A stretch of DNA of 64,000 bases from a virus. Where the stretch lies: positions 1-64,000 of IMG/VR virus record IMGVR_UViG_3300034024_000020; one strand, written 5' to 3'. A model generated the notes under the pieces. The model searched no databases, was not told the origin of the DNA, and saw only the letters and a program-made list of their open reading frames with translations. Shown piece after piece: positions 1 to 64,000 of this stretch. The translations under genes were made by a program, and so were the position numbers. Each line of letters starts with the position of its first letter. The stretch's first letter is position 1.

Positions 1-22
1 GCTAAGGTTTCTGGCCGTTCCG

Positions 23-34
23 GTTTTGTTCCGG
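23..34 (+). repeat. Left arm of a 12-bp inverted repeat
   Basis: GTTTTGTTCCGG here recurs inverted (CCGGAACAAAAC) at 2339-2350. Next to each copy lies a GC-rich hairpin built on GGYCGG-ACTT-CCGRCC (around 38-52 and 2323-2340). The two arms bracket a 2.3-kb segment that includes the GC-richest genes of the window. Confidence 0.6.
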
Positions 35-126
35 GGCGGCCGGACTTCCGGCCCCGCCGCCGCAGGCCGGGCCTCCCTAGAACTTAAATAGCACCACCTA
101 ATAACGCTGTCAAGCGAAAAGATTGC

Positions 127-158
127 TTGACATAACTTTTTTCACCTAAGCAGAATAT
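127..158 (+). promoter_or_regulatory. Weak promoter candidate
   Basis: TTGACA at 127-132 is followed by only an imperfect -10 (CAGAAT or GAATAT) about 18-20 bp downstream. It is the only promoter-like sequence ahead of the exonuclease gene. Confidence 0.3.
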
Positions 159-240
159 AGCACCTAGCGCCCGTTGCTCGCACTCGCTATTAAGATGGAG
201 CGGCGCACCCAGCCGCCACTAAACCAAAACGAGGTAAGTA

Positions 241-963
241 ATGGCAAAGAAAAAGTTTTTCCTAATCGCAGACACCGAAACAACTCAGACAGACAAGGTT
301 GCCGATATTGGCCTTGTTGTTTGCGATAAGCAGGGAAACATTCACCACGAAATCGGAATACTTGTCGGGGACTTCTTTTCCGACAGGGAAAACCACCCGC
401 TCTTTCATATTTACGGCGATAAGGGAGACATATTCAGTAAAGCAAGGCTTCCGGCCCGTTATCAGGCTTATGAGAACATGCTACAGGACGGAAGGCGCTA
501 TCTCGCCAGCGTCGGGGCAGTAAATCGCTGGCTTGCTAGGGCTAACGCCAAGTATCAGCCGGTTTTGACCGCCTATAACTTGGCTTTCGACAGGTCAAAA
601 TGCGCGAATAGTGGTATTGACTTGGATATGTTCGATCAAAGCTTCTGCCTCTGGCACGCTGCCGCTGAAAAGTGGGGACATACTAAGGCTTATAAGAACT
701 TTGTTCTGCAAAATCACTTTTTCGGGAACCGGACGGCTAAGGGTCATATGGGATACCAGACAAAGGCCGATTGCATGGCGAAATTCGTTCTTAACAATCC
801 CGGTTTGATTGACGAGCCGCATACGGCTTTGGAGGATGCTAGGGATTATGAGCGGCCTATTCTTGCGGCTTTGGTAAAGAATACTCCCGTCGCACAGTAT
901 ATGAACCCGAAAGCCTACAGCTATAGGGACTTTGTTGTTAGGGACCACTTCACGGCCATCTAA
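241..963 (+). CDS. DnaQ-like 3'-5' exonuclease (DEDDh)
   Basis: A 240-aa protein with the three exonuclease motifs of the DEDDh family: DTET near residue 11 (Exo I), YNLAFDRS near 117-124 (Exo II) and HTALEDARD near 194-202 (Exo III, with the catalytic His and Asp). Such proteins remove nucleotides from DNA or RNA 3' ends using two metal ions; in phages they act in proofreading, recombination or host nucleic acid breakdown. A Shine-Dalgarno-like GAGG precedes the ATG. The polymerase at 60.7 kb has its own N-terminal exonuclease-like region, so this is probably a separate nuclease. The family is clear; the substrate is not. Confidence 0.8.
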   Translation: MAKKKFFLIADTETTQTDKVADIGLVVCDKQGNIHHEIGILVGDFFSDRENHPLFHIYGDKGDIFSKARLPARYQAYENMLQDGRRYLASVGAVNRWLARANAKYQPVLTAYNLAFDRSKCANSGIDLDMFDQSFCLWHAAAEKWGHTKAYKNFVLQNHFFGNRTAKGHMGYQTKADCMAKFVLNNPGLIDEPHTALEDARDYERPILAALVKNTPVAQYMNPKAYSYRDFVVRDHFTAI

Positions 964-986
964 TCGCAAAAAAGTGAAAAAAGTTG

Positions 987-1015
987 TTGACGGGGGCAAA
1001 AACCCTCCCTAAGAC
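987..1015 (+). promoter_or_regulatory. Promoter for the 1069 HTH gene
   Basis: AGTTGTTGACG places a -35 at 987-992 and TAAGAC a -10 at 1010-1015, spacer 17 bp. The layout is that of the repeated phage promoter, with a weaker -10. Confidence 0.6.
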
Positions 1016-1068
1016 AGAGGAACGGCGGGGGGCTCATCCCCCGCCGACAACCGACGAAGGAAAATAAA

Positions 1069-1437
1069 ATGGCGACTGCCAAAACTCCGAATTTCACTCC
1101 CGATCAGGAAGCCTCGATCCGGGCCGCTTCCGAAGCCGGTCCCCTCAATCTCGACGTTGCCACCCGCCTCGGCGCGGAGATGGGCAAGTCCTATCGCTCG
1201 ATCGTCGCGAAAATCACCCGCATGGGGCTTCCCTACCAGTCGAAGCAGCCGACGACCAAGACCGGCTCGCCGGTCACGTCGAAGTCGAAGCTTCGTGACG
1301 CCATCGCCGCAATCGTCGGCGGCAATCTGGACGGCCTCGAAAAGGCCCCCAAGCCGGTGCTTCAGCGCCTCGCGAATTTCGTGGAGGACGCGGCGGCGAC
1401 CCTCGATGACGGGGAGGACGAAGCCGAAGCGGCCTAG
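1069..1437 (+). CDS. GcrA/Myb-like HTH protein, GC-rich paralog
   Basis: A 122-aa protein. Residues 8-60 fit a small helix-turn-helix ending in YRSIVAKITRMGLPYQSK. The same pattern (RSVIAKxxxxxxPYQSK or RSVIAKLxxxGVY) occurs in the proteins at 11442 and 13524, so this is one member of a dispersed paralogous family; the N-terminal layout recalls the DNA-binding part of GcrA. The C-terminus is acidic. Codon use is far more GC-rich than in the rest of the window, which suggests separate ancestry for this copy. It has its own promoter and a terminator behind it, so it is a single-gene unit. A role in transcription or DNA packing is inferred. Confidence 0.7.
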   Translation: MATAKTPNFTPDQEASIRAASEAGPLNLDVATRLGAEMGKSYRSIVAKITRMGLPYQSKQPTTKTGSPVTSKSKLRDAIAAIVGGNLDGLEKAPKPVLQRLANFVEDAAATLDDGEDEAEAA

Positions 1438-1440
1438 CCG

Positions 1441-1507
1441 CTAGGGGGCGGCGGCATGGGTTCCTTAACCCTCGCCCGATAGGGCAACCGCCGTCCCCGC
1501 ATTTTTC
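1441..1507 (+). terminator. Probable terminator after the 1069 gene
   Basis: GGGGGCGGCGG pairs with CCGCCGTCCCC across a loop of about 40 bases, and the stem is followed by GCATTTTTCTC. Confidence 0.55.
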
Positions 1508-1509
1508 TC

Positions 1510-1538
1510 TTGACAAGCCGCTAGGTTGGCGGTAATCA
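1510..1538 (+). promoter_or_regulatory. Promoter candidate
   Basis: TTGACA at 1510-1515 and TAATCA at 1533-1538, 17 bp apart. A hairpin terminator lies only about 30 bp downstream, so its product would be a very short RNA or one controlled by attenuation. Confidence 0.45.
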
Positions 1539-1570
1539 TAAGGAACAGAGTTTCGGCCTCGCTTCGGCGG

Positions 1571-1600
1571 GGTCGGAACTTCGTTCCGACCGCGATTTTT
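1571..1600 (+). terminator. Hairpin terminator or attenuator
   Basis: GGTCGGAAC, loop TTC, GTTCCGACC, then GCGATTTTT. The stem is perfect and a T-run follows. Confidence 0.65.
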
Positions 1601-1611
1601 GAGCGCGCTAC

Positions 1612-1640
1612 TCCCATTATGACAGGTATTTTTCTTTTGT
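1612..1640 (-). promoter_or_regulatory. Minus-strand promoter candidate
   Basis: Read on the minus strand: TTGACA, about 16 bp, then CATAATGGGAG. No minus-strand gene lies to its left, so it would make RNA antisense to the 1069 region. Confidence 0.4.
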
Positions 1641-1890
1641 CAACCCCATCTTTTCTCTTGCGTGAAAGATTTTTTGCTGTAGAAGAGAGTTATCGGAAGC
1701 GGAAAGGAAAGGAACAGCCGGAACGCCAAGAAAGAGAACGCGGGATACAATGCAGGCATGGAAGTATGGCTTAGGCTTGATCAGATGTGTTAACCTGCTG
1801 CGGTTGAATGGTTACTCTATAGGGGCCTCACCCTGAATAAAGTTGATGTGCCGTTGGCGGTTAGCCAAGCGTTATAATCAAGAAACCTAG

Positions 1891-1918
1891 ATGGGAGGGG
1901 GTGGCCACCCCCTCCCAT
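1891..1918. repeat. 28-bp perfect palindrome
   Basis: ATGGGAGGGGGTGG is followed directly by its exact reverse complement CCACCCCCTCCCAT with no spacer. There is no T-run on either side, so a simple terminator is unlikely; a protein-binding or RNA-processing site is possible. Confidence 0.8.
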
Positions 1919-2262
1919 TGAAACCCCGAGATTATTTTTGTTAGGTAATATCCCAAACCCCTTGTGGGTCAAGTCTTAGCCAAGAGCGAAGGTTGCAACT
2001 GCGGGAGAAAAGCCTAACTGGGTCAAGCGCCTCTGACCGAGAAAAACTAGCGTTAACAGTTCTTTTGTCCGGAGTTTAGCTAATTCCGGTGGTTTGCACG
2101 ATAGCCCTCGGTTAATATCCGCGTATGGGACAAAAAACCAGAAGTATAGACCTAGATAGTGTTCGCCTTCGGACTTGTTCCAAAAGGGACCTTACTAAAT
2201 GCTAGGCTAGGGGTGGCAAAGGTATGACCCACCCTACTTAACACAGGTTAGTCACTTTTCCC

Positions 2263-2291
2263 TTGACGGACCAAACTAATTTCCCTACCCT
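2263..2291 (+). promoter_or_regulatory. Weak promoter candidate
   Basis: TTGACG at 2263-2268 and TACCCT at 2286-2291, spacer 17 bp. The -10 is poor. Confidence 0.35.
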
Positions 2292-2338
2292 AGAGAGACA
2301 GAAGGACCGCTGACTTGGATCGGCGGTCGGACTTCCGA

Positions 2339-2350
2339 CCGGAACAAAAC
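2339..2350 (-). repeat. Right arm of the 12-bp inverted repeat
   Basis: CCGGAACAAAAC, the exact inverse of 23-34, directly after the hairpin GGTCGG-ACTT-CCGACC. Confidence 0.6.
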
Positions 2351-2383
2351 GTGATCAAACCAGGAACAGGGCCAGGACGAAAG

Positions 2384-2427
2384 CAGAACAAAACGAGAAC
2401 AAACCGGGAACAGAACAAAACGAGAAC
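2384..2427 (+). repeat. Two 17-bp iteron-like direct repeats
   Basis: CAGAACAAAACGAGAAC at 2384-2400 and again at 2411-2427, with related GGAACAAAAC at 2341-2350. Confidence 0.7.
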
Positions 2428-2467
2428 GAGCATGATATGTTATATCATCGCGCTATGCGCCGACGTA

Positions 2468-2526
2468 AGTAGTACGTCAACAACTATTTTTACATGCACC
2501 CAGTAGTACGTCAACAACTATTTTTA
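2468..2526. repeat. Two 25-bp direct repeats
   Basis: A 25-bp unit starting AGTAGTACGTCAACAAC occurs at 2468-2492 and 2502-2526. On the minus strand each copy contains AGTTGTTGACG, a -35-like element, so the pair may be tandem leftward promoters or a regulator site. Confidence 0.75.
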
Positions 2527-2602
2527 GTAGTTGGTCAATTAAGGTTAAATTCAGCAAAGCTTAAAATTTTTGCTGATTTCGCGTCAAAAGCCGCTTACTT
2601 TA

Positions 2603-2631
2603 AGTTTAGCAGAGTTTTCAGCATTTGTCAA
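2603..2631 (-). promoter_or_regulatory. Leftward promoter of a divergent pair
   Basis: Minus strand: TTGACA (2631-2626), 17 bp, TAAACT (2608-2603). It points into the repeat region. Confidence 0.55.
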
Positions 2632-2649
2632 GACTTATTTTAGCTTATG

Positions 2650-2678
2650 TTGACTTGATTGCCCCCGTTTGCTTTAAA
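2650..2678 (+). promoter_or_regulatory. Rightward promoter of a divergent pair
   Basis: TTGACT at 2650-2655 and TTTAAA at 2673-2678, 17 bp apart; back to back with the leftward promoter. No convincing gene follows before 2903. Confidence 0.5.
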
Positions 2679-2854
2679 GTGATTTTCGATCCGCGCGGCG
2701 AGGCTTTGGATGGGCAAATTAGGCATATCTTGCGCTCATTTGAAAAATTGCACCGAAATTATTTCGCAGCAAACCCCTCCTCCACATTTTTACAACTACC
2801 GTTTTTGCTATTAAGTACTTAATCAACTAGTACTAGGTCAACTGAATTTAGTTC

Positions 2855-2883
2855 TTGACAATTTGACCCGCTTTTGCTAAGAT
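2855..2883 (+). promoter_or_regulatory. Phage promoter, TAAGAT variant
   Basis: ATTTAGTTC then TTGACA (2855-2860), 17 bp, TAAGAT (2878-2883). Drives the 2903 gene. Confidence 0.8.
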
Positions 2884-2902
2884 GAAGGCTAAGGAGAGAA
2901 AG

Positions 2903-3079
2903 ATGAGTCATATTTATTCAGCCCCTAACTCAGCAGAAGTTCTAGAAGGCTTACTTTATCACATGAATGATTATGATGACGAAGTAAAAGCTGCTCTAAA
3001 GCTAATATCCGAGCGACATGATGTGCTAAGAGACTTGGCAAACTTCTGGCGTTATGGATACCCCCACGAGAGAGACTGA
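2903..3079 (+). CDS. Small unknown protein (58 aa)
   Basis: The start at 2903 (MSHIYSAP) is chosen because the upstream ATG lies inside the -10 box, and GGAGAG precedes 2903. Mixed charge, soluble, no recognised family. A second promoter follows directly. Confidence 0.7.
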   Translation: MSHIYSAPNSAEVLEGLLYHMNDYDDEVKAALKLISERHDVLRDLANFWRYGYPHERD

Positions 3080-3088
3080 ATTTAGTTC

Positions 3089-3117
3089 TTGACTTTGCAA
3101 CCCAAAGTCTCTAAGAT
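3089..3117 (+). promoter_or_regulatory. Phage promoter, TAAGAT variant
   Basis: ATTTAGTTC, TTGACT (3089-3094), 17 bp, TAAGAT (3112-3117), then GGG. Starts the operon 3144-4961. Confidence 0.85.
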
Positions 3118-3143
3118 GGGTCTTAAGAACGGGAGAATAGGCA

Positions 3144-3308
3144 ATGCAGGACCGATATAACGAAATCTATGCAGTAGGAAAAGAGCTAGGCTATAAGGCT
3201 ATGACTGCGCTCGATCAGATGCTGGTTGACACGATGGACAAGAGTGGGCTTACCGATGATAACGATCGGGATGCTTTCACTGAAGGCTTCTGGAATGGAA
3301 TTATATAA
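3144..3308 (+). CDS. Small unknown protein (54 aa)
   Basis: Starts MQDRYNEIYAVG and ends FWNGII. Acidic and probably helical. Its TAA shares an A with the next ATG, showing translational coupling. Confidence 0.65.
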   Translation: MQDRYNEIYAVGKELGYKAMTALDQMLVDTMDKSGLTDDNDRDAFTEGFWNGII

Positions 3309-3502
3309 TGGAATTCGTTGGTAACGGACTTGTATTTTTGTTCTCATGTGTCCTAATCTTCATAACCGTTGTGTTATGGGGATCAGTTGGGATGTCTTTC
3401 GCAGATAGTAAAGGCTGGAACTTCACGCGAATTGTAGCTTTCGTGGTAACCGCTATTCCGGCCACCTTAGGTGGATGGCTTATCTATCTTATGGGATTTT
3501 AA
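3308..3502 (+). CDS. Small membrane protein (64 aa)
   Basis: Two hydrophobic segments, about residues 6-28 and 43-62, are separated by a short polar loop. First of several very small membrane proteins in this operon. Function unknown. Confidence 0.7.
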   Translation: MEFVGNGLVFLFSCVLIFITVVLWGSVGMSFADSKGWNFTRIVAFVVTAIPATLGGWLIYLMGF

Positions 3503-3503
3503 A

Positions 3504-3656
3504 ATGAGCAGACTTCCATTAGTTGTTGTATTCTTGGCAGCATCAATTCTGCTGTTTATTATTAGTATAAATCATAATTCTATGGATGCTAGGATATTTT
3601 CTGCTATTACTCTATTTGCTGCTTTGGTAGCGGCTTTTAAAAAGGATAAAGAATAA
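3504..3656 (+). CDS. Small membrane protein (50 aa)
   Basis: Start MSRLPLVV at 3504, right after the upstream TAA; an earlier ATG would sit inside that gene. Two hydrophobic segments (4-21, 30-44) and a lysine-rich tail. Confidence 0.65.
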   Translation: MSRLPLVVVFLAASILLFIISINHNSMDARIFSAITLFAALVAAFKKDKE

Positions 3657-3793
3657 TGGGACTTTTTGAACTAGATAATATTGATGAGGTTACTGATCTC
3701 ATCGACCTAATTGAAGCTCACGGCGACGACCGTAAGTTCGCAGACCTTTATGAGCGACTCTGCGAGTATCGCGACGATTATGAGGATATGTAA
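3656..3793 (+). CDS. Small acidic protein (45 aa)
   Basis: MGLFELDNIDEVTDLIDLIEA, then an acidic helix with many Asp and Glu. ATG overlaps the upstream TAA by one base. No family recognised. Confidence 0.6.
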   Translation: MGLFELDNIDEVTDLIDLIEAHGDDRKFADLYERLCEYRDDYEDM

Positions 3794-4003
3794 ATGATTG
3801 GTGTAATTGTATTCTTTTTAAGCCTTTTCGCAGTCATCTATCTTGAGTGGAGACTGTGGGAATGGGACACGGAAAGGTATGGACCAGATACTGCTCTTAA
3901 TCAGGCGTTTTTCTGGACAGCTACACTTGCAATTCCAATAATTGCAGCAGTCAACTTTTTCTATATGATAAGTATGATTTATGGCAAGATTAACATCCAA
4001 TGA
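3794..4003 (+). CDS. Small membrane protein (69 aa)
   Basis: Hydrophobic segments at about 1-17 and 42-62 flank a charged loop with aromatic residues. Starts directly after the upstream stop. Confidence 0.65.
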   Translation: MIGVIVFFLSLFAVIYLEWRLWEWDTERYGPDTALNQAFFWTATLAIPIIAAVNFFYMISMIYGKINIQ

Positions 4004-4083
4004 TGGGCTTAATAGGAATTGTGATGATCGCTGCCGGGCTAGCTATGATAGTAGAGGATAGACATGCCTACTATAGCTACTAA
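4000..4083 (+). CDS. Very small hydrophobic peptide (27 aa)
   Basis: MMGLIGIVMIAAGLAMIVED then a tyrosine-rich tail. Overlaps the upstream stop by 4 bases. Short, so uncertain. Confidence 0.4.
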   Translation: MMGLIGIVMIAAGLAMIVEDRHAYYSY

Positions 4084-4231
4084 ATTCGCTGTCTTCCATA
4101 GCATGAGTGACGAAGACCTTAATAACAAACCAGAAAACGCCTTTATAGGGATTTGTAACGAAGATGTGGCCACTTTCCTTAAAGCGCGCGGGCTTGAACG
4201 AGACGATGTTAGAATATTCTGGGAGTGCTAA
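4064..4231 (+). CDS. Small unknown protein (55 aa)
   Basis: Starts MPTIATKFAVFH and ends RDDVRIFWEC. Overlaps genes on both sides in other frames, typical of compressed phage DNA. Function unknown. Confidence 0.55.
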   Translation: MPTIATKFAVFHSMSDEDLNNKPENAFIGICNEDVATFLKARGLERDDVRIFWEC

Positions 4232-4961
4232 AAGGCCTCTCCGAATTGACAAGCTATTTGGCTCTGACGTAATTGATCGCAAATATGATATTGAAACGCA
4301 GCGGACTACATATAGGCTAGCGGACGGGCGAAAGTATCATCGTTATTATGACGAAGATCATTTCTATCCAAGCACCCAGCCAGCGCGCTCCGCGCGCAAG
4401 ACCAGTGTTGTGACGAATCGCTGTCCAGGATGTGGTTATTCTCCTTGTGAGTATAATTGCTACTCATATTATGAGGAAAATGGAGTCGATCTTTATAAGA
4501 GCACCCTAGGCTTCGATCATCTTTGCTCCCTAGGTAAATGTCGAACCTGTCGTCGCAAACCAGAAAAATGCCAATGTGGAGCTTATGTGAGCTTTGAGCT
4601 TCAGCGTACTAAAGAACGCCTGAGAGAACATGCTCGACTTAAACAAGCTCAGCTAGAGGCTAAAGCTGAAGCAGATCATATCTGCAATTTACTAGAGCAA
4701 ATCCGTCATAAGACAATCTCCAGCACGCATGACTCCATTCTCGATGATTTCGACCGTCGCTGGCGTGCTGAAATTGAGAAGAAGAATATTGGGCGCGTTG
4801 TTCAAGCTATAGCGCTTGAAATAGCTCGTATCACTGCTCAATATAGAGAAGCTTCTGCCATTCACGCTATGAGGGAATTTGAAACTCAAGGTCGTTTCAT
4901 TCAAGCTGTCTATGGCAAATCGTCTCTAGAAACAGAAATTGACGCTATTCTAGCATCGTAG
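4206..4961 (+). CDS. Cysteine-rich zinc-ribbon-like protein
   Basis: From the ATG at 4206 the product is about 251 aa (an upstream ATG at 4164 is the alternative). About residues 64-120 carry spaced cysteines (CPGCGYSPCEYNC, CSLGKCRTC, CQCG), a pattern for one or two zinc sites. A long charged, probably coiled-coil part follows. A nucleic-acid role is likely but no family is recognised. Last gene of the operon. Confidence 0.65.
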   Translation: MLEYSGSAKRPLRIDKLFGSDVIDRKYDIETQRTTYRLADGRKYHRYYDEDHFYPSTQPARSARKTSVVTNRCPGCGYSPCEYNCYSYYEENGVDLYKSTLGFDHLCSLGKCRTCRRKPEKCQCGAYVSFELQRTKERLREHARLKQAQLEAKAEADHICNLLEQIRHKTISSTHDSILDDFDRRWRAEIEKKNIGRVVQAIALEIARITAQYREASAIHAMREFETQGRFIQAVYGKSSLETEIDAILAS

Positions 4962-4965
4962 AAAA

Positions 4966-4998
4966 AGGCTCTAGTAGAAAACCTACTAGAGCCTATTT
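4966..4998. terminator. Bidirectional terminator
   Basis: AGGCTCTAGTAG, loop, CTACTAGAGCCT, with A-run on the left and ATTTTC on the right. It can end both the plus operon and the minus-strand RNA that converges on it. Confidence 0.85.
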
Positions 4999-5361
4999 TC
5001 ATTTCTCGACGCCGCGCGCCTCCACCTTTCTAGAATTTCGGATAAATTGGCCCCATCCGAGAACGGATTATCAATCCATCCTTAGTCCATTAAAAATGCA
5101 TTAGTAAGCATATAAGTAATGGTCTGCTTTAGCAGACGCAATGCGATGAGGAGATTAAAAATTGGGCGCTGCCTACTTCGTAGATTAGCTTCCAATTTAG
5201 ATTGGTTGTACGATTAAGTAGCTTCGGGGTCATCTACTAAATCATATCTCAGATCGAGGCCAGGGAGCCTCCCTTGAATTCCGGCTCCCTGGATCTCAAT
5301 TCGATTAAGATTTAAGGTGACCCAATCCACTTAATCTTCAATTGACATCCAATCTGTAACT
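4970..5361 (-). ncRNA. Minus-strand non-coding RNA (about 390 nt)
   Basis: A minus-strand promoter at 5396-5368 would start this RNA near 5361 and the terminator at 4966-4998 would end it. No gene lies between. Several short inverted repeats are visible: a perfect 10-bp stem CCAGGGAGCC/GGCTCCCTGG near 5260-5292, and AAGATT/AATCTT near 5308-5338. The family is not recognised. Confidence 0.6.
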
Positions 5362-5367
5362 AGTTAC

Positions 5368-5396
5368 ATAATATCACACCTTTTCCCAAAAGTCAA
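5368..5396 (-). promoter_or_regulatory. Minus-strand phage promoter
   Basis: Minus strand: AAAGTTC, TTGACT (5396-5391), 17 bp, TATTAT (5373-5368). One of very few promoters pointing left. Confidence 0.75.
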
Positions 5397-5470
5397 GAAC
5401 TTTTTTCGTGAGGTATGGAAAAGGCTAGCTCGATTGCAGCTGATTATTTGAGCATTCGCTTCGATAGTTC

Positions 5471-5499
5471 TTGACATAATGCCCGTTTTCGCATATAAT
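5471..5499 (+). promoter_or_regulatory. Phage promoter
   Basis: ATAGTTC, TTGACA (5471-5476), 17 bp, TATAAT (5494-5499), GGG. Starts the operon 5520-8307. Confidence 0.93.
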
Positions 5500-5519
5500 G
5501 GGAGCTTAAGGAGAGAGAA

Positions 5520-5738
5520 ATGGCCTTTGAAAATGTTAACCTTAAGCGCACCATGCCAGCTGGGTTCGAAGAGCGTATTAGGGATATCATCAATGCTGTT
5601 CCGGGTATGGAAGCTGAAGAGCTTTTGGACCTATATTTTGAGCACGCTAGGAAAAATTACACGGATATGAAGCAGATTGTAATTAACTGCAAGCTTCTAG
5701 CCGAATTGAAGAACGAAATGATGGAGAGAATGTCGTGA
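5520..5738 (+). CDS. Small unknown protein (72 aa)
   Basis: Strong AGGAGAGAG before the ATG. MAFENVNLKRTMPAGF then a helical acidic body. Overlaps the next start by 4 bases. Confidence 0.7.
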   Translation: MAFENVNLKRTMPAGFEERIRDIINAVPGMEAEELLDLYFEHARKNYTDMKQIVINCKLLAELKNEMMERMS

Positions 5739-5992
5739 GTGATCTAGCTGGTTGGAGTGAAACTATCAAGCGAATTGGTGAAGATAGTCGCCTAAAAGAA
5801 TTGGCTGACGCTGCACAATTTCGCGAAGATATGATCGACATGCTAGCTCATGATCGGGAACAGTCGGCAGATATTCTGCTTAATACTTATGTTTGGGCTA
5901 TCAACGGAAGCTACGGTATGAACCCTATGGCTAGAGCTAAAGCACAATATGCGGATGCTGTTAGAGCTATTATTCTCGAAAGGATGAATTGA
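5735..5992 (+). CDS. Small helical protein (85 aa)
   Basis: Starts GTG or ATG within GTGAGTGATC overlapping the upstream stop. All-helical, acidic. No family recognised. Confidence 0.65.
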   Translation: MSDLAGWSETIKRIGEDSRLKELADAAQFREDMIDMLAHDREQSADILLNTYVWAINGSYGMNPMARAKAQYADAVRAIILERMN

Positions 5993-6183
5993 TGAAGGTT
6001 TGGGTTGAAGGACAAGAGTCTATCGCTCTGCATGAGGATATTATTCGCCTCAATCAGGAGAATATTGAGCTTCGTGATGAAGTCCGAAAGTGGCAGGAAA
6101 TCTCTATGAAGATGACGGAAATGGCTGAGCGATTGGCTAATCTTCTTCTAGACTCGGTGGAGGAAGCACATGAGCTTCGCTGA
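5992..6183 (+). CDS. Small coiled-coil protein (63 aa)
   Basis: MKVWVEGQES then heptad-like leucine and isoleucine spacing (RLNQENIELRDEVRKW). Start shares a base with the upstream TGA. Likely an oligomer. Confidence 0.65.
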   Translation: MKVWVEGQESIALHEDIIRLNQENIELRDEVRKWQEISMKMTEMAERLANLLLDSVEEAHELR

Positions 6184-6301
6184 TGAACTTAATGAGGCCC
6201 TAGATGAAGTGGCGGGACGAGCTTCCAAGAATAATAGCCGAAAACCACGCGAGGAGACTCGCCTTAGCCCCATTGAGAGCAAAGTGGGACGCAGAAGCTG
6301 A
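6170..6301 (+). CDS. Possible overlapping small protein (43 aa)
   Basis: GGAGGAAGCAC precedes an ATG at 6170: MSFADELNEALDEVAGR. It overlaps the 6204 frame almost completely, so only one may be real; the ribosome binding site favours this one, the length the other. Confidence 0.4.
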   Translation: MSFADELNEALDEVAGRASKNNSRKPREETRLSPIESKVGRRS

Positions 6302-6398
6302 GTTCAAGCGTAATGCTAGACGTAAGCTTGCTTCGCGCTTGGCGGAGATTGAATTGTCTCCAGAAGAAAGAGTTTATTTGAATGAGTATTTGTCATGA
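6204..6398 (+). CDS. Small basic helical protein (64 aa)
   Basis: MKWRDELPRIIAENHARR then many Arg, Ala and Glu. Overlaps 6170-6301 in another frame. Confidence 0.55.
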   Translation: MKWRDELPRIIAENHARRLALAPLRAKWDAEAEFKRNARRKLASRLAEIELSPEERVYLNEYLS

Positions 6399-6750
6399 TT
6401 TTATGTGGCGACTAAGACGTTTCCTTGGAGTTCCGATGAGCGAGAGCGAAGCTTTGACTTCGCTCGTTTGCTTGGATATTGTAACCAACTATCACGATTG
6501 GACCTTGGAAGATAGATGTTATGGGTGTGAAATTCGCCCTACTAATTGGAATTCAAAGCTTCCTCTAGTCAAGGCTCGTAAGGGTGACATATTTTACTGT
6601 GAATGTAAGATTGGAAACATTCCGATCACTTCAGGCCAATTTAGGCGTATCTTTAATCTTTACAAGAAGCAATATGACGTAATAGAAAGAAAAGCTTTAA
6701 GTAAAGAATTTGACAAGACTGTGGATTTCCTGCTAGAGAGGCGTAAATGA
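6382..6750 (+). CDS. Unknown protein (122 aa)
   Basis: Has an internal segment with Cys residues (RCYGCEIRP, YCECKIG) that could bind a metal, and a basic C-terminus. Overlaps upstream by 17 bases and downstream by 4. Confidence 0.65.
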   Translation: MSICHDFMWRLRRFLGVPMSESEALTSLVCLDIVTNYHDWTLEDRCYGCEIRPTNWNSKLPLVKARKGDIFYCECKIGNIPITSGQFRRIFNLYKKQYDVIERKALSKEFDKTVDFLLERRK

Positions 6751-7334
6751 TTATTGAAATGTTCGTAATCAGCTGTTTTATGATGGCTATAGGTGGCAGT
6801 GCTATTGCTACCGCAAATGTGGGTCATGAGCCAAAGAAGACAGAGCAGCTCATCTTTACGCCGCCCAGCGGCGGTTCCGCTGTCAAGAAAAAGCCCGTAA
6901 AGTACAGCGAGAAAGACCTTCTCGTCGCGCTAGTCATTGACGAAATTCGCAAAAATCCAAATCAGTGGAAGAGCGAAGAAGTCCATAAGAATCAGTGGAG
7001 GGGCTCTTACTATGAGACTCTAGCTGATCGCACAAATAAGATTGTCGTTCGGAGAAATCATTGCTGGCACATTGGCAGTGATCACAAGGACGACTGTTGG
7101 ATCAACGAGGTTCGCATTACTGGTAAGGACTTCCTTGAAATTAAGGAGGTCTTCGATCAGAAGAACCTCCGTGACGAAGTTGAGAGGCTTTCTCAGCGTC
7201 GCATTTCAAGGGAGCTACAAAATGAGACGGTCAACAACACAACGCCGCTTCTTAGCTATGAGGGAAGCAGCCTTGATGAAATTGAACTCTATACTAGACA
7301 GGCACTCCAGCCTATTTACAACAGAAGAACTTGA
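6747..7334 (+). CDS. Membrane-anchored unknown protein (195 aa)
   Basis: Hydrophobic N-terminus (residues 3-24) fits an uncleaved anchor or signal peptide. The remaining soluble part has basic and acidic patches and NHCWHIGSDHKDDCW around 109-123, rich in His, Cys and Trp. Function unknown. Confidence 0.65.
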   Translation: MIIEMFVISCFMMAIGGSAIATANVGHEPKKTEQLIFTPPSGGSAVKKKPVKYSEKDLLVALVIDEIRKNPNQWKSEEVHKNQWRGSYYETLADRTNKIVVRRNHCWHIGSDHKDDCWINEVRITGKDFLEIKEVFDQKNLRDEVERLSQRRISRELQNETVNNTTPLLSYEGSSLDEIELYTRQALQPIYNRRT

Positions 7335-7359
7335 GTTCCTGAAAGGACATTTGGTATGA
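7222..7359 (+). CDS. Overlapping small basic protein (45 aa)
   Basis: MRRSTTQRRFLAMREAAL. AGGGAGC lies 7 bases before the ATG. It bridges the upstream gene and the gene at 7356, whose ATG overlaps its TGA. Confidence 0.5.
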   Translation: MRRSTTQRRFLAMREAALMKLNSILDRHSSLFTTEELEFLKGHLV

Positions 7360-7532
7360 CTGTAAAACGTGTGTATCATATTACAGCTGGCCATCGTGAA
7401 TTAACTTACGATGGTAAATTCCTCAGGATTGACGATAAAGTCAGTTTTGGAAACGCTTGGATTGATCAATTCATTGATGGCATCAATGAATTGAGAGCAG
7501 CCAGACAGAAGGACGAAATACGTGGCAGCTAA
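7356..7532 (+). CDS. Small unknown protein (58 aa)
   Basis: MTVKRVYHITAGHRELTYDG. Resembles its neighbours at 7522 and 8113 in size and in the strand-rich N-terminus followed by a helix, so these may be diverged copies. Confidence 0.6.
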   Translation: MTVKRVYHITAGHRELTYDGKFLRIDDKVSFGNAWIDQFIDGINELRAARQKDEIRGS

Positions 7533-7713
7533 AAGATCTTTAACGGAGAGTATTAACGGAACCACACTCTTCATTGACCACGAAACTGTTCGCATTTTTA
7601 ATGGTAGAGAAATTACTCTATCCCTATACGGTATACATGCGAAACAATTTATGAATTTCGTAATTGAGGCACAAGCCTTCATCGAGGCGGAAAGAATTAG
7701 AAATGCCAATTAA
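7522..7713 (+). CDS. Small unknown protein (63 aa)
   Basis: GTG start inside the end of 7356. Central GTTLFIDHETVRIFNGREIT, then a helix. Possibly related to the 7356 and 8113 products. Confidence 0.6.
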   Translation: MAAKRSLTESINGTTLFIDHETVRIFNGREITLSLYGIHAKQFMNFVIEAQAFIEAERIRNAN

Positions 7714-8116
7714 GATGTATTGTATCTTCTCGGAAGAGTCGGTACGAGCTATGCAAGGTAATAGAGGTAAGATGTGTGCTCAGGCTGGGCATGCATTTCT
7801 ACATTCTTATTGGGATAATATGGATCGTTTTAGTGAGTTTAATCTCAAAGACGATCCTGATGTTATCGATCATGCTATGCGTGTTCGCCAAGACTATGAA
7901 TTTGGTGATGACGCTCGCAAGATCACCTTAATCACTCCAACAACTGACGATCTTCGTCGGCTAGTAGAGAAATATCGTCCTATTACTGGTGTCACTCTCG
8001 TGGAAGATTGTGGATATACCGTAGTTGAGCCCGGCACGATTACCTGTGCTGGTATTGGACCCCTTCGTGACGAAGACAAGGACGATGAACTTAGAAGCCT
8101 AAGGATTTTCACGTGA
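7703..8116 (+). CDS. Peptidyl-tRNA hydrolase 2 (Pth2) homologue
   Basis: A 137-aa protein starting MPIKMYCIF. Pth2 hallmarks in order: GKMCAQAGHAFLHSY (residues about 21-35, Pth2 family GKxxAQxxHA), the strand KITLITPTTDDLRRL, then VTLVEDCGYTVVEPGT and the end motif AGIGPL. Pth2 releases peptides from peptidyl-tRNAs that fall off stalled ribosomes and is typical of archaea and eukaryotes; short phage versions exist. It fits with the tmRNA, bS21 and tRNAs in this window as a ribosome-rescue function. The start at 7703 gives the usual Pth2 length. Confidence 0.85.
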   Translation: MPIKMYCIFSEESVRAMQGNRGKMCAQAGHAFLHSYWDNMDRFSEFNLKDDPDVIDHAMRVRQDYEFGDDARKITLITPTTDDLRRLVEKYRPITGVTLVEDCGYTVVEPGTITCAGIGPLRDEDKDDELRSLRIFT

Positions 8117-8307
8117 TTGTATCCACCCTTGAAGTAGATCTAGGAAACAATTATACAGCTAAATGGCGTTCCGACAGGAATATGGTTGAACTTCTAAATG
8201 GACAGCGATCCATCGTCCTAGTTGAAGAGCGCGATCTAGAGCGTATGATGGCTCTCTTTAACGAAGGTCGTGCACTAGAGGAAGTTAGGAAAAGGCTTAA
8301 AGCATGA
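8113..8307 (+). CDS. Small unknown protein (64 aa)
   Basis: MIVSTLEVDLGNNYTAKW then a basic helix. Overlaps Pth2 by 4 bases. Confidence 0.6.
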   Translation: MIVSTLEVDLGNNYTAKWRSDRNMVELLNGQRSIVLVEERDLERMMALFNEGRALEEVRKRLKA

Positions 8308-8440
8308 ACATTATGATACTAGCAAAAGGCACAACGGAGTCATTGTAAGGGACGACGCAGAAGAGCCTTATGTTTCAATCATCAAGACGGAAGATGGTAG
8401 ATATCTTTTAACTACTGAATGCCAGTATTCACTTAAATAG
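8304..8440 (+). pseudogene. Frameshifted small reading frame
   Basis: ATG at 8304 reads MNIMILAK and soon stops. One frame back, from GCAAAAGGC on, an open frame RHNGVIVRDDAEEPYVSIIK continues to TAG at 8440 but has no start of its own. Either a -1 slip, a sequencing error in the A-run or a broken gene. Confidence 0.4.
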
Positions 8441-8443
8441 TTC

Positions 8444-8472
8444 TTGACTTTGCGACCCAATCTCGCTATACT
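8444..8472 (+). promoter_or_regulatory. Phage promoter, TATACT variant
   Basis: ATAGTTC, TTGACT (8444-8449), 17 bp, TATACT (8467-8472). Starts the operon 8493-11341. Confidence 0.9.
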
Positions 8473-8492
8473 GGGGCAACAAAGGGCGAGAT

Positions 8493-8774
8493 ATGTATTA
8501 CACTTTTCGGATCAAGCAGGAAAATCCATTCCAACGGGTGGAAGTTGCTAAGTGGGACGAACACGACTCACATCCGCTAGAGGTTTACGAGGTTCTTCCC
8601 GAGGGTAGGCCGGGACGAGGTATGTGCTCGTGCCCGGCTTACGTTGTTTGTAAGCATACAAAAGCAGTTCTAGAAGCTCGAAAAGATGGAAAGATCAAAG
8701 AGCTCTGGAATTGGTATTGGGACGAGAAATTGGGTTGGCAAAGGACAAAGGATATTCAATATGCTAGTGATTGA
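8493..8774 (+). CDS. SWIM-like zinc-finger protein (93 aa)
   Basis: CSCPAYVVCKH around residues 46-56 is the CxC...CxH pattern of SWIM zinc fingers, which bind DNA or proteins. The flanks are aromatic and charged. Small stand-alone SWIM proteins occur in phages; the partner is unknown. Confidence 0.7.
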   Translation: MYYTFRIKQENPFQRVEVAKWDEHDSHPLEVYEVLPEGRPGRGMCSCPAYVVCKHTKAVLEARKDGKIKELWNWYWDEKLGWQRTKDIQYASD

Positions 8775-8952
8775 TCCACCAAGTGGCTGGAAGTATGGGT
8801 TTCCTAAGCCTTATGACAATCCTAATAAGATAGAAGCTAATCTGTGGCTGGCTTTGAATGGCTATCCGCTAGACGAAGTTCGATATTGGGTTGAAGCTAG
8901 AGGCGGTGTGCCTTGCAGGTTTTGGGAGCACAGAGATGCAACTGACGTGTGA
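8761..8952 (+). CDS. Small unknown protein (63 aa)
   Basis: MLVIDPPSGWKYGFPKPYDN; rich in Trp, Tyr and Pro. Overlaps the upstream gene by 14 bases. Confidence 0.6.
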   Translation: MLVIDPPSGWKYGFPKPYDNPNKIEANLWLALNGYPLDEVRYWVEARGGVPCRFWEHRDATDV

Positions 8953-9199
8953 AGTTTGCAAAGAAAACGAAGCTATCGGTGTGGCATCTTCGTGCCTAGG
9001 CCCAATGTCTAACGCATATTGTAAGCGTTGTCTTGAACATCAAGCTGAGCCTCTGTGGATGTTTGAATGCACATTAGAGGAAGTTGGCGAAGAGGTTGCT
9101 GAGTGGGTCAAGCAGCTTACGACTTATATAGACGGTACCTATGTTACTTGGGATGAGTTTGCAAATGCTCGACGGAATGACGGTGGAGATACTATCTAA
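8936..9199 (+). CDS. Zinc-ribbon-like small protein (87 aa)
   Basis: CEVCKENEAIG and CKRCLEH supply two CxxC pairs about 20 residues apart, fitting one zinc ribbon. The second half is acidic and helical. Confidence 0.65.
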   Translation: MQLTCEVCKENEAIGVASSCLGPMSNAYCKRCLEHQAEPLWMFECTLEEVGEEVAEWVKQLTTYIDGTYVTWDEFANARRNDGGDTI

Positions 9200-9332
9200 C
9201 GGTTTCATTGGCGGAGCAACGCTAGAAACTGACGGATACTATGTCCTAGTTATAAACAGAGAATTTGGTCCTTTCGAAGAGGATGAGTTACAGCTTATTG
9301 GAAATCCCTACCCGGAGATGGAAAATGGATAA
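9177..9332 (+). CDS. Small unknown protein (51 aa)
   Basis: MTVEILSNGFIGGATLETDG: strand-rich and acidic, with overlaps at both ends. Confidence 0.55.
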   Translation: MTVEILSNGFIGGATLETDGYYVLVINREFGPFEEDELQLIGNPYPEMENG

Positions 9333-9528
9333 GTGGTACCCTGGCAAGAAACCAGATAGATTCGAACTTCTAGAGATGGAAAATGCTAGACTTAAAGCAG
9401 AGTTGGCCAGGTGTCAAAAGAGACTTCTTGAATATAGCTGGCAGGTAAATCCAGATCGAAGCGGGGGTCAATTTGACTACCGTGATTATGAGCAACTAGA
9501 ACGTGGTAGACAAGGAATTTTTGGATGA
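9325..9528 (+). CDS. Small coiled-coil protein (67 aa)
   Basis: Residues 10-40 (FELLEMENARLKAELARC) form a probable coiled coil. Overlaps the next start by 4 bases. Confidence 0.6.
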   Translation: MDKWYPGKKPDRFELLEMENARLKAELARCQKRLLEYSWQVNPDRSGGQFDYRDYEQLERGRQGIFG

Positions 9529-9881
9529 GTGGATTTGGTGGTTTCATTATGGGAGCCGGTGTTGTAATCTTTGTGGCGGCAATGTTGTCGGGTGGCGAAC
9601 CCGAAGCTAAGGCCGTTGATGGCAAACCTAAAGTCGTAACTGTTACAAAAGTGGTCGAGAAGAAGATTCCCTTCGACCGGGCTGGACGTTGTATGAGCCT
9701 ACAAGAAAAGGGCGAGGTTCAAGCTGTTGCCGCATATGAGGGTGATAGGAATAGTAGTCTAGTTACCTTTAAAATGTCTAATGGATTTACGCGAGTTTGT
9801 GAATTTAAAGGTACAGACTATAGGTCCAATCTTAAAGAGGGAATGGTTCTAGTTACTCGTGGAGGTGAAAGGATTCTCTAA
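9525..9881 (+). CDS. Membrane-anchored small protein (118 aa)
   Basis: One hydrophobic segment at residues 4-22 then a polar, strand-rich domain with two cysteines (about 56 and 89). Probably faces the periplasm. Function unknown. Confidence 0.65.
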   Translation: MSGFGGFIMGAGVVIFVAAMLSGGEPEAKAVDGKPKVVTVTKVVEKKIPFDRAGRCMSLQEKGEVQAVAAYEGDRNSSLVTFKMSNGFTRVCEFKGTDYRSNLKEGMVLVTRGGERIL

Positions 9882-10192
9882 TGAAAAAGGTTTATATCGT
9901 TCGAAAGAATGGAGACTTCACCGAGGGGCGGGGCCCTATGAATTATCATAGGACCTTCTCTAATGGTCCTGAAGCTGTACGATATGTTCAAGCGCAGGAG
10001 GGTATCTTCGGCAGCCCTCAGCATGTAGAGCTTGATAAATATGGCCATTATGCTTATGCTAATGGTTATAGCATTGATGAAGAGTTCGTTTACGAGTCTG
10101 CTGGTCAGGCTATTGATGAAGCTGAAGAGAAAGAGCGCGTAAAGGCTCTTAACAAACTAACTGCACGCGAAAGGAAGTTGCTAGGACTATGA
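9881..10192 (+). CDS. Unknown protein, paralog of 10914 (103 aa)
   Basis: Ends KALNKLTARERKLLGL, matching ALSKLTDEDRVILGVR at the end of the 10914 protein; both start with a short strand and have charged middles. Probably a local duplication. Confidence 0.6.
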   Translation: MKKVYIVRKNGDFTEGRGPMNYHRTFSNGPEAVRYVQAQEGIFGSPQHVELDKYGHYAYANGYSIDEEFVYESAGQAIDEAEEKERVKALNKLTARERKLLGL

Positions 10193-10470
10193 CACCAGAA
10201 CAAGAAAAACTGTATTACGAGGCTTTGCTAGAACTAGCTGACCGTTATGAAGCTATGATCGTTGACGAAGACGCTGAGGAAGACAATGATGACATTCTAG
10301 AATTTATTGATCTTTTCTACGAAAAGGCTCTACAGCGTTATCCTCTGCTTAAGCTTAATCGTTGGCTTGGATATATTCAAGGCGTTCTTATTGAGCGTGA
10401 ATTTACGACTGTTGAGGAAGAGCGTAACTTCACTCGTCCATTGTTCCGTCCTATTGATTTCGAGGGTTAA
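10189..10470 (+). CDS. Acidic helical protein (93 aa)
   Basis: Long run of Glu and Asp at 23-36 (MIVDEDAEEDNDDILEF). Very acidic; a DNA-mimic role is only a guess from charge. Confidence 0.6.
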   Translation: MTPEQEKLYYEALLELADRYEAMIVDEDAEEDNDDILEFIDLFYEKALQRYPLLKLNRWLGYIQGVLIEREFTTVEEERNFTRPLFRPIDFEG

Positions 10471-10471
10471 A

Positions 10472-10921
10472 ATGCAGACCGAAAAAGAAATGCGAGAAGC
10501 TACTGTTCCTACTTTTAGTTCCGCTGAGGAACTCCAAAAGTATATTGATGGACTAGTAACCCAAGAGCATGATTATGGTACATGCGTCTATGCTATGTCC
10601 ATAGCAGCTACCGCTACCTTCAATTATGTGGCTAATGTTCTAGGAGTAACTGGTTTTCAGGCTAGCATGGCTGATTTGGACATTATCCGTCGAACTCGTC
10701 ATATGAAGGGTCCTTTCATGTTGCTCAAGGGTGAAGACCTTCTTTATCCTCAGTATGATCTTCATCAGAAGGTAGATGAATTTGAGGATGATTGTCGAGA
10801 CTGGCTTCGAGACGAGGCTAAACGAATGATTGCGGAGCAAGAAGATGGTGAAGATTGGCGAAAGGAATATCCGCCTCACCCCGACGTCATGCAGCGTTGG
10901 AAGGATCTTGCCAGTGAGTAA
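10472..10921 (+). CDS. Unknown protein (149 aa)
   Basis: Starts MQTEKEMREATVPTF, chosen two bases after the upstream TAA. A hydrophobic helix near 40-60 (YAMSIAATATFNYVANVLG) lies between acidic regions. Similar arrangements occur in many phage proteins of unknown role. Confidence 0.65.
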   Translation: MQTEKEMREATVPTFSSAEELQKYIDGLVTQEHDYGTCVYAMSIAATATFNYVANVLGVTGFQASMADLDIIRRTRHMKGPFMLLKGEDLLYPQYDLHQKVDEFEDDCRDWLRDEAKRMIAEQEDGEDWRKEYPPHPDVMQRWKDLASE

Positions 10922-11180
10922 CTTTGTAATTGTCATGCAGCCGGAGAAGCGTGGTCGTTTCGATCACTATGAGAATCATCCTAGATTGCATAGCTTCTCC
11001 ACTGAGTCTGAAGTTATCAAGTTCGTAGGAAACAACAAGAGCGATATGGCTCGCATGCTCATCTTCAATCTTGACAATAAGCTGCTACCTACAAACTTCC
11101 TTCAGTCATTTGAGGATAGGAAACGTATGGCTTTGTCAAAGCTAACCGATGAAGATCGAGTCATTCTAGGAGTTAGGTAA
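10914..11180 (+). CDS. Unknown protein, paralog of 9881 (88 aa)
   Basis: GTG start within the end of the upstream gene gives MSNFVIVMQPEK. C-terminal LTxxxRxxLG block shared with the 9881 protein. Confidence 0.6.
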   Translation: MSNFVIVMQPEKRGRFDHYENHPRLHSFSTESEVIKFVGNNKSDMARMLIFNLDNKLLPTNFLQSFEDRKRMALSKLTDEDRVILGVR

Positions 11181-11341
11181 TGGAACTATTGGTAACCATT
11201 GTCGGAGTTATATTAGCAATTGCTGGTGCTTATCTGACATTTGCTGTGGCAACTACCCCAGCTATTATTTTTGGAGTTATCTGCATGGTAGTAGGATTTG
11301 CCATGTCAGGATTCCTATTCTTAATGTTTGAGTTTGACTGA
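11180..11341 (+). CDS. Small membrane protein (53 aa)
   Basis: Almost wholly hydrophobic: two segments, 2-24 and 28-50. Its TGA lies a few bases before the next promoter. Confidence 0.65.
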   Translation: MELLVTIVGVILAIAGAYLTFAVATTPAIIFGVICMVVGFAMSGFLFLMFEFD

Positions 11342-11350
11342 ATTTAGTTC

Positions 11351-11379
11351 TTGACTCTTTCATTGAAACATCGTATAAT
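11351..11379 (+). promoter_or_regulatory. Phage promoter
   Basis: ATTTAGTTC, TTGACT (11351-11356), 17 bp, TATAAT (11374-11379). Drives the 11442 gene and the RNA behind it. Confidence 0.92.
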
Positions 11380-11441
11380 GGGTTAATCAAGAGGGAAACA
11401 GCCTTCTTGAATTTTTGACGCATACAGGAAGGAATGCAAGA

Positions 11442-11762
11442 ATGGCTTATACAGATGGACAGATTACTGAGCTTAAGGCAATTGAAGGTCTTAATTTCGA
11501 CAAGGCTCAGACTTTTGCTGACAAACACGGACTAAAGGTACGTAGCGTTATTGCTAAGGCTCGTGCTCTCGATATTCCCTACCAGTCCAAGGTTCCTGGG
11601 CAGAAGAAGGCTTCAGCAGCTAATGTTCGTCGTAAGTCGGATATTGCTAAGGCGATTACCGAATTGCTCGATATTGTGGTTCCTTCTCTTGACAAGCTTA
11701 CGCTGAAGGACCTTGAGATTGTTGAGGCTCGCCTCGAAGAGCTTCTTATTAAGGAAGACTAA
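11442..11762 (+). CDS. GcrA/Myb-like HTH paralog (106 aa)
   Basis: VRSVIAKARALDIPYQSK at about 36-53 matches the 1069 protein. The acidic helical C-terminus (VVPSLDKLTLKDLEIVEARL) matches the end of the 13524 protein (LVKTGKEDLKRVHKVLQEI). The ATG at 11442 follows AGGAAGG. Probably a DNA-binding regulator or chromatin-like protein. Confidence 0.75.
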   Translation: MAYTDGQITELKAIEGLNFDKAQTFADKHGLKVRSVIAKARALDIPYQSKVPGQKKASAANVRRKSDIAKAITELLDIVVPSLDKLTLKDLEIVEARLEELLIKED

Positions 11763-12228
11763 AATTTTCATACTCCCGTAAGGGGCGTTGGCGCTGGTTA
11801 GCTATCAGCTCGTGGATGAGTGGCGCTATAGCTCATCTAGTAAATAAGTGCAAGTATAGCTTGAGGCGGTTCGCGGCCGAGTACCCTCAAAATAGGCAGT
11901 ATGAAATAGGTGAATGAGGCTAAACTTTAGCTGCCACAAGAGGCGAGCTACGCTCTGCTAATTCTTGAGTATTGGCCCTAAATGGGATGCTATTAGTAGG
12001 AAACGAAAGTTCACCAATAGGCAAGGCGGCTTTAAAATGCCTTTGATAAACTCGGTGGTCTAGCCAGCCACCGATGCCTTATTAAGCTAATGCACGAAAA
12101 GGAACGACAATTCGGGATGATGACCCGTAAATCGTTCGCCTGTGGAGTTCATCGCCCACTGGGAAATCGCTCACTGGCTCAATTGGTGGCTGCGGAGCGG
12201 GTGCATTAGCCTAATAAGGTAAGGAGAC
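11763..12228 (+). ncRNA. Structured non-coding RNA (about 460 nt)
   Basis: No reading frame fits. Long-range complements are visible: CATACT near 11769 with AGTATG near 11898, and the 10-bp pair GCTAATGCAC near 12087 with GTGCATTAGC near 12200, which closes a domain containing a further hairpin (GAACGA...TCGTTC). No terminator separates it from the HTH gene upstream, so it may be processed from that transcript. It is not RNase P, SRP or rRNA by any motif I know. Confidence 0.65.
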
Positions 12229-12232
12229 TATC

Positions 12233-12523
12233 ATGAATTATGGAGCGTCAGACCATCCCAGTGGTGGTCATTACGAAACTCAGGCAGAACGTTTTGGAAC
12301 GGGTGGTGTAGGTACTGCTCGTAAACCTAAAGTTCTTGTGCAGCAAAGCTTCACTTTTGACGAAGACCAGATTAAACAAATTCTAGCGGAATATGTTTCT
12401 TCTAACTTCGGAGTTGTAGCTTCTGCCGCAGACGTCGATGGTGACTATAGCAGTGGTTATCACTATAACCAGTTTGACTCACAATCCCCCTATTGCAAAT
12501 TTACCGTTACGGTGACCAAATGA
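12233..12523 (+). CDS. Unknown protein (96 aa)
   Basis: AAGGAGACTATC precedes the ATG. Gly and Ser-rich N-terminus and a strand-rich end (YCKFTVTVTK). Overlaps the Fic gene by 4 bases, so the two are co-translated and may act together. Confidence 0.65.
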   Translation: MNYGASDHPSGGHYETQAERFGTGGVGTARKPKVLVQQSFTFDEDQIKQILAEYVSSNFGVVASAADVDGDYSSGYHYNQFDSQSPYCKFTVTVTK

Positions 12524-12996
12524 ATCTAACAGAATTTGTGCGTGAGTCCAACCGGATCGAGGGTATTCTTCGTGACCCTACTGATGCCGAAATTGCTGCT
12601 CACATAGAATTTGTCAACCTAGATCAACCAACAATATATGACGTGATTCGTCTAGTTTCTGTCGTTCAACCTGATGCCAGGTTGAGGGATAACATGTCTG
12701 TGCCCGGAGTACGTGTAGGAAATCACATTGCTCCACCCAGTGGAGCTGAAATTAGAGAGCAGCTAGAGCATATTCTACAAATGACGCATGTTGCATGGCG
12801 TAATAGAATGGCTGAGGGTTTTAAAACTAAGTGGATACCTTGGTATGTTCATTGCCAATACGAAACTCTCCATCCTTTTACTGACGGTAACGGGAGATCG
12901 GGTCGTGCATTGTGGTTGTGGTGTCATGGTGGTAGAGCTCCTTTAGGATTTCTTCATCAATTTTATTACGAGACCTTAGCAAACACCAGACTCTAA
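12520..12996 (+). CDS. Fic-domain protein with inhibitory helix
   Basis: A 158-aa protein. HPFTDGNGRSGR near residues 117-128 is the complete Fic active site HxFx(D/E)GNGRxxR, so transfer of AMP (or another nucleotide part) to a target protein hydroxyl is expected. SNRIEG at residues 9-14 fits the inhibitory (S/T)xxxE(G/N) motif, here N-terminal, which would block ATP until released. Short and with no other domain. Targets cannot be told from sequence; phage Fic/Doc proteins include host-modifying enzymes and toxins. Confidence 0.85.
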   Translation: MNLTEFVRESNRIEGILRDPTDAEIAAHIEFVNLDQPTIYDVIRLVSVVQPDARLRDNMSVPGVRVGNHIAPPSGAEIREQLEHILQMTHVAWRNRMAEGFKTKWIPWYVHCQYETLHPFTDGNGRSGRALWLWCHGGRAPLGFLHQFYYETLANTRL

Positions 12997-13004
12997 AATA
13001 GTTC

Positions 13005-13033
13005 TTGACTCTGAGCCCGGTTTTGTGTATAAT
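13005..13033 (+). promoter_or_regulatory. Phage promoter
   Basis: ATAGTTC, TTGACT (13005-13010), 17 bp, TATAAT (13028-13033), GGG. Starts the 13061-14769 group. Confidence 0.93.
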
Positions 13034-13060
13034 GGGTCTTCATTCAGCGGAGATTAACCT

Positions 13061-13396
13061 ATGGATCGCGAAGCCGAGCTTAGGAGATTGCTTGCAGTAG
13101 AGCGGGATCAAGTCTCTCTTATTGAGGTTGCTATCGTTAACTGGAGTTCCGACTCGATGAAGTCCGTAGTCATCGCTACGCCTCTTCGGGCAAGAGGTAT
13201 TGCTACAGCTACGTATTTTTCGGGCAAGGGCAAAAAGCAAATGGAGAAAGCTAAGAGGGACGATCCTGATTTCTTTCTTATCATTCGCGATGATGGTATG
13301 CAGTTGAAAGATGCTGTTTACGAAACCTTTACTCCTTTAACGGACGAGAATTACGTTCAAGAGGTATATGAAAAAGTGGTTGCTGATTGGTCATAG
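13061..13396 (+). CDS. Unknown protein (111 aa)
   Basis: Mixed alpha/beta: an acidic start (MDREAELRRLLAVERDQ), strands around 22-55, and DDPDFFLIIRDDG near 67-79. No family recognised. Confidence 0.65.
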   Translation: MDREAELRRLLAVERDQVSLIEVAIVNWSSDSMKSVVIATPLRARGIATATYFSGKGKKQMEKAKRDDPDFFLIIRDDGMQLKDAVYETFTPLTDENYVQEVYEKVVADWS

Positions 13397-13523
13397 AACC
13401 AATCAGCCAGCTGAAACTAAAGAGTTCACACCTCGGCCTCAATGCTATTGCACAACATGAGATAACAGAGCAATTGCGGCGAGCGTGCGGACAACTAGAA
13501 GTAAGCATATTTGAAGGATTGAT

Positions 13524-13838
13524 ATGAGTTATACAGAGGAACTGACTAAATCAGTCATAGAAGAGTACGAAGCTGACCCGTCTAGGGAGACAGTTGATCG
13601 TATTGCCGAAAGAATTGGAAAGACAACAAGGTCGGTTATTGCTAAGCTTGCAGCAGCGGGAGTTTATCAAACCCCGCAGCGCACTACGAAAACTGGCGAA
13701 CCGATCGTCAAGAAAGAAACTCTAGTCGAAGAGATCGAAGGGTGGCTGGAAATAGAATGCCCCACCCTAGTTAAAACTGGTAAAGAAGATTTAAAACGCG
13801 TTCATAAAGTACTACAGGAGATTTTCGTTGACGCCTGA
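13524..13838 (+). CDS. GcrA/Myb-like HTH paralog (104 aa)
   Basis: TTRSVIAKLAAAGVYQTPQR at about 33-52 aligns with the 1069 and 11442 proteins, followed by the same TTKTG(S/E)P link as in 1069 and an acidic helical end. Preceded by GAAGGATTGAT. Confidence 0.75.
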   Translation: MSYTEELTKSVIEEYEADPSRETVDRIAERIGKTTRSVIAKLAAAGVYQTPQRTTKTGEPIVKKETLVEEIEGWLEIECPTLVKTGKEDLKRVHKVLQEIFVDA

Positions 13839-13989
13839 GGTAATTGCACTCATTGCAGAACTCGAGAATATCGGGGAAAACAGAGAGGCTGAACCAGACT
13901 TCCGAAACCGAGCAGCAGCGCGTAGAGCCGCGAAGCTGATAAAGGAACTTTATGCTCAGGAAAGCAGCTTGGATAGCCAAGCAACTTAA
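13828..13989 (+). CDS. Small helical protein (53 aa)
   Basis: TTG start after CAGGAG gives MTPEVIALIAELENIG. Ala and Arg-rich, helical. Overlaps the HTH gene end by 11 bases. Confidence 0.5.
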   Translation: MTPEVIALIAELENIGENREAEPDFRNRAAARRAAKLIKELYAQESSLDSQAT

Positions 13990-14167
13990 GGAAGATAGGG
14001 AAGACGTATATGACGTGCTTCTTGGAAATATAACCAAACCTAGGAGTTTAGTTGATGCTGTTGCGGCGTGCGAGTCTGAATACGATTCCCTTCTCACCAG
14101 AGGAACCGGACGGAAAGATAAAGTGGATTCAGGATCAACTGAAGCGGGACGGTTTTCATCTTACTAG
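13952..14167 (+). CDS. Small unknown protein (71 aa)
   Basis: KAAWIAKQLKEDREDVYDVL resembles KIKWIQDQLKRDGFHLTSV in the overlapping 14055 frame, suggesting a local duplication; the polar end may be decay. Confidence 0.45.
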   Translation: MLRKAAWIAKQLKEDREDVYDVLLGNITKPRSLVDAVAACESEYDSLLTRGTGRKDKVDSGSTEAGRFSSY

Positions 14168-14273
14168 TGTTTGTATCCGTAATATCCTCCAAGGAAGCTT
14201 GACTTTCATGGATGAGTATACTGTAGGGTATGTTCACGAACTTTCAGAGAAGTGGAATGTCCAGTGCAACTAG
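14055..14273 (+). CDS. Small unknown protein (72 aa)
   Basis: Start MLLRRASLNTIPF at 14055. Contains the WIQDQLKRDG block noted for the upstream gene. No family. Confidence 0.5.
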   Translation: MLLRRASLNTIPFSPEEPDGKIKWIQDQLKRDGFHLTSVCIRNILQGSLTFMDEYTVGYVHELSEKWNVQCN

Positions 14274-14440
14274 ATGGGGTTCCAGTCGTAGAGTATGACA
14301 AAAGCATTTTGACTGTAGCAATGGCTATGATTAACGTCACTATGGAAACCAATCAGGTTGACGCTCGCGCTTTAGAAATTGTATTCGAAGAAGCAGTTAA
14401 AGAGGCTCGTGAACTTTTGAAGGAATGTGTTTATGGATGA
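14252..14440 (+). CDS. Small acidic protein (62 aa)
   Basis: MECPVQLDGVPVVEYDKS then a helical acidic half. Overlaps both neighbours. Confidence 0.55.
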   Translation: MECPVQLDGVPVVEYDKSILTVAMAMINVTMETNQVDARALEIVFEEAVKEARELLKECVYG

Positions 14441-14630
14441 TATCGAGCGCATGATTGACGATAGAGATATCCTCGAAAACAGTGTGATCTTTTATGAAGA
14501 CCAACTTAGGCAACTTCGTCTTGATGGAGTTCCGGAAGATGACATTCGTATTGTGCATCTAGAAAAATGGATCCACGAAGATACGAATGAGGCTGATGCA
14601 CTGAGTAGGCTAATTGCCGAAAATGACTAA
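14433..14630 (+). CDS. Small acidic coiled-coil protein (65 aa)
   Basis: MDDIERMIDDRDILENS then charged helices. Start chosen at the ATG overlapping the upstream TGA region. Confidence 0.55.
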   Translation: MDDIERMIDDRDILENSVIFYEDQLRQLRLDGVPEDDIRIVHLEKWIHEDTNEADALSRLIAEND

Positions 14631-14769
14631 GTTTCGTATGAGCGGATCGTTTGCTATCGAAGTTGAAGCTGAGGATTCAGATGCAGCTTATGACATTATT
14701 CATGAGAAAGTTCTACAACACTTTTTCTGGGATAACGTGCATGACTTCGGCCCCGTTGAGGAAGACTGA
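14623..14769 (+). CDS. Small unknown protein (48 aa)
   Basis: MTKFRMSGSFAIEVEAEDSD: a strand-helix-strand outline. Overlaps the upstream stop and ends just before the next promoter. Confidence 0.6.
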   Translation: MTKFRMSGSFAIEVEAEDSDAAYDIIHEKVLQHFFWDNVHDFGPVEED

Positions 14770-14778
14770 ATATAGTTC

Positions 14779-14807
14779 TTGACATTGGGCTCGATTTTTC
14801 GTATAAT
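14779..14807 (+). promoter_or_regulatory. Phage promoter
   Basis: TATAGTTC, TTGACA (14779-14784), 17 bp, TATAAT (14802-14807). Drives the HD gene. Confidence 0.93.
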
Positions 14808-14832
14808 GGACTCTCAAGACGGGAGATAGTTT

Positions 14833-15244
14833 ATGAAAAAGGGTCAGATGTTAGGGAACATGATTGTTCTCGCTACAAACGCCCACGCTGGTCAGTTTGA
14901 TAAAAGGGGGCCAGCCTTACATCCTTCACTGTCTGAAGGTACTACATTATACTGGGTCCGATGATGAGGAAATCCAGTGTATTGCAGTCGGACACGATCT
15001 TCTAGAAGATACTGATGTTACAACTGATGATCTTTATGAAGCTGGGATGACAGATAGGGTTGTAAACGGCATCCTTCTTCTAACGAAGATGCCCGGACAA
15101 TCTCTAGCGAAGTACAAGGAAGGCGTTCTTGCAAATGCAGACGCTCGAAAGGTAAAGAAAGCCGATCTGAAGCACAATAGCGACATTCGTCGTCTTAAGG
15201 GTGTAACAGAAAAAGACATTGCACGTAACGGTCGTTACATGTAG
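14833..15244 (+). CDS. HD-domain (RelA/SpoT-type) hydrolase, frameshift and possible amber readthrough
   Basis: The ATG frame from 14833 reads MKKGQMLGNMIVLATNAHAGQFDK, the usual start of small HD proteins, then stops at about 14962. The rest of the domain, GQPYILHCLKVLHYTGS, VGHDLLEDTDVT (HD metal motif) and KADLKHNSDIRRL, continues in the +1 frame from the run AAAAGGGGG at 14902-14910. Skipping one base there restores the family sequence FDKGGQPYILH. The +1 frame ends at TAG 15242-15244, but the frame stays open after it (FYAEIEAKEAEENV) to TGA 15287-15289, which overlaps the next ATG. The family hydrolyses (p)ppGpp or related nucleotides. A programmed +1 slip on AAA-AGG or a sequence error are both possible. 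Confidence 0.65.
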
Positions 15245-15281
15245 TTTTACGCAGAAATTGAAGCAAAGGAAGCTGAAGAAA

Positions 15282-15482
15282 ATGTTTGAAGAAATTATGG
15301 AATCCTTTAACGGTCCTGAAATTGAATATGAGGGCACATATACCCCTAGAGCTCCAATTGATGTGCAGATGGTAGCTGAAGCTCTTGAGCCCGGCTCTCC
15401 GGAAGATATCTCTAGCAATTCTCTTTACCTTGAAGCTGAAGAGGTCGAAGAAATCCGAGAGATCGCAGCCAGCTTCGCTTAA
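15282..15482 (+). CDS. Small acidic protein (66 aa)
   Basis: ATG after GGAAGCTGAAGAAA. MFEEIMESFNGPEIEYEG; strongly acidic. Follows the HD gene within its extended reading frame. Confidence 0.6.
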   Translation: MFEEIMESFNGPEIEYEGTYTPRAPIDVQMVAEALEPGSPEDISSNSLYLEAEEVEEIREIAASFA

Positions 15483-15490
15483 AATAGTTC

Positions 15491-15519
15491 TTGACATTGT
15501 CCTCGGTTTTTCATATAAT
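15491..15519 (+). promoter_or_regulatory. Phage promoter
   Basis: ATAGTTC, TTGACA (15491-15496), 17 bp, TATAAT (15514-15519), GGG. Confidence 0.93.
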
Positions 15520-15543
15520 GGGGGACAACGAAAGGAAAGCGGC

Positions 15544-15744
15544 ATGACAGATCGAGAAGCGCTTGAATACGAAATTGAAGACGCTATGTTCGAACTTAGT
15601 GATGCTGAGAGTACTCTTTATCGTTTGGAAGACGAAGGTTTAGAGGGTACTGACGAGTTTGACGAAGCTGAGCGCGACGTTTATAATGCAGAAAATCATC
15701 TTGCTTATCTGCAAAGTTTGAGGTCTGAACATGACAGCGAGTGA
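15544..15744 (+). CDS. Acidic coiled-coil protein (66 aa)
   Basis: Almost all Glu, Asp, Leu and Ala in a helical pattern (ALEYEIEDAMFELSDAEST). Net charge very negative. Confidence 0.6.
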   Translation: MTDREALEYEIEDAMFELSDAESTLYRLEDEGLEGTDEFDEAERDVYNAENHLAYLQSLRSEHDSE

Positions 15745-15910
15745 GCAAGCACAGGAAATTGGAAGCCTGTTAGGTCATGACGCTGTTGTGGCTCTTAGAT
15801 TCTGGACTTTCTGTAGTGATATGGAAAAGTCAAGTGATCCTAGAGCTAGAGAGTTCCTTAAAGGTTTGGATCAAGTTTATAGAGTTCTGAAATTGATCAA
15901 AACTGAATAA
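15731..15910 (+). CDS. Small helical protein (59 aa)
   Basis: MTASEQAQEIGSLLGHDAVV, helical, overlaps the upstream gene by 14 bases; ends at the promoter of the long RNA. Confidence 0.6.
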   Translation: MTASEQAQEIGSLLGHDAVVALRFWTFCSDMEKSSDPRAREFLKGLDQVYRVLKLIKTE

Positions 15911-15915
15911 AGTTC

Positions 15916-15944
15916 TTGACTTTGATCTCAGATTTTCGTATAAT
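15916..15944 (+). promoter_or_regulatory. Phage promoter of the long RNA
   Basis: AAAGTTC, TTGACT (15916-15921), 17 bp, TATAAT (15939-15944), GGG. No gene follows for 1.7 kb. Confidence 0.93.
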
Positions 15945-15950
15945 GGGTTA

Positions 15951-17516
15951 TCAAAAGCGGATAGCGGGCAATTCACGGAGTTGTCGCAGTTCACCGACTT
16001 AGAGGCGCAGACTTAGTCGCTCTGCTTAATGAAAAGGACTATAAATCGCCTCCTTTATATCTCGGCTAAAGTCCTTAATTGTGAATAATAACCGAGATTA
16101 AGGGGTGCACTACTTAGGTGCTTAATGTGTCATAATGAGGATGTACGCCCCACTATAAATATGGTCTCGGACTGTAAAGGGAACGACGGAATATCAACCA
16201 TGTTCTGTCAATGTTCCAGCACTTTATGGAATGAGAGTAGATACCGCCAAGTTGGATGATGGAGAAGCCGCTGTTGCGAAGCCGTTATCGAGCCCATTGA
16301 CTTGGAAGGTCCCATATAGTTAGGGTGCAATGCGCTTAATGGTGTTTGCAAACCGCCTTAACTCTTTTTACCTGTGAAATACCCCACGGTCGCAAGCAGG
16401 TAGTTTATATCATATAATGTGTTATAATAATCTCGAGAGCACCAGCGGTTCCCAAGTCCGCCTAAGAAAAACCCGAGTGATCGGTACTGGTGCAAAAACC
16501 CTAAACTATGTGATCCGTCGGACGGAACTCCCCTCTAAAGGGACATATAAACAGGTTCAACTCCTGTACATAGTCAAAGGGTGGGTGCACAGGAATGTGT
16601 ACGCAGATTGGACTAGAAGTCGCGAATCTGACCATATACTAAGACAAGGCAAATTCGCGAAGCCTCTACCACGCTAGAGGTATTAAAACATGGGTCTTCT
16701 TAGTACATAGTCTCGCGCGAGACAGAGGTGAGCGTAATTCCTCGTTCAAAAAGATCAGGGTTATGATCTGCCTCATTCGCGCAGAAATTGCGAGGCGCTT
16801 TAACCAGCGACCGCCAAAGAGGTCCGAGAAGTGACACATACGGTTATGAGCCGACTTAGTGCGGGACGTGGTTTGGCCACCACTATTAGCCCAAACGGAA
16901 TCGTGGAGGAACCCCGTATGCTACTGTCTATGGCTGAGTGCACTTGCCCATAGAAGTAGGGAAAAATGTCGCAGGTCCCAACGCCTGCCTCGGAAACAAT
17001 TTATGGGACCCTGAAAGGGGATAAGGTAATGCACAGTGACACTTGGTCAAAGCGGTTGCAAACGCCTCCAAGTCGGACAGGGTGATGCAATACTCACCGT
17101 TTGTGCCAGGGAACACCCGGGTTGCTATCAAACGCCGGACCTGAATTAGACAATTTTGATAGATTAGCCTAATCCCAAACTCTCGTTCTGCCGGTGTAAG
17201 AAGAACCGGAAATCTACCCTTGTAAGATCCAAAGGGCGGTGCTAGTTCTGACATAATTAGCCGCTGGGGTCCCAACCAGTGTAAGCGACGAAAGGACGCA
17301 AAGCGGTAAAGCGAGAGCTTGCAAAAAAGCTGCCGCAAATCTAGAAAGACGTTTCTAGTAATAGGGTGTGAAGTGAGCTAAGCTAGCAACATTCTTCACG
17401 CAGATATGTATACCAAGTGTGTCTAGAACCTTGGTGGATTGGAGCGAGGGGGGGCGACCAATCATTTCGGCAACGTAACGATCCGGGTGTGAAGTGCCAG
17501 CTTCACACCCTTTTTT
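15951..17516 (+). ncRNA. Long non-coding RNA (about 1.57 kb) with embedded tRNA
   Basis: A strong promoter, no credible gene on either strand, many short complements (for instance CTAGAAA-GACG-TTTCTAG near 17340) and a perfect intrinsic terminator define one transcript. A tRNA-like element sits at 16505-16575. Size, phage context and link to tRNAs recall the large structured RNA classes GOLLD and ROOL, but I cannot match a consensus by eye. The open frames at 16417-16677 and 16928-17338 (minus) lack family signatures and cross the tRNA or structured parts. Confidence 0.8.
16505..16575 (+). tRNA. tRNA-like element, anticodon CTA (amber suppressor)
   Basis: Acceptor ACTATGT/ACATAGT (7 perfect pairs), T-arm ACAGG-TTCAACT-CCTGT, anticodon arm TCCC-CTCTAAA-GGGA giving CTA at 16535-16537, which reads UAG. 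The D-arm is a 5-bp stem with only a 3-base loop (CGG). No encoded CCA. Lies inside the long RNA. Confidence 0.6.
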
Positions 17517-17517
17517 G
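17485..17517 (+). terminator. Strong intrinsic terminator of the long RNA
   Basis: GGGTGTGAAG, loop TGCCAG, CTTCACACCC, then TTTTTTG. Ten perfect pairs. Confidence 0.95.
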
Positions 17518-17535
17518 TGTTCGTTAAAAAAGTTG

Positions 17536-17564
17536 TTGACATTTGAGTGTTTTGGTGTTATTAT
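17536..17564 (+). promoter_or_regulatory. Promoter for 17635
   Basis: AAAAGTTG, TTGACA (17536-17541), 17 bp, TATTAT (17559-17564). A 65-base leader follows before the first ATG. Confidence 0.85.
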
Positions 17565-17634
17565 AGAGACTGAATAAATCAGCCATATTCTAGTGCAGCT
17601 AATGTAGTGGGAACTGGCTAAGTCGGAGACCGCA

Positions 17635-17910
17635 ATGGCGCTTTTTATTGGTGGTCCAATGGATGGACAACGAGTTGAGGTAGAACCCTCACGCAATTAT
17701 ATACAAGTGGCAATAGAGAAGCCACTAAAAATTAAGGAAGAACATACTGTAGAAAGATTCTCTACTACAGTTGAGAGAGACCTCTTTACATACAAGGCAG
17801 AGATATTAGCTTGTCCAAACAAGCAATACACAGTTTTCATTCCTGACGACTATGATTGTCAGGATTTTATAGATCATTTAATTAGAGGGTATAGACCTAG
17901 TGCAAATTAA
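17635..17910 (+). CDS. Unknown protein (91 aa)
   Basis: MALFIGGPMDGQRVEV: this G-G-P-x-D-G-x opening is common to small phage proteins of unknown role. Strand-rich middle. Confidence 0.65.
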   Translation: MALFIGGPMDGQRVEVEPSRNYIQVAIEKPLKIKEEHTVERFSTTVERDLFTYKAEILACPNKQYTVFIPDDYDCQDFIDHLIRGYRPSAN

Positions 17911-18427
17911 ACCATTGATTCTTAACGAAAGAATCGAAAACGGTATAGAAGGTAAAGCGATTTTCAGTAGTGATTGTCACTACAGATATGTCCTAACTAG
18001 ATGTTGGGATGATTCTGCTTGGTTAAACATCATAATGCTCAATCCTTCCAACGGAGATGAGCGCATTTTAGAGACCACTACCAAAGGAGTCATGAAGCGG
18101 GCCCAAAAATGGGGCTATGGTGGAATGATGGTAGCTAACCTGTTTAATCTTATATCCACTGATCCTAAGGCACTAGCTAAATGTGATGATCCAGTAGGTG
18201 CCTCGGGTGATTGGGCTATTCAATACATGCTACAATGGGCTCGTAGAGATGATGAACCTATAGTCTGTGCTTGGGGTAATCATGGTAGTTTACTGGGAAG
18301 AGATAAGCAAGTATTAAAACTTCTAGAAGGTCATGAGCTCCAAGTTCTGGCCCTTAACGGGAATGGGATGCCACGTCACCCTCTTCATATGGCACATAAT
18401 ATTGAACCTAAGTCCTGGAATCCTTAA
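17900..18427 (+). CDS. DUF1643-family protein (175 aa)
   Basis: GTG start. RYVLTRCWDDSAWLNIIMLNPS near 29-50, then the ANLFNL block (about 82-87) and VCAWGNHG (about 124-131) match the DUF1643 outline RYxLxRxW...MLNPS...xNLF...WG..G. The biochemical role of this family is unknown; it is frequent in phages and mobile elements. Confidence 0.8.
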   Translation: MQIKPLILNERIENGIEGKAIFSSDCHYRYVLTRCWDDSAWLNIIMLNPSNGDERILETTTKGVMKRAQKWGYGGMMVANLFNLISTDPKALAKCDDPVGASGDWAIQYMLQWARRDDEPIVCAWGNHGSLLGRDKQVLKLLEGHELQVLALNGNGMPRHPLHMAHNIEPKSWNP

Positions 18428-18435
18428 TTTAGTTC

Positions 18436-18464
18436 TTGACACGCTAACCCAAAGACGGTATAAT
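18436..18464 (+). promoter_or_regulatory. Phage promoter
   Basis: ATTTAGTTC, TTGACA (18436-18441), 17 bp, TATAAT (18459-18464), GGG. Starts 18489-20979. Confidence 0.93.
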
Positions 18465-18488
18465 GGGACTCAAGATTAGGAGAATATC

Positions 18489-18893
18489 ATGTTGAATAAG
18501 GTTGGAGTTCTTGGCGAAATCACTGGCTTCTTCACTGAACGTGATAGTATTCGTGATTTCTTACAGAACCTTATTAAGAACATAGAGTATCCTCTCGACG
18601 AGCGCTGGGAAATCTTCCTAGCGGCTGGAAAGGATATTCTTGGTGTTGATATCTACGGTGATGGACACATTGATATTCTATCTCCTGATCTCACGCAGTA
18701 TGACCATTTTTACACTGAACGATACCAGACTCGAACTTACGAGGATATGTGGGAACAGATTCAGGAAAAGGTAGAAGACGCCAAGGTAGATCCTACTAGT
18801 GAATACTCTAAGGGCGCTGAACTTTGGGATGTGGATAAGTGGCGGGAAACCGTTCTAGAACATGGACATGCGGGATTTATTTATGACTGGTAA
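18489..18893 (+). CDS. Unknown acidic protein (134 aa)
   Basis: Mixed helices and strands, aromatic DHFYTERYQTRTYEDMW near 77-93. Overlaps the phosphatase start. No family recognised. Confidence 0.65.
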   Translation: MLNKVGVLGEITGFFTERDSIRDFLQNLIKNIEYPLDERWEIFLAAGKDILGVDIYGDGHIDILSPDLTQYDHFYTERYQTRTYEDMWEQIQEKVEDAKVDPTSEYSKGAELWDVDKWRETVLEHGHAGFIYDW

Positions 18894-19578
18894 GTTTCAA
18901 AGGCTTGATCTAAGCCATATCACAGGACGCGTGTTTGTCGTTGGCGATATCCACGGAGCCTTCAGCGCGCTTGAGGCTGAGCTGGAGAAGCGTGGCTTCG
19001 ATAGAGAGAAGGATGTTCTTCTTTCAGTCGGCGATCTAGTTGATCGTGGGCCGGAGAGTCATCGTGCTGTTGAGTTCCTAGACTACCCTTGGTTTCATGC
19101 AATTCAGGGCAACCATGAGGATATAGTCCTCAATATGGCTGGTACTGATATGCATAACCGTAATGGTGGGCGCTGGTGGAAGAAGCTAAAGTATTCACAC
19201 AACAAGCCTAATCACGTTCAGTTCCTTGTTCGGTTCAATAAGCTTCCGATAATTCTAGAGGTTCTACTTCCTTCCGGTCGACGTATTGGACTAGTCCACG
19301 CGGAGTACCCAGGTGATGATTGGGCTGATGCTGAGTATTATGCCAACAATCATTCGGAGCATTGTATGTGGGCGCGTATCCGTTATAAGGATGCGCGTGA
19401 CGAGCATGTTCATCGTCCACTAGATGGAGTTGAGCGAGTACCGCCTATTAAGGGCATTGACCATGTGTATTACGGACATACACCTTTAACGGAGGCTATT
19501 ACAGTTGGAAACCAAAGCTGGATTGACACCGGTGCCGTCTTTTCTGACGGTTTCTTTACCATCATCGAGGAAAAGTGA
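18883..19578 (+). CDS. PPP-family Ser/Thr protein phosphatase
   Basis: About 231 aa from the ATG at 18883 (18862 and 18868 are alternatives). The metal motifs of PPP phosphatases are all present: VVGDIHGAF, SVGDLVDRGPES and QGNHEDIV, and later the His motifs LVHAEYP and YGHTPL. Closest in outline to phage lambda and PrpA/B-type enzymes that remove phosphate from protein. May reverse host kinase signalling; the substrate is unknown. Confidence 0.88.
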   Translation: MTGKFQRLDLSHITGRVFVVGDIHGAFSALEAELEKRGFDREKDVLLSVGDLVDRGPESHRAVEFLDYPWFHAIQGNHEDIVLNMAGTDMHNRNGGRWWKKLKYSHNKPNHVQFLVRFNKLPIILEVLLPSGRRIGLVHAEYPGDDWADAEYYANNHSEHCMWARIRYKDARDEHVHRPLDGVERVPPIKGIDHVYYGHTPLTEAITVGNQSWIDTGAVFSDGFFTIIEEK

Positions 19579-19579
19579 A

Positions 19580-19747
19580 GTGATTGATGTAGAACTTAGC
19601 CGAGCAGAGCTAGAGCTTATCAAAGACCTAGCTAAAACTGCTATTCGACAGAGATTGTTTCCTGATAATTCTTTATATGAACTAGAGAAGTATATGGATC
19701 AGATGTTGGAAGAACTCGAGGATATGGAAGGTGAAAAAGTTGTTTGA
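19580..19747 (+). CDS. Small helical protein (55 aa)
   Basis: GTG start one base after the phosphatase TGA: MIDVELSRAELELIKDL. Acidic helical protein. Confidence 0.6.
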   Translation: MIDVELSRAELELIKDLAKTAIRQRLFPDNSLYELEKYMDQMLEELEDMEGEKVV

Positions 19748-19877
19748 TTATTTTAACCGACTTCGCTGGGCACATGCCTATTTTGGTGCGGGAGAGGGTA
19801 AAGTCTCTCCGTTTGAAGCCCTTTATGTAATGGATTTGATTGATGCTGACACCTATCGACGTTTCGAGGGCCGTTAA
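19731..19877 (+). CDS. Small basic-aromatic protein (48 aa)
   Basis: GTG start within the end of the upstream gene, after GGAAG: MKKLFDYFNRLRWAHAYFG. No family. Confidence 0.5.
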   Translation: MKKLFDYFNRLRWAHAYFGAGEGKVSPFEALYVMDLIDADTYRRFEGR

Positions 19878-20064
19878 ACTTCCTGCTAAGTTTAAATACT
19901 ACAGGGAGGGAGTCCTCTATTATGAGACCGGACTTGGTGACGTTTTTGGCGTTCCCTTGGATGATCTCGGAAAAGCTACCGTAAATGCTGAGGAGAAAGG
20001 AATTCTTCTCATGCGATATATGAGACTACACAACGAGGCTATTAAAAATGCGAAATCTGATTGA
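19843..20064 (+). CDS. Small unknown protein (73 aa)
   Basis: MLTPIDVSRAVKLPAKFKYYREG then a strand-helix outline. Overlaps both neighbours. Confidence 0.55.
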   Translation: MLTPIDVSRAVKLPAKFKYYREGVLYYETGLGDVFGVPLDDLGKATVNAEEKGILLMRYMRLHNEAIKNAKSD

Positions 20065-20275
20065 CAATGCGACTAACAACCCAGGTATGACTGTGCTATG
20101 TGTAGCACTGATCGTCCTTGCGATCTTCATTATCTATGCCAATTTCTTTGCTCCGCGCAGAGAGATTGAACTAGTACATGAACCCCGTTATGAAAAGTTC
20201 GGTAACTACGGAAACGGAGCCAACGAACAGGACGGTCGAATGCCTGCTGTAGGCGATGCTTTTAGCTCTAAGTAA
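20048..20275 (+). CDS. Small membrane-anchored protein (75 aa)
   Basis: Hydrophobic segment about residues 13-34 (MTVLCVALIVLAIFIIYA), polar tail rich in Gly and Asn. Confidence 0.65.
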   Translation: MRNLIDNATNNPGMTVLCVALIVLAIFIIYANFFAPRREIELVHEPRYEKFGNYGNGANEQDGRMPAVGDAFSSK

Positions 20276-20287
20276 AAGGAAATATAA

Positions 20288-20431
20288 ATGCCATTTGTTA
20301 TTGTAGCCTTTCTAGCATTGATTGCTTACCCTGCGTATCTGCTTTATAATGAGATCGAGGAATTTCTAGAAGAGGAAAACATGAATTTTCGAGAATTTGT
20401 GGAGATGATGAAGCAGGATGCTCGATCTTAA
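20288..20431 (+). CDS. Small membrane protein (47 aa)
   Basis: AAAGGAAATATAA precedes the ATG. Hydrophobic N-terminus (2-20) and acidic tail. Confidence 0.6.
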   Translation: MPFVIVAFLALIAYPAYLLYNEIEEFLEEENMNFREFVEMMKQDARS

Positions 20432-20600
20432 GAATGTAATCTGGGAACTTAGGTGGTCTAAGGCAGGCAACCGTATTATCATCACAGAAATAGATAATGA
20501 AAATGTCTATTTTGAGGATATCTGTGATCGTGAAGATGTTGGCTGCCTAACCATTGATAAGTTCTGCAAAAACTATAAAGCAGTAGGAGAACTACAATGA
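20418..20600 (+). CDS. Small unknown protein (60 aa)
   Basis: MLDLKNVIWELRWSKAGNRI, strand-rich, with two cysteines in ICDREDVGC. Overlaps neighbours. Confidence 0.6.
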   Translation: MLDLKNVIWELRWSKAGNRIIITEIDNENVYFEDICDREDVGCLTIDKFCKNYKAVGELQ

Positions 20601-20893
20601 AGGCACTATACGCTGTAAGCTATACTGAATACGAGCGAGGCTGGGGTCAACGCCCAGATGGAACCTCCTACCATAGGAGTGAGGAAGATGCCAAGGCGTT
20701 CACAAAACGTATTCACGGCGATAGAAGTGGTAGCGTGCCTGACGAGTATACTAATGCTGACGGTCCTCCACGTCTAGTAGAAGTTAGTGATGCATTATAC
20801 GATCATGTTCAGGTAGGCGGTAATTACTGGTCTACTATGAATAGTTTCACGCAAGCACGCAATTGGAGTGTGCTCAATCCGAAAGGTATGTAA
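20597..20893 (+). CDS. Unknown protein (98 aa)
   Basis: MKALYAVSYTEYERGWGQRPDG, aromatic and Gly-rich; tail WSVLNPKGM. No family recognised. Confidence 0.65.
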   Translation: MKALYAVSYTEYERGWGQRPDGTSYHRSEEDAKAFTKRIHGDRSGSVPDEYTNADGPPRLVEVSDALYDHVQVGGNYWSTMNSFTQARNWSVLNPKGM

Positions 20894-20979
20894 TGGCTGA
20901 TATTCTAGCAGTTGTGCTGACTATAGCTTTGCTTGGTAGCGGACTCTATTTCTATGTCTTTGACCGGCAGCCGAAATAG
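20893..20979 (+). CDS. Very small membrane peptide (28 aa)
   Basis: MADILAVVLTIALLGSGLYF, one membrane segment. ATG overlaps the upstream TAA; TAG lies at the next promoter. Confidence 0.5.
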   Translation: MADILAVVLTIALLGSGLYFYVFDRQPK

Positions 20980-20982
20980 TTC

Positions 20983-21011
20983 TTGACTTTGTACCTGTTC
21001 TGCCCTATACT
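20983..21011 (+). promoter_or_regulatory. Phage promoter, TATACT variant
   Basis: ATAGTTC, TTGACT (20983-20988), 17 bp, TATACT (21006-21011). Starts 21034-22145. Confidence 0.9.
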
Positions 21012-21033
21012 GGTCAGACAACGGGAGAGAATT

Positions 21034-21291
21034 ATGGACCGCGAATTAGCTGAAAAGATTGCTTACGATTTGCTCGGCACTTGCCGCTCTCTAGCTGACA
21101 TTGCTCTCAATTATCACAATGTAGAAATTGATGATCTCTCTCATGAAGAAGAGGACCTTTTACATGATGTAGTTGACAACATTACATTCGAATGTATTGA
21201 ATGTGGTTGGTTTCAGGAGGCGGGCTACTGGAACACTGACGATACCGATAATGGTAATATTTGCCTAGACTGTAGGCCGATGGAGGATTAA
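21034..21291 (+). CDS. Small zinc-binding-like protein (85 aa)
   Basis: CIECGW (near 52) and CLDCRP (near 78) form two CxxC pairs at the C-terminus; N-terminal half is helical and acidic. Follows GGGAGAG. Confidence 0.65.
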   Translation: MDRELAEKIAYDLLGTCRSLADIALNYHNVEIDDLSHEEEDLLHDVVDNITFECIECGWFQEAGYWNTDDTDNGNICLDCRPMED

Positions 21292-21614
21292 TGGACGACA
21301 ATGTAGAAGAGTATGATTTCGATGGGGATTGTGCTGTTGAATGCGAACCTTTGAGCGAGCGTCGTATGCTCATTATCAAAGTTCTACAAGGTGGAGATAT
21401 TCACGCTGAGGATAATGATGGGCAGATGATTATCGTTCGAGACGACGGAACCGTTAGTTCGTTCCTTCACGGAGATACCGATTGGGTTCAGGGGGAGTTG
21501 ACTGTCAATGGTGAAAACTATTGGGAGGGAACTGCTTGGGACGTTATCGGATATCATCTGGGTATGACTGACGGTGCCCAAATGGAGAGGGCCCGAGGTG
21601 GATCAACTCAGTAG
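21291..21614 (+). CDS. Unknown acidic protein (107 aa)
   Basis: Acidic N-terminus then a strand-rich domain (GQMIIVRDDGTVSSFLHGD) that could be a small beta-barrel. ATG overlaps upstream TAA. Confidence 0.6.
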   Translation: MDDNVEEYDFDGDCAVECEPLSERRMLIIKVLQGGDIHAEDNDGQMIIVRDDGTVSSFLHGDTDWVQGELTVNGENYWEGTAWDVIGYHLGMTDGAQMERARGGSTQ

Positions 21615-21849
21615 AGACTTGCAGGTTGTATTTGGATTTTCCAAAGCAAATGCACTTTCAGCTGTATGGCTGTACAGAAGAGGAAAGTTAAGTCCGGAAG
21701 AGGATGATATGCTTTTCTATCTTGAGAAGAAGCCTTGGGATCAACCCATGTTTCGAAATAAGGATTTGCCCAATGTTAAACCGGGCATGGAAAGAGTCCT
21801 AGAGCATCTAAACTATAGGATAACAGAAGCGGGTGGAAACCCAGTATAA
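21598..21849 (+). CDS. Small unknown protein (83 aa)
   Basis: GTG at 21598 (after GGGCCCGAG; GTG at 21574 is the alternative): MDQLSRDLQVVFGFSKAN. Helical. Confidence 0.6.
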   Translation: MDQLSRDLQVVFGFSKANALSAVWLYRRGKLSPEEDDMLFYLEKKPWDQPMFRNKDLPNVKPGMERVLEHLNYRITEAGGNPV

Positions 21850-21863
21850 GAGGTACATAATTA

Positions 21864-22145
21864 ATGCCAACATTTCTAATTGTCGTAGGAACTCTAGTTT
21901 TACTGATTGGTACAACTATCTTGAGGGGTATTACCCTTAGCGTATTGTGGGGTTGGTTTATCGTTCCGCTAGGTGTTGTTTCAATTGGCATCCCTGCTGC
22001 TATGGGTATCGCCATGTTGGTTGCCATGATGACATGGCAAGACGTGGTAACTCAGAAGCGAGAGCTAGGTGGGGCTTTCGGCGTTGCAATCGGACAATGC
22101 CTATTCGCACTACTAGCCGGGTATATTCTTACCCTGTTCATGTGA
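21864..22145 (+). CDS. Membrane protein, three segments (93 aa)
   Basis: Hydrophobic stretches at about 3-20, 25-55 and 73-92. Could act in lysis or membrane remodelling; nothing in the sequence settles this. Confidence 0.65.
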   Translation: MPTFLIVVGTLVLLIGTTILRGITLSVLWGWFIVPLGVVSIGIPAAMGIAMLVAMMTWQDVVTQKRELGGAFGVAIGQCLFALLAGYILTLFM

Positions 22146-22153
22146 GGTTAATG

Positions 22154-22186
22154 AGGGTCTCGCTTCTAACGAAGCGGGGCCCTTTA
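22154..22186 (+). terminator. Intrinsic terminator
   Basis: GGGTCTCGCTTC, loop TAAC, GAAGCGGGGCCC, then TTTAATTT. Confidence 0.75.
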
Positions 22187-22195
22187 ATTTAGTTC

Positions 22196-22224
22196 TTGAC
22201 ATGTACCCCTCGGTCTGCTATAAT
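22196..22224 (+). promoter_or_regulatory. Phage promoter
   Basis: ATTTAGTTC, TTGACA (22196-22201), 17 bp, TATAAT (22219-22224), GGG. Leader of about 50 bases to 22278. Confidence 0.93.
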
Positions 22225-22277
22225 GGGTTCATATCTGGAGATAAGTCCGATTTGCCCTATTAGGCCAGGTACATATA

Positions 22278-22592
22278 ATGATAACAGTAACCATAAAGAA
22301 CCAAGGGGCTATTGAATTCGAAGACTTCGAGAACGCTATGGCGTTTGTAGAAGAGCATCCAGAGATGTATGCATTCGATGTTGAAAATTTATCACTATTT
22401 AGCGATGAACCCTTTGAGGGTTTGATTATAGCGGAAGAAGCCATCAAAGAAGTATTCCAGTGTGCTGGATGCAAGGTATGTGTAGGCTTCCATAGACGCT
22501 CTGATCAAAAAGAACTAAGAGTTAAATGTCCTAATTGTGAAGCAATCCATAATATAAAGGTTAAAGACGATGCTAGAGCATCTAAAAGCTAG
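22278..22592 (+). CDS. Zinc-ribbon protein (104 aa)
   Basis: CAGCKVC near 62-68 and CPNC near 84-87 give a four-Cys ribbon at the C-terminus; the N-terminal half is an alpha/beta segment. Overlaps the Toprim gene, so the two may work together on nucleic acid. Confidence 0.65.
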   Translation: MITVTIKNQGAIEFEDFENAMAFVEEHPEMYAFDVENLSLFSDEPFEGLIIAEEAIKEVFQCAGCKVCVGFHRRSDQKELRVKCPNCEAIHNIKVKDDARASKS

Positions 22593-23112
22593 AGGAATGG
22601 ATGTAAGCCTGTATCCCCACATGGGTTATACAGAGGACGAAGTCACTTTCCCACTTTACAATTTTGGTGGGAAGCGTACCGGCTTACTTCGGTACAAACC
22701 AAGCGTCGGTAAGGATCGACGAAATGACCCGAAAAGCACGAGATATTATACCTTTATAGCAGATAAGGGGGAAATCGGAGTATTCGGACTTGAAAGCTTG
22801 GATTTTTCTAAGACAATCTATCTTGTAGGAGGCATGTTCAAAGCTTCTACTTTACATCGTCTTGGATTTGCAGCACTCCATGTTTCAGCGGTTTCTTATA
22901 AAGTGTTGAAACCCCAGTTACGCCTGCTCCGCAGGCCCTATCTGGCAATCGGAGACAATGACGATGAAGGTCGTCAATTCGTACGAAGATATGGAGGTTT
23001 CACAAGTCCTGTGGACGTTGATGAAATGTCTGATAGAGATGTTCTGGAAATGCTAAAGGCCGGGGATTACTCCCCGGCCTTTCTTATTTGTAGAAAAGAT
23101 GATTGCCAATAG
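22570..23112 (+). CDS. Toprim-like primase-related protein, degenerate
   Basis: A 180-aa protein outlining a Toprim domain: IYLVGGMFKASTLHRLGFAA (where active enzymes have xVEGxxD) and YLAIGDNDDEGRQF (DxDxxG). The catalytic Glu of the first motif is Gly here, so nucleotidyl transfer is doubtful. No CHC2 zinc finger, unlike the true primase at 59.9 kb. The last codons run through a terminator hairpin and overlap the convergent hydrolase gene by 29 bases. Confidence 0.7.
   Translation: MLEHLKARGMDVSLYPHMGYTEDEVTFPLYNFGGKRTGLLRYKPSVGKDRRNDPKSTRYYTFIADKGEIGVFGLESLDFSKTIYLVGGMFKASTLHRLGFAALHVSAVSYKVLKPQLRLLRRPYLAIGDNDDEGRQFVRRYGGFTSPVDVDEMSDRDVLEMLKAGDYSPAFLICRKDDCQ
23056..23086. terminator. Bidirectional terminator in overlapping gene ends
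   Basis: AAAGGCCGGGG, loop ATTA, CTCCCCGGCCTTT. T-runs on both strands; it serves the convergent plus and minus operons. Confidence 0.85.
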
Positions 23113-23446
23113 AAGTAACAAATTTATGAGGCCATTTCACTCTAGCATGTTTTGCTTTGAAGTAAAGGGACCCTCTAGTAAGATCATAGCCTCTATTAGC
23201 TGCGGCCCTCATGGAATCTAACCATTGACTTCCGCCTCCAGTTCTGTATTTGAACTGTCCGCGTTGTCTAACGATTTCACAAGGACTCTTCTTCTGTTTT
23301 TTAGCTCGATTCATAATTACGTGTGCAACAGCTTGCTTACCAGCAAAACTTTCAGCACGGGCTTCTGCATAGATAGCCTGTGCCATGCAATGATTTTGTA
23401 TATCCAATAAAAAATGAAGGGGACCTTGCGGCCCCCTTCTCCTCAC
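23084..23446 (-). CDS. SleB-type cell wall hydrolase (endolysin)
   Basis: From the GTG at 23446, 120 aa; a TTG start about 17 codons later (MDIQNHCMAQ) is possible. QAIYAEARAESFAGKQAVAHVIMNRAK near 23-49 is the SleB core with the presumed catalytic Glu in EAR, then SPCEIVRQRGQFKY. These enzymes cut peptidoglycan glycan strands. With the spanins at 27.3-28.0 kb it is the likely lysis enzyme. No signal peptide, so it needs a holin; several small membrane proteins nearby could serve. A terminator lies around its start, so its expression may depend on read-through. Confidence 0.85.
   Translation of the reverse strand: MRRRGPQGPLHFLLDIQNHCMAQAIYAEARAESFAGKQAVAHVIMNRAKKQKKSPCEIVRQRGQFKYRTGGGSQWLDSMRAAANRGYDLTRGSLYFKAKHARVKWPHKFVTSIGNHLFYK
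23408..23440 (-). terminator. Terminator between bS21 and the hydrolase (minus strand)
   Basis: Minus strand: AAGGGG, loop GCCGCAAGGT, CCCCTT, then CATTTTTTA. It would lower transcription into the hydrolase gene. Confidence 0.7.
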
Positions 23447-23628
23447 TTGCTTGCCATCTCGCGTCTATGGCGGGCTATAGCCGCTCTTTTCTTTCGTCGA
23501 CGCTTGTCACTAGGCTTTTCATAGAAGCGCTTCTCTTGTAGCGCTCGGAAGACTCCCTCTTCCATGAGCTTGCGCTTTAGTACGCGCATAGCCCTATCAA
23601 CATTGTTATTTCTAACCTCAACTCGCAT
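23443..23628 (-). CDS. rpsU: Ribosomal protein bS21 homologue
   Basis: A 61-aa protein that reads like bacterial S21 from end to end: RVEVRNNNVDRAMRVLKRKL, then REKRF-type KRFYEKPSDKRRRKKRAAIARHRR. bS21 sits on the 30S platform near the anti-Shine-Dalgarno and is known in several phages, where it may replace the host copy and favour phage mRNAs. Its stop overlaps the hydrolase start and its start overlaps the MazG-like gene. Confidence 0.93.
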   Translation of the reverse strand: MRVEVRNNNVDRAMRVLKRKLMEEGVFRALQEKRFYEKPSDKRRRKKRAAIARHRREMASK

Positions 23629-24002
23629 TAGATTTTCTTTCCATTATCCTTGAGTCGGTTTTCAATTTTATGGTCTTCTCTAGTGATATTATAAGCACAC
23701 TTTTCTACAAGTGCATTTCCAATATCTAAACCATAACCTGCACAATAGTCCAGGATTCTGATTATAGCGTCCGCCATTTCCACAACTTCCATTGGATAAT
23801 GTGGTAATTTGTCGTCCGCTAGATTCTTCCTAACGCCTTCTAGGGCTTCGGAAACTTCTGAATGAATTAGAGCTATAGTCTCTCCCTTGTTTCTAACAAG
23901 TGGCTCACCTGTATGGATATCCGTCCACCACTTTTCGTTGTGGTGATGAATGGTTCCAGCTAATTCGTTCAATATGTCTGCAAATTCTTGCCTATAGTTC
24001 AT
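23628..24002 (-). CDS. MazG-like nucleotide pyrophosphohydrolase (124 aa)
   Basis: All-helical with the MazG/dUTPase-2-type metal pattern: IHSEVSEALEGVRK near 47-60 (ExxE) and EVVEMADAIIRILDY near 72-86 (ExxD). Family members hydrolyse dNTPs or (p)ppGpp-linked nucleotides to monophosphate. Central to the minus operon. Confidence 0.8.
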   Translation of the reverse strand: MNYRQEFADILNELAGTIHHHNEKWWTDIHTGEPLVRNKGETIALIHSEVSEALEGVRKNLADDKLPHYPMEVVEMADAIIRILDYCAGYGLDIGNALVEKCAYNITREDHKIENRLKDNGKKI

Positions 24003-24214
24003 TTAACTCCCATCAGCATAAGCTGAAGTTGAGTCACGATCACACTAAGTTGATGATTGTACGTTTCCGTAGTTACATCAACTCCGTGATCGTGACAGAA
24101 TGTGGTAATTTGATCAGTAGCGAAATTCATCACGTCCTGATTCCGGCTCTCTTTAGTTTCCAGATGATCAGCTTCTTCGAAGTCATCAATAGGAAGTGCT
24201 ACAACGTTGCTCAA
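23999..24214 (-). CDS. Small unknown protein (71 aa)
   Basis: MSNVVALPIDDFEEADHLET, acidic start and helical end. Overlaps both neighbours by 4 bases. Confidence 0.6.
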   Translation of the reverse strand: MSNVVALPIDDFEEADHLETKESRNQDVMNFATDQITTFCHDHGVDVTTETYNHQLSVIVTQLQLMLMGVK

Positions 24215-24411
24215 CGTACAACCCTCAAATAAGGAGCGCGTCGGTTAGTATCGAAATCAAGATTAGCCTCCAAAGTGGCAACCTTCTTTCCCTCTAGCCG
24301 AGCTTCCAATTTATCAAAAAGTCTTTGAGTTGCGTCTCGTGGAGTCTTCGTACGAACGCTTCTACGCGTTCCATTCGAAATCTTCTTCGCTCTACGTTTC
24401 TTAGTACCCAA
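24211..24411 (-). CDS. Small basic protein (66 aa)
   Basis: TTG start. Very basic N-terminus (GTKKRRAKKISNGTRRSVR), possibly nucleic-acid binding. Overlaps the stop of the 24401 gene. Confidence 0.55.
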   Translation of the reverse strand: MGTKKRRAKKISNGTRRSVRTKTPRDATQRLFDKLEARLEGKKVATLEANLDFDTNRRAPYLRVVR

Positions 24412-24571
24412 AGGTCCATCCTCTCTTTCTTAGATAGTATATTTGACTGTAAATCGCAGTCTCCGATCTACCCGGCAGTTTCTCTCGAAGTTCTGACAGG
24501 GGAACAATACCGTAATACTTCTTCAGAACGATGCGTTCCGCCAAAGACCACGGTCTTTTCTCATATTTCAT
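24401..24571 (-). CDS. SANT/Myb-like small HTH protein (56 aa)
   Basis: MKYEKRPWSLAERIVLKKYY, then LSELREKLPGRSETAIYSQIYYLRKRG. This is the W...E...L...Y...L-x-x-R-S-x-x-A-I outline of a Myb/SANT helix triplet. Its ATG lies only 5 bases after the -10 box, so the mRNA is probably leaderless. First gene of the minus operon and perhaps its regulator. Confidence 0.65.
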   Translation of the reverse strand: MKYEKRPWSLAERIVLKKYYGIVPLSELREKLPGRSETAIYSQIYYLRKRGWTFGY

Positions 24572-24576
24572 GTCCC

Positions 24577-24605
24577 ATTATACACAACATAGACCTCGAA
24601 GTCAA
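24577..24605 (-). promoter_or_regulatory. Phage promoter of the minus operon
   Basis: Minus strand: AAAATAGTTC, TTGACT (24605-24600), 17 bp, TATAAT (24582-24577), GGGAC then ATG. Divergent from the promoter at 24650. Confidence 0.92.
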
Positions 24606-24649
24606 GAACTATTTTAGGTTAGGGATGCAACCACAACTGAATAAATGTC

Positions 24650-24678
24650 TTGACTTGAACTACTGAACACGCTATAAT
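24650..24678 (+). promoter_or_regulatory. Phage promoter
   Basis: AAATGTC, TTGACT (24650-24655), 17 bp, TATAAT (24673-24678), GGG. Starts 24702-25552. Confidence 0.9.
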
Positions 24679-24701
24679 GGGACTCAATAAGGGAGATTTG
24701 A

Positions 24702-25175
24702 ATGCCTAGTAATCCGATGGATTTTGTCCGTGATTTCCTCAATTATGTGGAGAAAGAGGGCGTCTACGATCATTTCGATAGAGACAGTCAGAAAATGGTG
24801 ACGTCTCCCGGTGTGCAAGTACTGATTAAAGATGCTAGGAGTTACTTACCTCCTAAGCTTAAGGGTAAGCAGGCTGCTACTCTTATGCGCGATCTGCCGG
24901 ATGAGATGCGTGAGAAGCTTATTGAAAAGAGTGACAGGGAGCGAGTCGTAGACTTGCGAACTGCGTTCGCCCGTAAGCAAGCCGAAAACGGTGGAGCTCG
25001 CGGAGTCCTGGAACGTCTAGTAGCTTCTGTAAATGAGGGCTTCGATCAGGAGGAGTTTGAGAAAATCCTTCGAGATGCTAAGGGCCTTGTTGCAGGGCCG
25101 GAGACTGTTTATAACAGCGCGGAGGAAGTTAATGAGTCAACAGACGCTCCTGAACAAACTACAGTCACTACGTAA
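24702..25175 (+). CDS. Unknown helical protein (157 aa)
   Basis: Mostly helical with mixed charge; a basic middle (LPPKLKGKQAATLMRD) and an acidic Thr-rich tail. No family recognised. Confidence 0.65.
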   Translation: MPSNPMDFVRDFLNYVEKEGVYDHFDRDSQKMVTSPGVQVLIKDARSYLPPKLKGKQAATLMRDLPDEMREKLIEKSDRERVVDLRTAFARKQAENGGARGVLERLVASVNEGFDQEEFEKILRDAKGLVAGPETVYNSAEEVNESTDAPEQTTVTT

Positions 25176-25320
25176 TCTATCGTACATTATGGCGCTTCAT
25201 GCGGCTGATGTAAATGCGGGTGTAGGGGATCAGAAAGCTTTAACAAAAGCTATTGCAGATTTCCTTGAAAAAGAAAGAGAAATAATGAAACTCGAAGCAG
25301 ATATGAGGTACTATGCGTAA
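25132..25320 (+). CDS. Small helical protein (62 aa)
   Basis: GGAGGAAGTTA before the ATG: MSQQTLLNKLQSLRNLSYIM. Overlaps the upstream gene by 44 bases; the strong ribosome binding site supports it. Confidence 0.6.
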   Translation: MSQQTLLNKLQSLRNLSYIMALHAADVNAGVGDQKALTKAIADFLEKEREIMKLEADMRYYA

Positions 25321-25552
25321 AACTATTGCACAACGACTCCAACTAGATAATTGTCGGAAGCTTCCGAACGATGCTACTGCACAGGAAATTGCAGATATGC
25401 ATAAGATTAAGTTGGGTAAGAAGGCTCGACTTAGGCAGCGCTACATCCCTGATCCAGAGCATATCTTTGCCAATATCTCGGTAAATCACCCAGATTATGG
25501 CATGACTCCTAGGGAGCATGCCGCAGCTAAGGCCGCTCGGGCCAACACTTAA
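25313..25552 (+). CDS. Small basic protein (79 aa)
   Basis: MRKTIAQRLQLDNCRKLPND; Lys and Arg-rich. Last gene before the tmRNA transcript promoter. Confidence 0.6.
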   Translation: MRKTIAQRLQLDNCRKLPNDATAQEIADMHKIKLGKKARLRQRYIPDPEHIFANISVNHPDYGMTPREHAAAKAARANT

Positions 25553-25560
25553 AATAGTTC

Positions 25561-25589
25561 TTGACAGGGGGCTCAAAATCTTGTATTAT
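25561..25589 (+). promoter_or_regulatory. Phage promoter, TATTAT variant
   Basis: ATAGTTC, TTGACA (25561-25566), 17 bp, TATTAT (25584-25589), GGG. Would transcribe 25619 and the tmRNA. Confidence 0.9.
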
Positions 25590-25618
25590 GGGTCTTCAGA
25601 ACGGGAAAAGGATTAAAA

Positions 25619-25891
25619 ATGGAAGAGCAAGAAACTAACATTCTCAATCTTATCGCTGATATTCGCACTCTTGGCGATGATCTAGAAGAGCGTAGCGAAG
25701 AGCTGGCAAAGCTTGAAGGACAGGTTGAAGATACGAAGGAAGATGTAGAGCATCTTCGTGCTGAAATTCGTGCTAAGCGAGATCAGCTAGACGGAATTCT
25801 CGATGAGCTTATTCCTGACCGTCAGGAAGAGGACCGAGGTAGTGGTTACGGCAATTTTGACCTTGTAAGTCCGATTCGCAGTAACTATTAA
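25619..25891 (+). CDS. Acidic coiled-coil protein (90 aa)
   Basis: Residues 3-65 are one long heptad region (DIRTLGDDLEERSEELAKLE). Directly ahead of the tmRNA. Confidence 0.65.
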   Translation: MEEQETNILNLIADIRTLGDDLEERSEELAKLEGQVEDTKEDVEHLRAEIRAKRDQLDGILDELIPDRQEEDRGSGYGNFDLVSPIRSNY

Positions 25892-25892
25892 G

Positions 25893-26250
25893 ATATAGTC
25901 GTTGACGACTGTAGTAAAAGCCGGAGGATACGCGGGTTCAACTCCCGCCACCTCCACCAAAACAAGACCGCCTTTTGCGCAGAGGGTAGCTAGGTTGGCA
26001 GGGTGGCTCGCGCAGCTGTCCGACAGGTTCGAGTCCTGAGTGTCTTGTTTTGATGGGGGTGAACTGGGATCGACCGAGGGCGGAATAAGCAATCTGAGAC
26101 TATTGACTGGCAAAGTGCCATAAGTAAAGGCAAATGATAATGAGCCTATGGAGGAAATGGAGCTTCGCCTAGCGGCGTAAGCTCTCTCCGGGGACTGGCC
26201 CACCTGTCACAACAACGGGCCAACAAGCCGCGAGGCATCATTAGAAGCAG
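25893..26250 (+). ncRNA. ssrA: Circularly permuted two-piece tmRNA
   Basis: The acceptor piece comes first: T-arm GCGGG-TTCAACT-CCCGC (25932-25948), 3' acceptor strand CACCTCC (25949-25955), A, encoded CCA (25957-25959). The coding piece follows after a spacer: 5' acceptor strand GGGGGTG (26055-26061), then the tmRNA start signature GAACTGGGATCGAC. The two strands form a 7-bp stem with one G-T pair. The tag frame at 26130-26180 reads ANDNEPMEEMELRLAA-stop, a proper ClpXP-type tag ending. Downstream GGCCC/GGGCC pairing fits a pseudoknot. tmRNA with SmpB frees stalled ribosomes. The permuted form is known from alphaproteobacteria, some cyanobacteria and some betaproteobacteria. Confidence 0.92.
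25959..26054 (+). other. tmRNA intervening segment with tRNA-like fold
   Basis: Bracketed by a perfect 10-bp inverted repeat, AAAACAAGAC and GTCTTGTTTT. Inside, CAGG-TTCGAGT-CCTG is a T-arm look-alike. It would be cut out when the two tmRNA pieces mature. Confidence 0.6.
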
Positions 26251-26258
26251 GAGAAGCA

Positions 26259-26498
26259 ATGTTAACAGTAAAAATACGTAATAAAGACGGAAATGAGAAT
26301 ATAATTGAAGCAACCAGCGTAGAATGGATCGAGAAGCCCACACAGGGTGAAGTAGGTCACATTATGCCTGGTGTTTTGGCACATCTGCCCAACGGAGGTT
26401 GTTCAGAATATTTGCTAGACGATAATCCCGGTATGACTATCTGGGTTATGAATAGAGCGGGTGCAACAGTTTCTAACTACATTTTTGGTGAGAGATAA
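26259..26498 (+). CDS. Small unknown protein (79 aa)
   Basis: AGGAGAAGCA before the ATG. MLTVKIRNKDGNENIIEATS, strand-rich. Right after the tmRNA on the same transcript. Confidence 0.65.
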   Translation: MLTVKIRNKDGNENIIEATSVEWIEKPTQGEVGHIMPGVLAHLPNGGCSEYLLDDNPGMTIWVMNRAGATVSNYIFGER

Positions 26499-26698
26499 TG
26501 GGGCATTACTCTGACCTAATGGAAGAAGACGATCGACGACAAAGAGCAGCGGATGCGGAGCGTCGAGAACAGAAAGGGAACGAAGTCCTAAAAAGAACTA
26601 GAGTTCTATTTCATGGCGTAGGAATGCTAGACCGACATATTGATATGAAGGTCGCAGAATTAGAAGGCTTAATCCTTAGATATATCAGGGGTGGCTAA
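26498..26698 (+). CDS. Small charged helical protein (66 aa)
   Basis: MGHYSDLMEEDDRRQRAADA; many Arg and Glu. ATG overlaps the upstream stop. Confidence 0.6.
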   Translation: MGHYSDLMEEDDRRQRAADAERREQKGNEVLKRTRVLFHGVGMLDRHIDMKVAELEGLILRYIRGG

Positions 26699-26727
26699 TT
26701 TAACATGAAAGGCGGTGAAAACCATAT

Positions 26728-27330
26728 ATGGCCACCTCTGATAACGTACTAGACTATCATAGATATATGAAGCAATTTTTGCAGGAATATCCTGTGAGTT
26801 TTAAATCAGTAAGGCCTTCAGGCCCTGCTATTTCTATGATGCGTGATAATTGTGCAACAAGTGTAGAGCCTGTTTTTACAACAGTATATAAAAGACGGGT
26901 AGCAACTAACCCTTGTAGTGAACTAATTTTTGATTGGAGTGATATGAATAAAGAAATTGATAGGACCCCTCATAGTCGCCGTAACTATGAGAATGGAATA
27001 AGAGCTAACGGACAAGTGCGAGGCAGCATTCTAGGTCGTAGTTTAAGGGCGGATGTAGAGATTAACGACTACAACGTTCTAATTTCTATGGAACTACCCG
27101 GTGTAGAGCAGGAAAGAATTTCAGTTCGAAGAATTGATGACGTTTTGCGCGTAACCGTTCGTCCGGAAGATACAGAGACTGTTGATGTTTGCACTCAGCA
27201 GTATAACAGTAAGGTTATTGAATATATTCTCGACCCACTAGAAGTGGTAGAGCATATTGAGCTTGACCTAGGAGTTCTCACAATCGTCACCACACGTGGT
27301 ACGGATGTAGAGGATTATGAGATCGACTAA
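26728..27330 (+). CDS. Hsp20/alpha-crystallin-domain protein (200 aa)
   Basis: Residues about 105-195 follow the Hsp20 fold: ADVEINDYNVLISMELPGVEQERISVRRI then VLRVTVRPED, and LDLGVLTIVTT near the end in place of the AxxxxGVLxIxxPK signature. An N-terminal arm of about 100 residues precedes it. Small heat-shock proteins hold unfolding proteins; in T4-like phages and cyanophages a similar protein occurs near structural genes. Its place here, before the spanins, does not fix its role. Confidence 0.75.
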   Translation: MATSDNVLDYHRYMKQFLQEYPVSFKSVRPSGPAISMMRDNCATSVEPVFTTVYKRRVATNPCSELIFDWSDMNKEIDRTPHSRRNYENGIRANGQVRGSILGRSLRADVEINDYNVLISMELPGVEQERISVRRIDDVLRVTVRPEDTETVDVCTQQYNSKVIEYILDPLEVVEHIELDLGVLTIVTTRGTDVEDYEID

Positions 27331-27926
27331 TGCCATTATGGTTACTAGGCTTCTGGGGTAAATGGGGTAGAAAATTGATGGTGGGGGCGGCTATTCTAGC
27401 CGTCCTCGCCGGTCTTGTTTTCGCTGTCCATCAAATAGGCTACCAGAAAGGTCATAACGAATCAAAAGTAGCTATAGCTAAATATGAAGCGGGTGTACAA
27501 AAGCTAAGAGCAGATTTAGCGGTTGAAAGAGGCAAAGTAGACACTAAAGTTGTTACTGAATACCTTACAAAGCGTGAAACAGAAACAGTTGTAGAATATC
27601 GCAACAGAGACGTAATTCGCAACGCTGTGGTTTCCCGTCCAGAAAATCTTAGTAAGGGATGGGTTTATGCCCATAACCAAGCTACTAAAGGTCAGATTGT
27701 AGAGTTTGATCTTGCTAAGATAGGTACTCCATCAATTGTAAGAGATGTTGATGCTCTAGATATTATTCAACAGAATTACGCTATCGCTCGTAGAAACAAA
27801 GCTAAGCTAGACGGACTTCAGTCATGGGTTCGAGAAACAGGAAAAGCATATGAACAGGTTAATCGTAATCGCACTTCTGGTAGCGACAGCAGCGTGCAAC
27901 AGCCCCGCAAAACTTCCCGCCCCTGA
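27330..27926 (+). CDS. Inner-membrane spanin (Rz-like)
   Basis: A 198-aa protein: hydrophobic anchor at about 15-35 (MVGAAILAVLAGLVFAVHQ), then a long helical periplasmic part (EAGVQKLRADLAVERGKV). A lipoprotein frame is nested in its 3' end, the classic Rz/Rz1 arrangement. It spans the periplasm with its partner and fuses the membranes at lysis. ATG overlaps the Hsp20 stop. Confidence 0.85.
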   Translation: MPLWLLGFWGKWGRKLMVGAAILAVLAGLVFAVHQIGYQKGHNESKVAIAKYEAGVQKLRADLAVERGKVDTKVVTEYLTKRETETVVEYRNRDVIRNAVVSRPENLSKGWVYAHNQATKGQIVEFDLAKIGTPSIVRDVDALDIIQQNYAIARRNKAKLDGLQSWVRETGKAYEQVNRNRTSGSDSSVQQPRKTSRP

Positions 27927-28023
27927 ACTAGAGTGGCGTAATCCTCCTGAGCAGTTAATGACTCCAGGAGAGGACCTTAAACCAATAGAGGAGAAACCAA
28001 AGCCGAATGTCGGACGTAAATAA
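27850..28023 (+). CDS. Outer-membrane spanin lipoprotein (Rz1-like)
   Basis: A 57-aa frame overlapping the Rz-like gene by 77 bases: MNRLIVIALLVATAACNSP has a signal peptide and lipobox ATAAC, so Cys16 would carry lipid. The mature part is Pro-rich (KLPAPELEWRNPPEQL, EKPKP), typical of Rz1. Its end overlaps the next start at 28007. Confidence 0.88.
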   Translation: MNRLIVIALLVATAACNSPAKLPAPELEWRNPPEQLMTPGEDLKPIEEKPKPNVGRK

Positions 28024-28462
28024 AACTTTAGAAGAAAGAGGCGCTCGCTACGGCAGCTTCGAAGATCATGCAGTTATCTCTCAAGGTCTTTTAGATGCTA
28101 TCAGAAAACTTGCAGCTTGGGAAAAACTAGAGCCGGATATGCGCCAGGCCATTTCTACAATCTTCGATAAGATTGCTAGAATTATGAATGGCGATCCCTA
28201 TTACACAGATAACTGGCATGACATTCAAGGTTATGCGCGTCTAGTTGAAGCTAGATTGCTGAAAGCTGAAGAAGACCGAAAGGGAGTCCTTTTCGAAGAG
28301 CCAGCTGAAGCACCTGATGCGGGGTGGATTAAGCTACCAAAAGACCCGCCAAGAATCGAAATGACTATTCCTGAGAACTCTGAAGCTTTCAGAGAATGGG
28401 AAAGACGTCATAAAGGAGAAGTCGCTTCTTCAAGCGCCGTGACAAACGGCCTAACGGATTAA
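28007..28462 (+). CDS. DUF6378-like phage protein (151 aa)
   Basis: RGARYGSFEDHAVISQGL near 11-28, IFDKIARIMNGDP near 63-75 and DNWHDIQGYARL near 80-91 match the DUF6378 outline found in many phages. Function unknown. Confidence 0.75.
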   Translation: MSDVNKTLEERGARYGSFEDHAVISQGLLDAIRKLAAWEKLEPDMRQAISTIFDKIARIMNGDPYYTDNWHDIQGYARLVEARLLKAEEDRKGVLFEEPAEAPDAGWIKLPKDPPRIEMTIPENSEAFREWERRHKGEVASSSAVTNGLTD

Positions 28463-28463
28463 A

Positions 28464-28760
28464 ATGGCTGATAAAATTGTACGATTCAAGATGAGAGTCG
28501 TAGATAATGATAGAGACGAAGCAACGCTAGCTCGCGTAGTTATGAATAGTGTAACAGACACTACTACACCAAAGGATACGTCCGGGGTATATGTAGCGGG
28601 AGAGCCACAGAATGCTCTTCGTTTCAAGATTAAGAATCCAGAAGTTGCTGATCTATTTCATGTAGGGCAAGACTATTATGTCGACTTTACTGAAACTAAG
28701 CAGGAAGAAGGTAGTAATGACGACCCTGATTCAAATGTAGAGGGTACTACCAATTACTAA
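28464..28760 (+). CDS. Unknown protein (98 aa)
   Basis: Strand-rich (KIVRFKMRVVDNDRDEATLA), ends in an acidic tail. Possibly a small beta-barrel; no family recognised. Confidence 0.6.
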   Translation: MADKIVRFKMRVVDNDRDEATLARVVMNSVTDTTTPKDTSGVYVAGEPQNALRFKIKNPEVADLFHVGQDYYVDFTETKQEEGSNDDPDSNVEGTTNY

Positions 28761-28774
28761 ATTGAATTTAGTTC

Positions 28775-28803
28775 TTGACTCTGAACTAAAAACTTCGTAT
28801 AAT
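28775..28803 (+). promoter_or_regulatory. Phage promoter of the NAD operon
   Basis: ATTTAGTTC, TTGACT (28775-28780), 17 bp, TATAAT (28798-28803), GGG. Confidence 0.93.
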
Positions 28804-28831
28804 GGGTCATAAGAAAAGGGAGTCTTTTCAC

Positions 28832-29935
28832 ATGTTACATGATGCAGATAAAAACAAAAAGCGTCCAGGTGCTGAGCCTGCGACGCTTTCTGTCGTTAAG
28901 AAATATGATCTACTAGTCTTTATTGGTAGATTTCAGCCTCTTCATAAGGGTCATCAGGCCGTTATTGATAAGGCACTAGAACTCTCTAAGAGGGTCTTGG
29001 TTATAGCCGGTTCTATGGGCAAGGCCCGTTCCACGCGCAATCCGTTTACGTTCGACGAGCGTAAACATATGATCAATAGCGTCTATCCCGATGTAATCGT
29101 CCGCGGAATTTCCGATAGTGCGTATAACGACACTATGTGGGTTAACAACGTTCAGAAGATCGTTAAGGAAGTCAGCCTAGAAGTTGCTAATCCTGACGGT
29201 TTTCACAATAATGGCATCGCCGATCTAAATATTGGACTTATTGGTCATGAAAAGGATCATACGTCTTATTATCTTAAATTGTTCCCCCAGTGGGGCAACG
29301 AAGGCGTTGCACATGTCAACCCAATGAATGCTACGGCAATTCGAAATCAATGGTTCGAAGAGCCCGATCATCAGCGTTGGCAATGGGACGTCATTCTAGA
29401 CGACAATATCACTCGTTATATTATGAGCTTTGATAGGGAAATTTATCAGAAGCTTCGCGAGGAATATTACTACCTTAAAGCATATATGGAGGAATGGGGT
29501 GAAGGTCCACATCTCACTGGCGATAGCTTGGTTGAGGTGGGTGGCAACATTCTTCTCATTATCCGTGGCCAAGAATATGGTCATGGCTTGTACGCACTTC
29601 CCGGGGGCTTTCTTAAAAAGTACGAAAAGTTTCTTGACGGAGCCCTGCGAGAGCTTAGAGAAGAGACCCGGCTTAAAGTACCAGCTCCTGTTCTTAAGGG
29701 TTCGATCAAAGGATCCATGGTCTTTGATGATCCTCATCGCTCTGAGCGGGGTAGGATCGTTACTGTATGCCAACACATCGTATTGGAAAATGAGCTTAAT
29801 CTTCCTGAGGTTCGTGGTAGCGACGATGCCGAATGGGCTGGTTTTAGGCTGATTTCGGATATTGGTACTGAACTTACGGAAGACATGTTCTTCGAAGACC
29901 ATTTTCACATTATCAGAAAGATGCTAGGAATTTAA
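28832..29935 (+). CDS. Bifunctional NMN adenylyltransferase/Nudix hydrolase (NadM-type)
   Basis: A 367-aa protein; the ATG at 28832 is used because the one at 28802 is inside the -10 box. N-terminal nucleotidyltransferase: FIGRFQPLHKGHQAVI near 25-40 with the HxGH-like motif, and RSTRNPFTFDERKHMI. C-terminal Nudix box GGFLKKYEKFLDGALRELRE-E-T near 260-281 keeps the REXXEE core. The first domain makes NAD+ from NMN and ATP; the Nudix part probably cleaves ADP-ribose-like compounds. It works with the NAMPT gene that follows: nicotinamide to NMN to NAD+. Confidence 0.9.
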   Translation: MLHDADKNKKRPGAEPATLSVVKKYDLLVFIGRFQPLHKGHQAVIDKALELSKRVLVIAGSMGKARSTRNPFTFDERKHMINSVYPDVIVRGISDSAYNDTMWVNNVQKIVKEVSLEVANPDGFHNNGIADLNIGLIGHEKDHTSYYLKLFPQWGNEGVAHVNPMNATAIRNQWFEEPDHQRWQWDVILDDNITRYIMSFDREIYQKLREEYYYLKAYMEEWGEGPHLTGDSLVEVGGNILLIIRGQEYGHGLYALPGGFLKKYEKFLDGALRELREETRLKVPAPVLKGSIKGSMVFDDPHRSERGRIVTVCQHIVLENELNLPEVRGSDDAEWAGFRLISDIGTELTEDMFFEDHFHIIRKMLGI

Positions 29936-29936
29936 T

Positions 29937-30116
29937 TTGGCTTTTTATGTAGACGGCGGAGTTTTTACTGATACTGATTGGCAAAAGATCGAGCCCGGTA
30001 CAGAAGAAGTTTACGGACCTTACAAAACTTACGAAGAAGCTCTAGCCAAATGGCGGGGCGCGATGGGATGGAAGATTGACACTTGCACTCATCGCTTGTT
30101 TATTAAACTAATGTAG
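29937..30116 (+). CDS. Small unknown protein (59 aa)
   Basis: TTG start just after the NadM stop: MAFYVDGGVFTDTDWQKIEP. Located between the two NAD+ genes; a link to the pathway is only positional. Confidence 0.55.
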   Translation: MAFYVDGGVFTDTDWQKIEPGTEEVYGPYKTYEEALAKWRGAMGWKIDTCTHRLFIKLM

Positions 30117-30130
30117 AGGGAGTCTTTACA

Positions 30131-31504
30131 ATGAATCTTATTCTTGACACTGACAGCTATAAATTGAGTCACTTTGCAGGTTATCCTGCCGATGCAGAAA
30201 TCGTATATTCTTATGCGGAAAGTCGTGGCGGACGCTACGATGAACTAGTATTTCTAGGCCTTCAGGCTTTTCTTATGAAGTACTTGAGTGTGCCTATTAC
30301 TCAAGATAATATTGAAGAGGCTGAACTTTTTGCAAAAATGCATGGAGAGCCTTTTAATCGCGAGGGCTGGGAACATATTCTAAATGTTCACGACGGTTAT
30401 CTCCCGCTTCTTATTAAGGCCGTTCCCGAAGGAACTGTTATTCCGCCTCATCACATCATGGCCAGTGTAGAGAACACTGATCCTAAACTTCCGTGGCTAA
30501 CCTCTTACATTGAAACTGCGCTTATACGAATGTGGTATCCTATCACTGTTGCTAGCCGTATTCATAAGATGAAAAAGCGTATCAAGCCTTATTATGATCG
30601 CACCTCTGACGAGGGCTTCATGGGCTTTAGTATCCTTGACTTTAGCTCTCGTGGAGTTAGCTCTTTCGAAAGCAGTCAAATCGGTGGACTGGGTCATCTT
30701 GCTAGTTTTAGTGGCTCTGACAACATTCCTGCCGTCCTGTTTGCTCGTAAGTATTACGGAGCAGAAATGGCTGCGTTGAGCGTACCTGCTACCGAGCATA
30801 GCATTATGACCGCTTTCGGTCAGGATAATGAGCTTGAGTCCTTCAAATATCTGATTGAACATATGATGCCCTATGGTGGTATTCTTAGCGTAGTCAGTGA
30901 CACTTGGAATGTATATGAAGCTGCTCGCAAGTGGGCTAGTCTTGCAGGACATGTTAGAGCGAAGAAGGGAACTCTGGTAGTTCGCCCTGATAGTGGTGAT
31001 TTTAGGGAAGTCCTTCCTACTGTTCTTCGTATTCTTCATCAGGGTTTTGGTTACACTACCAATAAGAAGGGCTTCCATGTTCTTAACGACGTGAAGGTTC
31101 TTCAGGGCGATGGTATTACTGAAGACACGGCCCATATTCCTTTCGAGATTGCAGAGGACATGGGTATTAGTGCTGATAGTATCATGACTGGTAGCGGTGG
31201 TGGTCTTATGTCTCACGATATCGACAGGGATACTTCTAAGTTCGCTTTCAAGGCATCTCACGTTATTCGTAACGGCGTAGGCATGGATATTGCTAAGAAC
31301 CCAATCACTGATCCGGGTAAGCGTAGCAAGATGGGCAGGCTGGCTCTAGTGGGTGAGGATTTCGACCATTATGAAACTGTCAACATTGCTGATAGTATCA
31401 TGCACGAGATGTTCGATATTCTGGAACCAGTATATCTTAACGGAAAGATAGTAAGGTATCAAACTTTAGATGACATTAGACAGCGGCTCGAAGCTAGCCT
31501 TTAA
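30131..31504 (+). CDS. nadV: Nicotinamide phosphoribosyltransferase
   Basis: A 457-aa protein of NAMPT length. Opening NLILDTDSYKLSHFAGYP with Y.YAESRGG is the family start; later DFSSRGVSSFESSQIGGLGHL (the RGV segment), PATEHSIM with the phosphate-site His, SVVSDTWNVYEA and VVRPDSGDF are all conserved. It turns nicotinamide and PRPP into NMN, the limiting step of salvage. Together with the upstream NMNAT it is the two-step NAD+ pathway that phages use to counter NAD+-depleting defence (described as NARP2). Confidence 0.93.
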   Translation: MNLILDTDSYKLSHFAGYPADAEIVYSYAESRGGRYDELVFLGLQAFLMKYLSVPITQDNIEEAELFAKMHGEPFNREGWEHILNVHDGYLPLLIKAVPEGTVIPPHHIMASVENTDPKLPWLTSYIETALIRMWYPITVASRIHKMKKRIKPYYDRTSDEGFMGFSILDFSSRGVSSFESSQIGGLGHLASFSGSDNIPAVLFARKYYGAEMAALSVPATEHSIMTAFGQDNELESFKYLIEHMMPYGGILSVVSDTWNVYEAARKWASLAGHVRAKKGTLVVRPDSGDFREVLPTVLRILHQGFGYTTNKKGFHVLNDVKVLQGDGITEDTAHIPFEIAEDMGISADSIMTGSGGGLMSHDIDRDTSKFAFKASHVIRNGVGMDIAKNPITDPGKRSKMGRLALVGEDFDHYETVNIADSIMHEMFDILEPVYLNGKIVRYQTLDDIRQRLEASL

Positions 31505-31832
31505 ACCTGGTACAATTGTTAATCTATCAAATGGGGTCGGTGTTCGCATCGGCCCCAATTGGTGTGTTACCCATTTGCCTAACGGAAAAGAAGTACATGC
31601 ACACCCTACCGGAACAGCAGACTTTAAAGGGCTAGGTTATAATGACGAAGATACCTTAACAAGGGAGCATGATCTGTTGCATTCGAAACTTATGAATTGG
31701 TTGGGAGCTCCTTATAGTTATTCTCTAATGCAGGCAGCTGGTTGCAGTATTGATCCTAACATATCCGCTTATGAAGAAGACGCCGTATTAAAGCTTCATA
31801 TACTTATGAATGCGTTGAAAAATAATTCTTGA
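31470..31832 (+). CDS. Unknown protein (120 aa)
   Basis: Overlaps the NAMPT end by 35 bases. Begins strand-rich (KPGTIVNLSNGVGVRIGPNW), then a His-containing segment HLPNGKEVHAHPTG and helices. No family. Confidence 0.6.
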   Translation: MTLDSGSKLAFKPGTIVNLSNGVGVRIGPNWCVTHLPNGKEVHAHPTGTADFKGLGYNDEDTLTREHDLLHSKLMNWLGAPYSYSLMQAAGCSIDPNISAYEEDAVLKLHILMNALKNNS

Positions 31833-31857
31833 CTTTTAGGTCTAGATAGGGTATATT
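31829..31857 (+). promoter_or_regulatory. Phage promoter, TATATT variant
   Basis: ATAATTC, TTGACT (31829-31834), 17 bp, TATATT (31852-31857). Starts 31878-34439. Confidence 0.85.
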
Positions 31858-31877
31858 AGAGAAGATCGGAGATTAAT

Positions 31878-32549
31878 GTGAACCTCTTTTACCTAGATGA
31901 AGACCTAGAAAAGTGTGCTCAATACCATATAGATTCTCATGTAGTCAAAATGCCTCTAGAAGCGGCACAACTTTTAACTACTACAGTATGGGTTGACAGA
32001 TTAATAGGATATGCACCAAGAAAGCTATCGGCAGAAGAACTCGCCGTAATAAAAGACTTTAAAGCAACTCAGCCCGCTATTGATGAGCGAACTTTTACAA
32101 GATTTCTGCCAACACATCCCAACCATCCTTGTGCTATCTGGACCAGAACCTCTCTAGCCAATTACGAATGGGTATTTGGCTATTGTGACGCTCTTAATAG
32201 TGAATGGCAATATAGGTACGACCACGATAATGATCACAAAGCATTTACCGCAGCACTTAGTCTTCCCGAACCGGCCCGTTTACCCAACAAGGGACTTACG
32301 GAGCGGCCCTTGTGTATGCCCGCAGACTGCTTTGACGACGATCCGATACACGCTTATCGACTTTATTATATGGTCGATAAGGCTGATTTTGCGGTTTGGA
32401 AGAAGAGACAATATCCGCCTTGGTGGGATCTAGATTTCGTAGAGTATTCCGGAAAAGATCCTCATCAATCTTACATAAATACAACAATGGCTCCTACCAA
32501 CAGGGGCAAACCTCACGGACAGGAGAGACTTTATTATGTGCGCAGTTAG
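31878..32549 (+). CDS. Conserved phage protein (223 aa), possible DNA glycosylase-like
   Basis: MNLFYLDEDLEKCAQYHIDSHVVKM then FLPTHPNHPCAIWTRTSLANYEWVF are blocks found in a widespread phage family. Members are often labelled hypothetical, sometimes pyrimidine dimer glycosylase; I would not rely on that label. His and Trp-rich motifs suggest an enzyme. Confidence 0.65.
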   Translation: MNLFYLDEDLEKCAQYHIDSHVVKMPLEAAQLLTTTVWVDRLIGYAPRKLSAEELAVIKDFKATQPAIDERTFTRFLPTHPNHPCAIWTRTSLANYEWVFGYCDALNSEWQYRYDHDNDHKAFTAALSLPEPARLPNKGLTERPLCMPADCFDDDPIHAYRLYYMVDKADFAVWKKRQYPPWWDLDFVEYSGKDPHQSYINTTMAPTNRGKPHGQERLYYVRS

Positions 32550-32856
32550 TATGATTGCAGACGACTGGACAAAGAGAAATAGACCAAGAATTGATCCCTT
32601 CATAGTTCCTTATCCTGCGCCGAGCCCGCCTAATTGGGATAATATTTTACCCATGCTACCTCAAGTGTCTAGGCAGGAATTTGATGATCTAAAGAAAGAA
32701 GTAGAAAAACTACGAGAAGACCTTATCAAAGCCAAGAAGCAGGACGAAGAGGACGGAAATCCGGATTGCGAGATGGAAGAGAAGATAGAGTTTCTCAGAA
32801 AGGTAGCCGACTTCGTCGGCGTGCCTTTGGAGGACATACTTCGTGCACAAAGCTAA
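32536..32856 (+). CDS. Unknown protein (106 aa)
   Basis: MIADDWTKRNRPRIDP and a Pro-rich stretch, then a coiled coil (DDLKKEVEKLREDLIKA) and a helical end. Probably oligomeric. Confidence 0.65.
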   Translation: MCAVSMIADDWTKRNRPRIDPFIVPYPAPSPPNWDNILPMLPQVSRQEFDDLKKEVEKLREDLIKAKKQDEEDGNPDCEMEEKIEFLRKVADFVGVPLEDILRAQS

Positions 32857-33028
32857 AGCCATAGAATATCTGGACGAACGTATAAAACGCCTAGGTCGAG
32901 GTCTGAATTCAATTCGTCAGTTACAGGATCAAATTCTACCAGATGAACTTGAGAGCAAGCTCGATGAAGTAGAGCTACTTCTAAGAGGCTACATACATAA
33001 ATTAGAGGAAGACCTTAATGCGTCTTGA
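32843..33028 (+). CDS. Small helical protein (61 aa)
   Basis: GTG start overlapping the upstream stop; charged helices only. Confidence 0.55.
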   Translation: MHKAKAIEYLDERIKRLGRGLNSIRQLQDQILPDELESKLDEVELLLRGYIHKLEEDLNAS

Positions 33029-33227
33029 TTGTCCTAGGGAAGATTGTCGTATTCAGAATAGGGGTACATCTTCTACTCTTATGGGATGGACTCCTACCTA
33101 TGATAAATATGGTAGGCAGCTAAATTCTAATCCAAATACAGTTAAAACTCACTTTCACTGCCTAACGTGCGGAGAAGCGTGGATTCGTAAAACTAAATCA
33201 GGAGTTACCACCATTGAACGAATGTAA
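33018..33227 (+). CDS. Zinc-ribbon protein (69 aa)
   Basis: CPREDC near 5-10 and CLTCGEAW near 49-56 give a four-Cys ribbon like those of phage transcription helpers. Overlaps ThyX. Confidence 0.65.
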   Translation: MRLDCPREDCRIQNRGTSSTLMGWTPTYDKYGRQLNSNPNTVKTHFHCLTCGEAWIRKTKSGVTTIERM

Positions 33228-33879
33228 ATTAGTAGCCTTAACTACTCCAAGAGTAGAAGGTGTAAATTCCGCAGAAGAGTTTATTGCTTATGCAGCTCGT
33301 GTAAGCAACCCTGCAAATCAGAACAATAGTGAAACAGCAGCAAAACTTGTTCGCTACCTTATGAAGAATAATCATTGGTCGCCGTTTGAAATGGTGTCAA
33401 TGACTCTTGAAATTCGTACCACTCGTGACATTGCCCGTCAGATTCTTCGCCATCGCTCTTTCTCCTTTCAGGAGTTTAGTCAGCGATATGCTGAAGCAAC
33501 GGAATTCGTCACTAGAGAGGCCAGACTTCAAGATACGAAGAATCGTCAGAATAGCATTGAAATTCGTGATGATAGTAGAGATATTGCGATCGTTCAAGAA
33601 TGGGAACAGAATCAGAAGAACATTCTAGAACTGGTCCAGCTTATTTACACCAATGCCCTCAAGAAGGGCGTTGCTAAAGAGCAAGCGCGCTCCATCCTCC
33701 CAGAAGGATGTACTGTTTCAACATTGTACATGGCTGGAACATTGCGTTCATGGATTCACTATTGTGGACTTCGTATGGCTAATGGGACTCAAAAAGAACA
33801 TATGGAAGTAGCAAAAAGTGCTTGGCAGATCATTGAAGCCGAATTTCCAAGCATAGCGGAGGCAGTACATGGACTCTAG
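33214..33879 (+). CDS. thyX: Flavin-dependent thymidylate synthase
   Basis: TTG start, 221 aa. The ThyX signature RHRxxSxxxxSxR is complete as RHRSFSFQEFSQR near residues 79-91, and LPEGCTVSTLYMAGTLRSW near 168-186 is the second conserved block. It makes dTMP from dUMP using FAD, NADPH and methylene-tetrahydrofolate, supplying phage DNA synthesis. Confidence 0.95.
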   Translation: MNECKLVALTTPRVEGVNSAEEFIAYAARVSNPANQNNSETAAKLVRYLMKNNHWSPFEMVSMTLEIRTTRDIARQILRHRSFSFQEFSQRYAEATEFVTREARLQDTKNRQNSIEIRDDSRDIAIVQEWEQNQKNILELVQLIYTNALKKGVAKEQARSILPEGCTVSTLYMAGTLRSWIHYCGLRMANGTQKEHMEVAKSAWQIIEAEFPSIAEAVHGL

Positions 33880-34081
33880 AATTGATTATGTAGTAGAAGA
33901 CTTAGCTTATGAAATGATGGCTAAGCTAGAAGCTGTGAACGATTATAAAGGAGACTCTTGGAAGTCGAAAGATTGGGAACAGACTTGGCGTCGAAAGATG
34001 CATTATCATTTCAAAAGCGGAAATTTGATCGACTTGGCTAACTATATAGCTTTCGGTCTGTATCATGGATGGGAATTATGA
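33869..34081 (+). CDS. Small unknown protein (70 aa)
   Basis: Contains WKSKDWEQTWRRKMHYHFKSGN then DLANYIAFGLYHGW; this outline is seen in many small phage and bacterial proteins with no known function. Overlaps ThyX by 11 bases. Confidence 0.65.
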   Translation: MDSRIDYVVEDLAYEMMAKLEAVNDYKGDSWKSKDWEQTWRRKMHYHFKSGNLIDLANYIAFGLYHGWEL

Positions 34082-34242
34082 GAGCATCATTAAACATTAA
34101 CTTTCCTTTAAGAGGAGAGCAGAGTTATGGGGGTCAATACGTTTGGCCTGAAGTAACTCCACAAAAGTGGGAGGAGATCGTAGATCAACTCTCTAGAATA
34201 CGTTATTTGGACGGGATGAAGGTAGAATTTAAATGCAAGTAA
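34078..34242 (+). CDS. Small unknown protein (54 aa)
   Basis: MRASLNINFPLRGEQSYGGQ; overlaps both neighbours by 4-10 bases. Confidence 0.6.
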   Translation: MRASLNINFPLRGEQSYGGQYVWPEVTPQKWEEIVDQLSRIRYLDGMKVEFKCK

Positions 34243-34439
34243 GTTATAGAACAAGTGACGGAACCTACGGAAGAGGCACTGCAGGATTCATTGACCACGC
34301 CTTAATCTTTACAGAAGATAAGAGGCTAGATGAAATTGTACTTATCGGCGGTCAATCAGAAAAGGCGGTGAGTGCTAGCATATTGACATTCGTCGTGAGA
34401 AATGTAGAAGACTTCACCTATACAGAAAATAGTTCTTGA
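34233..34439 (+). CDS. Small strand-rich protein (68 aa)
   Basis: MQVSYRTSDGTYGRGTAGFI. Its TGA stop lies inside the -35 box of the next promoter (TTGACA). Confidence 0.6.
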   Translation: MQVSYRTSDGTYGRGTAGFIDHALIFTEDKRLDEIVLIGGQSEKAVSASILTFVVRNVEDFTYTENSS

Positions 34440-34464
34440 CATTGAGCTCAATTTTGTGTAATAT
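34436..34464 (+). promoter_or_regulatory. Phage promoter, TAATAT variant
   Basis: ATAGTTC, TTGACA (34436-34441), 17 bp, TAATAT (34459-34464), GGG. Confidence 0.85.
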
Positions 34465-34492
34465 GGGTCTTCATTCGACAATGGAGGGCTAA

Positions 34493-35182
34493 GTGGCTCG
34501 AATTAAGAAGAAAGAACATGAAAAGCTTGACGATGAGAACATCGCTCAAGTTATTGCTCTTCTCGAAGCAACTAAACCCATAACGAAGAAGCAAGCTTAT
34601 GAGCGGCTAAATATTGCTGCTAATCCTAGCAGGCTTCAGAAAATTATTGATGATTACAAAGAACGTAAGGAACGTACAGAGAGGTTTCGCGCTGAGAAGC
34701 GAGGAACTCCTGCTACAGAACAAGAAATCCAAGAAGTAATTCGGGGTTATCTTGATGGAAGTCCTTTCAGTGAAATAGCTGATGGTCTGTATCGTCCTTC
34801 TTCTTTCGTAAAGAATATCATTGAAAAAGTAGGCGTACCGGCAAGAAACTCAGGTGATTATTTTCACCCTGATCTATTGCCAGAACAATGTGTTAGGGAA
34901 ACCTTTGAAGAAGGCCAAATTGTTTGGAGCTGTCGCTACCAAGCACTAGCGATCATCATCAAAGAAGTTCCTAGCAACTCGGAGTATAAAGTCTATCAGG
35001 TTTATATTATTGAACCAATAGAGGAGGTATCTCCTTACTTCCCACACCTTGACGGGTATGGGGGCCGCTACGCTGCACAGGCAGCGTTCGACTTGGGTAG
35101 CTTGGAACATCTTAAAGAACATGGAGTAGATGTTTACAAGCCTTTTAGAGCATATTTCCAGAATATGCTTAAAGGGAGGTAA
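34493..35182 (+). CDS. Two-HTH phage protein (229 aa)
   Basis: GTG start. N-terminal helices (KKEHEKLDDENIAQVIALLE then KKQAYERLNI) and a second unit ATEQEIQEVIRGYLDGSPFS with SFVKNIIEKVGVPARNSG look like two small helix-turn-helix units. The C-terminal 100 residues are mixed alpha/beta, with VPSNSEYKVYQVYIIEP. Probably DNA-binding. Confidence 0.65.
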   Translation: MARIKKKEHEKLDDENIAQVIALLEATKPITKKQAYERLNIAANPSRLQKIIDDYKERKERTERFRAEKRGTPATEQEIQEVIRGYLDGSPFSEIADGLYRPSSFVKNIIEKVGVPARNSGDYFHPDLLPEQCVRETFEEGQIVWSCRYQALAIIIKEVPSNSEYKVYQVYIIEPIEEVSPYFPHLDGYGGRYAAQAAFDLGSLEHLKEHGVDVYKPFRAYFQNMLKGR

Positions 35183-35188
35183 CATGAA

Positions 35189-35554
35189 TTGCTGGTACAT
35201 GAGCACCTAATTATTCGCGCAGACGTGAACAACGGACCTCGGGATATAACTGAAATAAATCACTGGATGAAAAAGCTTATAGCTGATCTAGGTATGAAAG
35301 TGATGATGGGTCCGTACGCAGCTTACGCTGATATGGGAGGTAATCGTGGACTGACTGCTGCTGCAATTATTGAGACTAGTCATATAGTTTTACATTGCTG
35401 GGATGAATGTCAGCCTAACATGCTTCAGCTAGATGTATATTCATGCGCTCCTGTAGATAAAGATGTTGTACTAGAAGCCATTAGACAATTTGATCCTGTC
35501 AGCGTTGATTATAAGTTTCTCGATAGAGAGCATAAATTCATAGCATTGGTTTAA
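35189..35554 (+). CDS. S-adenosylmethionine decarboxylase-like (SpeD-like) protein
   Basis: TTG start after GGGAGG. EHLIIRADVNNG, IIETSHIVLHCWDE and LDVYSCAP follow the SpeD layout HLx..D, (A)ESHxxxHTWPE and D(I/V)F(T)CG. The Ser that becomes pyruvoyl and the Cys are kept, but the residue before that Ser is Thr, not Glu, so self-cleavage is uncertain. Possible polyamine role, or a repurposed fold. Confidence 0.7.
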   Translation: MLVHEHLIIRADVNNGPRDITEINHWMKKLIADLGMKVMMGPYAAYADMGGNRGLTAAAIIETSHIVLHCWDECQPNMLQLDVYSCAPVDKDVVLEAIRQFDPVSVDYKFLDREHKFIALV

Positions 35555-35561
35555 AAAGTTC

Positions 35562-35590
35562 TTGACTTCGAGCCCAAAATTTCATATAAT
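35562..35590 (+). promoter_or_regulatory. Phage promoter
   Basis: AAAAGTTC, TTGACT (35562-35567), 17 bp, TATAAT (35585-35590). First promoter of the tRNA region. Confidence 0.93.
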
Positions 35591-35613
35591 GGATCATAAG
35601 AAACGGAGATAAA

Positions 35614-35778
35614 ATGAAGAATAAATTTGCACTTCTAGCGGCTGTATCACTTCTTGCTCTTTCTGCTTGCGATAGCGGAAAGCCAGAAGATTCGGCCACT
35701 AACTCAACTCAGACAGAATATTCCGATAACGGAACTACCACTGTCGAAACAAATACTGTTACTGAGAACACTCAGTAA
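35614..35778 (+). CDS. Small lipoprotein (54 aa)
   Basis: MKNKFALLAAVSLLALSACD: signal peptide with lipobox LSAC, lipid on Cys19. The mature part is Ser, Thr and Asn-rich. Phage lipoproteins often block superinfection at the cell surface; that role is inferred. Confidence 0.75.
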   Translation: MKNKFALLAAVSLLALSACDSGKPEDSATNSTQTEYSDNGTTTVETNTVTENTQ

Positions 35779-35868
35779 CGTATTGGTGGAGCCCGATCTT
35801 ATGATCGGTCCTTGATCGTTTCCGGTCACCGTTAAACCGGGTTTTACTCAACGGAAGGAATTTTTATA

Positions 35869-35952
35869 ATGGATCGTGTTAACGCTTTTGTAATCTCGAA
35901 CCCTTACCTCTCACTCGCCGTCACCTTCGTGCTCGGCGCTCTAATTTTCTAG
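35869..35952 (+). CDS. Very small membrane peptide (27 aa)
   Basis: MDRVNAFVISNPYLSLAVTF then VLGALIF; GGAAGGA before the ATG. Confidence 0.5.
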   Translation: MDRVNAFVISNPYLSLAVTFVLGALIF

Positions 35953-35960
35953 GAGACACC

Positions 35961-36038
35961 ATGAATAACCGAAACGTCTGGACTTTTTCGACATTTGGAC
36001 TAGTAGCCCTAATCGTAGTTGTCGCGCTCGTCTTCTAA
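35961..36038 (+). CDS. Very small membrane peptide (25 aa)
   Basis: AGGAGACACC then MNNRNVWTFSTFGLVALIVV. One membrane segment; strong ribosome binding site. Confidence 0.55.
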   Translation: MNNRNVWTFSTFGLVALIVVVALVF

Positions 36039-36043
36039 TTTAA

Positions 36044-36120
36044 TCCCCGTTGTGCTACCAGGTAAGGCAGCTAGGCTTTGACCCTAGTGTGTGTCAGTTC
36101 GAGTCTGACGCGGGGATCCA
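36044..36120 (+). tRNA. tRNA-Gln(TTG)
   Basis: Acceptor TCCCCGT/GCGGGGA, T-arm GTCAG-TTCGAGT-CTGAC, anticodon loop CTTTGAC, CCA encoded. Confidence 0.9.
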
Positions 36121-36141
36121 TTTTTACAGAAAGAAATTTAC

Positions 36142-36372
36142 ATGGCAATGAACTTTTTCGGAACCCCTCCTAAACAGGAGAATCTAGCCGATATTTTGAG
36201 CGTTTTTGATACGGTCACTGCACGACTAGATACGTTCCAAGCTGAACAAGAGGGTGCAGCTGTTAGTGAGCGTGCTGAGATTGAGGCCCTTCAAGCTTCT
36301 CTTGCTGCTCGTACCGCTGAGATTGAGCGTGCTGCACGCGTCAGGGATAAGGTCACTGCCATTACGACCTAA
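36142..36372 (+). CDS. Coiled-coil protein (76 aa)
   Basis: Residues 15-65 form a long acidic coiled coil (EIEALQASLAARTAEIERAA). Confidence 0.65.
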   Translation: MAMNFFGTPPKQENLADILSVFDTVTARLDTFQAEQEGAAVSERAEIEALQASLAARTAEIERAARVRDKVTAITT

Positions 36373-36381
36373 ACAATATAT

Positions 36382-36472
36382 GGAGCAGAGAAGCGGGGCG
36401 GCCCCCGTCTCCGTCTTGAAAACGGAAGGTACCAGGGATGGTATGGAGATCGACACTACCCCTGCTCCGCCA
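36382..36472 (+). tRNA. tRNA-Ser(TGA), unusual arms
   Basis: Acceptor GGAGCAG/CTGCTCC, anticodon stem TCCGT/ACGGA with loop CTTGAAA, long variable arm, CCA encoded. The D-arm is a GGGG-CGG-CCCC hairpin and the T-loop is enlarged to about 13 bases around ATCGAC. Confidence 0.75.
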
Positions 36473-36486
36473 TATAAGGAGATAAC

Positions 36487-36756
36487 ATGAGAAATTCAAT
36501 TCTAGCAGCAGTAGCTGCGGCTGTACTTGCAACTGGAGCAGCCGCTCCCGCTGAGGCACAGCGTGTAAGCGGAGAAGTCAGTATTCGTATTGGTGATCGA
36601 AACGATTATCAGTATAGAGATTATAGACGTTATCGTCGTTGTTACGCAAATGAAGTTCTTGTACGTGACGTCTATAGCGGACGACGTTATTGTATGAGCC
36701 AGCGCGAATATCATCGTTACCTTCGTAATCAGCGTCGCGATTACTACCGCTACTAA
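36487..36756 (+). CDS. Secreted Tyr/Arg-rich protein (89 aa)
   Basis: Signal peptide MRNSILAAVAAAVLATGAAA with an AEA cleavage site near 24, then a mature part very rich in Tyr and Arg (DYRRYRRCYANEV, EYHRYLRN) with two Cys (about 52 and 69). Probably periplasmic or at the surface. Confidence 0.75.
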   Translation: MRNSILAAVAAAVLATGAAAPAEAQRVSGEVSIRIGDRNDYQYRDYRRYRRCYANEVLVRDVYSGRRYCMSQREYHRYLRNQRRDYYRY

Positions 36757-36762
36757 TTATAT

Positions 36763-36833
36763 GCCGGTCCTATGGTAGGCCTGCGGCTCTCATAAGGCTG
36801 CGTGGGGGAGATCGTTACTCCTGACCGGTACCA
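36763..36833 (+). tRNA. tRNA-Met or Ile2 (CAT)
   Basis: Acceptor GCCGGTC/GACCGGT, loop CTCATAA, T-loop ATCGTTA (not TTCRANY), shortened D-arm, CCA encoded. Confidence 0.75.
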
Positions 36834-36848
36834 AAATTTGGAGTTCCT

Positions 36849-37001
36849 ATGGCTGAATTTTATTATGTGCAGTGGGGCGATCTTGCCGCACTTAAATCTG
36901 AAATAACAAGGCTCAAAGAAAGAGTGCAAAAGCTGGAATCCAGTGAATATGGCACCACTATGGAACTTGAAAGACTAAAATCAAAGCTTGTGGACGTGTA
37001 G
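36849..37001 (+). CDS. Small coiled-coil protein (50 aa)
   Basis: MAEFYYVQWGDLAALKSEIT then a coiled coil. The last codons lie inside the following tRNA gene. Confidence 0.6.
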   Translation: MAEFYYVQWGDLAALKSEITRLKERVQKLESSEYGTTMELERLKSKLVDV

Positions 37002-37066
37002 CTCAGTTGGCAGAGCGCGGGACTCTTAATCCTTAGGTCGTGGGTTCGAACCCCACCTCGTCTACC
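36992..37066 (+). tRNA. tRNA-Lys(CTT)
   Basis: D-arm TAGCTCAGTTGGCAGAGC, loop CTCTTAA, T-arm GTGGG-TTCGAAC-CCCAC, CCA encoded. One acceptor mismatch. Overlaps the end of the 36849 gene by 10 bases. Confidence 0.88.
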
Positions 37067-37072
37067 ATTTTA

Positions 37073-37140
37073 TGGCAGGTCTCTTAGTAAGAGTCGCGAT
37101 GTATACTAGCAAATAGGTGAAAGTCCTATACCTAGCCCCA
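37073..37140 (+). tRNA. tRNA-like element, degenerate
   Basis: GGCAGGT pairs with ACCT-A-GCC (one bulge) ahead of CCA; T-arm ATAGG-TGAAAGT-CCTAT has a TGAAA loop. No clear anticodon arm. Confidence 0.35.
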
Positions 37141-37141
37141 A

Positions 37142-37217
37142 GGACCGTTCGTATAATAGGCTAATAGCGGGATTCTTACTCCTTGCGATCCGGGTTCAAA
37201 TCCCGGGCGGTCCTCCA
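37142..37217 (+). tRNA. tRNA-Lys(CTT), second copy
   Basis: Acceptor GGACCGT/GCGGTCC, loop TTCTTAC, T-arm CCGGG-TTCAAAT-CCCGG, CCA encoded. D-arm weak. Confidence 0.8.
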
Positions 37218-37241
37218 TTTTAGAATTCCCGAATTTAGTTC

Positions 37242-37270
37242 TTGACACGGAGCCCAAATCTTGATATAAT
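37242..37270 (+). promoter_or_regulatory. Phage promoter
   Basis: ATTTAGTTC, TTGACA (37242-37247), 17 bp, TATAAT (37265-37270), GGG. Confidence 0.93.
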
Positions 37271-37290
37271 GGGCATTCAAGACGCGGGGA

Positions 37291-37506
37291 ATGACAATGT
37301 ATCCGATGACGCAAGACTACAACGGAGAGCGTTGGAGGTACAGCGGAGTTTTGAAGCAAGTAACTGGTAACAGACTAGTCACGTACCGTGACATGAAAAC
37401 GGATACAAAGTTCATCTGTTATCTAGAAGTTGACGGAAATCTCGTTGAATGGAGTCTAGCTGACGAAATTCTAAGACGTTTCGAAGAGGGAGAAATCAAC
37501 AAATGA
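37291..37506 (+). CDS. Small strand-rich protein (71 aa)
   Basis: MTMYPMTQDYNGERWRYSGV, then an outline like a small SH3-type barrel. Unknown. Confidence 0.6.
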   Translation: MTMYPMTQDYNGERWRYSGVLKQVTGNRLVTYRDMKTDTKFICYLEVDGNLVEWSLADEILRRFEEGEINK

Positions 37507-37589
37507 GTAGTTGTAGAACAAGAGATATTCCTAGTGGTACTCAGACTGTAATCAGACCTATTCTTAGAGAAGATATTCCAGGTGGCTGA
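37503..37589 (+). CDS. Very small protein (28 aa)
   Basis: MSSCRTRDIPSGTQTVIRPI; overlaps the upstream TGA by 4 bases, which supports it. Confidence 0.45.
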   Translation: MSSCRTRDIPSGTQTVIRPILREDIPGG

Positions 37590-37611
37590 AGGAACACGAG
37601 ACTAAAATAAT

Positions 37612-37695
37612 GGACCGGGAACCTAATCCTGATTGGCTGAAAGGGCTGGGCTTTTAATCCAGTGGTTGGGGGTTCGAATCCTCCCCGGTTCTCCA
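37612..37695 (+). tRNA. tRNA-Lys(TTT)
   Basis: Acceptor GGACCGG/CCGGTTC, anticodon CTGGG-CTTTTAA-TCCAG, T-loop TTCGAAT, CCA encoded. Confidence 0.88.
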
Positions 37696-37960
37696 TAATC
37701 CCGAAAGGGATGGTATGCTCCTGCCTAAGCGGAGTCGCATTACGGTCTTTCTGCGTTATGAAAGTATCGGGCCCTGACACCCGTTGGATGAAAGTCGGGG
37801 GCGCTAGAAGTGGACGGCATCTAGCGCACTATAGAGTTTTTATTGCCGTGTGGCCGAGAGCTAACCTACAAGGGACCCCTTATCCACCTAGTGATTGTTC
37901 AGATGATACGGAAAGATCGGCTTAAGCCGTGCTCTGTTGACTTCTCCTTCAGCGGCATAT
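37696..37960 (+). other. Structured intergenic RNA segment
   Basis: Lies in the tRNA transcript with no credible gene. GCGCTAGA/TCTAGCGC (8 bp, near 37800-37827) and several shorter stems are visible. May contain decayed tRNAs. Confidence 0.4.
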
Positions 37961-38035
37961 CAGGGTGAGCGAAAATGGTAATCTGTCGAGGCTTGGACCC
38001 CGACGAACTCGGTTCGATTCCGAGCACCCTGACCA
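37961..38035 (+). tRNA. tRNA-Pro(TGG) with bulged anticodon stem
   Basis: Acceptor CAGGGTG/CACCCTG, T-arm CTCGG-TTCGATT-CCGAG, CCA encoded. Anticodon stem TCG-A-GG/CCCGA has one extra A on the 5' side; loop CTTGGAC. Confidence 0.7.
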
Positions 38036-38040
38036 TTTAC

Positions 38041-38090
38041 GGAACGCTGAAGGTTAGAATGTCGAGCTCTAGCAGGTGAAAACCTTTCCA
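38041..38090 (+). tRNA. tRNA-like element, degenerate
   Basis: GGAA...TTCCA with an inner CAGG-TGAAAA-CCTT arm like that of 37073. No anticodon arm can be assigned. Confidence 0.3.
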
Positions 38091-38093
38091 TTT

Positions 38094-38171
38094 CCGGGTG
38101 TAGCTCAGTCAGGTCAGAGCACTCGCTTTGGGAGCGAGGGGCCGCAGGTTCGAATCCTGCTACCCGGACCA
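38094..38171 (+). tRNA. tRNA-Pro(TGG)
   Basis: Acceptor CCGGGTG/TACCCGG, anticodon CTCGC-TTTGGGA-GCGAG, T-arm GCAGG-TTCGAAT-CCTGC, CCA encoded. Confidence 0.95.
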
Positions 38172-38174
38172 TTT

Positions 38175-38273
38175 ATGTCGGTAGTTCCTCACAGGGGGAA
38201 CGTGTTCTAATGCTTGCTCAGCTTAGGAGCCGACGCCACTTTATCGGGCGGGTAGCGAAAGCGAGCCGTCCGA
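38175..38273 (+). other. Two CCA-ending tRNA-like hairpin elements
   Basis: GTCGG...CCGAC-G-CCA encloses a GTTCC/GGAAC arm (38176-38236). Next to it TCGGGCGG/CCGTCCGA with an inner GCGAAAGC hairpin ends in CCA (38242-38274): a minihelix of acceptor plus one arm. Both lack an anticodon arm. Confidence 0.4.
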
Positions 38274-38365
38274 CCAATTTATCGCAGTCGGGCACAGACC
38301 CCTATAGATCGCCGGTGAGGATACACTGCGTGACTGCGGCCAAGTTCACACAACAAGGAGAATAT

Positions 38366-38845
38366 ATGTTTAAGACACTATTTGCAGCTACTGCTGCCCT
38401 AGCATTAACTGCAACGCCAGCTCTGGCTCGTACCAACGACGCCTTTGTTGGACCACGCGTAGAAGCTAATGTCGGCTTTGCTGACGTTGGTAACGATGAT
38501 GTCAATTATGGTATCAGCGCAGGATTCGATGCGCCAGTCGCTGATCGAATTACTTTAGGTGTGGATGTGGATGGACAGAATATATTCGAGGGACATAGAA
38601 CCCTCGGTGTAGGAGCTCGTCTAGGTGCTGCTGTGAGTCCAAAGACTCTAGTTTTCGGCCGCGTCGGATATAGCCGAAGCGACCTTAACGATAATAGCTT
38701 AGACCTAGAGGGTCTGGCTGCTGGCGGTGGAGCACAGTTTGCTCTGACAAACAACGCTTACGTATCAACAGAATACCGTTACACTGATTTCAATCAGGGA
38801 CGTGGAGATCATGGGGTCCGAGTAGGACTTGGTTTGCGCTTCTAA
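38366..38845 (+). CDS. Outer-membrane beta-barrel protein (159 aa)
   Basis: Signal peptide MFKTLFAATAALALTATPALA with cleavage after ALA, then alternating hydrophobic strands (VEANVGFADVG, YGISAGFDAPV, LVFGRVGYSRS, YVSTEYRYTDF) and a terminal strand ending in Phe (VGLGLRF), the sorting signal for outer-membrane barrels. Resembles Opa/OmpW-type eight-strand barrels. A phage-made barrel could change the cell surface or mask a receptor. ATG at 38366 follows AAGGAG. Confidence 0.85.
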   Translation: MFKTLFAATAALALTATPALARTNDAFVGPRVEANVGFADVGNDDVNYGISAGFDAPVADRITLGVDVDGQNIFEGHRTLGVGARLGAAVSPKTLVFGRVGYSRSDLNDNSLDLEGLAAGGGAQFALTNNAYVSTEYRYTDFNQGRGDHGVRVGLGLRF

Positions 38846-38872
38846 GGCGTAATCCTTGGCACCATGATGCAG

Positions 38873-38904
38873 CCCGGCCTGATTAAGTTCAGGCCGGGTT
38901 TTTT
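38873..38904 (+). terminator. Intrinsic terminator
   Basis: CCCGGCCTG, loop, CAGGCCGGG, then TTTTTT. Ends the barrel-gene transcript. Confidence 0.93.
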
Positions 38905-38965
38905 ATTGGCTTTTGCCAAGGGAACTCTGCGTTCAAATTGCCTGATAGGTCTCAGAATTTAGTTC

Positions 38966-38994
38966 TTGACATGGAGGCCAAAAGTTGTTATAAT
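38966..38994 (+). promoter_or_regulatory. Phage promoter
   Basis: ATTTAGTTC, TTGACA (38966-38971), 17 bp, TATAAT (38989-38994), GGG. Confidence 0.93.
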
Positions 38995-39023
38995 GGGTCT
39001 CAATAAGCGGGAAGGCTCATAAA

Positions 39024-39191
39024 ATGTTAGATCAAGTAGTCGAAGGTCTTAAGTCTTACCTCAAAGACCCTGCTAGTACTGACTATCAAAAGGGTTATCT
39101 GGCTGCTCTTATTGATCTTTATGCTCATCCTGGTAGGGTTGGAGCTTTATCTCCAGGTGAGTTTGTAGCTCTTCAACATCAGATACATTGA
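39024..39191 (+). CDS. Small unknown protein (55 aa)
   Basis: MLDQVVEGLKSYLKDPASTD, helical; heads the next tRNA block. Confidence 0.6.
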   Translation: MLDQVVEGLKSYLKDPASTDYQKGYLAALIDLYAHPGRVGALSPGEFVALQHQIH

Positions 39192-39203
39192 TTATTTTCT
39201 TGT

Positions 39204-39290
39204 GCCTCCGTGGCGAAGTTGGTAGACGCGCTAGGTTTAGGTCCTAGTGGAAGAGATTCCGGGCAGGTTCGACCCCTGTCGGAGGTACCA
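39204..39290 (+). tRNA. tRNA-Leu(TAG)
   Basis: Long variable arm, anticodon CTAGG-TTTAGGT-CCTAG, T-loop TTCGACC, CCA encoded. Confidence 0.93.
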
Positions 39291-39312
39291 GAAAGTAATC
39301 AGAAAGGCTAAA

Positions 39313-39474
39313 ATGTATTACATTATGCGTGTTAATACTGATCCTCAAGGTGGCGGTGCTCATTTTGTTGGAGTAGCTGAAGTTAAGCACAATCTCAACG
39401 ATGCACGTGAATGGATAGAAGACAACACGAAAAGTTCGTGGGATGCTTTTGAGATTATGCAAAAGGTAGATTAA
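39313..39474 (+). CDS. Small unknown protein (53 aa)
   Basis: MYYIMRVNTDPQGGGAHFVG; stop is one base before the next tRNA. Confidence 0.6.
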   Translation: MYYIMRVNTDPQGGGAHFVGVAEVKHNLNDAREWIEDNTKSSWDAFEIMQKVD

Positions 39475-39475
39475 T

Positions 39476-39562
39476 GCCCCCTTGGTGAAGTTGGTAGACG
39501 CGACAGACTTAAAATCTGTTGGCCTTCGGGTCGGGCCGGTTCGATTCCGGCAGGGGGTACCA
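39476..39562 (+). tRNA. tRNA-Leu(TAA)
   Basis: Acceptor GCCCCCT/AGGGGGT, anticodon ACAGA-CTTAAAA-TCTGT, long variable arm, CCA encoded. Confidence 0.94.
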
Positions 39563-39568
39563 TTTAAT

Positions 39569-39653
39569 GGGTAGTTAAAGTCGTTTGGATACGGCAGCCT
39601 GACTGTAAATCAGGTCTGTAATGGGAGAGGTTCGAGTCCTCAACTACCCACCA
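39569..39653 (+). tRNA. tRNA-Tyr(GTA)
   Basis: Acceptor GGGTAGT/ACTACCC, anticodon CCTGA-CTGTAAA-TCAGG, class II variable arm, CCA encoded. Confidence 0.93.
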
Positions 39654-39668
39654 TTTTAGGTATTGACC

Positions 39669-39887
39669 ATGTCAGTAGTTCAGTTTTTCTTTGATCGCTT
39701 TCACAGAGCGATCCAGATGGATGGAGTTCACAGTTCTAGTCTAAGAAATCAGCTAGACGCTGATGAATGGATACAGGCATATAAGAATACCCTGAGTAAG
39801 AATCAGCTGGACAAATTCGACAAAGAATGGGCTAAGTGCGAAGAAGCGCTTAGACTAGCTCGAAGAAAGGCTGATTTTGGCAAGTAA
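39669..39887 (+). CDS. Small charged protein (72 aa)
   Basis: MSVVQFFFDRFHRAIQMDGV then helical, basic. Confidence 0.6.
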   Translation: MSVVQFFFDRFHRAIQMDGVHSSSLRNQLDADEWIQAYKNTLSKNQLDKFDKEWAKCEEALRLARRKADFGK

Positions 39888-40008
39888 TGGCAGCGTGGAG
39901 TCGATAGGGACACGCGTGCGACCTCGTCAAGCACAAAGGGCTAGCGTTTGAGCCTTCACCCTGGACAAGTGAAGGGTAAGTTAGCGACGAGACGTTCCTC
40001 TCTTTAGG
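39888..40008 (+). other. Structured segment in the tRNA transcript
   Basis: CTCGTC pairs with GACGAG across about 60 bases and CCTTCAC/GTGAAGG forms an inner hairpin. No gene or clear tRNA. Confidence 0.4.
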
Positions 40009-40009
40009 T

Positions 40010-40083
40010 GTGGCCGAGGCTGACTTGGTTGAGGCGCTGGTTTGTGGTACCAGAGATAGCGGGTTCGACCCCCGCCGGTCACC
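40010..40083 (+). tRNA. tRNA-His(GTG)
   Basis: Acceptor GTGGCCG/CGGTCAC, anticodon CTGGT-TTGTGGT-ACCAG, discriminator C as expected for His; no exact CCA. Confidence 0.88.
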
Positions 40084-40098
40084 CCTAAGGAGAGCGCT

Positions 40099-40278
40099 AT
40101 GAGTTACTATGATTTCCCTCAAGGCCCTTCTTTAGAAGACCTTGAAAAGGCAGCTAACGCTATTAAAACGGCACGCTTAGAACAGAACTACGGCTGGGGC
40201 TTTTATGATTATATTCCAGAGCCAACCATTAGAGAGGCTTGGGATTACGTACAAAATCAGAAGTGGCCTGACAGGTAG
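40099..40278 (+). CDS. Small unknown protein (59 aa)
   Basis: MSYYDFPQGPSLEDLEKAAN; aromatic and acidic. AAGGAGAG before the ATG. Confidence 0.6.
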   Translation: MSYYDFPQGPSLEDLEKAANAIKTARLEQNYGWGFYDYIPEPTIREAWDYVQNQKWPDR

Positions 40279-40296
40279 GTTAGCTGAAAAAAGTTC

Positions 40297-40325
40297 TTGA
40301 CATGATGCCCATTTTTCGATATAAT
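40297..40325 (+). promoter_or_regulatory. Phage promoter
   Basis: AAAAGTTC, TTGACA (40297-40302), 17 bp, TATAAT (40320-40325), GGG. Confidence 0.93.
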
Positions 40326-40349
40326 GGGACTTCAAGCGGCGAGGACAAC

Positions 40350-40622
40350 ATGGCGTTCTTTTACAACGAAAATGAACCCTTCACAGGCGGAGTTATTCCT
40401 TACCATAAGGTTAACGCTAACAGGTCCTATTTGAGGCACTATGAGAACAGTTTGTTCTTGCAGTTTATGCTCAATAATGGAACGATGGAAGAACGTCGTC
40501 AGGCTAGCAAGGAACTAGCGATCTGCGATCGCAAAATGTCTCGTATGGAAAAGCACGCCAACTTCATTTGGGATGCTGTTCTTCCCGAGATTGAAAAACT
40601 AAAGAAAAATTGGCACACTTAA
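40350..40622 (+). CDS. Unknown protein (90 aa)
   Basis: MAFFYNENEPFTGGVIPYHK then helical and basic. ATG at 40350 used, since the earlier one is in the -10 box. Confidence 0.65.
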   Translation: MAFFYNENEPFTGGVIPYHKVNANRSYLRHYENSLFLQFMLNNGTMEERRQASKELAICDRKMSRMEKHANFIWDAVLPEIEKLKKNWHT

Positions 40623-40700
40623 GTTCGCATTAGCCGAACAAGGTGGACGGAACTGACTGTTAATCAGTGCATGAGAGGTTCGATTCCTCTAATGCGAACT
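40623..40700 (+). tRNA. tRNA-Asn(GTT)
   Basis: Acceptor GTTCGCA/TGCGAAC, anticodon ACTGA-CTGTTAA-TCAGT, T-loop TTCGATT. No CCA encoded; atypical D-arm. Confidence 0.88.
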
Positions 40701-40714
40701 TAATTGTGCTATAA

Positions 40715-40788
40715 TGCCCCATCTTCTAATGGTAAGAAGCGTGGCTCTGAACCACTCAATGCACGTTCGACTCGGGCTGGGGCATCCA
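40715..40788 (+). tRNA. tRNA-Gln(CTG)
   Basis: Acceptor TGCCCCA/TGGGGCA, D-stem TTCT/AGAA, loop CTCTGAA, CCA encoded. Confidence 0.88.
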
Positions 40789-40871
40789 TTTTCAACAGGT
40801 ACTCTTACTGGTGCGTCTGCAAAATTCACTGGTAAGGAAGGGAGCGGTGCAGACGTTCCCGAGAGTTTCAT

Positions 40872-40951
40872 GGCGCGGTCTTCTAACATAGGACTAGGAA
40901 CCCTGACTTTCAATCAGGCCAATGCGGGTTCGAATCCCGTCCGCGCTACCA
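40872..40951 (+). tRNA. tRNA-Glu(TTC)
   Basis: Acceptor GGCGCGG/CCGCGCT, anticodon CCTGA-CTTTCAA-TCAGG, T-loop TTCGAAT, CCA encoded. Odd D-arm. Confidence 0.88.
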
Positions 40952-40967
40952 TTTCAGGAGAATTACA

Positions 40968-41024
40968 GTGGGCTTTATTCTTTTCCTTATAATTCTCTCA
41001 ATCCTCGTTCGAGGAAATCTTTAA
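40968..41024 (+). CDS. Very small membrane peptide (18 aa)
   Basis: GTG after CAGGAG: MGFILFLIILSILVRGNL. Short; supported only by its ribosome binding site. Confidence 0.35.
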   Translation: MGFILFLIILSILVRGNL

Positions 41025-41025
41025 T

Positions 41026-41100
41026 GCTAGTCTAGCTCAGTGGTAGAGCGCCTGCTCGACACGCAGGGGGCGCAGGGTTCAATTCCCTGGACTAGCACCA
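41026..41100 (+). tRNA. tRNA-Val(GAC), C33 variant
   Basis: Acceptor GCTAGTC/GACTAGC, anticodon CCTGC-TCGACAC-GCAGG. Position 33 is C instead of the near-universal T. CCA encoded. Confidence 0.9.
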
Positions 41101-41101
41101 T

Positions 41102-41177
41102 GCTGGGTTAGCTTAGTGGTAAAGCGCAAGGTTGTGGACCTCCGTCTAGACAGGTTCGACTCCTGTATCTAGTTCCA
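41102..41177 (+). tRNA. tRNA-His(GTG), divergent
   Basis: Acceptor GCTGGGT/ATCTAGT with three G-T pairs, loop TTGTGGA, weak anticodon stem, T-arm ACAGG-TTCGACT-CCTGT, CCA encoded. Confidence 0.7.
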
Positions 41178-41192
41178 TTTAGAAAGTACCAA

Positions 41193-41366
41193 ATGAAAAA
41201 GCTTTATACTGGCGTTAACGGACGCAAAGTAGCGCTTGATCTAAGTAAGGTAGAAGCCATTCTGGACGAAGATGATGGTCGTGTAGACCTCTTTAGTTCA
41301 GCCGATTGGTATAAGATTTTAGCAGATTTCGACGAAGTCTATAAAGACTGGTCGCAAGCCCGATGA
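41193..41366 (+). CDS. Small unknown protein (57 aa)
   Basis: MKKLYTGVNGRKVALDLSKV; its stop is inside the next tRNA. Confidence 0.6.
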   Translation: MKKLYTGVNGRKVALDLSKVEAILDEDDGRVDLFSSADWYKILADFDEVYKDWSQAR

Positions 41367-41434
41367 GATGGCTAGGTGAAGTCGCCTCTTTTACATGGAG
41401 GAAATGAGCGGTTCGAATCCGTTATCGGGTACCA
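41358..41434 (+). tRNA. tRNA-Val(TAC)
   Basis: Acceptor GCCCGAT/ATCGGGT, anticodon CCTCT-TTTACAT-GGAGG, CCA encoded. Its first 9 bases are the end of the 41193 gene. Confidence 0.9.
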
Positions 41435-41439
41435 TTTTT

Positions 41440-41528
41440 GGAGTGTACAAGCAGCTGGGAGCTGTCTTCGCTTGGAAAGCGAAAGGTGCTTTAATTAGCA
41501 TCCGATTCGAATTCGGGGCGCTCCGCCA
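41440..41528 (+). tRNA. tRNA-Ser(GGA)
   Basis: Acceptor GGAGTGT/GCGCTCC, anticodon TTCGC-TTGGAAA-GCGAA, long variable arm, CCA encoded. Confidence 0.92.
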
Positions 41529-41534
41529 TATTTT

Positions 41535-41611
41535 GTCGCTGTCGTCTAGTTGGTCTAGGACGCCAGGTTCTCAACCTGGAAACGGGAGTTCGAATCTCCT
41601 CAGCGGTACCA
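41535..41611 (+). tRNA. tRNA-Glu(CTC)
   Basis: Acceptor GTCGCTG/CAGCGGT, anticodon CCAGG-TTCTCAA-CCTGG, CCA encoded. Confidence 0.9.
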
Positions 41612-41613
41612 CA

Positions 41614-41689
41614 GTTTCAGGATGACTGGCGTCCACCTTTTGTCTGGCCAGACGGGTGTAAAGTGGGTTCAATTCCCTGCCTGAGAGCA
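41614..41689 (+). tRNA. tRNA-like element, anticodon unclear
   Basis: TTTCAGG/CCTGAGA acceptor with a T-arm look-alike TGGG-TTCAATT-CCCT. The middle (CACC...GGTG around GTCTGGCCAGAC) has no standard anticodon arm. Confidence 0.35.
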
Positions 41690-41694
41690 ATAAT

Positions 41695-41772
41695 GCCGCG
41701 GAGGTGTAGCTGGAGCAAGCACATCGGCTTGAAACCCCGAAGGGTAGGGTTCGATTCCCTGTCGCGGCACCA
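41695..41772 (+). tRNA. tRNA, anticodon GAA (Phe) or TGA (Ser)
   Basis: Acceptor GCCGCGG/TCGCGGC, CCA encoded. TCGGC-TTGAAAC-CCCGA gives GAA with one C-C mismatch; a shift by one gives TGA with a worse stem. Confidence 0.6.
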
Positions 41773-41878
41773 TTATTTAGCTAAGCATCCGACAAGTAGG
41801 TCAATGAAAATTGGGTGTTACGGGGTAGGAAGCTTGATGTTGACTTGAAAGCTACAATGCTCCGCTAAAGGATTATCA

Positions 41879-42040
41879 ATGATTACTTCTTGTGATAAAT
41901 GCTGGTCCTTACCATGTACTTGCGGACATGATTATAAAGGATTAAGTGTAGCCCAAATTAGAGGATTAATCCTACAACTGGAAGCAAGATTGGGTCGAGC
42001 CGCTCTTGAGGATTACGATGAGAGGCAATCTTGGCGATGA
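41879..42040 (+). CDS. Small Cys-rich protein (53 aa)
   Basis: MITSCDKCWSLPCTCGHDYK: four Cys and one His at the N-terminus, a likely zinc site; helical tail. Confidence 0.65.
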   Translation: MITSCDKCWSLPCTCGHDYKGLSVAQIRGLILQLEARLGRAALEDYDERQSWR

Positions 42041-42201
42041 TTTGGACTATTCTTGTAACAATTTATGCGACGGGTTTTGTTTTTACAATCTATATAGTCG
42101 AGTGGCAATTCTACAGAAGCTTAGGTTTTAATTTAGCCAACATATTTATTACAGCTACAATTTGGCCACTCTTCCTAATTATAGCTCATATGCTACCTTA
42201 G
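42037..42201 (+). CDS. Small membrane protein (54 aa)
   Basis: Two hydrophobic segments (3-22, 33-51). Its stop lies in the tRNA-Thr gene. Confidence 0.6.
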   Translation: MIWTILVTIYATGFVFTIYIVEWQFYRSLGFNLANIFITATIWPLFLIIAHMLP

Positions 42202-42266
42202 CTCAGTGGAAGAGCACTCCCTTGGTAAGGGAAAGGTCAAGAGTTCAATCCTCTTAGGTAGCACCA
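42192..42266 (+). tRNA. tRNA-Thr(GGT)
   Basis: Acceptor GCTACCT/AGGTAGC, loop TTGGTAA, T-loop TTCAATC, CCA encoded. Overlaps the 42037 gene by 10 bases. Confidence 0.93.
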
Positions 42267-42284
42267 TTAAAGAAAGCACAGATA

Positions 42285-42491
42285 GTGAAGACTAAACGGA
42301 ATAAGTTCAATATCGAGTGGCTTTATGCGAAACAAGTTTGGGATGCGTTGAAAAACGGACTCCCAGTACCTCCCGTACCTAACTACAGTGTATGGGAGAT
42401 TAATGAGAAAACCGGCAAGCAGAAGCTTATCAAAGAGCTTCCAATCGAGCCTATGAGGGTGACTTGCAATGGCAGAAGCTTTCCAGACTAG
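42285..42491 (+). CDS. Small basic protein (68 aa)
   Basis: GTG start: MKTKRNKFNIEWLYAKQVWD. Lys-rich. Unknown. Confidence 0.55.
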   Translation: MKTKRNKFNIEWLYAKQVWDALKNGLPVPPVPNYSVWEINEKTGKQKLIKELPIEPMRVTCNGRSFPD

Positions 42492-42636
42492 CTTAGAAGT
42501 CTGTCCCACCTGTAACTCCCTAATTACAGATGAGGAATTTGTAGTAAATTGGGGTGGTTGCGGGGCGTGCTTAGACGAAAGTTATGAGCAATATTTAGCA
42601 GAGAAGGGCTTTGTTGAAGAATATAGGCTCTTCTGA
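42469..42636 (+). CDS. Small zinc-ribbon-like protein (55 aa)
   Basis: CPTCNSL near 12-18 and CGACLDE near 31-37: two CxxC pairs. Confidence 0.6.
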   Translation: MAEAFQTSLEVCPTCNSLITDEEFVVNWGGCGACLDESYEQYLAEKGFVEEYRLF

Positions 42637-42645
42637 ATTTAGTTC

Positions 42646-42674
42646 TTGACTTGGAACTGGATTTTTCATATAAT
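42646..42674 (+). promoter_or_regulatory. Phage promoter with leaderless gene
   Basis: ATTTAGTTC, TTGACT (42646-42651), 17 bp, TATAAT (42669-42674), GGCTTA, then ATG. Confidence 0.93.
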
Positions 42675-42680
42675 GGCTTA

Positions 42681-42872
42681 ATGAAAACGGCATTTTGCAT
42701 TAAATGTGGACATGAATACAACATAAAGCGTTTAGAGTTGGGATACAGAACCTGCTTAGATTGCGGTTCTCCAGTTTTTAGACCTCCTGTTGTTCCAGTC
42801 GCTAAATCGAATTACATTGTTGGTACGATGAGCGAATTGCGCGAGTCTTACAATCACAAAGGACATAAATAA
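42681..42872 (+). CDS. Zinc-ribbon protein on a leaderless mRNA (63 aa)
   Basis: MKTAFCIKCGHEYNIKRLEL with CIKC and CLDC knuckles (rubredoxin-like ribbon). The ATG is 7 bases after the -10 box, where transcription itself should start, so there is no room for a ribosome binding site. Confidence 0.7.
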   Translation: MKTAFCIKCGHEYNIKRLELGYRTCLDCGSPVFRPPVVPVAKSNYIVGTMSELRESYNHKGHK

Positions 42873-42949
42873 TGAATGATGATAGCATTGTTCTTTTGGC
42901 AGCCATTATAGCCATTGTTATAATGAGCTACTTCTTTAGTAGAGATTAA
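42872..42949 (+). CDS. Very small membrane peptide (25 aa)
   Basis: MNDDSIVLLAAIIAIVIMSY; ATG overlaps the upstream TAA. Confidence 0.5.
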   Translation: MNDDSIVLLAAIIAIVIMSYFFSRD

Positions 42950-43025
42950 GCTTCGATAGCTCAGTAGGTAGAGCAGAGGACTGAAAATCCTCGTGTCGGC
43001 GGTTCGATCCCGTCTCGAAGCACCA
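42950..43025 (+). tRNA. tRNA-Phe(GAA)
   Basis: Acceptor GCTTCGA/TCGAAGC, anticodon GAGGA-CTGAAAA-TCCTC, CCA encoded. Confidence 0.95.
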
Positions 43026-43026
43026 C

Positions 43027-43103
43027 GGGGCTGTGGTGATTATGGTAAACACATATGCTTGTCAAGCATACATAAGCGGGATCGTTACCCGTCAGCCTCG
43101 CCA
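43027..43103 (+). tRNA. tRNA-Asp(GTC)
   Basis: Acceptor GGGGCTG/CAGCCTC, anticodon TATGC-TTGTCAA-GCATA, T-loop ATCGTTA, CCA encoded. Confidence 0.88.
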
Positions 43104-43240
43104 TTTAAAGACCCGACGATACCGGCTAGGCAAACCGGGACGCAACTTTACTCTTAAAAGAGTAATGATCAAGGCAGGGTTAAATAAGCTGCCCAACAAC
43201 GGCCGGAGTGTCCCGAAAGGGCGATGAGTCCGATTAAGTT
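43104..43240 (+). other. Structured RNA segment
   Basis: Hairpins TACTCTT-AA-AAGAGTA, GGCAG...CTGCC and CCC-GAAA-GGG follow each other between two tRNAs. No gene fits (an open frame exists but crosses these stems). Confidence 0.4.
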
Positions 43241-43271
43241 ACGGAGCGAGGTCGCACTCCATACAGTTTAA

Positions 43272-43347
43272 GCTTCCGAAGCATTGCTGGCGATGCAACC
43301 GCCTTGTAAGCGGACGATAGAGGGTTCGATTCCTTCCGGGAGCACCA
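43272..43347 (+). tRNA. tRNA-Thr(TGT)
   Basis: Acceptor GCTTCCG/CGGGAGC, loop CTTGTAA, T-loop TTCGATT, CCA encoded. Confidence 0.9.
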
Positions 43348-43349
43348 TT

Positions 43350-43510
43350 AATTGCTGATAGTTTAATAGGATGGTGAGATAGGGAGTCGACGCCTGATGT
43401 AGCCACGCAATAACTGGTAAGTTTTAGTTCGCGGCTAGAATACTGCCAGCCAAGGGCGAAAACAGTGTCCGCGGAGGGCGCAGATGTGGTAGAAATCCAC
43501 GAAGCAATAC
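43350..43510 (+). other. Structured RNA segment closed by a 6-bp stem
   Basis: ATTGCT near 43351 pairs with AGCAAT near 43503; inner hairpin GTGG-TAGAAAT-CCAC. No gene. Confidence 0.4.
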
Positions 43511-43526
43511 ATTTAGAAAGATAAAG

Positions 43527-43700
43527 ATGCAAGATTTAGGTCAGGTTATGAATAATTGGAACCCAAATCCAGTTCGTTTCGATCCTGAAAATATGGATTG
43601 GGGTTACTGGGATGAAACTTGGTCCTATTGGACCGGAGGTTATCAAACGGAAGCCGAAGCCAATAAAGCCTTGCAAGAATATTGCGAACACTATCTATAA
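43527..43700 (+). CDS. Small acidic-aromatic protein (57 aa)
   Basis: MQDLGQVMNNWNPNPVRFDP, many Trp and Asn. Confidence 0.6.
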   Translation: MQDLGQVMNNWNPNPVRFDPENMDWGYWDETWSYWTGGYQTEAEANKALQEYCEHYL

Positions 43701-43703
43701 TAA

Positions 43704-43783
43704 CGGCCGGTGGCGGAGCATGGCCCAACGCACGAGATTGCAACCCTCGAAAACCGCCGGTTCAAATCCGGCCCGGTCGTCCA
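43704..43783 (+). tRNA. tRNA-Cys(GCA)
   Basis: Acceptor CGGCCGG/CCGGTCG, CGAG-ATTGCAACC-CTCG with GCA, T-arm GCCGG-TTCAAAT-CCGGC, CCA encoded. Confidence 0.85.
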
Positions 43784-43796
43784 TTTTAGGAGTAAT

Positions 43797-43964
43797 ATGA
43801 AAACAGCGGGTTATATTATTTCTGCACTGAGTGTGTTTTTACTGGCAATAGCTGCTACTATTGGTCCAGACGCGGAACCATTTGAGATTTACCTTTGGGC
43901 AGGTGTTATAGCTTCCCTAGTGGGTATGTTTTTGAGATGGCTTTCATATAGATTTGTAGAATAA
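43797..43964 (+). CDS. Small membrane protein (55 aa)
   Basis: Two hydrophobic segments (3-22, 30-48). Stop is one base before tRNA-Ala. Confidence 0.65.
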   Translation: MKTAGYIISALSVFLLAIAATIGPDAEPFEIYLWAGVIASLVGMFLRWLSYRFVE

Positions 43965-44040
43965 GGGGGATTAGCTCATCTGGGAGAGCGCCTGCTTTGC
44001 AAGCAGGAGGTGATCGGTTCGAGTCCGATATCCTCCACCA
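43965..44040 (+). tRNA. tRNA-Ala(TGC)
   Basis: Acceptor GGGGGAT/ATCCTCC with the G3-U70 Ala identity pair, anticodon CCTGC-TTTGCAA-GCAGG, CCA encoded. Confidence 0.95.
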
Positions 44041-44058
44041 TATAAAAGGAGTAAGTAA

Positions 44059-44349
44059 CTGAAAAAGGTAGGTTTTACCATTATGACCGCGAACGCTGAC
44101 CTTGAAAGAAAGGTTAAGCAAATCGACGCATTCCTTCTCAAGGGAGAAGAAGTACGCGTAAGCGTTGATGTTAAACGTGGTCAAGGTCGAATTTTCGGTG
44201 CTGCTCTTGACAAGCTGAACCTAATTACGGGGAAGCTTGAAAACGCAAAAGTTATTGCTAAACCGTCCCAAAAGGGTGCGGGTTATCAAACAGTTATACG
44301 GGCCGGTAGCTCAATTGGGAGAGCGCTTGACTTGCAATCAGGAAGATAG
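44059..44349 (+). CDS. IF3 C-terminal-domain-like protein with a CTG start
   Basis: From CTG 44059 the product (about 96 aa) begins MKKVGFTIMTANADLERKVK, then IDAFLLKGEEVRVSVDVKRGQ, ALDKLNLITGKL and NAKVIAKPSQKGAGYQ. This follows the IF3-C outline K.I.F...I...D...K...FL..G..V.V...F.GR...G....I. The domain alone can bind 30S subunits and discriminate initiation. AAAGGAG lies 7 bases before CTG, and an in-frame TAA touches the CTG, so a longer protein is impossible; the ATG at 44083 lacks a binding site and would cut the first strand. Bacterial infC also uses a rare start (AUU) for self-control. The last 17 codons run through a tRNA-Ala gene. Confidence 0.65.
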   Translation: MKKVGFTIMTANADLERKVKQIDAFLLKGEEVRVSVDVKRGQGRIFGAALDKLNLITGKLENAKVIAKPSQKGAGYQTVIRAGSSIGRALDLQSGR

Positions 44350-44374
44350 GGTTCGACTCCCTCCGTGTCCACCA
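44300..44374 (+). tRNA. tRNA-Ala(TGC), second copy
   Basis: D-arm TAGCTCAATTGGGAGAGC, anticodon CTTGA-CTTGCAA-TCAGG, CCA encoded, G3-U70 kept; two mismatches low in the acceptor stem. Its first 50 bases are also the end of the IF3-like gene. Confidence 0.8.
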
Positions 44375-44391
44375 TTTTAGGGTTGTAATGA

Positions 44392-44550
44392 ATGCTAGAA
44401 TATGATGATTACACTCTTCTTTTAGATTGTTATGAAGATATAGATGCTTTTTCTAGAGATGGTATGAGATATACTATGACTCCCAGTGAAATGTCATCTT
44501 TAATCGTCATGTTAGACATTCTAAAACCTCAATTAAAAGAATTGCATTAA
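44392..44550 (+). CDS. Small acidic protein (52 aa)
   Basis: MLEYDDYTLLLDCYEDIDAF; stop adjoins tRNA-Leu. Confidence 0.6.
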   Translation: MLEYDDYTLLLDCYEDIDAFSRDGMRYTMTPSEMSSLIVMLDILKPQLKELH

Positions 44551-44641
44551 GTGCGCGTGGCGAAAATTAAGGCAGACGCACTAGCTTGAGTAGCTAGCGG
44601 GATAGTATCTCATGAGGGTTCGAGCCCCTCCGTGCACACCA
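44551..44641 (+). tRNA. tRNA-Leu(GAG)
   Basis: Acceptor GTGCGCG/CGTGCAC, anticodon CTAGC-TTGAGTA-GCTAG, long variable arm, CCA encoded. Confidence 0.92.
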
Positions 44642-44650
44642 GAGGTAAAT

Positions 44651-44764
44651 ATGTATTACGATGAATATCCAGAAACAGAAGGTTGTTTGGGTTATGTAGC
44701 AGGCGCACTTATTGCTGCTGCCGTTATAGGTATCGTAGCACTTATCTTTATATCAATTTCTTGA
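44651..44764 (+). CDS. Very small membrane protein (37 aa)
   Basis: MYYDEYPETEGCLGYVAGAL then IAAAVIGIVALIFI; one membrane segment. Confidence 0.55.
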   Translation: MYYDEYPETEGCLGYVAGALIAAAVIGIVALIFISIS

Positions 44765-44838
44765 TGCCGATTCTCCTAGTGGTAAGGATGCCGCCTGATT
44801 AGCGGTCTACGGGAGTTCGATTCTCCCATCGGCTACCA
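44765..44838 (+). tRNA. tRNA-Ile(GAT)
   Basis: Acceptor TGCCGAT/ATCGGCT (first pair T-T), loop CTGATTA, T-arm GGGAG-TTCGATT-CTCCC, CCA encoded. Confidence 0.88.
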
Positions 44839-44840
44839 TT

Positions 44841-44907
44841 TCGACTGAAGACCTAAGGCAGGTCGCCACTGATCCGGAGATAGCTGGTTCGATTCCAGTC
44901 AGTCAAA
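44841..44907 (+). tRNA. tRNA-like element
   Basis: TCGACTG/CAGTCAA, D-arm GACC-TAAGGCA-GGTC and T-arm GCTGG-TTCGATT-CCAGT are fair, but no standard anticodon stem and no CCA. Confidence 0.4.
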
Positions 44908-44964
44908 CGCAAACCCTACCCAAAGGGTAGCCGACAGGGTTGGAAGGATCGGCTCTAGTTTGCG
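44908..44964 (+). other. Three-way-junction RNA element
   Basis: CGCAAAC/GTTTGCG (44908-44914 with 44958-44964) encloses CTACCC-AAA-GGGTAG and GCCGA...TCGGC. Confidence 0.55.
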
Positions 44965-44973
44965 ATATTTTAT

Positions 44974-45047
44974 GCTCCTATAGCTCAATGGTAGAGCCCG
45001 CGGCCGATAACCGCTTGACGGAGGTTCGATTCCTTCTAGGAGTACCA
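44974..45047 (+). tRNA. tRNA-Ile(GAT), C33 variant
   Basis: Acceptor GCTCCTA/TAGGAGT, GCGG-CCGATAA-CCGC with C at position 33, T-loop TTCGATT, CCA encoded. Confidence 0.88.
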
Positions 45048-45048
45048 T

Positions 45049-45136
45049 GCCCTGCTGGCGGAACCCGGTAGACGCAGCGGTTTCAAACACCGTACCCCAA
45101 TTTGGGGCTGTGGGTTCGACTCCCACGCAGGGTACC
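45049..45136 (+). tRNA. tRNA-Leu(CAA)
   Basis: Acceptor GCCCTGC/GCAGGGT, anticodon GCGGT-TTCAAAC-ACCGT, long variable arm, CCA encoded. Confidence 0.94.
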
Positions 45137-45153
45137 ATAGCTTAAAATAGTTC

Positions 45154-45182
45154 TTGACTTTGAGTTCAAACTTTCATATAAT
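45154..45182 (+). promoter_or_regulatory. Phage promoter
   Basis: ATAGTTC, TTGACT (45154-45159), 17 bp, TATAAT (45177-45182), GGG. A leader of about 100 bases with a 14-codon frame (ATG at 45193) precedes 45291. Confidence 0.93.
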
Positions 45183-45290
45183 GGGTCATAAGATGAAAAA
45201 CGGCACAATGCAAATTGCGGCAGAAGCGTTCGGATGAATTGATTCGAACTTTGAGAATTGCATTTGCTAAACTAGCAGGAATTAAATTGA

Positions 45291-45515
45291 ATGACAAGTA
45301 GAGACTTTGCATATTGGCTACAGGGCTTATTCGAGTTGGCCGAGGTTAGGACACTGGATGCAAGGCAAACGGAGTTGATTAAACGGCATCTCCATATGGT
45401 ATTCATCCATGAAATTGATCCTAGCTTTCCAGACGAAGAGCAAGGCCCTTTAACCGCCGCGCATAACGGGGTTCGTCCCGGCGGCCTAATTGCGAAGTGC
45501 TTATATGACTTATAA
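45291..45515 (+). CDS. Tandem paralog A (74 aa)
   Basis: MTSRDFAYWLQGLFELAEVR, then LDARQTELIKRHLHMVF. Aligns with the next gene over about 40 residues. Confidence 0.65.
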   Translation: MTSRDFAYWLQGLFELAEVRTLDARQTELIKRHLHMVFIHEIDPSFPDEEQGPLTAAHNGVRPGGLIAKCLYDL

Positions 45516-45690
45516 AGATTTTGCAGCTTGGCTCGAAGGAGTCATTGATAGTAATCCGGAAGGATTAGACGCAGATAAGTTAAAGATTATTTCTGGAAAG
45601 ATTAAGACTTTGACTTTTCCAGGTGAACCAAAAAAGCAGCCGGGTGACGGTGCTTGGGTAAATCCTTATCCAAACGCAGTACGCTGCTAA
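45505..45690 (+). CDS. Tandem paralog B (61 aa)
   Basis: MTYKDFAAWLEGVIDSNPEG, then LDADKLKIISGKIKTLTF: same order of blocks as the 45291 protein. Overlaps it by 11 bases. Confidence 0.65.
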   Translation: MTYKDFAAWLEGVIDSNPEGLDADKLKIISGKIKTLTFPGEPKKQPGDGAWVNPYPNAVRC

Positions 45691-45698
45691 GAGCATAT

Positions 45699-45773
45699 AT
45701 GGGTCAGGTCGATCGGGGATGACAGCAGCCTCCAAAACTGCCGAGCAGGGTTCGAGTCCCTGGACCCATGCCA
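45699..45773 (+). tRNA. tRNA-Trp(CCA)
   Basis: Acceptor ATGGGTC/GACCCAT, GCAG-CCTCCAAAA-CTGC with CCA at 45732-45734, T-arm CAGGG-TTCGAGT-CCCTG, CCA end encoded. Confidence 0.9.
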
Positions 45774-45785
45774 TTTAAGGAAAAA

Positions 45786-45857
45786 ATGGATCCAATTTCA
45801 ATTCTAGTCATCGTTCTAATTATTCTAGCGATTGTTTACTTCGCTAAGCGAGTTTGA
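45786..45857 (+). CDS. Very small membrane peptide (23 aa)
   Basis: MDPISILVIVLIILAIVYFA, then KRV. Stop adjoins the next tRNA. Confidence 0.5.
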   Translation: MDPISILVIVLIILAIVYFAKRV

Positions 45858-45934
45858 TGCGGGGACAAGCCTTGGTAGGCTAGACTGTCTCATAAGCAGT
45901 TTCATTGTGAGTTCGATTCTCACCTCCGCCACCA
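45858..45934 (+). tRNA. tRNA-Met(CAT), initiator-like acceptor
   Basis: TGCGGGG/CTCCGCC leaves the first pair T-C unpaired, as in initiator tRNAs (E. coli CGCGGGG, also unpaired at 1-72). Anticodon ACTGT-CTCATAA-GCAGT lacks the three G-C pairs of a classic initiator. CCA encoded. Confidence 0.85.
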
Positions 45935-45951
45935 TTTCAAAAGGACTATCT

Positions 45952-46443
45952 ATGTTGGATCAAGCAATAAAAGCTATCAAGGCTTCCAGCCAAAGTAGCA
46001 GCGTCTACATTGGATGCGACTCTGTACGATTCAAGAAGAATGTCAACGGTCGTCAGCAAAGCTTTGCTCGATATGCAACCGTAGTCGTTCTTCACATGGA
46101 TAGCCTTCACGGTTGTCAGCTCTTCTACAAGGAAGATGTTCTGCCTGATTATGGTAAAAAGACTGAAAGTCTCTTTAACCGGCTCATGCAAGAGGCTACC
46201 TTCGCTATTGAAGTAGCTGGCGAAATCATTCCACATCTAGATGACCGACATCTAGAAATCCACCTTGACATTAACCCAAGTGAGGCTCACGCTTCCAATC
46301 AGGCGGCTAAAGCCGCAATCGGTTATGTTTTAGGTACAACTGAAATTAGACCTAAGATCAAGCCTGAAGCGTTTGCTGCGATGTTTGCAGCGGATCGGGT
46401 TTGTAACGGTAAGCTTAAGAACCAAGTCTTCAATCGAGGCTGA
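45952..46443 (+). CDS. RNase H-like fold protein (163 aa)
   Basis: VYIGCDSVRFKK near 18-29, a strand pair (FARYATVVVLH) and HLEIHLDINPS near 99-109 supply acidic residues at RNase H-like positions; outline as in the RNase H-like DUF458 family. It could cut RNA or be structural. Confidence 0.6.
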   Translation: MLDQAIKAIKASSQSSSVYIGCDSVRFKKNVNGRQQSFARYATVVVLHMDSLHGCQLFYKEDVLPDYGKKTESLFNRLMQEATFAIEVAGEIIPHLDDRHLEIHLDINPSEAHASNQAAKAAIGYVLGTTEIRPKIKPEAFAAMFAADRVCNGKLKNQVFNRG

Positions 46444-46482
46444 GACCCACTAGCCGCCTGGGTTACTTGATTGGATAGGTAT

Positions 46483-46519
46483 GCCGGGTGCTAAAGGCGG
46501 ATTGCCCGGCATTACCAGT
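46483..46519 (+). other. CCA-ending minihelix
   Basis: ATGCCGGG, 16-base loop, CCCGGCAT, T, ACCA. An acceptor-like stem directly followed by CCA, with no other arm. Confidence 0.4.
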
Positions 46520-46530
46520 TAGGAAATAAT

Positions 46531-46635
46531 ATGCTACGAATTATTGGTTACATTATCAGTGGTGAATGGATGACTAAGTTCAATAAACCAGGAGATGTGT
46601 ATCTTAGATCAGACGGAACATGGTCTGATAGATAA
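46531..46635 (+). CDS. Very small protein (34 aa)
   Basis: MLRIIGYIISGEWMTKFNKP; AGGAAATAAT before ATG. Confidence 0.5.
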   Translation: MLRIIGYIISGEWMTKFNKPGDVYLRSDGTWSDR

Positions 46636-46642
46636 GCTTTTT

Positions 46643-46714
46643 GCCCCGGCTCACTGGAAGAGGCCCGACGCTACGAACGTTGGTGGGAAGGTTCGAGTCC
46701 TTTTCGGGGTACCA
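46643..46714 (+). tRNA. tRNA-Arg(ACG)
   Basis: Acceptor GCCCCGG/TCGGGGT, anticodon CGACG-CTACGAA-CGTTG, CCA encoded. Confidence 0.9.
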
Positions 46715-46721
46715 TAATCAC

Positions 46722-46803
46722 ACCCTTGTAGCCGGTTCAGGTTTCGACCCTGTTATCCGTAATGGAGCTGCAAATGTAGGTTCGACTCCTATCAAGGGTG
46801 CCA
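46722..46803 (+). tRNA. tRNA, probably Arg(TCG), D-arm missing
   Basis: Acceptor ACCCTTG/CAAGGGT, CAGG-TTTCGAC-CCTG, a long variable region, T-arm GTAGG-TTCGACT-CCTAT, CCA encoded. Only about 9 bases sit where the D-arm should be. Confidence 0.6.
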
Positions 46804-46814
46804 TAAAATAGTTC

Positions 46815-46843
46815 TTGACATTGTACTGAATTTTTCATATAAT
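46815..46843 (+). promoter_or_regulatory. Phage promoter of the 0.9-kb RNA
   Basis: ATAGTTC, TTGACA (46815-46820), 17 bp, TATAAT (46838-46843), GGG. Confidence 0.93.
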
Positions 46844-46849
46844 GGGATA

Positions 46850-47768
46850 TCAAAACGACGGAAATAACAAGTTTGGCCGTATGGGGTCATTAGGGTAAGG
46901 GTGGCGACACCCCCAAAGCAGGGAAGCTTACATACCTGCGCTCGCAAGAGTCCATCTATACAAGCCTACATCACGCCCGAAAGGGTGTCTTCGTGAAGAG
47001 CGGAGATAGTCGTGAAGTGAGGTTGAGGAAAGAATTCTGGTCGATGTCCCGCAAGGAAGGCAGGCTGGAGAAGAACGGGGTAGTAGCCGTCTCTCAGCAC
47101 ACTAAACTCGCGAACGATGATGGTAAATGGTAGTGCCATTGTTCGATGCTTAGCGGCAAAGGGCTTCGGTGCAATTCAAACGGTTGGTGGGAGTCACACC
47201 CACGTAGATCGTGAAGAATGATTGAGTAGGTTTAGCAGACCAAAAGATAGCATAGGCGTGTTGTATTTCGTAGATTAATAGTCTGCGAAGCGACAGAGGT
47301 AGCACGTCTTGGTAAGTTAATGCAATTTGTTCAATGGTAGAACATTAGTCTATGAAACTGAGAGTGTTGGTTCGATTCCAACATTGCAAGCTATAAAAAC
47401 GCAAAGACTACCTCGGTATACAGCGAAAGTCATCTAATGCCGGACTAAAGAATTCGGCCTAGGAAAGCTCGCAAGGCAGACCTAGTTCATGGTAGATCGC
47501 TCATAAATCTCTTAGCGGAGGTTGAACGGCTCGCAAGGTCGGTGGGAAGGAAATCGTGGAGTAGTTGTATATGTCACCGCAAAAGCTAGCGGTATATCAA
47601 ATGAGCGATGATGTTCATTAGTGGCAACCCTGCCTCTGGAAACCTGATTAAGCACCTCGCAAAAGGTCCGCGTACGGTCAGAAGATTGAACAATTAATAG
47701 GTGTATTCTCAGCCTATGTTTTAACGAGTTTTTATGTCGCCCAGGTTCGGAAGAAAGCAAGCGGCATC
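46850..47768 (+). ncRNA. Large structured RNA (about 0.9 kb) with embedded tRNA
   Basis: Own promoter, no gene on either strand, many local hairpins (CACGCCC-GAAA-GGGTGT near 46972; GGTGGC-GA-CACCC near 46899) and repeated CTCGCAAG/CTCGCAAGA elements (46941, 47468, 47529, 47656). A tRNA is enclosed at 47320-47390. GOLLD RNAs are of this size and occur by phage tRNA genes; membership is a hypothesis. The 82-codon minus frame at 47512 is not credible. Confidence 0.75.
47320..47390 (+). tRNA. tRNA-like element inside the large RNA, anticodon ATG
   Basis: ATGCAAT/ATTGCAA acceptor (first pair mismatched), D-arm GTTC-AATGGTA-GAAC, anticodon TTAGT-CTATGAA-ACTGA, T-arm GTTGG-TTCGATT-CCAAC. ATG would read CAU (His); A34 is unusual there. 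No CCA. Confidence 0.7.
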
Positions 47769-47770
47769 AA

Positions 47771-47842
47771 GCCCCCATCGAAGGAGCGACGTTTGGCCTT
47801 CTAAGCCGAAATGTGTGGGTTCGAGTCCCTCTGGGGGTTCCA
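47771..47842 (+). tRNA. tRNA-Arg(TCT)
   Basis: Acceptor GCCCCCA/TGGGGGT, anticodon TTGGC-CTTCTAA-GCCGA, T-loop TTCGAGT, CCA encoded; short D-arm. Confidence 0.87.
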
Positions 47843-47857
47843 TTTAAGGAGATGTAA

Positions 47858-48064
47858 GTGAACCTAATTTCTTGGATAGTTTTAGGCGGTTATGTCTTTA
47901 TTGCAGCATGTGTTCTGGCAGCGCTTCGAGTGGGAGCAGCTAAGGAAGGCGTGAAGCTCAATTGGGTCTATTTGTTCATTGCAGCAATTTGGCCTTTGTG
48001 GATAGTATTTTACCTTTGGGTTCTAGTATATAGCTGGGCCAATAGAGATAGAACGGTAGCGTAG
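47858..48064 (+). CDS. Small membrane protein (68 aa)
   Basis: GTG start after AAGGAG. Two segments (4-26, 36-60). TAG lies in the next tRNA. Confidence 0.6.
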   Translation: MNLISWIVLGGYVFIAACVLAALRVGAAKEGVKLNWVYLFIAAIWPLWIVFYLWVLVYSWANRDRTVA

Positions 48065-48129
48065 CTTAAAGGCGAAGCCACCCGCTCATAACGGGCAGAG
48101 TGTGAGTTCGAGTCTCACCGCTACCACCA
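48055..48129 (+). tRNA. tRNA-Met or Ile2 (CAT), third CAT tRNA
   Basis: Acceptor GGTAGCG/CGCTACC, CCCG-CTCATAA-CGGG, T-arm GTGAG-TTCGAGT-CTCAC, CCA encoded. Confidence 0.92.
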
Positions 48130-48142
48130 TAGAAAGGCCACC

Positions 48143-48391
48143 ATGGGCGATTGGGCAGATAACGCTCTAGACAGGTTTTTAAGCGGACATTGGTCACCTT
48201 TTAATGGTGATACTAGAAAGCTTCGTCGAAGAGACCGGAAACGTCTCAAAGTAATTCAATGTCGCCATTGTGGTGCTAAACCACTGCGAATTGAAGAATT
48301 TGAGGAGAATGCTTGGCATTTAGCCGAGTACGACGAGAATAACGTTCTAACGCGGCATGTTTGTAAAATGAAGACCTTCAGAAATGTTTGA
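48143..48391 (+). CDS. Small zinc-knuckle-like protein (82 aa)
   Basis: Basic stretch RKLRRRDRKRLKVIQ then CRHCGAK near 40-46; later HVC. A zinc site with a basic patch suggests nucleic-acid binding. Confidence 0.6.
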   Translation: MGDWADNALDRFLSGHWSPFNGDTRKLRRRDRKRLKVIQCRHCGAKPLRIEEFEENAWHLAEYDENNVLTRHVCKMKTFRNV

Positions 48392-48500
48392 CTTTCAGAT
48401 TAGAGCTGATAGGTGGCAGCCACCAGCCTGGCCCCTTTGGGGGTCACTAATCGTATTAATTGTGTTTACGGTCCTACACATATTTGGTCTCGTAGGATAA
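48384..48500 (+). CDS. Very small membrane protein (38 aa)
   Basis: MFDFQIRADRWQPPAWPLWG then SLIVLIVFTVLHIF. Overlaps upstream by 8 bases. Confidence 0.55.
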   Translation: MFDFQIRADRWQPPAWPLWGSLIVLIVFTVLHIFGLVG

Positions 48501-48507
48501 GATTAAT

Positions 48508-48595
48508 GGAGGGGTAACCTGATAGGATCAGGGCTCGCCTGCTACGCGAAGCGGAGTGAAATACCTCTGGGTTTCGATTACCCACCCTTCCTCCA
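48508..48595 (+). tRNA. tRNA-Ser(GCT)
   Basis: Acceptor GGAGGGG/CCCTTCC, TCGC-CTGCTAC-GCGA, long variable arm, T-arm TGGGT-TTCGATT-ACCCA, CCA encoded. Confidence 0.85.
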
Positions 48596-48611
48596 TACTA
48601 GGAGATAGATT

Positions 48612-48725
48612 ATGTTTAAAACGTTTTTGGCATTTATTGCTGGCTTTGTTAAAGGCCGAAAGAGCAAGGAAACAAAGGTGGATGGGACGCGAACCAGCCC
48701 GAGATATACGGGTCCCCGTATCTAA
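48612..48725 (+). CDS. Very small basic protein (37 aa)
   Basis: MFKTFLAFIAGFVKGRKSKE: hydrophobic start then Lys/Arg-rich tail. Confidence 0.5.
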   Translation: MFKTFLAFIAGFVKGRKSKETKVDGTRTSPRYTGPRI

Positions 48726-48747
48726 TCCACGAGCATTAAGATTAATT

Positions 48748-48822
48748 GCGTAAGTAGCTCAGGGGAAGAGCTTCTCGTTGCCAACGAGACGGTCGTGGGT
48801 TCGAATCCCATCTTACGCTCCA
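48748..48822 (+). tRNA. tRNA-Gly(GCC)
   Basis: Acceptor GCGTAAG/CTTACGC, TCTCG-TTGCCAA-CGAGA, T-arm GTGGG-TTCGAAT-CCCAT, CCA encoded. Confidence 0.94.
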
Positions 48823-48952
48823 TTATTAGGTAGGGCACATCCCTTAAATCACCGATTTGAGTTCGGAAGCCTAAGGATGGGACAAATCTGGATTAGCGTT
48901 ATCACGGTGCACTTAGTGATTAAAACGGCAGATACCCCATCCATCAATAATT
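48823..48952 (+). other. Structured segment, possible decayed tRNA
   Basis: TTAGG/CCTAA closes a unit holding CTTAAATC-ACC-GATTTGAG; CATCCC/GGATG adjoin. No gene. Confidence 0.35.
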
Positions 48953-49035
48953 GCGGCTAGTTGCACATAGGGCGTGCGTTAGGTTTCCACCCTAATTCCA
49001 TCGAGAGCGGAGTTCGATTCTCCCTAGCCGCTCCA
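48953..49035 (+). tRNA. tRNA-Gly(TCC)
   Basis: Acceptor GCGGCTA/TAGCCGC, TTAGG-TTTCCAC-CCTAA, CCA encoded. Last tRNA of the array. Confidence 0.9.
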
Positions 49036-49191
49036 TTTTTGTCTCCGGTAACCATTCCGGTATGCAAGCCAATGCGGCTTCACCTCCGCATAAAATCGTA
49101 CAGTTGTCGAAGGTACAAGCCTAACCACAAAACGGTGGTCCTCATCGGGATAACGGCGCTCATAAAGGTACAACATACAGCTTCGGCTGCT
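49036..49191 (+). other. Non-coding tail of the tRNA transcript
   Basis: No gene. Short stems (CCGGTAACCATTCCGG, AGCTTCGGCT) are visible before the terminator. Confidence 0.4.
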
Positions 49192-49221
49192 AGCCCTCCA
49201 AGGAGACTTGGAGGGCTTTTT
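49192..49221 (+). terminator. Strong terminator ending the tRNA array
   Basis: AGCCCTCCAAG, loop GAGA, CTTGGAGGGCT, then TTTTC. Eleven perfect pairs. Confidence 0.95.
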
Positions 49222-49283
49222 CTTTGCTGCGCCGATCCACCAAAAATACAGTTTCGTGTTACGTGTGGCGCTGAATATAGTTC

Positions 49284-49312
49284 TTGACATGTGACTTAGA
49301 AAGCCGTATAAT
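49284..49312 (+). promoter_or_regulatory. Phage promoter
   Basis: ATATAGTTC, TTGACA (49284-49289), 17 bp, TATAAT (49307-49312). Starts 49337-53489. Confidence 0.92.
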
Positions 49313-49336
49313 GAGACTCAAGACGGGAGATTTCAC

Positions 49337-49654
49337 ATGTCAAAGCCAATTACACCAGCAGAAGTTGCAGAATATCAAGCTAAGATATTTCCCGCAGAAG
49401 TTTTTGATGCTTTTAATGAACTAATTGCAAAAGACTTTGTAAATGGTAGTTCTACGGTAAAGCAACCTGCAGTAAAAGCTCTAATCATAGAAAAGATTGC
49501 GGCTAATACCCCTGCAGGAGAAACTCCTAGGCCTTTTGAATATAAATGGCTTAATATCGAGGAAGTCTATCGCAAGGCTGGATGGAAGGTAGAATACGAT
49601 AAGCCAGGGTACAACGAAACCTATGATGCTTATTTTGTTTTTAGGAAGAAATAA
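49337..49654 (+). CDS. Unknown protein (105 aa)
   Basis: MSKPITPAEVAEYQAKIFPA; alpha/beta with EYKWLNIEEVYRKAGWKVEY near 68-87, an outline shared by phage proteins of unknown role. Confidence 0.65.
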   Translation: MSKPITPAEVAEYQAKIFPAEVFDAFNELIAKDFVNGSSTVKQPAVKALIIEKIAANTPAGETPRPFEYKWLNIEEVYRKAGWKVEYDKPGYNETYDAYFVFRKK

Positions 49655-50217
49655 TGCCCGAGAGATTTTTCGCCTCTGACCATCACTTTGGTCACGCTAA
49701 CATTCTAAACTTTACACGTGCCGACGAAGTAACGCCGGTACGTAGCTTTGCGTCTGTTGAGGAAATGGACGAGCACATGATCGAGCGTCATAATAGCGTC
49801 GTCGGTCCGAATGATCGCGTCTATTTTCTGGGCGATCTAGCAATCCCGAGACGTGGTCTTCAGCAAGTTAAGCGGCTGAATGGCAAAAAGCGCCTCATCA
49901 TGGGTAATCATGACGTCTTTAAGAACAAAGACTATTATGATTGCGGCATTGAGATACTAGGTGCGTTCAGAAAGTTTGACGACTTCGTCGTCACGCACAT
50001 TCCTGTACACTCCGATAGCATTTCTAAACGTTGGTTTAGGAACGTACACGGACACACCCACACTAACAATGTGCGGCTTCCTCGCGGAGTCGACGCTAGG
50101 ACGGGTGAAATTCTGTACAGCGATAAGGCTGATCCTCGCTATGTCTGCGTTTGCGTGGAGCAGCTAGATGACTACACTCCTATTCACATTGATGATCTAA
50201 GAAAGAGGTTTAAATGA
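49654..50217 (+). CDS. Metallophosphoesterase (187 aa)
   Basis: ASDHHFGHANI near 7-17, YFLGDLAIPR near 57-66, MGNHDVF near 83-89, THIPVH near 113-118 and VHGHTHT near 130-136 are the five calcineurin-like metal motifs. Family members act on phosphomono- and diesters, including cyclic nucleotides. The small phage type has no assigned substrate. Translationally coupled to both neighbours. Confidence 0.88.
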   Translation: MPERFFASDHHFGHANILNFTRADEVTPVRSFASVEEMDEHMIERHNSVVGPNDRVYFLGDLAIPRRGLQQVKRLNGKKRLIMGNHDVFKNKDYYDCGIEILGAFRKFDDFVVTHIPVHSDSISKRWFRNVHGHTHTNNVRLPRGVDARTGEILYSDKADPRYVCVCVEQLDDYTPIHIDDLRKRFK

Positions 50218-50552
50218 ATCAGCAAGAAGCAACTGCAACTATCGCCAATCTTCTAACTAGTGCTCGTACTTCTATCGAAACAGCACTAAGCATGGGACGG
50301 GAACATAATGTTCCGGTAGATCTTAATATAGTAGGTCTAGGCGGAGATGATATGTGGTACGTTTCTGAACAAGATTGGCTAGAGGGGCGACTTGAAGAGT
50401 TGAAGTATGATTATCCGGAAGAAACGGGTGAAGATTATGAAGCTGAAGTAAAGCGTATCAACGATGAACTTGCAGAAATTCGTTCTGCGGGTGGATTTGA
50501 CTCTTACGGATACAAACAAACGGGCTGGATGAGCTCCTCAACTAATTGTTAA
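50214..50552 (+). CDS. Unknown protein, paralog of 50566 (112 aa)
   Basis: Shares with the next gene a helix plus VPVDLNI block and the tail W-x-S-S-S-x-x-C. Confidence 0.6.
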   Translation: MNQQEATATIANLLTSARTSIETALSMGREHNVPVDLNIVGLGGDDMWYVSEQDWLEGRLEELKYDYPEETGEDYEAEVKRINDELAEIRSAGGFDSYGYKQTGWMSSSTNC

Positions 50553-50565
50553 GAAAGGAAATACA

Positions 50566-50805
50566 ATGAACAGTGATCTACAGCGAATCAAGACTCTCGA
50601 AGCCGAACTGGCTGCAATGCGAGTTCAGGGTAAGCAGAACGCTACCTCTCGCCTTGCCGAGCTTGTGAGGGAAATTAAGGAGAAGGTTGCAGAAGCTACA
50701 GAGCTTGCTAAGACTTTCGAGCTTCCTTTCTCTATGAACATGGAAAGCTATATGCCGGAAGATGCTGATTACGATTATTGGCAGTCTTCTTCTATGTATT
50801 GCTAA
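50566..50805 (+). CDS. Unknown protein, paralog of 50214 (79 aa)
   Basis: N-terminal coiled coil, then LAKTFELPFSMNMESY and the tail YWQSSSMYC matching GWMSSSTNC upstream. Confidence 0.6.
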   Translation: MNSDLQRIKTLEAELAAMRVQGKQNATSRLAELVREIKEKVAEATELAKTFELPFSMNMESYMPEDADYDYWQSSSMYC

Positions 50806-50817
50806 AAGGAATTAACT

Positions 50818-51738
50818 GTGCCGTATCTTGTTATTGGTAGTCATGCGCTTAATCGCATTCGTACAACTCGGGGACATGCTTGTCAGCAGCCGCGAGACAT
50901 GGACATTATTGCCGATTTCGATGCGGCACAGTCAGTTCTAAATGGGGCGGGTTGTCACATCCAGTATCCCATTAACGGTGGCAAAACTCTCTTTGGTAAG
51001 AACCCCAAGGGCGACATTTACGAGATTGAAATTGCCTGGCCGGGCTCAACTGGTGAAGAGCTTCTTAACTATTGGTTTACCAATAAAGAGACTGCATTTT
51101 ACCCTTCTCTTTATGCTTCTCTGAACGTGCTCTACGCTCTGAAAATGTCTCACCGCTATCTGCGCAATTCTCCTCATTTCCTCAAGACCATGAGGGATAT
51201 TAAGGAAATGCGCGCAATGGGCGCGACCATCCCAGATAACCTTCATTCTTGGTTCAAGCGTAGGGAAAAGGAAACGTATGACTATTCCCACCCGAATCTT
51301 AGCGTTAATTCTGGGGCTTTCTTCAGTGGCGACGGGGTACATTATGTCTATGATCATGACAGCCTCCATGAGGCTGTAGCGGTCTACGGATCGCCTGTTT
51401 ATAAGCTTTATCTTCGTGATGGAGCAGAAGTTCAGGTTGATAAAAATAAATGGCTTATGCTTAACGATATTGTTAAGCAGACTGCGGTTTATGAGGAAGC
51501 ATGTGTTCTTGCGCTAGAGCGGAGCATCATTCCTTATCCCGGTAAGTTGACTGAAGATCGAGCGTTTGAAGTTGCTTTAATCAAGGTTGCTTCTAGTATT
51601 ACTAGCGGCTGGTTCCGCCAATATGCTTGGGAGAATTTCGACGAAGTAATGAAACTTCACAAGCAGCTTCCTTCTTATGTAGATAGATTTACTAAAGCGC
51701 TTGAGAACGGTCAAGTTAAACATTTTGGAGAAAAATAA
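50818..51738 (+). CDS. Nucleotidyltransferase-like phage protein (306 aa)
   Basis: GTG start. VIGSHALNRIRTTRGHACQQ then PRDMDIIADF near 25-34 gives a GS...DxD outline as in nucleotidyltransferases; a His-rich segment (MSHRYLRNSPHFLK) follows. A similar large phage family of unknown role exists. Enzyme activity not proven. Confidence 0.65.
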   Translation: MPYLVIGSHALNRIRTTRGHACQQPRDMDIIADFDAAQSVLNGAGCHIQYPINGGKTLFGKNPKGDIYEIEIAWPGSTGEELLNYWFTNKETAFYPSLYASLNVLYALKMSHRYLRNSPHFLKTMRDIKEMRAMGATIPDNLHSWFKRREKETYDYSHPNLSVNSGAFFSGDGVHYVYDHDSLHEAVAVYGSPVYKLYLRDGAEVQVDKNKWLMLNDIVKQTAVYEEACVLALERSIIPYPGKLTEDRAFEVALIKVASSITSGWFRQYAWENFDEVMKLHKQLPSYVDRFTKALENGQVKHFGEK

Positions 51739-52038
51739 ATGCACGCAGTTTGGATAGCTTATATTATTTTTGTGTTATGTATGGCATTGTGGGGTTTCTA
51801 TAAGTGTAGTTCGACATTCTATAACTTTATCCATACTCTAAAGGGCGGGAAAGTTATTCTATGTGAAGGAATTTCGTCTGCCATCAAAGGCGATGTGTGG
51901 AAATCGGCTCTACTTAGAGGTCCTATGACGGGCAAGATCACCGCCTATCGTTACTCTGCTAGTAAGATAGGTGCTCTCGATCTCAAGAGTGATGGTACTG
52001 GAGATTATTGTGGAAAGTTTGTCTGGAAGGTCATTTAA
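51739..52038 (+). CDS. Membrane-anchored small protein (99 aa)
   Basis: Hydrophobic N-terminus (4-22), then a basic strand-rich domain. Starts right after the upstream stop. Confidence 0.65.
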   Translation: MHAVWIAYIIFVLCMALWGFYKCSSTFYNFIHTLKGGKVILCEGISSAIKGDVWKSALLRGPMTGKITAYRYSASKIGALDLKSDGTGDYCGKFVWKVI

Positions 52039-52244
52039 TGGCAGACAAATTCACATGGTCGGATGTAGACGTAATCTTAAGAAAATGCGCGGAAGTCGTC
52101 TTAGAGGGTCACAGATGGGTTAAATCCGGCTGTAGAGATAAAGGTCTAAGCGGTCCGTCCAATTTTAAGATTGCTTGCATTCAATTGAGGGAGCGTCTCG
52201 ATAAAGTTATCGAAGGCGAACCTAGCAACATAGGAATGACATGA
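52038..52244 (+). CDS. Small helical protein (68 aa)
   Basis: MADKFTWSDVDVILRKCAEV. Helical, two Cys. ATG overlaps upstream TAA, end overlaps the radical SAM gene. Confidence 0.6.
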   Translation: MADKFTWSDVDVILRKCAEVVLEGHRWVKSGCRDKGLSGPSNFKIACIQLRERLDKVIEGEPSNIGMT

Positions 52245-53086
52245 AAGTAATTAAATCTGCTATAGACGAATCTGTTAACTTCGTTCAAGAGCGTGACGGG
52301 ATTTTGGAATCCCGTTACGTTCATAGACCTGGAGCAGACTATTTCGTCTGCTATCTTAGTTCACACACCGGATGTAACAAAGCCTGTCGCTTCTGTCATT
52401 TGACAGCGACGGGTCAAACTTATATGCGCGATGCTACCATCCAAGAGCTTGTCGCTCAAATGGTACCTGTTTTTGAACATAATGCTAAAACAGACAATAT
52501 TAGTGCAGTGAACATCAATTTCATGGCTAGAGGAGAGCCTTTAGCTAATATGACTTTGTTGAAGAATTGGCACGAATTTACTCTAGTTCTTCATGGTCTT
52601 TGTAAAGCTTATGGTCTAGAGTATAATATCAATATATCAACAATTATGCCAGAGGAAATGGAAGATGTCGATCTTGCTGATGTGTTTGGGTCAGAAGTCA
52701 CGTTATATTATAGCTTATACTCCCTCAAACCGAGATTTCGACGCAGATATATTCCTAAATCAATGGATCCTTACGCTGCCCTTCTTAAACTCAGAGATTG
52801 GCAGCAACGAACAGGCGGGCGAGTAGTAATTCACTTCGCTATGATCCAGGACGGTAATGATTGCTACGGTGATCATCACAACATGCTGGATTATCTACTA
52901 AAAATCGGACTGGATACTAGACTTAATCTTGTTCGGTACAACCCACCTGATCCTAAGAAAAGTAGAGAAGCTCCTAACTGGCTATCTTTATTCGAACTCT
53001 GGAAATTCGAATTTCCAGAATCTAAAATTGTATCACGCGTAGGCGAAGACGTTTATGCAAGTTGTGGGATGTTTGTAAATGGCTAA
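52241..53086 (+). CDS. Radical SAM enzyme, RlmN/Cfr-like rRNA methyltransferase
   Basis: A 281-aa protein. HTGCNKACRFCHLTATGQ near 45-62 has the CxxxCxxC cluster motif with the following aromatic as in RlmN. NINFMARGEPLAN near 88-100 fits the M(G)xGEP segment, and the end VGEDVYASCGMFVNG keeps the RlmN-type ACGQL-like catalytic Cys. RlmN methylates A2503 of 23S rRNA and tRNA; Cfr gives antibiotic resistance. The usual N-terminal RNA-binding domain (about 100 residues) is missing, so the target may differ. Confidence 0.75.
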   Translation: MKVIKSAIDESVNFVQERDGILESRYVHRPGADYFVCYLSSHTGCNKACRFCHLTATGQTYMRDATIQELVAQMVPVFEHNAKTDNISAVNINFMARGEPLANMTLLKNWHEFTLVLHGLCKAYGLEYNINISTIMPEEMEDVDLADVFGSEVTLYYSLYSLKPRFRRRYIPKSMDPYAALLKLRDWQQRTGGRVVIHFAMIQDGNDCYGDHHNMLDYLLKIGLDTRLNLVRYNPPDPKKSREAPNWLSLFELWKFEFPESKIVSRVGEDVYASCGMFVNG

Positions 53087-53489
53087 AGGTGCATTAGGAC
53101 ATGAAATTCTAAACGGGCTAGAGGGAGCTATAGCTCATGCTAAAAGACTACAAACTGAAGAGGAAGACGGCAAAAAGCCTGAAGCCACTGTAGGTGGTCC
53201 TGTTATTACCTATAAAATGAATTGTCCCGTGTGGCCGGGTTTAGGTAAGCTTTCCGAAGAAATGGGAGAGCTAGGAGTAGAATTTGGAAAGTTGATTGTC
53301 AACGGTGGAAACCCAAATTATTGGGATGACAGAGACTTATTGGACGGAATCCATAATGAAACCGCCGATGTTCTAGCTGCTGTAGCTTTTTTCATTGAAC
53401 AGAATCAGCTACTAGATGAAAATCGCATTACGGAACGAGCACAGAGAAAGCTAGAAAAATTCCGACACTGGCGAGACACCAAACAGTAA
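53079..53489 (+). CDS. MazG-like nucleotide pyrophosphohydrolase (136 aa)
   Basis: KLSEEMGELGVEFGKL near 58-73 (ExxE) and NETADVLAAVAFFIEQ near 92-107 (ExxxD) fit the MazG helical fold. Second such gene in the window; little similarity to 23628 beyond the motif. Confidence 0.72.
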   Translation: MAKGALGHEILNGLEGAIAHAKRLQTEEEDGKKPEATVGGPVITYKMNCPVWPGLGKLSEEMGELGVEFGKLIVNGGNPNYWDDRDLLDGIHNETADVLAAVAFFIEQNQLLDENRITERAQRKLEKFRHWRDTKQ

Positions 53490-53521
53490 AGCTATTTTCA
53501 CCGATAACGGAAAAATAGTTC

Positions 53522-53550
53522 TTGACATGTGCCCCCATTATGTGTATAAT
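53522..53550 (+). promoter_or_regulatory. Phage promoter
   Basis: ATAGTTC, TTGACA (53522-53527), 17 bp, TATAAT (53545-53550), GGG. Confidence 0.93.
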
Positions 53551-53580
53551 GGGTGTTCAATCAGCAAGGAGAATATAAAA

Positions 53581-53952
53581 TTGGCTTGGGACGATAACAA
53601 GAAGGCTTTGGCAGTAAAACTCTATCAGGAGAAAGAGCCTACGCCGGAGAACTCAATAGAAATCGTTAAAGAGATTGCCGACGAGATCGGTGAATCTGTT
53701 AACGGTGTTCGAATGATTCTCACGAAAGCAAATGTTTACATTAAGAAGGCGGATGCACCTAAGGCTGCTTCCGGCGCAAAGAGTAGTGGCTCGGGTGGAA
53801 CTCGAGTTAGTAAGGACGCTGCACATCAACAGCTAACCGCAGCAATCGAGGCTCACGGCCAGACTGCTGATAGCGAAATCATCTCTAAGATGACAGGTAA
53901 GGCAGCGTTGCACTTTGCAGCGATTCTTACTGCAATTCCCACAGCGGAATAA
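53581..53952 (+). CDS. HTH-family protein (123 aa)
   Basis: TTG start after AAGGAG. ESVNGVRMILTKANVYIKK near 39-57 parallels the RSVIAKLxxxGVY segment of the HTH paralogs; Ala/Ser-rich middle, acidic helical end. A single-gene transcript with its own promoter and terminator. Confidence 0.65.
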   Translation: MAWDDNKKALAVKLYQEKEPTPENSIEIVKEIADEIGESVNGVRMILTKANVYIKKADAPKAASGAKSSGSGGTRVSKDAAHQQLTAAIEAHGQTADSEIISKMTGKAALHFAAILTAIPTAE

Positions 53953-53957
53953 AAATA

Positions 53958-53988
53958 AGGCGGCCCGACTAGTTTCGGGTCGCCTATT
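53958..53988 (+). terminator. Intrinsic terminator
   Basis: AGGCGGCCCGA, loop CTAGTT, TCGGGTCGCCT. Weak T-run (ATTCC). Confidence 0.7.
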
Positions 53989-54024
53989 CCTGTTTAAGGT
54001 AAGCCAACCTGCTCAGGAGTAAAA

Positions 54025-54300
54025 GTGACTAAAGATGAGTTTATTAGTCGAGTAAGAGAGTTCGGTGATGCAATTATCACCTATAGAAGCCCGGAGTCTA
54101 AGAAGCTGAAGTACAATGTTTGTACTTTAGATTTTAACACTCCATATATCAAAAGCAAGCAGAATAGAGCTAAAGAGAGTGACGAAACTACTCTTCTTTT
54201 CTGCTGGGACGTAGATTCCTTTAGACTTCTGAGACATAGCAATGTAACTCGTGTTGAGCCACTTGCTAGTGCCTTGAAGGAAGGGTCTAATGTCAGATGA
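54025..54300 (+). CDS. Unknown protein (91 aa)
   Basis: GTG after CAGGAG. MTKDEFISRVREFGDAIITY then strands. Overlaps the PC4-like gene, so they may function together. Confidence 0.65.
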   Translation: MTKDEFISRVREFGDAIITYRSPESKKLKYNVCTLDFNTPYIKSKQNRAKESDETTLLFCWDVDSFRLLRHSNVTRVEPLASALKEGSNVR

Positions 54301-54610
54301 AGTATTTAGTAGAATAGTTCATCAGACTGATGATAAGCAAATAAGATTAACAATCAATGAATTCAGGGGTGTGGAATATATGCACCTCAGAGAATATTAT
54401 CAAGATTTTGAGGAAAATTGGTGCCCTTCTAAAAAGGGAGTAGCTATGCCTCTTGATCTGAATAACAGCAGAGAACTGTTTGCGGGATTAGTAGAAATTC
54501 TATCCCTAGCAGAGAGTAAAGACGTCATTTTAGAGCACTTTGAAGAGCTCATTAGGAACACTTATCCAGATGAAGAACTTTCTAGATTACGCGAGCAAAA
54601 AGTATCATGA
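54290..54610 (+). CDS. PC4/p15-like ssDNA-binding protein (106 aa)
   Basis: IRLTINEFRGVEYMHLREYY near 18-37 and CPSKKGVAMPLD near 44-55 are the PC4 core (VRxxxFxGKxxxDIREYY, PxKKGIxL). PC4-type proteins bind single-stranded DNA and occur in T5-like and other phages. Its place before ligase, helicase and polymerase fits replication, recombination or late transcription. Confidence 0.78.
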   Translation: MSDEVFSRIVHQTDDKQIRLTINEFRGVEYMHLREYYQDFEENWCPSKKGVAMPLDLNNSRELFAGLVEILSLAESKDVILEHFEELIRNTYPDEELSRLREQKVS

Positions 54611-55505
54611 GGGTAACCCCATCATACCTGATGACGTGTTTGATCGTCTAGCAGAGACACATGGATATGAAGATGTGGGTCACAGCGTTCAACACGGTGT
54701 GGCTCACTACTTTCCGATGTGGTCACTCAAGAAGTGCTATGTTGGTGAGAAACCAATCGTCCTAGTTGGCGATACTATCGAAACCCCCAAACTCGACGGA
54801 GCTGCTATCTCTTTACTTTACGTAGAGGGACAATTAGTCATGGCCTTAACACGTGGAAACGGTAAACGCGGTGAGGACATAACAGATAAAATCAAATTAC
54901 TAGTAGAGTCTTTTATACCGACATACGAGCCTATAATTCAAATTATAGGTGAAATAGCTGCTAAAAAGACTATTCCTAATGCTAGGAATTATGCAGCTGG
55001 AGCTTTAAACCTCAAAGATATAGAAGAATTCAAAACCAGAGAAGTTACCTTTATTGCTTACGGTTTGCAAGTTTCTGAAAATAAATCTGGTTGTTCAGAA
55101 ACTTATGTACAAGATATGCAATCCCTTAGCAATATGGGTTTTAACACAGTTTTAGATGGAGAATGGAATGAATACCCGCAAGATGGCCGCGTTTATCGGC
55201 TCAATTCAAATCAAGCCTACGATAGGGCTGGTTATACTAGTTCTCACCCTCGCGGAGCCTTTGCTCTCAAAGTACGGCCACAAGGAGTTAGCACAACTCT
55301 CAAAGGAGTTGAATGGCAAGTTGGAAGGACTGGCACTGTTAATCCGGTAGCCATCTTAGAGCCTGTTAAAGTAGGGGACGCCATGGTAAGTCGTGCAACC
55401 CTACACAATATGAAGTATATTGAAGAGCTAGGCCTGGAGATAGGATGCGAAGTAGAGATTATTCGCTCGGGGGAAATCATACCTCGAGTTGTAAGGAGAT
55501 TATAA
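54570..55505 (+). CDS. ligA-N: NAD-dependent DNA ligase, N-terminal part
   Basis: About 311 aa from the ATG at 54570. MKNFLDYASKKYHEGNPIIP-D is the end of an NMN-binding Ia domain; KLDGAAISL holds the adenylated Lys (KxDGxA); RGNGKRGEDIT, GEIAAKK and ALKVRPQG are further nucleotidyltransferase motifs; WQVGRTGTVNPVAILEPV and VSRATLHNMKYIEEL start the OB domain. It stops where zinc finger, HhH and BRCT should follow; these lie in the separate gene at 56612. Confidence 0.9.
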   Translation: MKNFLDYASKKYHEGNPIIPDDVFDRLAETHGYEDVGHSVQHGVAHYFPMWSLKKCYVGEKPIVLVGDTIETPKLDGAAISLLYVEGQLVMALTRGNGKRGEDITDKIKLLVESFIPTYEPIIQIIGEIAAKKTIPNARNYAAGALNLKDIEEFKTREVTFIAYGLQVSENKSGCSETYVQDMQSLSNMGFNTVLDGEWNEYPQDGRVYRLNSNQAYDRAGYTSSHPRGAFALKVRPQGVSTTLKGVEWQVGRTGTVNPVAILEPVKVGDAMVSRATLHNMKYIEELGLEIGCEVEIIRSGEIIPRVVRRL

Positions 55506-55699
55506 TGAGAGCAATTAGAGACAGATTTGTAGGCTTCTTCGGACCTAGAGAAACTGATATGCCGCTGAAGGTTCGTCAAGCAATGGACCGTTTAGATGTA
55601 TTAGCCACATGGCAAGAGCCAGATGCGGTTATAACTGTCAGAGCGGGAGATATTAACACCGTATTATCTTTCCTGAAGAAGATTGAAAGAAGCATATAA
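55505..55699 (+). CDS. Small unknown protein (64 aa)
   Basis: MRAIRDRFVGFFGPRETDMP; start chosen at the ATG overlapping the ligase stop. One of four genes between the ligase halves. Confidence 0.6.
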   Translation: MRAIRDRFVGFFGPRETDMPLKVRQAMDRLDVLATWQEPDAVITVRAGDINTVLSFLKKIERSI

Positions 55700-55956
55700 T
55701 GTATACCCATTTGCGAGAAATTTCAGGAAAAGCAGCTGATATTTATATCAATTTAGCTGGCATAAGCGATGATGAAGTAGCCATTGGACGAGACGATCTA
55801 ATGGAGCTTCTAGAATTAATTGCTGACGGAGCAGAGCAATCTGTAGAAATCGAGGAATTGAAATCTAAGATGGAAACCAGCGACGAAGAATTGAAGTCTC
55901 TGTATGAAGAGAACGAGGCTTTAAGACGTAAAGCTGACACGTTAAAGAGGGTATAA
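55699..55956 (+). CDS. Acidic coiled-coil protein (85 aa)
   Basis: C-terminal coiled coil (EELKSLYEENEALRRKAD). Coupled to both neighbours. Confidence 0.6.
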   Translation: MYTHLREISGKAADIYINLAGISDDEVAIGRDDLMELLELIADGAEQSVEIEELKSKMETSDEELKSLYEENEALRRKADTLKRV

Positions 55957-56336
55957 TGCACTTAACTATTTGGACTGCGACCGGATGCTCCTTTTGCGAA
56001 CCTATGAAGCGTATAGCAGAGGATGTAGCACGCACTATTGGTTGGGAATATAATTCGGTAAATCTAGATCAAAGTAATAGAGATCTTTTCAGAGAGTGGG
56101 GTATTACTGGAGTTCCCACTATAACTATTGTTGAAAATAGAGAAGAAGTTGCTCGTGTAACGGGTTCTATGACTCGACGTCAGTTGGAGACAGAAATTGA
56201 GCGGCATCTACAACGAGACGTATTTTCTGAACAACCCGGAGAAGAGCCAACTTCCAGCAGTTCTGTACTGCGTAATTCTGGTGAACAAGAAAACCCAGAA
56301 CAGGGAGTGCATCAAGATAGGGATTGCGCAGGGTAA
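55956..56336 (+). CDS. Thioredoxin/glutaredoxin-like protein
   Basis: TATGCSFCEPMKR near 8-20 holds a CxxC redox pair and GVPTITIV near 53-60 the cis-Pro. A 75-residue thioredoxin fold followed by a polar tail that overlaps the next gene. Could reduce ribonucleotide reductase or other phage enzymes. Confidence 0.8.
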   Translation: MHLTIWTATGCSFCEPMKRIAEDVARTIGWEYNSVNLDQSNRDLFREWGITGVPTITIVENREEVARVTGSMTRRQLETEIERHLQRDVFSEQPGEEPTSSSSVLRNSGEQENPEQGVHQDRDCAG

Positions 56337-56562
56337 AAATTGGAAAGATGTAATTAAGAGGTCAGCAGGATTCAAAGGATACGAAATACGTATCCAGAAA
56401 GTTGTACCAGGACCTCTTGAGGAAATATATCATCTAGAACAATATCTGCACGAATTGTGGGCACATAAAAAATACAAATCTGCCTGGAAGTTTGGTGGTC
56501 ATACTGAGCTATTTGAGATTGACGCCGAAATCATTCGTAGCGTCCCAGAAAAAAGTTCTTGA
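56197..56562 (+). CDS. GIY-YIG-like endonuclease (T5orf172/MUG113 type)
   Basis: TTG start after GGAG, about 121 aa. YCVILVNKKTQNRECIKIGI near 29-48 fits the two strands of this branch (usual form Y-V-I...I-K-I-G-x-T), followed by a helix with Arg (VIKRS) and a distal Glu (LEEIYHLEQYLH). Such nucleases include homing types. Its place between the two ligase halves suggests it could have invaded the ligase gene. Confidence 0.6.
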   Translation: MSGIYNETYFLNNPEKSQLPAVLYCVILVNKKTQNRECIKIGIAQGKNWKDVIKRSAGFKGYEIRIQKVVPGPLEEIYHLEQYLHELWAHKKYKSAWKFGGHTELFEIDAEIIRSVPEKSS

Positions 56563-56587
56563 CAATGACCCCAAAACCCGATATAAT
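56559..56587 (+). promoter_or_regulatory. Phage promoter of the ligase C-terminal gene
   Basis: AAAAGTTC, TTGACA (56559-56564), 17 bp, TATAAT (56582-56587). Confidence 0.93.
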
Positions 56588-56611
56588 GGTTTCATCAAGA
56601 CGAGAGAAGCA

Positions 56612-57361
56612 ATGATCATCACACCTCCTACGAACTGTCCGAGTTGTGACTCAAATCTTATCTGGTCCAACGATACCCTCTATTGTGTAAATTCTGATTG
56701 CCCTGCTCAAGCGTCGAAGCAAGTTCAACACTTTGCCCAGACTCTTAAGATTAAGGGTTTAGGACCTTCCACAATTGAGAAACTCTTACTTCAGAACATA
56801 GAAGAAATCTATGAGATGGAACTAGAGTATATGACCTCTATGCTAGGGTCAGAAAAGCTGGCAATTAAGCTGTTTAATGAAATTGAAAGATCTAAACAAG
56901 AGCCGCTTAATACAGTCTTACCTGCATTTGGCATTTCGTTGATTGGAAAATCAGCGACTGACAAGCTTTCATCGGTAGTTTCGTCAATATTCGATATTGA
57001 CGAGAATGCTTGTAAGAAAGCGGGTCTGGGTCCTAAAGCTACTGAGAACTTAATGGATTGGATGGAAACTCAATTCGAAAGATATTGTGATCTTCCATTT
57101 AGCTATGAGTTTATCAGAAATTCCCCTTCTATGAAAAGCGTAGGCATAATCTGCATTACGGGCAAACTAAATAGTTTCAAAACTAAAGCAGAAGCTGCTG
57201 AAGCTTTGAAAAAGAAGGGTTTTACAGTAAAGGATAGTCTAACTAAAGATGTGACTATACTTGTAAATGAGAGCGGAAAAGAAACCGCTAAAACCATCAA
57301 GGCCGCCGAGAACGGCGTTCTTATCATCAACAACCTAAAAGAATATTTGGAGACTATATAA
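56612..57361 (+). CDS. ligA-C: NAD-dependent DNA ligase, C-terminal part
   Basis: A 249-aa protein from ATG 56612 (after GAGAGAAG). Zinc finger CPSC...CVNSDCPAQ near 9-33, helix-hairpin-helix repeats (KIKGLGPSTIEKLL, GISLIGKSATDKL, AGLGPKATENL), then a BRCT domain (SVGIICITGKLNSFKTKAEA ... ITILVNESGKETAKTIKAAE). It supplies exactly the domains the 54570 protein lacks, so the two probably assemble. Own promoter, so the dose may be set separately. Confidence 0.9.
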   Translation: MIITPPTNCPSCDSNLIWSNDTLYCVNSDCPAQASKQVQHFAQTLKIKGLGPSTIEKLLLQNIEEIYEMELEYMTSMLGSEKLAIKLFNEIERSKQEPLNTVLPAFGISLIGKSATDKLSSVVSSIFDIDENACKKAGLGPKATENLMDWMETQFERYCDLPFSYEFIRNSPSMKSVGIICITGKLNSFKTKAEAAEALKKKGFTVKDSLTKDVTILVNESGKETAKTIKAAENGVLIINNLKEYLETI

Positions 57362-58101
57362 TGACACTTCCTAAGTGGACTGATGAGCGCACCGCTCAGC
57401 TTCGTGATCTCGTTGGCAGCGAGGAGCCCGTAACTAAGGCTACCGTAGACCGTGTAGCAGAGGAAATGGAGACTTCTAGCCGTTCCGTCGCTTCTAAGCT
57501 TCGTAAGCTTGGTGTCGAGGTAGAACTAGCATCGCAGGCGCCACGTGCGTTCAGCGACGAGCAGGCTGAAGAGCTAGCTCAGTTCGTCCGTGAAAATGAG
57601 GGTGAGCTTACTTATGCTCAGATCGCAGAGCAGTTTAACGGTGGTAGCTTCACCGCTAAGCAGATTCAGGGTAAGATCCTAAGCATGGAGCTTACTGATG
57701 CGGTTGCCCCAACTCCTAAGCCGGAGAGCACCAAGACCTACACCGATGAAGAGGAGGCTGAGGTCGTCCGTCTAATCGGTGAGAACGCTTTCGTCGAGGA
57801 TATCGCTAGTGCGCTAGATCGTACCGTTCCTTCTATCCGTGGTAAGGCTCTTAGCCTTCTTCGTGGTGGTCAGATCGCAGCGATGCCAAAGCAGCGTGAC
57901 GTTAAGGGTCAGGCACCTGACCAGTTCGAGGAGCTCGGAGATGTTTCAACTCTTACCGTTGAGCAGATCGCAGAGCGTCTTGGAAAGACCGAGCGCGGTG
58001 TAAAGACCATGCTAACCCGTCGCGGTGTAACCGCAGCGGACTACGACGGGGCAGCTCGTCGTGAGAAGGCTCAGGCAGCAGCCGCAGCAACCACTGCGTA
58101 A
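57361..58101 (+). CDS. Three-repeat GcrA/Myb-like HTH protein (246 aa)
   Basis: Three related units: WTDERTAQLRDLV...SSRSVASKLRKLGV (about 5-53), FSDEQAEELAQFV...TAKQIQGKILSMEL (about 62-108), YTDEEEAEVVRLI...TVPSIRGKALSLL (about 121-166), and a fourth partial TVEQIAERLGKTERGVKTML. Each fits W/F-T/S-D-E...L...R-S/A-V-x-x-K. Codon use is more GC-rich and regular than in its neighbours, as expected for high expression. Probably a DNA-binding or nucleoid-like protein. Confidence 0.8.
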   Translation: MTLPKWTDERTAQLRDLVGSEEPVTKATVDRVAEEMETSSRSVASKLRKLGVEVELASQAPRAFSDEQAEELAQFVRENEGELTYAQIAEQFNGGSFTAKQIQGKILSMELTDAVAPTPKPESTKTYTDEEEAEVVRLIGENAFVEDIASALDRTVPSIRGKALSLLRGGQIAAMPKQRDVKGQAPDQFEELGDVSTLTVEQIAERLGKTERGVKTMLTRRGVTAADYDGAARREKAQAAAAATTA

Positions 58102-58125
58102 ACGCCTCCTTCTTGGAAAATGTAA

Positions 58126-58162
58126 GGGCGGGGAAACGGTAAACGTTTCCCTGCCCAATTTT
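58126..58162 (+). terminator. Intrinsic terminator
   Basis: GGGCGGGGAAACG, loop GTAAA, CGTTTCCCTGCCC, then AATTTTG. Confidence 0.75.
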
Positions 58163-58176
58163 GCTGGAGAAAGCAA

Positions 58177-58314
58177 ATGATTAATTTATGGCGTGAGTTA
58201 TTCCGCATAGAAAACAATAATCTCGGTCTTCGTATAGAAGTGAAGATTACTCCTGAAATAACAGAGAGCTGGGAAGAGCTCGTAGAAGCCTGGAACGAGC
58301 TATTTAAGAAATAA
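58177..58314 (+). CDS. Small unknown protein (45 aa)
   Basis: GGAGAAAGCAA before the ATG; MINLWRELFRIENNNLGLRI. Precedes the helicase. Confidence 0.6.
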   Translation: MINLWRELFRIENNNLGLRIEVKITPEITESWEELVEAWNELFKK

Positions 58315-58327
58315 TATGGAGTAAATA

Positions 58328-59740
58328 GTGAACCTAGCTAGCGCACTTATAAAACAAGTATTGGAGCAAGAAGACTTTGATACTTGGTCAAATGTGCGTA
58401 AGCATTATCTGCCTAGTGAGTATCATCAACTATTTGACATAATCAGCAAACACACTGATTCCTATCACAAGCTACCAACGCTAGAGGAATTGAAGTTTGA
58501 AATACGTGATAACGCTACGCTCGAAAAGGTTTATGCACTAGAAACAGGTGAGGAGATAGAGGCTGAGCCCTTTCTTCTCTTAGACTACTTAAAAAATGAG
58601 TACACTCAAAAGGAGTTCTTATTTCAAGTAGATAGACTTATTGATAGGTCTTTAGCTTTTGAAACAGCCGAAGAGACCATCAAGTCTATTCAAGAGATTG
58701 CTATCGACCTTGAGAATAAGGTTGATATTACTGATCCTGCTGAAAACATGCAGAAGATCAGCTTATTTGAAAGTGACGAAGACCTAGGAGCTCGGGTAAC
58801 TCTAGGTCTTAATTCCGATTTCGATAGTCAGTATCCTATTGCGGTTACTGACTACATCATGCTTGGTGGGCCTAAGGGTGCTGGTAAGTCTATTACATGT
58901 AACAATGTAGGTAGGCACATAATCGAAGTCAAGCAGAAAGTAGCACTTTACTTCTCTATTGAGATGGAGGCGATTGAGGTATTGCAGCGTGATGCTGCTC
59001 TAGCCACAAAGATTCCTTTCAACAAGATTAGAAATAAGAACCTATCAGTAGTAGAATGGGAAAAGATCGTCGAGTACTGGGGTACTCGATTTAAGAATTC
59101 AGAAGGTCACGTAGCTGCTTACAAGCAGCATCATGATTTCAACAGATTCCACACAGCTATTTCCAAAGAAGAGCTGTCTGGTGCCTATCTTGATATCATC
59201 TATGATCCTAATCTAACCTTGACTCGTATTAGAAACGAGGTCCAGAAAAGATTGGCTCAAGGTGTCGAAATTGGCATCATTATTGTAGACTATATCAACC
59301 AGGTGAAACTGAATGACAACAGTAAAGTTGGTGATAAACAGTATGAGTGGAAAGAGCAGATCAACATCAGTACTGGTTTAAGACGTTTGGCACAGGAGCT
59401 AAGAATTCCTGTATTCAGTCCTTACCAAATGGATGCCGATGGAAAAGCAAGATTTGCTCGGGGTATCCTTGATGCGCCGACCGTCGTAATTAAGCTCATA
59501 AAGTTTCCGCAAGCGGACGCAATCATGGGCTTTGAAATTGAAAAGATGCGACACGCTCCTGATGAACTCGTAGTTATCTCTAGAATGGACTGGAATTGCT
59601 TACAGATCGGACCAGAGAATGGGGAATTACCCGAGCCTGAAGTAGAAGAGGATGAACATCCTAAAGCTACTTTTGGAAGGAAGAAGCAAAGTAGTAGCAA
59701 ACCAACTGGTGAAAGCATCTATGACGATCCACCCTTCTAG
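58328..59740 (+). CDS. DnaB-type replicative helicase (470 aa)
   Basis: GTG start. Walker A GGPKGAGKSITCN near 180-192, Walker B IGIIIVDYINQVK near 317-329, and the helicase block GLRRLAQELRIPVFSPYQMD. The N-terminal 150 residues are helical as in the DnaB N-domain. It unwinds DNA 5'-3' at the fork, working with the primase two genes downstream. Ends at TAG. Confidence 0.9.
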   Translation: MNLASALIKQVLEQEDFDTWSNVRKHYLPSEYHQLFDIISKHTDSYHKLPTLEELKFEIRDNATLEKVYALETGEEIEAEPFLLLDYLKNEYTQKEFLFQVDRLIDRSLAFETAEETIKSIQEIAIDLENKVDITDPAENMQKISLFESDEDLGARVTLGLNSDFDSQYPIAVTDYIMLGGPKGAGKSITCNNVGRHIIEVKQKVALYFSIEMEAIEVLQRDAALATKIPFNKIRNKNLSVVEWEKIVEYWGTRFKNSEGHVAAYKQHHDFNRFHTAISKEELSGAYLDIIYDPNLTLTRIRNEVQKRLAQGVEIGIIIVDYINQVKLNDNSKVGDKQYEWKEQINISTGLRRLAQELRIPVFSPYQMDADGKARFARGILDAPTVVIKLIKFPQADAIMGFEIEKMRHAPDELVVISRMDWNCLQIGPENGELPEPEVEEDEHPKATFGRKKQSSSKPTGESIYDDPPF

Positions 59741-59924
59741 TTTTGATAGGGGATACTACGCTGCGGGTGACGAAATAATGAACTGGCTCAATTCTTTGGA
59801 TAGTGGGGGCATGACAACTAAAGAATTGAGATCGGTTCTAAACGTGAAAATTTTGGAGATGACACCATATGCAAGTAGAAGATCTATTGAGTCGTCACAA
59901 GATTTCCTACACGCTGAGTGGTAA
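59721..59924 (+). CDS. Small unknown protein (67 aa)
   Basis: MTIHPSSFDRGYYAAGDEIM; overlaps helicase and primase. Possible helper of one of them. Confidence 0.55.
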   Translation: MTIHPSSFDRGYYAAGDEIMNWLNSLDSGGMTTKELRSVLNVKILEMTPYASRRSIESSQDFLHAEW

Positions 59925-60702
59925 AGACTTAGTTACTTTATGCTTTAATCCAGATCATGATGATACTACTGCTGGTAGTTTCAGAATTGATAAAATCACA
60001 GGAGCAATGAACTGCTTCGCATGTGGATTTAAAGGCAGTGTATTTGCACACTTTGGCACGAAGGGCAACCCCCTTATGATAGCCAGGGAAAAGCTAAAAA
60101 GAAAGATTTCGGAGAAATTAGCAGAAAATGTCGGACTTGAAATCCCTAGAAACGCTGTTCCTTTCGCCAGAGAGTGGCGAGGAATATCGGCAGATACTTA
60201 TAGAAAGTTCGAAGCTTTTGAGCATAATGACTCGGACTTTATTGGCCGCGTCGTATTTCCCATCCGTTCGTTCTCCGGAAGAATTGCGGGGTTTAACGCA
60301 AGACATCTCACGCTTAATCAGCACCCTAAGTATCTTATATCCCCACCTAATGCGAAACTTCCGCTATTTCCAAAAGTAAAACCTGTAGAAGGTTCTATCG
60401 TGCTCGTAGAGGGCATGTTCGATATGCTCAACTTGCACGACAAAGGGCTAGACAACGCCGTATGTGCATTTGGAACTAGAAAAGTTACGAAAGACAAACT
60501 AAACCTATTAAAGGTACAAGGCGTTAGCAAGTTAGACATTGCGTTTGACCCTGACGAAGCTGGTACCGAAGCAGCCGCCGAAGTAAAAGAACTAGCAGAA
60601 CGTATGGAAATGTATGCTAGAGTTGTTACTTTAAAAGACCAAGATCCAGGTGACCTGACAGCCTCACAAGTGCTCAGATTAAAGGAGAAGTTATATGGCT
60701 AA
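59869..60702 (+). CDS. DnaG-type primase (277 aa)
   Basis: N-terminal CHC2-like zinc finger (CFNPDHDDTTAGSFRID ... MNCFACGFKG near 25-54), then the Toprim core with IVLVEGMFDMLNL near 177-189 (catalytic Glu) and IAFDPDEAG near 223-231 (DxDxxG type). It makes RNA primers. Short and without a helicase-binding domain, so the contact with DnaB must differ. Confidence 0.88.
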   Translation: MQVEDLLSRHKISYTLSGKDLVTLCFNPDHDDTTAGSFRIDKITGAMNCFACGFKGSVFAHFGTKGNPLMIAREKLKRKISEKLAENVGLEIPRNAVPFAREWRGISADTYRKFEAFEHNDSDFIGRVVFPIRSFSGRIAGFNARHLTLNQHPKYLISPPNAKLPLFPKVKPVEGSIVLVEGMFDMLNLHDKGLDNAVCAFGTRKVTKDKLNLLKVQGVSKLDIAFDPDEAGTEAAAEVKELAERMEMYARVVTLKDQDPGDLTASQVLRLKEKLYG

Positions 60703-63052
60703 AGTAGCCTTAGTAGAGACCAAGCCGTCTCGTACTAACTTCAATGACGCGTTTGAAAGCGCATTTGAATTCGATAGATATCAATTATGCTCTAATCCGG
60801 CTATTAAGAAGCCGCTTAAAAAAGATGTTGATATTGACATCAATGTAGATGACTATGACTGGATCATCCTAGTAGGTGCTGATTCTTTCAAATATTTCAC
60901 GGGAAAGACATCTATATCTGATTTCTCTGGCAAGCCTGTCAACGAGAAATATATACCTATTATCAATCCTGCCATGCTAACTTTCAAGCCAGAAGCTGAG
61001 AGATTATGGCAGGAATCCAAGACTTCCCTAATTAGATACATAACCGGTAATGCAAAGGTAGTAAGTTATAACAGTGACAAAATCTACGGTATCACTGAGG
61101 AGCAGCAAGCCCTTGAATATATTCAAGCTGCGATACTCGCGCCCTCAAAATATGTCGCCCTCGACTCCGAAGCTTCCGCTCTATATGCGCGCGACGGTCA
61201 CGTTCTTGGGATTAGTCTTTGCTATGAGCGGGATCATGGCGTATACATTAGCGCCGACTGCATCACGCCAGAAGTAGAAGAGAAACTACAAGAGCTATTT
61301 AACAAGAAGATTGTAATCTTCCACAATGCTAAATTCGATATCGGATTCTTCTGGTATCATTTTGGGTGGCAGTTCCCTAGATTTGAAGATACTATGCTTC
61401 TGCATTATTGCATCGAAGAGAATCCAGGCAACCACGGATTGAAGCAGCTTGCTCTAAAGTACACAGTCTACGGGGACTACGAAGCTGGTTTAGAAGAGTT
61501 CAAGGCAGAATATTGCAAGAAGAATGGGGTTAAAAAGGATGACTTTACGTACGATCTTATTCCTTTTGATATCATGTTCCCTTATGCAGCAATCGACTCT
61601 ATTGTCACGTTCCTGCTCTTCTTAAAGCTGAAAGCAGCTGTTACGAAGAATCCAAAACTACATTGGGTATATGAGAATATTCTAATTCCAGGTAGTGATC
61701 TTCTTACTGAAATTCAAGATAACGGAGTACCATTTGATCGTAATCGCCTAGAAAAGGCGTCGATTATGATGCAGACCGATATTGATAATGCTGTAGCTCA
61801 GTTGTATGAGCACCCAGTAATTCGTGAATTTGAAGAAGCTCAAGGAAAGACTTTCAACCCGGGTAGCACGCAACAGCTGCGTAAGTTGCTATTTGATTTC
61901 GTTGGATTAACTCCAACAGGTAAAAAGACAGGCACAGGAGCAGCGTCAACGGACGCGGAAGTGCTAGAGGAATTGAGTGAATATAGTGAAATTCCTAAAC
62001 TCATCCTTAATATCCGAAAAAAGTCAAAAATTAAGAATACGTACCTTGACAAAATCATACCTCAGCTTGACGCTGACGGTCGTCTCCGTACTGGTTTTAA
62101 TCTTCATAGCACTACTAGCGGAAGGCTTTCATCCTCTGGCAAGCTCAACATGCAGCAGTTGCCAAGAGACAATCCTGCCGTAAAGGGTTGTATTAAAGCT
62201 CGTCCAGGATACAAGATTGTATCTATGGATTTGACCACCGCGGAGGTTTATGTAGCCGCGGTTCTCTCAGGCGATAAAAAGCTGCAAGAGGTTTTCAAGT
62301 CGGGACAGGATTTCCACTCTACTATTGCTAAAATGGTCTTTAAGCTAGATTGTAGGGTAGAGGATGTTAAGAAACTTTATCCTCATCTAAGACAAGGGGC
62401 TAAATCTACTACCTTCGGTATTCTTTATCAGGCTGGAGCTATTACAGTAGCTAATCAGATTAGGAAAGAATCTGGTGTTTATTGTAGTGTGTCTCAAGCA
62501 CAGAGATATATCGACGATTACTTCAAGGAATTCAAGCAGCTTCACAAGTGGATCGAAGCACAAAAGGACTTTATTGCAACCAACGGTTTCATTTATAGTC
62601 ATTTTGGTAGAAAGCGCAGACTTCCAAATGTTAAATCATCTGATAAGGGTATTAAGGCTCACACCATTCGATCTGGTGTTAACTTCCTAGTTCAGTCTCC
62701 TGCATCGGACATTAACTTGTTCGCAGCTATTGAAATGAGACACTTCATCAACAAGAATAAGATGAAAAGTCTCATATTCGCACTGGTTCACGACTCTATT
62801 CTAGCAGAGGTTCCGGAAGATGAAATTGATTTCTATACCGAAACTCTCCGAGGTTTCGTGCAGGCAGACCGCGGACTTTCAATCCCAGGTTATCCGATTG
62901 GATGTGACTTCGAAGTGGGAGATGACTACAGCTTTAATGCCAAACATGATGATTATCCAAATGAAACCAAATATCAGGTCTACGAACGAGGATGGGATTC
63001 TAAGCTGCCACAGCTAATGGATAGTTTAGTAAAGCTATGCAAGACGAATTAA
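60695..63052 (+). CDS. Family A DNA polymerase (785 aa)
   Basis: Residues about 155-330 form a 3'-5' exonuclease-like domain: DSEASALY (Exo I), HNAKFDIGFF (Exo II, NxxFD), YAAIDSIVTFLLF (Exo III, YxxxD). Polymerase motifs follow: A, SMDLTTAEVYVAA near 509-521; B, RQGAKSTTFGILYQAG near 566-581; C, FALVHDSILAEV near 692-703. Both catalytic Asp residues (motif A and C) are present; motif C has Ser after Asp where HDE is usual. No 5'-nuclease domain. It is the probable replicative polymerase. Overlaps the primase by 8 bases. Confidence 0.93.
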   Translation: MAKVALVETKPSRTNFNDAFESAFEFDRYQLCSNPAIKKPLKKDVDIDINVDDYDWIILVGADSFKYFTGKTSISDFSGKPVNEKYIPIINPAMLTFKPEAERLWQESKTSLIRYITGNAKVVSYNSDKIYGITEEQQALEYIQAAILAPSKYVALDSEASALYARDGHVLGISLCYERDHGVYISADCITPEVEEKLQELFNKKIVIFHNAKFDIGFFWYHFGWQFPRFEDTMLLHYCIEENPGNHGLKQLALKYTVYGDYEAGLEEFKAEYCKKNGVKKDDFTYDLIPFDIMFPYAAIDSIVTFLLFLKLKAAVTKNPKLHWVYENILIPGSDLLTEIQDNGVPFDRNRLEKASIMMQTDIDNAVAQLYEHPVIREFEEAQGKTFNPGSTQQLRKLLFDFVGLTPTGKKTGTGAASTDAEVLEELSEYSEIPKLILNIRKKSKIKNTYLDKIIPQLDADGRLRTGFNLHSTTSGRLSSSGKLNMQQLPRDNPAVKGCIKARPGYKIVSMDLTTAEVYVAAVLSGDKKLQEVFKSGQDFHSTIAKMVFKLDCRVEDVKKLYPHLRQGAKSTTFGILYQAGAITVANQIRKESGVYCSVSQAQRYIDDYFKEFKQLHKWIEAQKDFIATNGFIYSHFGRKRRLPNVKSSDKGIKAHTIRSGVNFLVQSPASDINLFAAIEMRHFINKNKMKSLIFALVHDSILAEVPEDEIDFYTETLRGFVQADRGLSIPGYPIGCDFEVGDDYSFNAKHDDYPNETKYQVYERGWDSKLPQLMDSLVKLCKTN

Positions 63053-63564
63053 GATGGCGGGAATATCGTAAAGAGTTCCCAATCAACACTGTTAAATCAT
63101 GGGGTCAGTCTCTTATGGAGGCTGCCCCATGGACATACACAGGGTGGTCAGGGGCAGCCAAAGAACCTCTTAGACATTGGACAGCATTTCTAGGACATCA
63201 CGAGCCTCTCGTAAATGAGATATGGACTGCCATTAATGAAACACTTAAGCATGATGGATTTTCTCTTTCACCATCTCGCATTATTGCTAATCTCTTTGCT
63301 CATGGGGATAGTTCTTGGCTTCATACTGATTCGCTACTTGGGTCTGATTGGACCGTTATTATATACTTGAACGATTTTTGGGATTTGAATTGGGGTGGCG
63401 AAACTGTTATTGTAGAGGATAACGAAATTGCACATTGTTGTGCTCCTACACCTGGTAAAGTATTTCTTTTCAAAAGTAATCTTCTGCATGGTCCTAGACC
63501 TGTATCCAGAGAGGCGCCTTATTCTAGATTGGGCTTGACATTTCAATGTGCTAGTAACTCGTAA
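63037..63564 (+). CDS. 2-oxoglutarate/Fe(II) oxygenase (175 aa)
   Basis: WLHTDSL (HxD near 94-96), then LLHGPRPVS (distal His near 149) and a later Arg (SRLGLTFQ) give the Fe and 2OG sites of prolyl-4-hydroxylase-like enzymes; WGGETVIVED is the usual GGET segment. Common in cyanophages and other large phages; substrate may be protein or nucleic acid. Confidence 0.85.
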   Translation: MQDELRWREYRKEFPINTVKSWGQSLMEAAPWTYTGWSGAAKEPLRHWTAFLGHHEPLVNEIWTAINETLKHDGFSLSPSRIIANLFAHGDSSWLHTDSLLGSDWTVIIYLNDFWDLNWGGETVIVEDNEIAHCCAPTPGKVFLFKSNLLHGPRPVSREAPYSRLGLTFQCASNS

Positions 63565-64000
63565 AGACCTTCATAAGATCAATTTTCCTATCTATGTACT
63601 ACCCTCTGATGATTGGTACATAACCGATGGAGTTTTGTTCGTCAACGAGAAGGTCCTAGATGAGAAGAACATGCCTGGAAAAACTCTAGGTGTAAGAAGA
63701 ATGCAATGTGGTCGCAAAGATTTGCTTCCACTTAATAAAGCTATTTTAAGCATTCCTGATATGATTCAGTGTAAGACGAAAGTCTTTGTGGATTATAAAG
63801 GAAAGCCTTTCATCTACGAAAAAACCTATCGTAGTAAATTAAAGTGCTATAGGATTAAAAAAGTAGAAGGAAAGGATTCTGCTTCTTTATTGTGGGTACA
63901 TGGGATATCTCATCCCTTTACATTAAAGAGGCCACCCTTTGGTGACCCAGAATATGTGCGGATTCTCCATTATGAGGGCGAGCCCTGGCTCATCTATGAC
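63548..64000 (+). CDS. Unknown protein, cut by the window end
   Basis: GTG overlaps the oxygenase stop: MLVTRKDLHKINFPIYVLPS, open for 151 codons to the end. Basic and strand-rich (KTKVFVDYKGKPFIYEKTY). No family recognised from the part seen. Confidence 0.65.
   Translation, partial: MLVTRKDLHKINFPIYVLPSDDWYITDGVLFVNEKVLDEKNMPGKTLGVRRMQCGRKDLLPLNKAILSIPDMIQCKTKVFVDYKGKPFIYEKTYRSKLKCYRIKKVEGKDSASLLWVHGISHPFTLKRPPFGDPEYVRILHYEGEPWLIYD

Follow-up and report, generated by a model that had tools for sequence, protein, structure and literature searches.

A phage gene for an IF3 C-domain-like protein with a probable CTG start and a 3' end inside a tRNA-Ala gene

Introduction

Translation initiation factor IF3 discriminates against start codons other than AUG, GUG and UUG, and in vitro its C-terminal domain (IF3-C) alone keeps all functions of the factor, including the rejection of non-canonical codons, with an affinity for the 30S subunit that is about 100-fold weaker (PMC4611024). 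The infC gene of E. coli begins with ATT, and the rare start of infC serves autocontrol (PMC5472188). IF3 is also encoded by huge phages (PMC7162821) and by jumbo phages (PMC7824862). In the present study we analyzed a stretch of 64,000 nucleotides (hereafter the window; positions 1 to 64,000 of IMG/VR record IMGVR_UViG_3300034024_000020), in which an IF3-like gene sits between two tRNA-Ala genes of a phage tRNA array. Messages can be freed by tRNA processing, an arrangement called tRNA punctuation, as in animal mitochondria.

Results

The Phage Genome

The complete record (115,703 bp) represents a T5-like phage with about 37 tRNAs, whose DNA polymerase shares about 45% identity with T5-group enzymes and whose NAD-dependent ligase is split. 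A permuted tmRNA was detected on the plus strand (25866..26271; ARAGORN; Rfam RF04321, 69.7 bits), which we take to suggest an alphaproteobacterial host. Its tag is ANDNEPMEEMELRLAA, and the tag of the permuted tmRNA in the relative G050 (L119, 17531-17843) is VNDNDMEVAQAA. A GOLLD RNA lies inside the tRNA array (47251-47715, Rfam 156.9 bits), and an ARAGORN tRNA call with anticodon atg (47320-47391) falls within it.

A Diverged IF3 C-Domain Protein

The IF3-like gene (44059..44349, plus strand) comprises 96 codons and a stop codon in a single open frame from CTG 44059 to TAG 44347-44349, and an in-frame TAA (44056-44058) directly abuts the CTG. Codon likelihood over 44059-44298 is +0.36 per codon in this frame and -0.85 and -0.78 in the other forward frames (10 long genes of the phage score 0.14-0.53, and the 95th percentile of random 240-nt pieces of the array is 0.07); the codon usage is in line with that of the phage's long genes. 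The product, with a net charge of about +8.5 and a pI of 10.3, matches Pfam IF3_C (PF00707) with E = 1.9e-5 and 24.9 bits, short of the curated cut-off of 34.8 bits, and PHROG 9787 ("translation initiation factor") with E = 3.2e-5. Searching the PDB with the product by sequence alone gave no credible match, so the homology is remote yet consistent.

In an alignment of 20 sequences (the product and 19 IF3 C-domains taken from viral contigs), the invariant residues D14, F25, L26 and G29 are retained in the product, as are the near-invariant V32, G49, P69 and G73 and the conserved K2. AlphaFold2 run on this alignment predicted the beta-alpha-beta-alpha-beta-beta order of the IF3-C fold for the CTG form (pLDDT 82.1, pTM 0.67). 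In the Foldseek search, all 18 PDB matches at E <= 1e-3 were bacterial or mitochondrial IF3 (best match 2m71, E = 1e-6; 1tig, TMq 0.80; 5lmn, TMq 0.79). The original prediction, which had proposed an IF3-C-like protein from the DNA letters, is thus borne out by Pfam, PHROG, the AlphaFold2 fold and Foldseek.

The N-domain and linker are absent from the frame, which is closed by the TAA before CTG 44059, and identity to E. coli IF3 is about 19%. The conserved basic residues of the C-domain are presumably its 30S contacts. In an E. coli numbering that depends on the alignment, five basic positions are lost (K97 to G, K123 to E, R129 to D, R133 to G and R168 to A) and four are kept (K94, K110, K125 as R and R131 as K). 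From sequence and model together, the product is best read as a diverged C-domain-only IF3.

The 115.7-kb record yielded neither a second copy of the query nor a further IF3_C match. Two large syntenic relatives, G007 (115,141 bp) and G050 (111,462 bp), resemble the phage in the order of their tRNAs; no IF3 was found in them, and their tRNA-Cys/tRNA-Ala interval holds other small genes, so the IF3-like gene was either gained in this lineage or lost elsewhere. Nor was a close homolog found among 2.9 million viral contigs, a set that may leave out the records nearest to this genome, so that closer relatives may exist. Recent capture of a host gene is unsupported, since a peptide-pattern search of 84,980 bacterial and archaeal genomes gave no close relative. 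In the tree the product stands on a very long, saturated branch.

The Start Codon

The CTG at 44059..44061 is most likely the translation start, as judged from homology and modelling. Codons 2-8 (KKVGFTI) encode strand 1 of the domain, with a lysine found in all homologs that cover the position; an equal fit to the strand-1 profile occurs in 0.4% of the stop-free 7-codon stretches of the window (p ~0.004). CTG 44059 is preceded at the usual spacing by AAAAGGAG as a Shine-Dalgarno (SD) sequence; the element AAAAGGAGT (44044..44052, plus strand) lies 6-7 nt before the CTG and forms an anti-SD duplex of -8.4 kcal/mol. SD sequences equally strong are found at 3.3% of the CTG codons in the window.

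An in-frame ATG (44083..44085, plus strand) is the alternative start and also has an SD-like stretch (AAAAGGUAGG, -9.2 kcal/mol), so a second, shorter product is possible. Starting there would remove strand 1: the Pfam IF3_C score drops by 4.3 bits, and the AlphaFold2 model lacks the strand and falls to pLDDT 76.4 and pTM 0.59. CTG is preferred mainly because strand 1 homology lies upstream of ATG 44083, and it is the sole plausible start that takes in this strand, being none of AUG, GUG and UUG. Whether 44059 reads CTG or ATG hinges on one consensus base. The proposed CTG start therefore finds support in strand 1 and in the poorer ATG-form model; the "perfect" ribosome binding site claimed for it is a good one, though not unique, given the SD-like stretch at ATG 44083.

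Overlap With the Downstream tRNA-Ala

The 3' end of the gene lies in a tRNA-Ala(TGC) (44300..44374, plus strand), identified by ARAGORN, by Rfam (50.8 bits; gathering score 29), by its fold and by 90.7% identity to a KVP40-group tRNA. The overlap (44300..44349) takes up 50 of the 75 nt of the tRNA and holds 16 sense codons and the stop, codon 81 straddling the boundary; the earlier statement that the last 17 codons are the 5' two thirds of a tRNA-Ala is correct on both counts. The IF3 domain proper stops at about codon 82, and the remaining tRNA-coded tail, with a codon likelihood of -0.31 per codon and a pLDDT of about 57-67, is tRNA sequence incidentally read, outside the domain.

This tRNA forms a cloverleaf with a UGC anticodon, G3-U70, CCA and a 7-pair acceptor stem with one bulged U, a type common to KVP40-group phages and two other tRNA-rich contigs. 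Besides 44300-44374, the combination of a short T stem and an acceptor stem of 7 pairs interrupted by a bulged U was seen in tRNA-Ala(UGC) at L121 1001-1075 and at 3005-3077 of L002 and L003. In KVP40-group phages the bulged-U tRNA-Ala is annotated as a pseudo-tRNA. For 44300-44374 we reject such a status, given the score of 50.8 bits and the recurrence of this bulged-U acceptor stem across four phages. A stop codon evolved for the gene is likewise rejected, because the KVP40 tRNA, in a plain tRNA cluster, has the same TAG-bearing T-arm.

Directly upstream of the gene lies a well-formed tRNA-Ala(TGC) (43965..44040, plus strand; ARAGORN; Rfam 64.1 bits). A sigma-70-like promoter, TTGACT-17-TATAAT (42646..42674, plus strand), matched 11 of 12 positions in a consensus scan in which the count of such sites was not above chance; it probably starts a tRNA/mRNA transcript holding the IF3-like gene.

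An RNase P cut at 44299/44300 would end the message one base past codon 80, without a stop codon. The originally predicted cutting of the mRNA by tRNA processing is a consequence of the coordinates, provided that RNase P matures the tRNA, but it would not be specific to IF3. Three other small ORFs of the window (36849-37001, 42031-42201 and 47858-48064) each reach precisely 10 nt into a tRNA, whose conserved U8-A9-G10 supplies their TAG stop codon. The same 10-nt arrangement was seen at L116 15749-15943 and L119 9340-9531 (minus strand). The cases in G007 and G050 are homologous genes (41% identical) that end in tRNA-Lys in this way, so borrowing a stop from the tRNA is a conserved trait that extends beyond IF3.

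Other Phage IF3 Genes

All phage IF3s examined have an N-domain, except for the window gene, L004 and L030. Among about 22 distinct phage IF3s, ATG was the start in about 18, GTG in 2-3 and TTG in one, and L028 would start at ATA or ATC. Rare starts as a rule for phage IF3 are thus excluded, as most full-length ones begin with ATG or GTG, with L028 as the one clear exception. This full-length IF3 (L028 2764, on a 389-kb viral contig) has no ATG, GTG or TTG ahead of its N-domain and likely starts at ATA behind GAGG, an infC-like rare start.

Apart from the window gene, only L004 has an IF3 C-domain by itself within a tRNA array (22 tRNAs in 5.9 kb). At 2600-2640 of this contig, AAGGAA is followed by ATG AGA TTT TAA C, in a frame shifted by one base from that of the domain, and ATC is an alternative start; the offset could reflect a prfB-type +1 frameshift, a mutation or faulty assembly. 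As its SD and ATG are out of frame by one base, L004 was not counted as a second rare-start case. In L030 (2500-3240), low-complexity sequence, perhaps an opposite-strand gene, stands in place of the N-domain region, and the locus looks like a full-length IF3 gene with its 5' part replaced. Further scans for C-domain-only IF3s gave no third clear case.

Discussion

The explanation we favor, held tentatively and with not quite even confidence, is a CUG-started accessory IF3-C made at low level, which binds 30S subunits and whose message is cut by tRNA maturation. CUG 44059, behind its good SD, would give a basic 96-residue protein with the IF3-C fold, which would most likely bind 30S subunits and act as an accessory low-level IF3 biasing initiation during infection. 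The CUG start would make for low output and sensitivity to IF3 activity: because IF3 rejects codons other than AUG, GUG and UUG, a CUG-started IF3-C is expected to be IF3-sensitive, and host IF3, perhaps also the protein itself, would repress the CUG start, as in infC. RNase P maturing the downstream tRNA-Ala would deprive the message of its stop codon, and full-length protein would come solely from uncut transcripts. The analysis demonstrates the homology, the predicted fold, the coding signal and the overlap; the start at CTG is strongly inferred, whereas 30S binding, IF3 sensitivity and message cutting are steps that we infer only. The phage tmRNA could rescue ribosomes on the cut, stop-less IF3-C message. 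A self-limiting switch, in which IF3-C represses its own CUG, maturation of the two flanking tRNA-Ala genes excises 44041-44299 as a stop-less piece and tmRNA tags the product, leaving a brief period for expression before processing, would be an improbable extension.

An infC-like self-repression of the window gene would be in keeping with IF3 biology. The self-control reading is weakened by the mostly ATG-started phage IF3s and by the several missing basic residues; since these residues differ, 30S binding is uncertain, and self-repression hinges on such binding. Against the favored explanation also weigh the Pfam score short of the cut-off, the lack of a close homolog among the viral contigs, the absence of the gene from G007 and G050, the SD of ATG 44083 and the single consensus base that decides between CTG and ATG. 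The reading as a whole is plausible, with its regulatory core unproven.

The gene could instead be the decaying remnant of a captured IF3 that lost its N-domain, AUG and C-terminal tail in the shuffling of tRNA cassettes and is now little used. The very long branch, the lost basic residues and the tRNA sequence in place of a C-terminal tail all fit such decay, and so do a start codon a single base from ATG, the single known copy with no detectable gene in G007 and G050, and L030 as another phage IF3 with its N-domain lost. Yet decay must be reconciled with 80 open codons of good usage and no frameshift, an SD in register and the presence of all fold elements, and we regard it as unlikely, if the strongest of the rivals.

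Distinctly less probable is that translation starts at ATG 44083, giving an 88-residue protein without strand 1 and making the CTG irrelevant. Its SD-like stretch speaks for it, but the strand-1 fit of codons 2-8 with the accompanying gain in Pfam score, the worse ATG-only model and the CTG's own SD at the usual spacing all argue the other way. To a protein that has the IF3-C fold and serves as an antagonist or redirector of host initiation, competing for the 30S subunit in place of doing the work of IF3, we give the same low probability. The missing N-domain, the altered basic surface and the wealth of translation genes in the phage suit this idea.

If the accessory IF3-C is made, the gene would be a natural test of two questions: whether the IF3 C-domain can work alone in a cell, and whether the rare-codon feedback of infC has been copied by a virus. 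The small genes of the array suggest a wider phage habit of borrowing the stop codon from the next tRNA, and with the stop inside that tRNA, tRNA maturation and gene expression would compete.

Compared with tRNA punctuation, the window gene likewise has a message flanked by tRNAs, but its stop codon lies inside the tRNA and its release by processing is putative. With bacterial infC/IF3 it shares C-domain homology, the predicted fold and a non-AUG start of the kind that IF3 discriminates against. Unlike E. coli infC, it has CTG and not ATT and is without N-domain and linker, and it overlaps a tRNA and lies outside an operon such as thrS-infC-rpmI-rplT, where infC lies. Full-length phage IF3s (Escherichia phage 121Q gp47, Sinorhizobium phage Phosso, the huge phages of PMC7162821, PHROG 9787) also carry a phage-borne IF3-C domain; in them the N-domain is present as well and translation begins for the most part at ATG or GTG, whereas the window gene is C-domain-only with CTG, and the annotated full-length ones inspected have no tRNA overlap. 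L004 (IMGVR_UViG_3300032132_000754, 2617-2877) is C-domain-only within a dense phage tRNA array as well; its product, 28% identical to the window protein, has a complete C-terminus and its own stop and does not overlap a tRNA. Phage IF3 is thus already known, and the new part is a variant that is C-domain-only, probably CTG-started and tRNA-overlapping.
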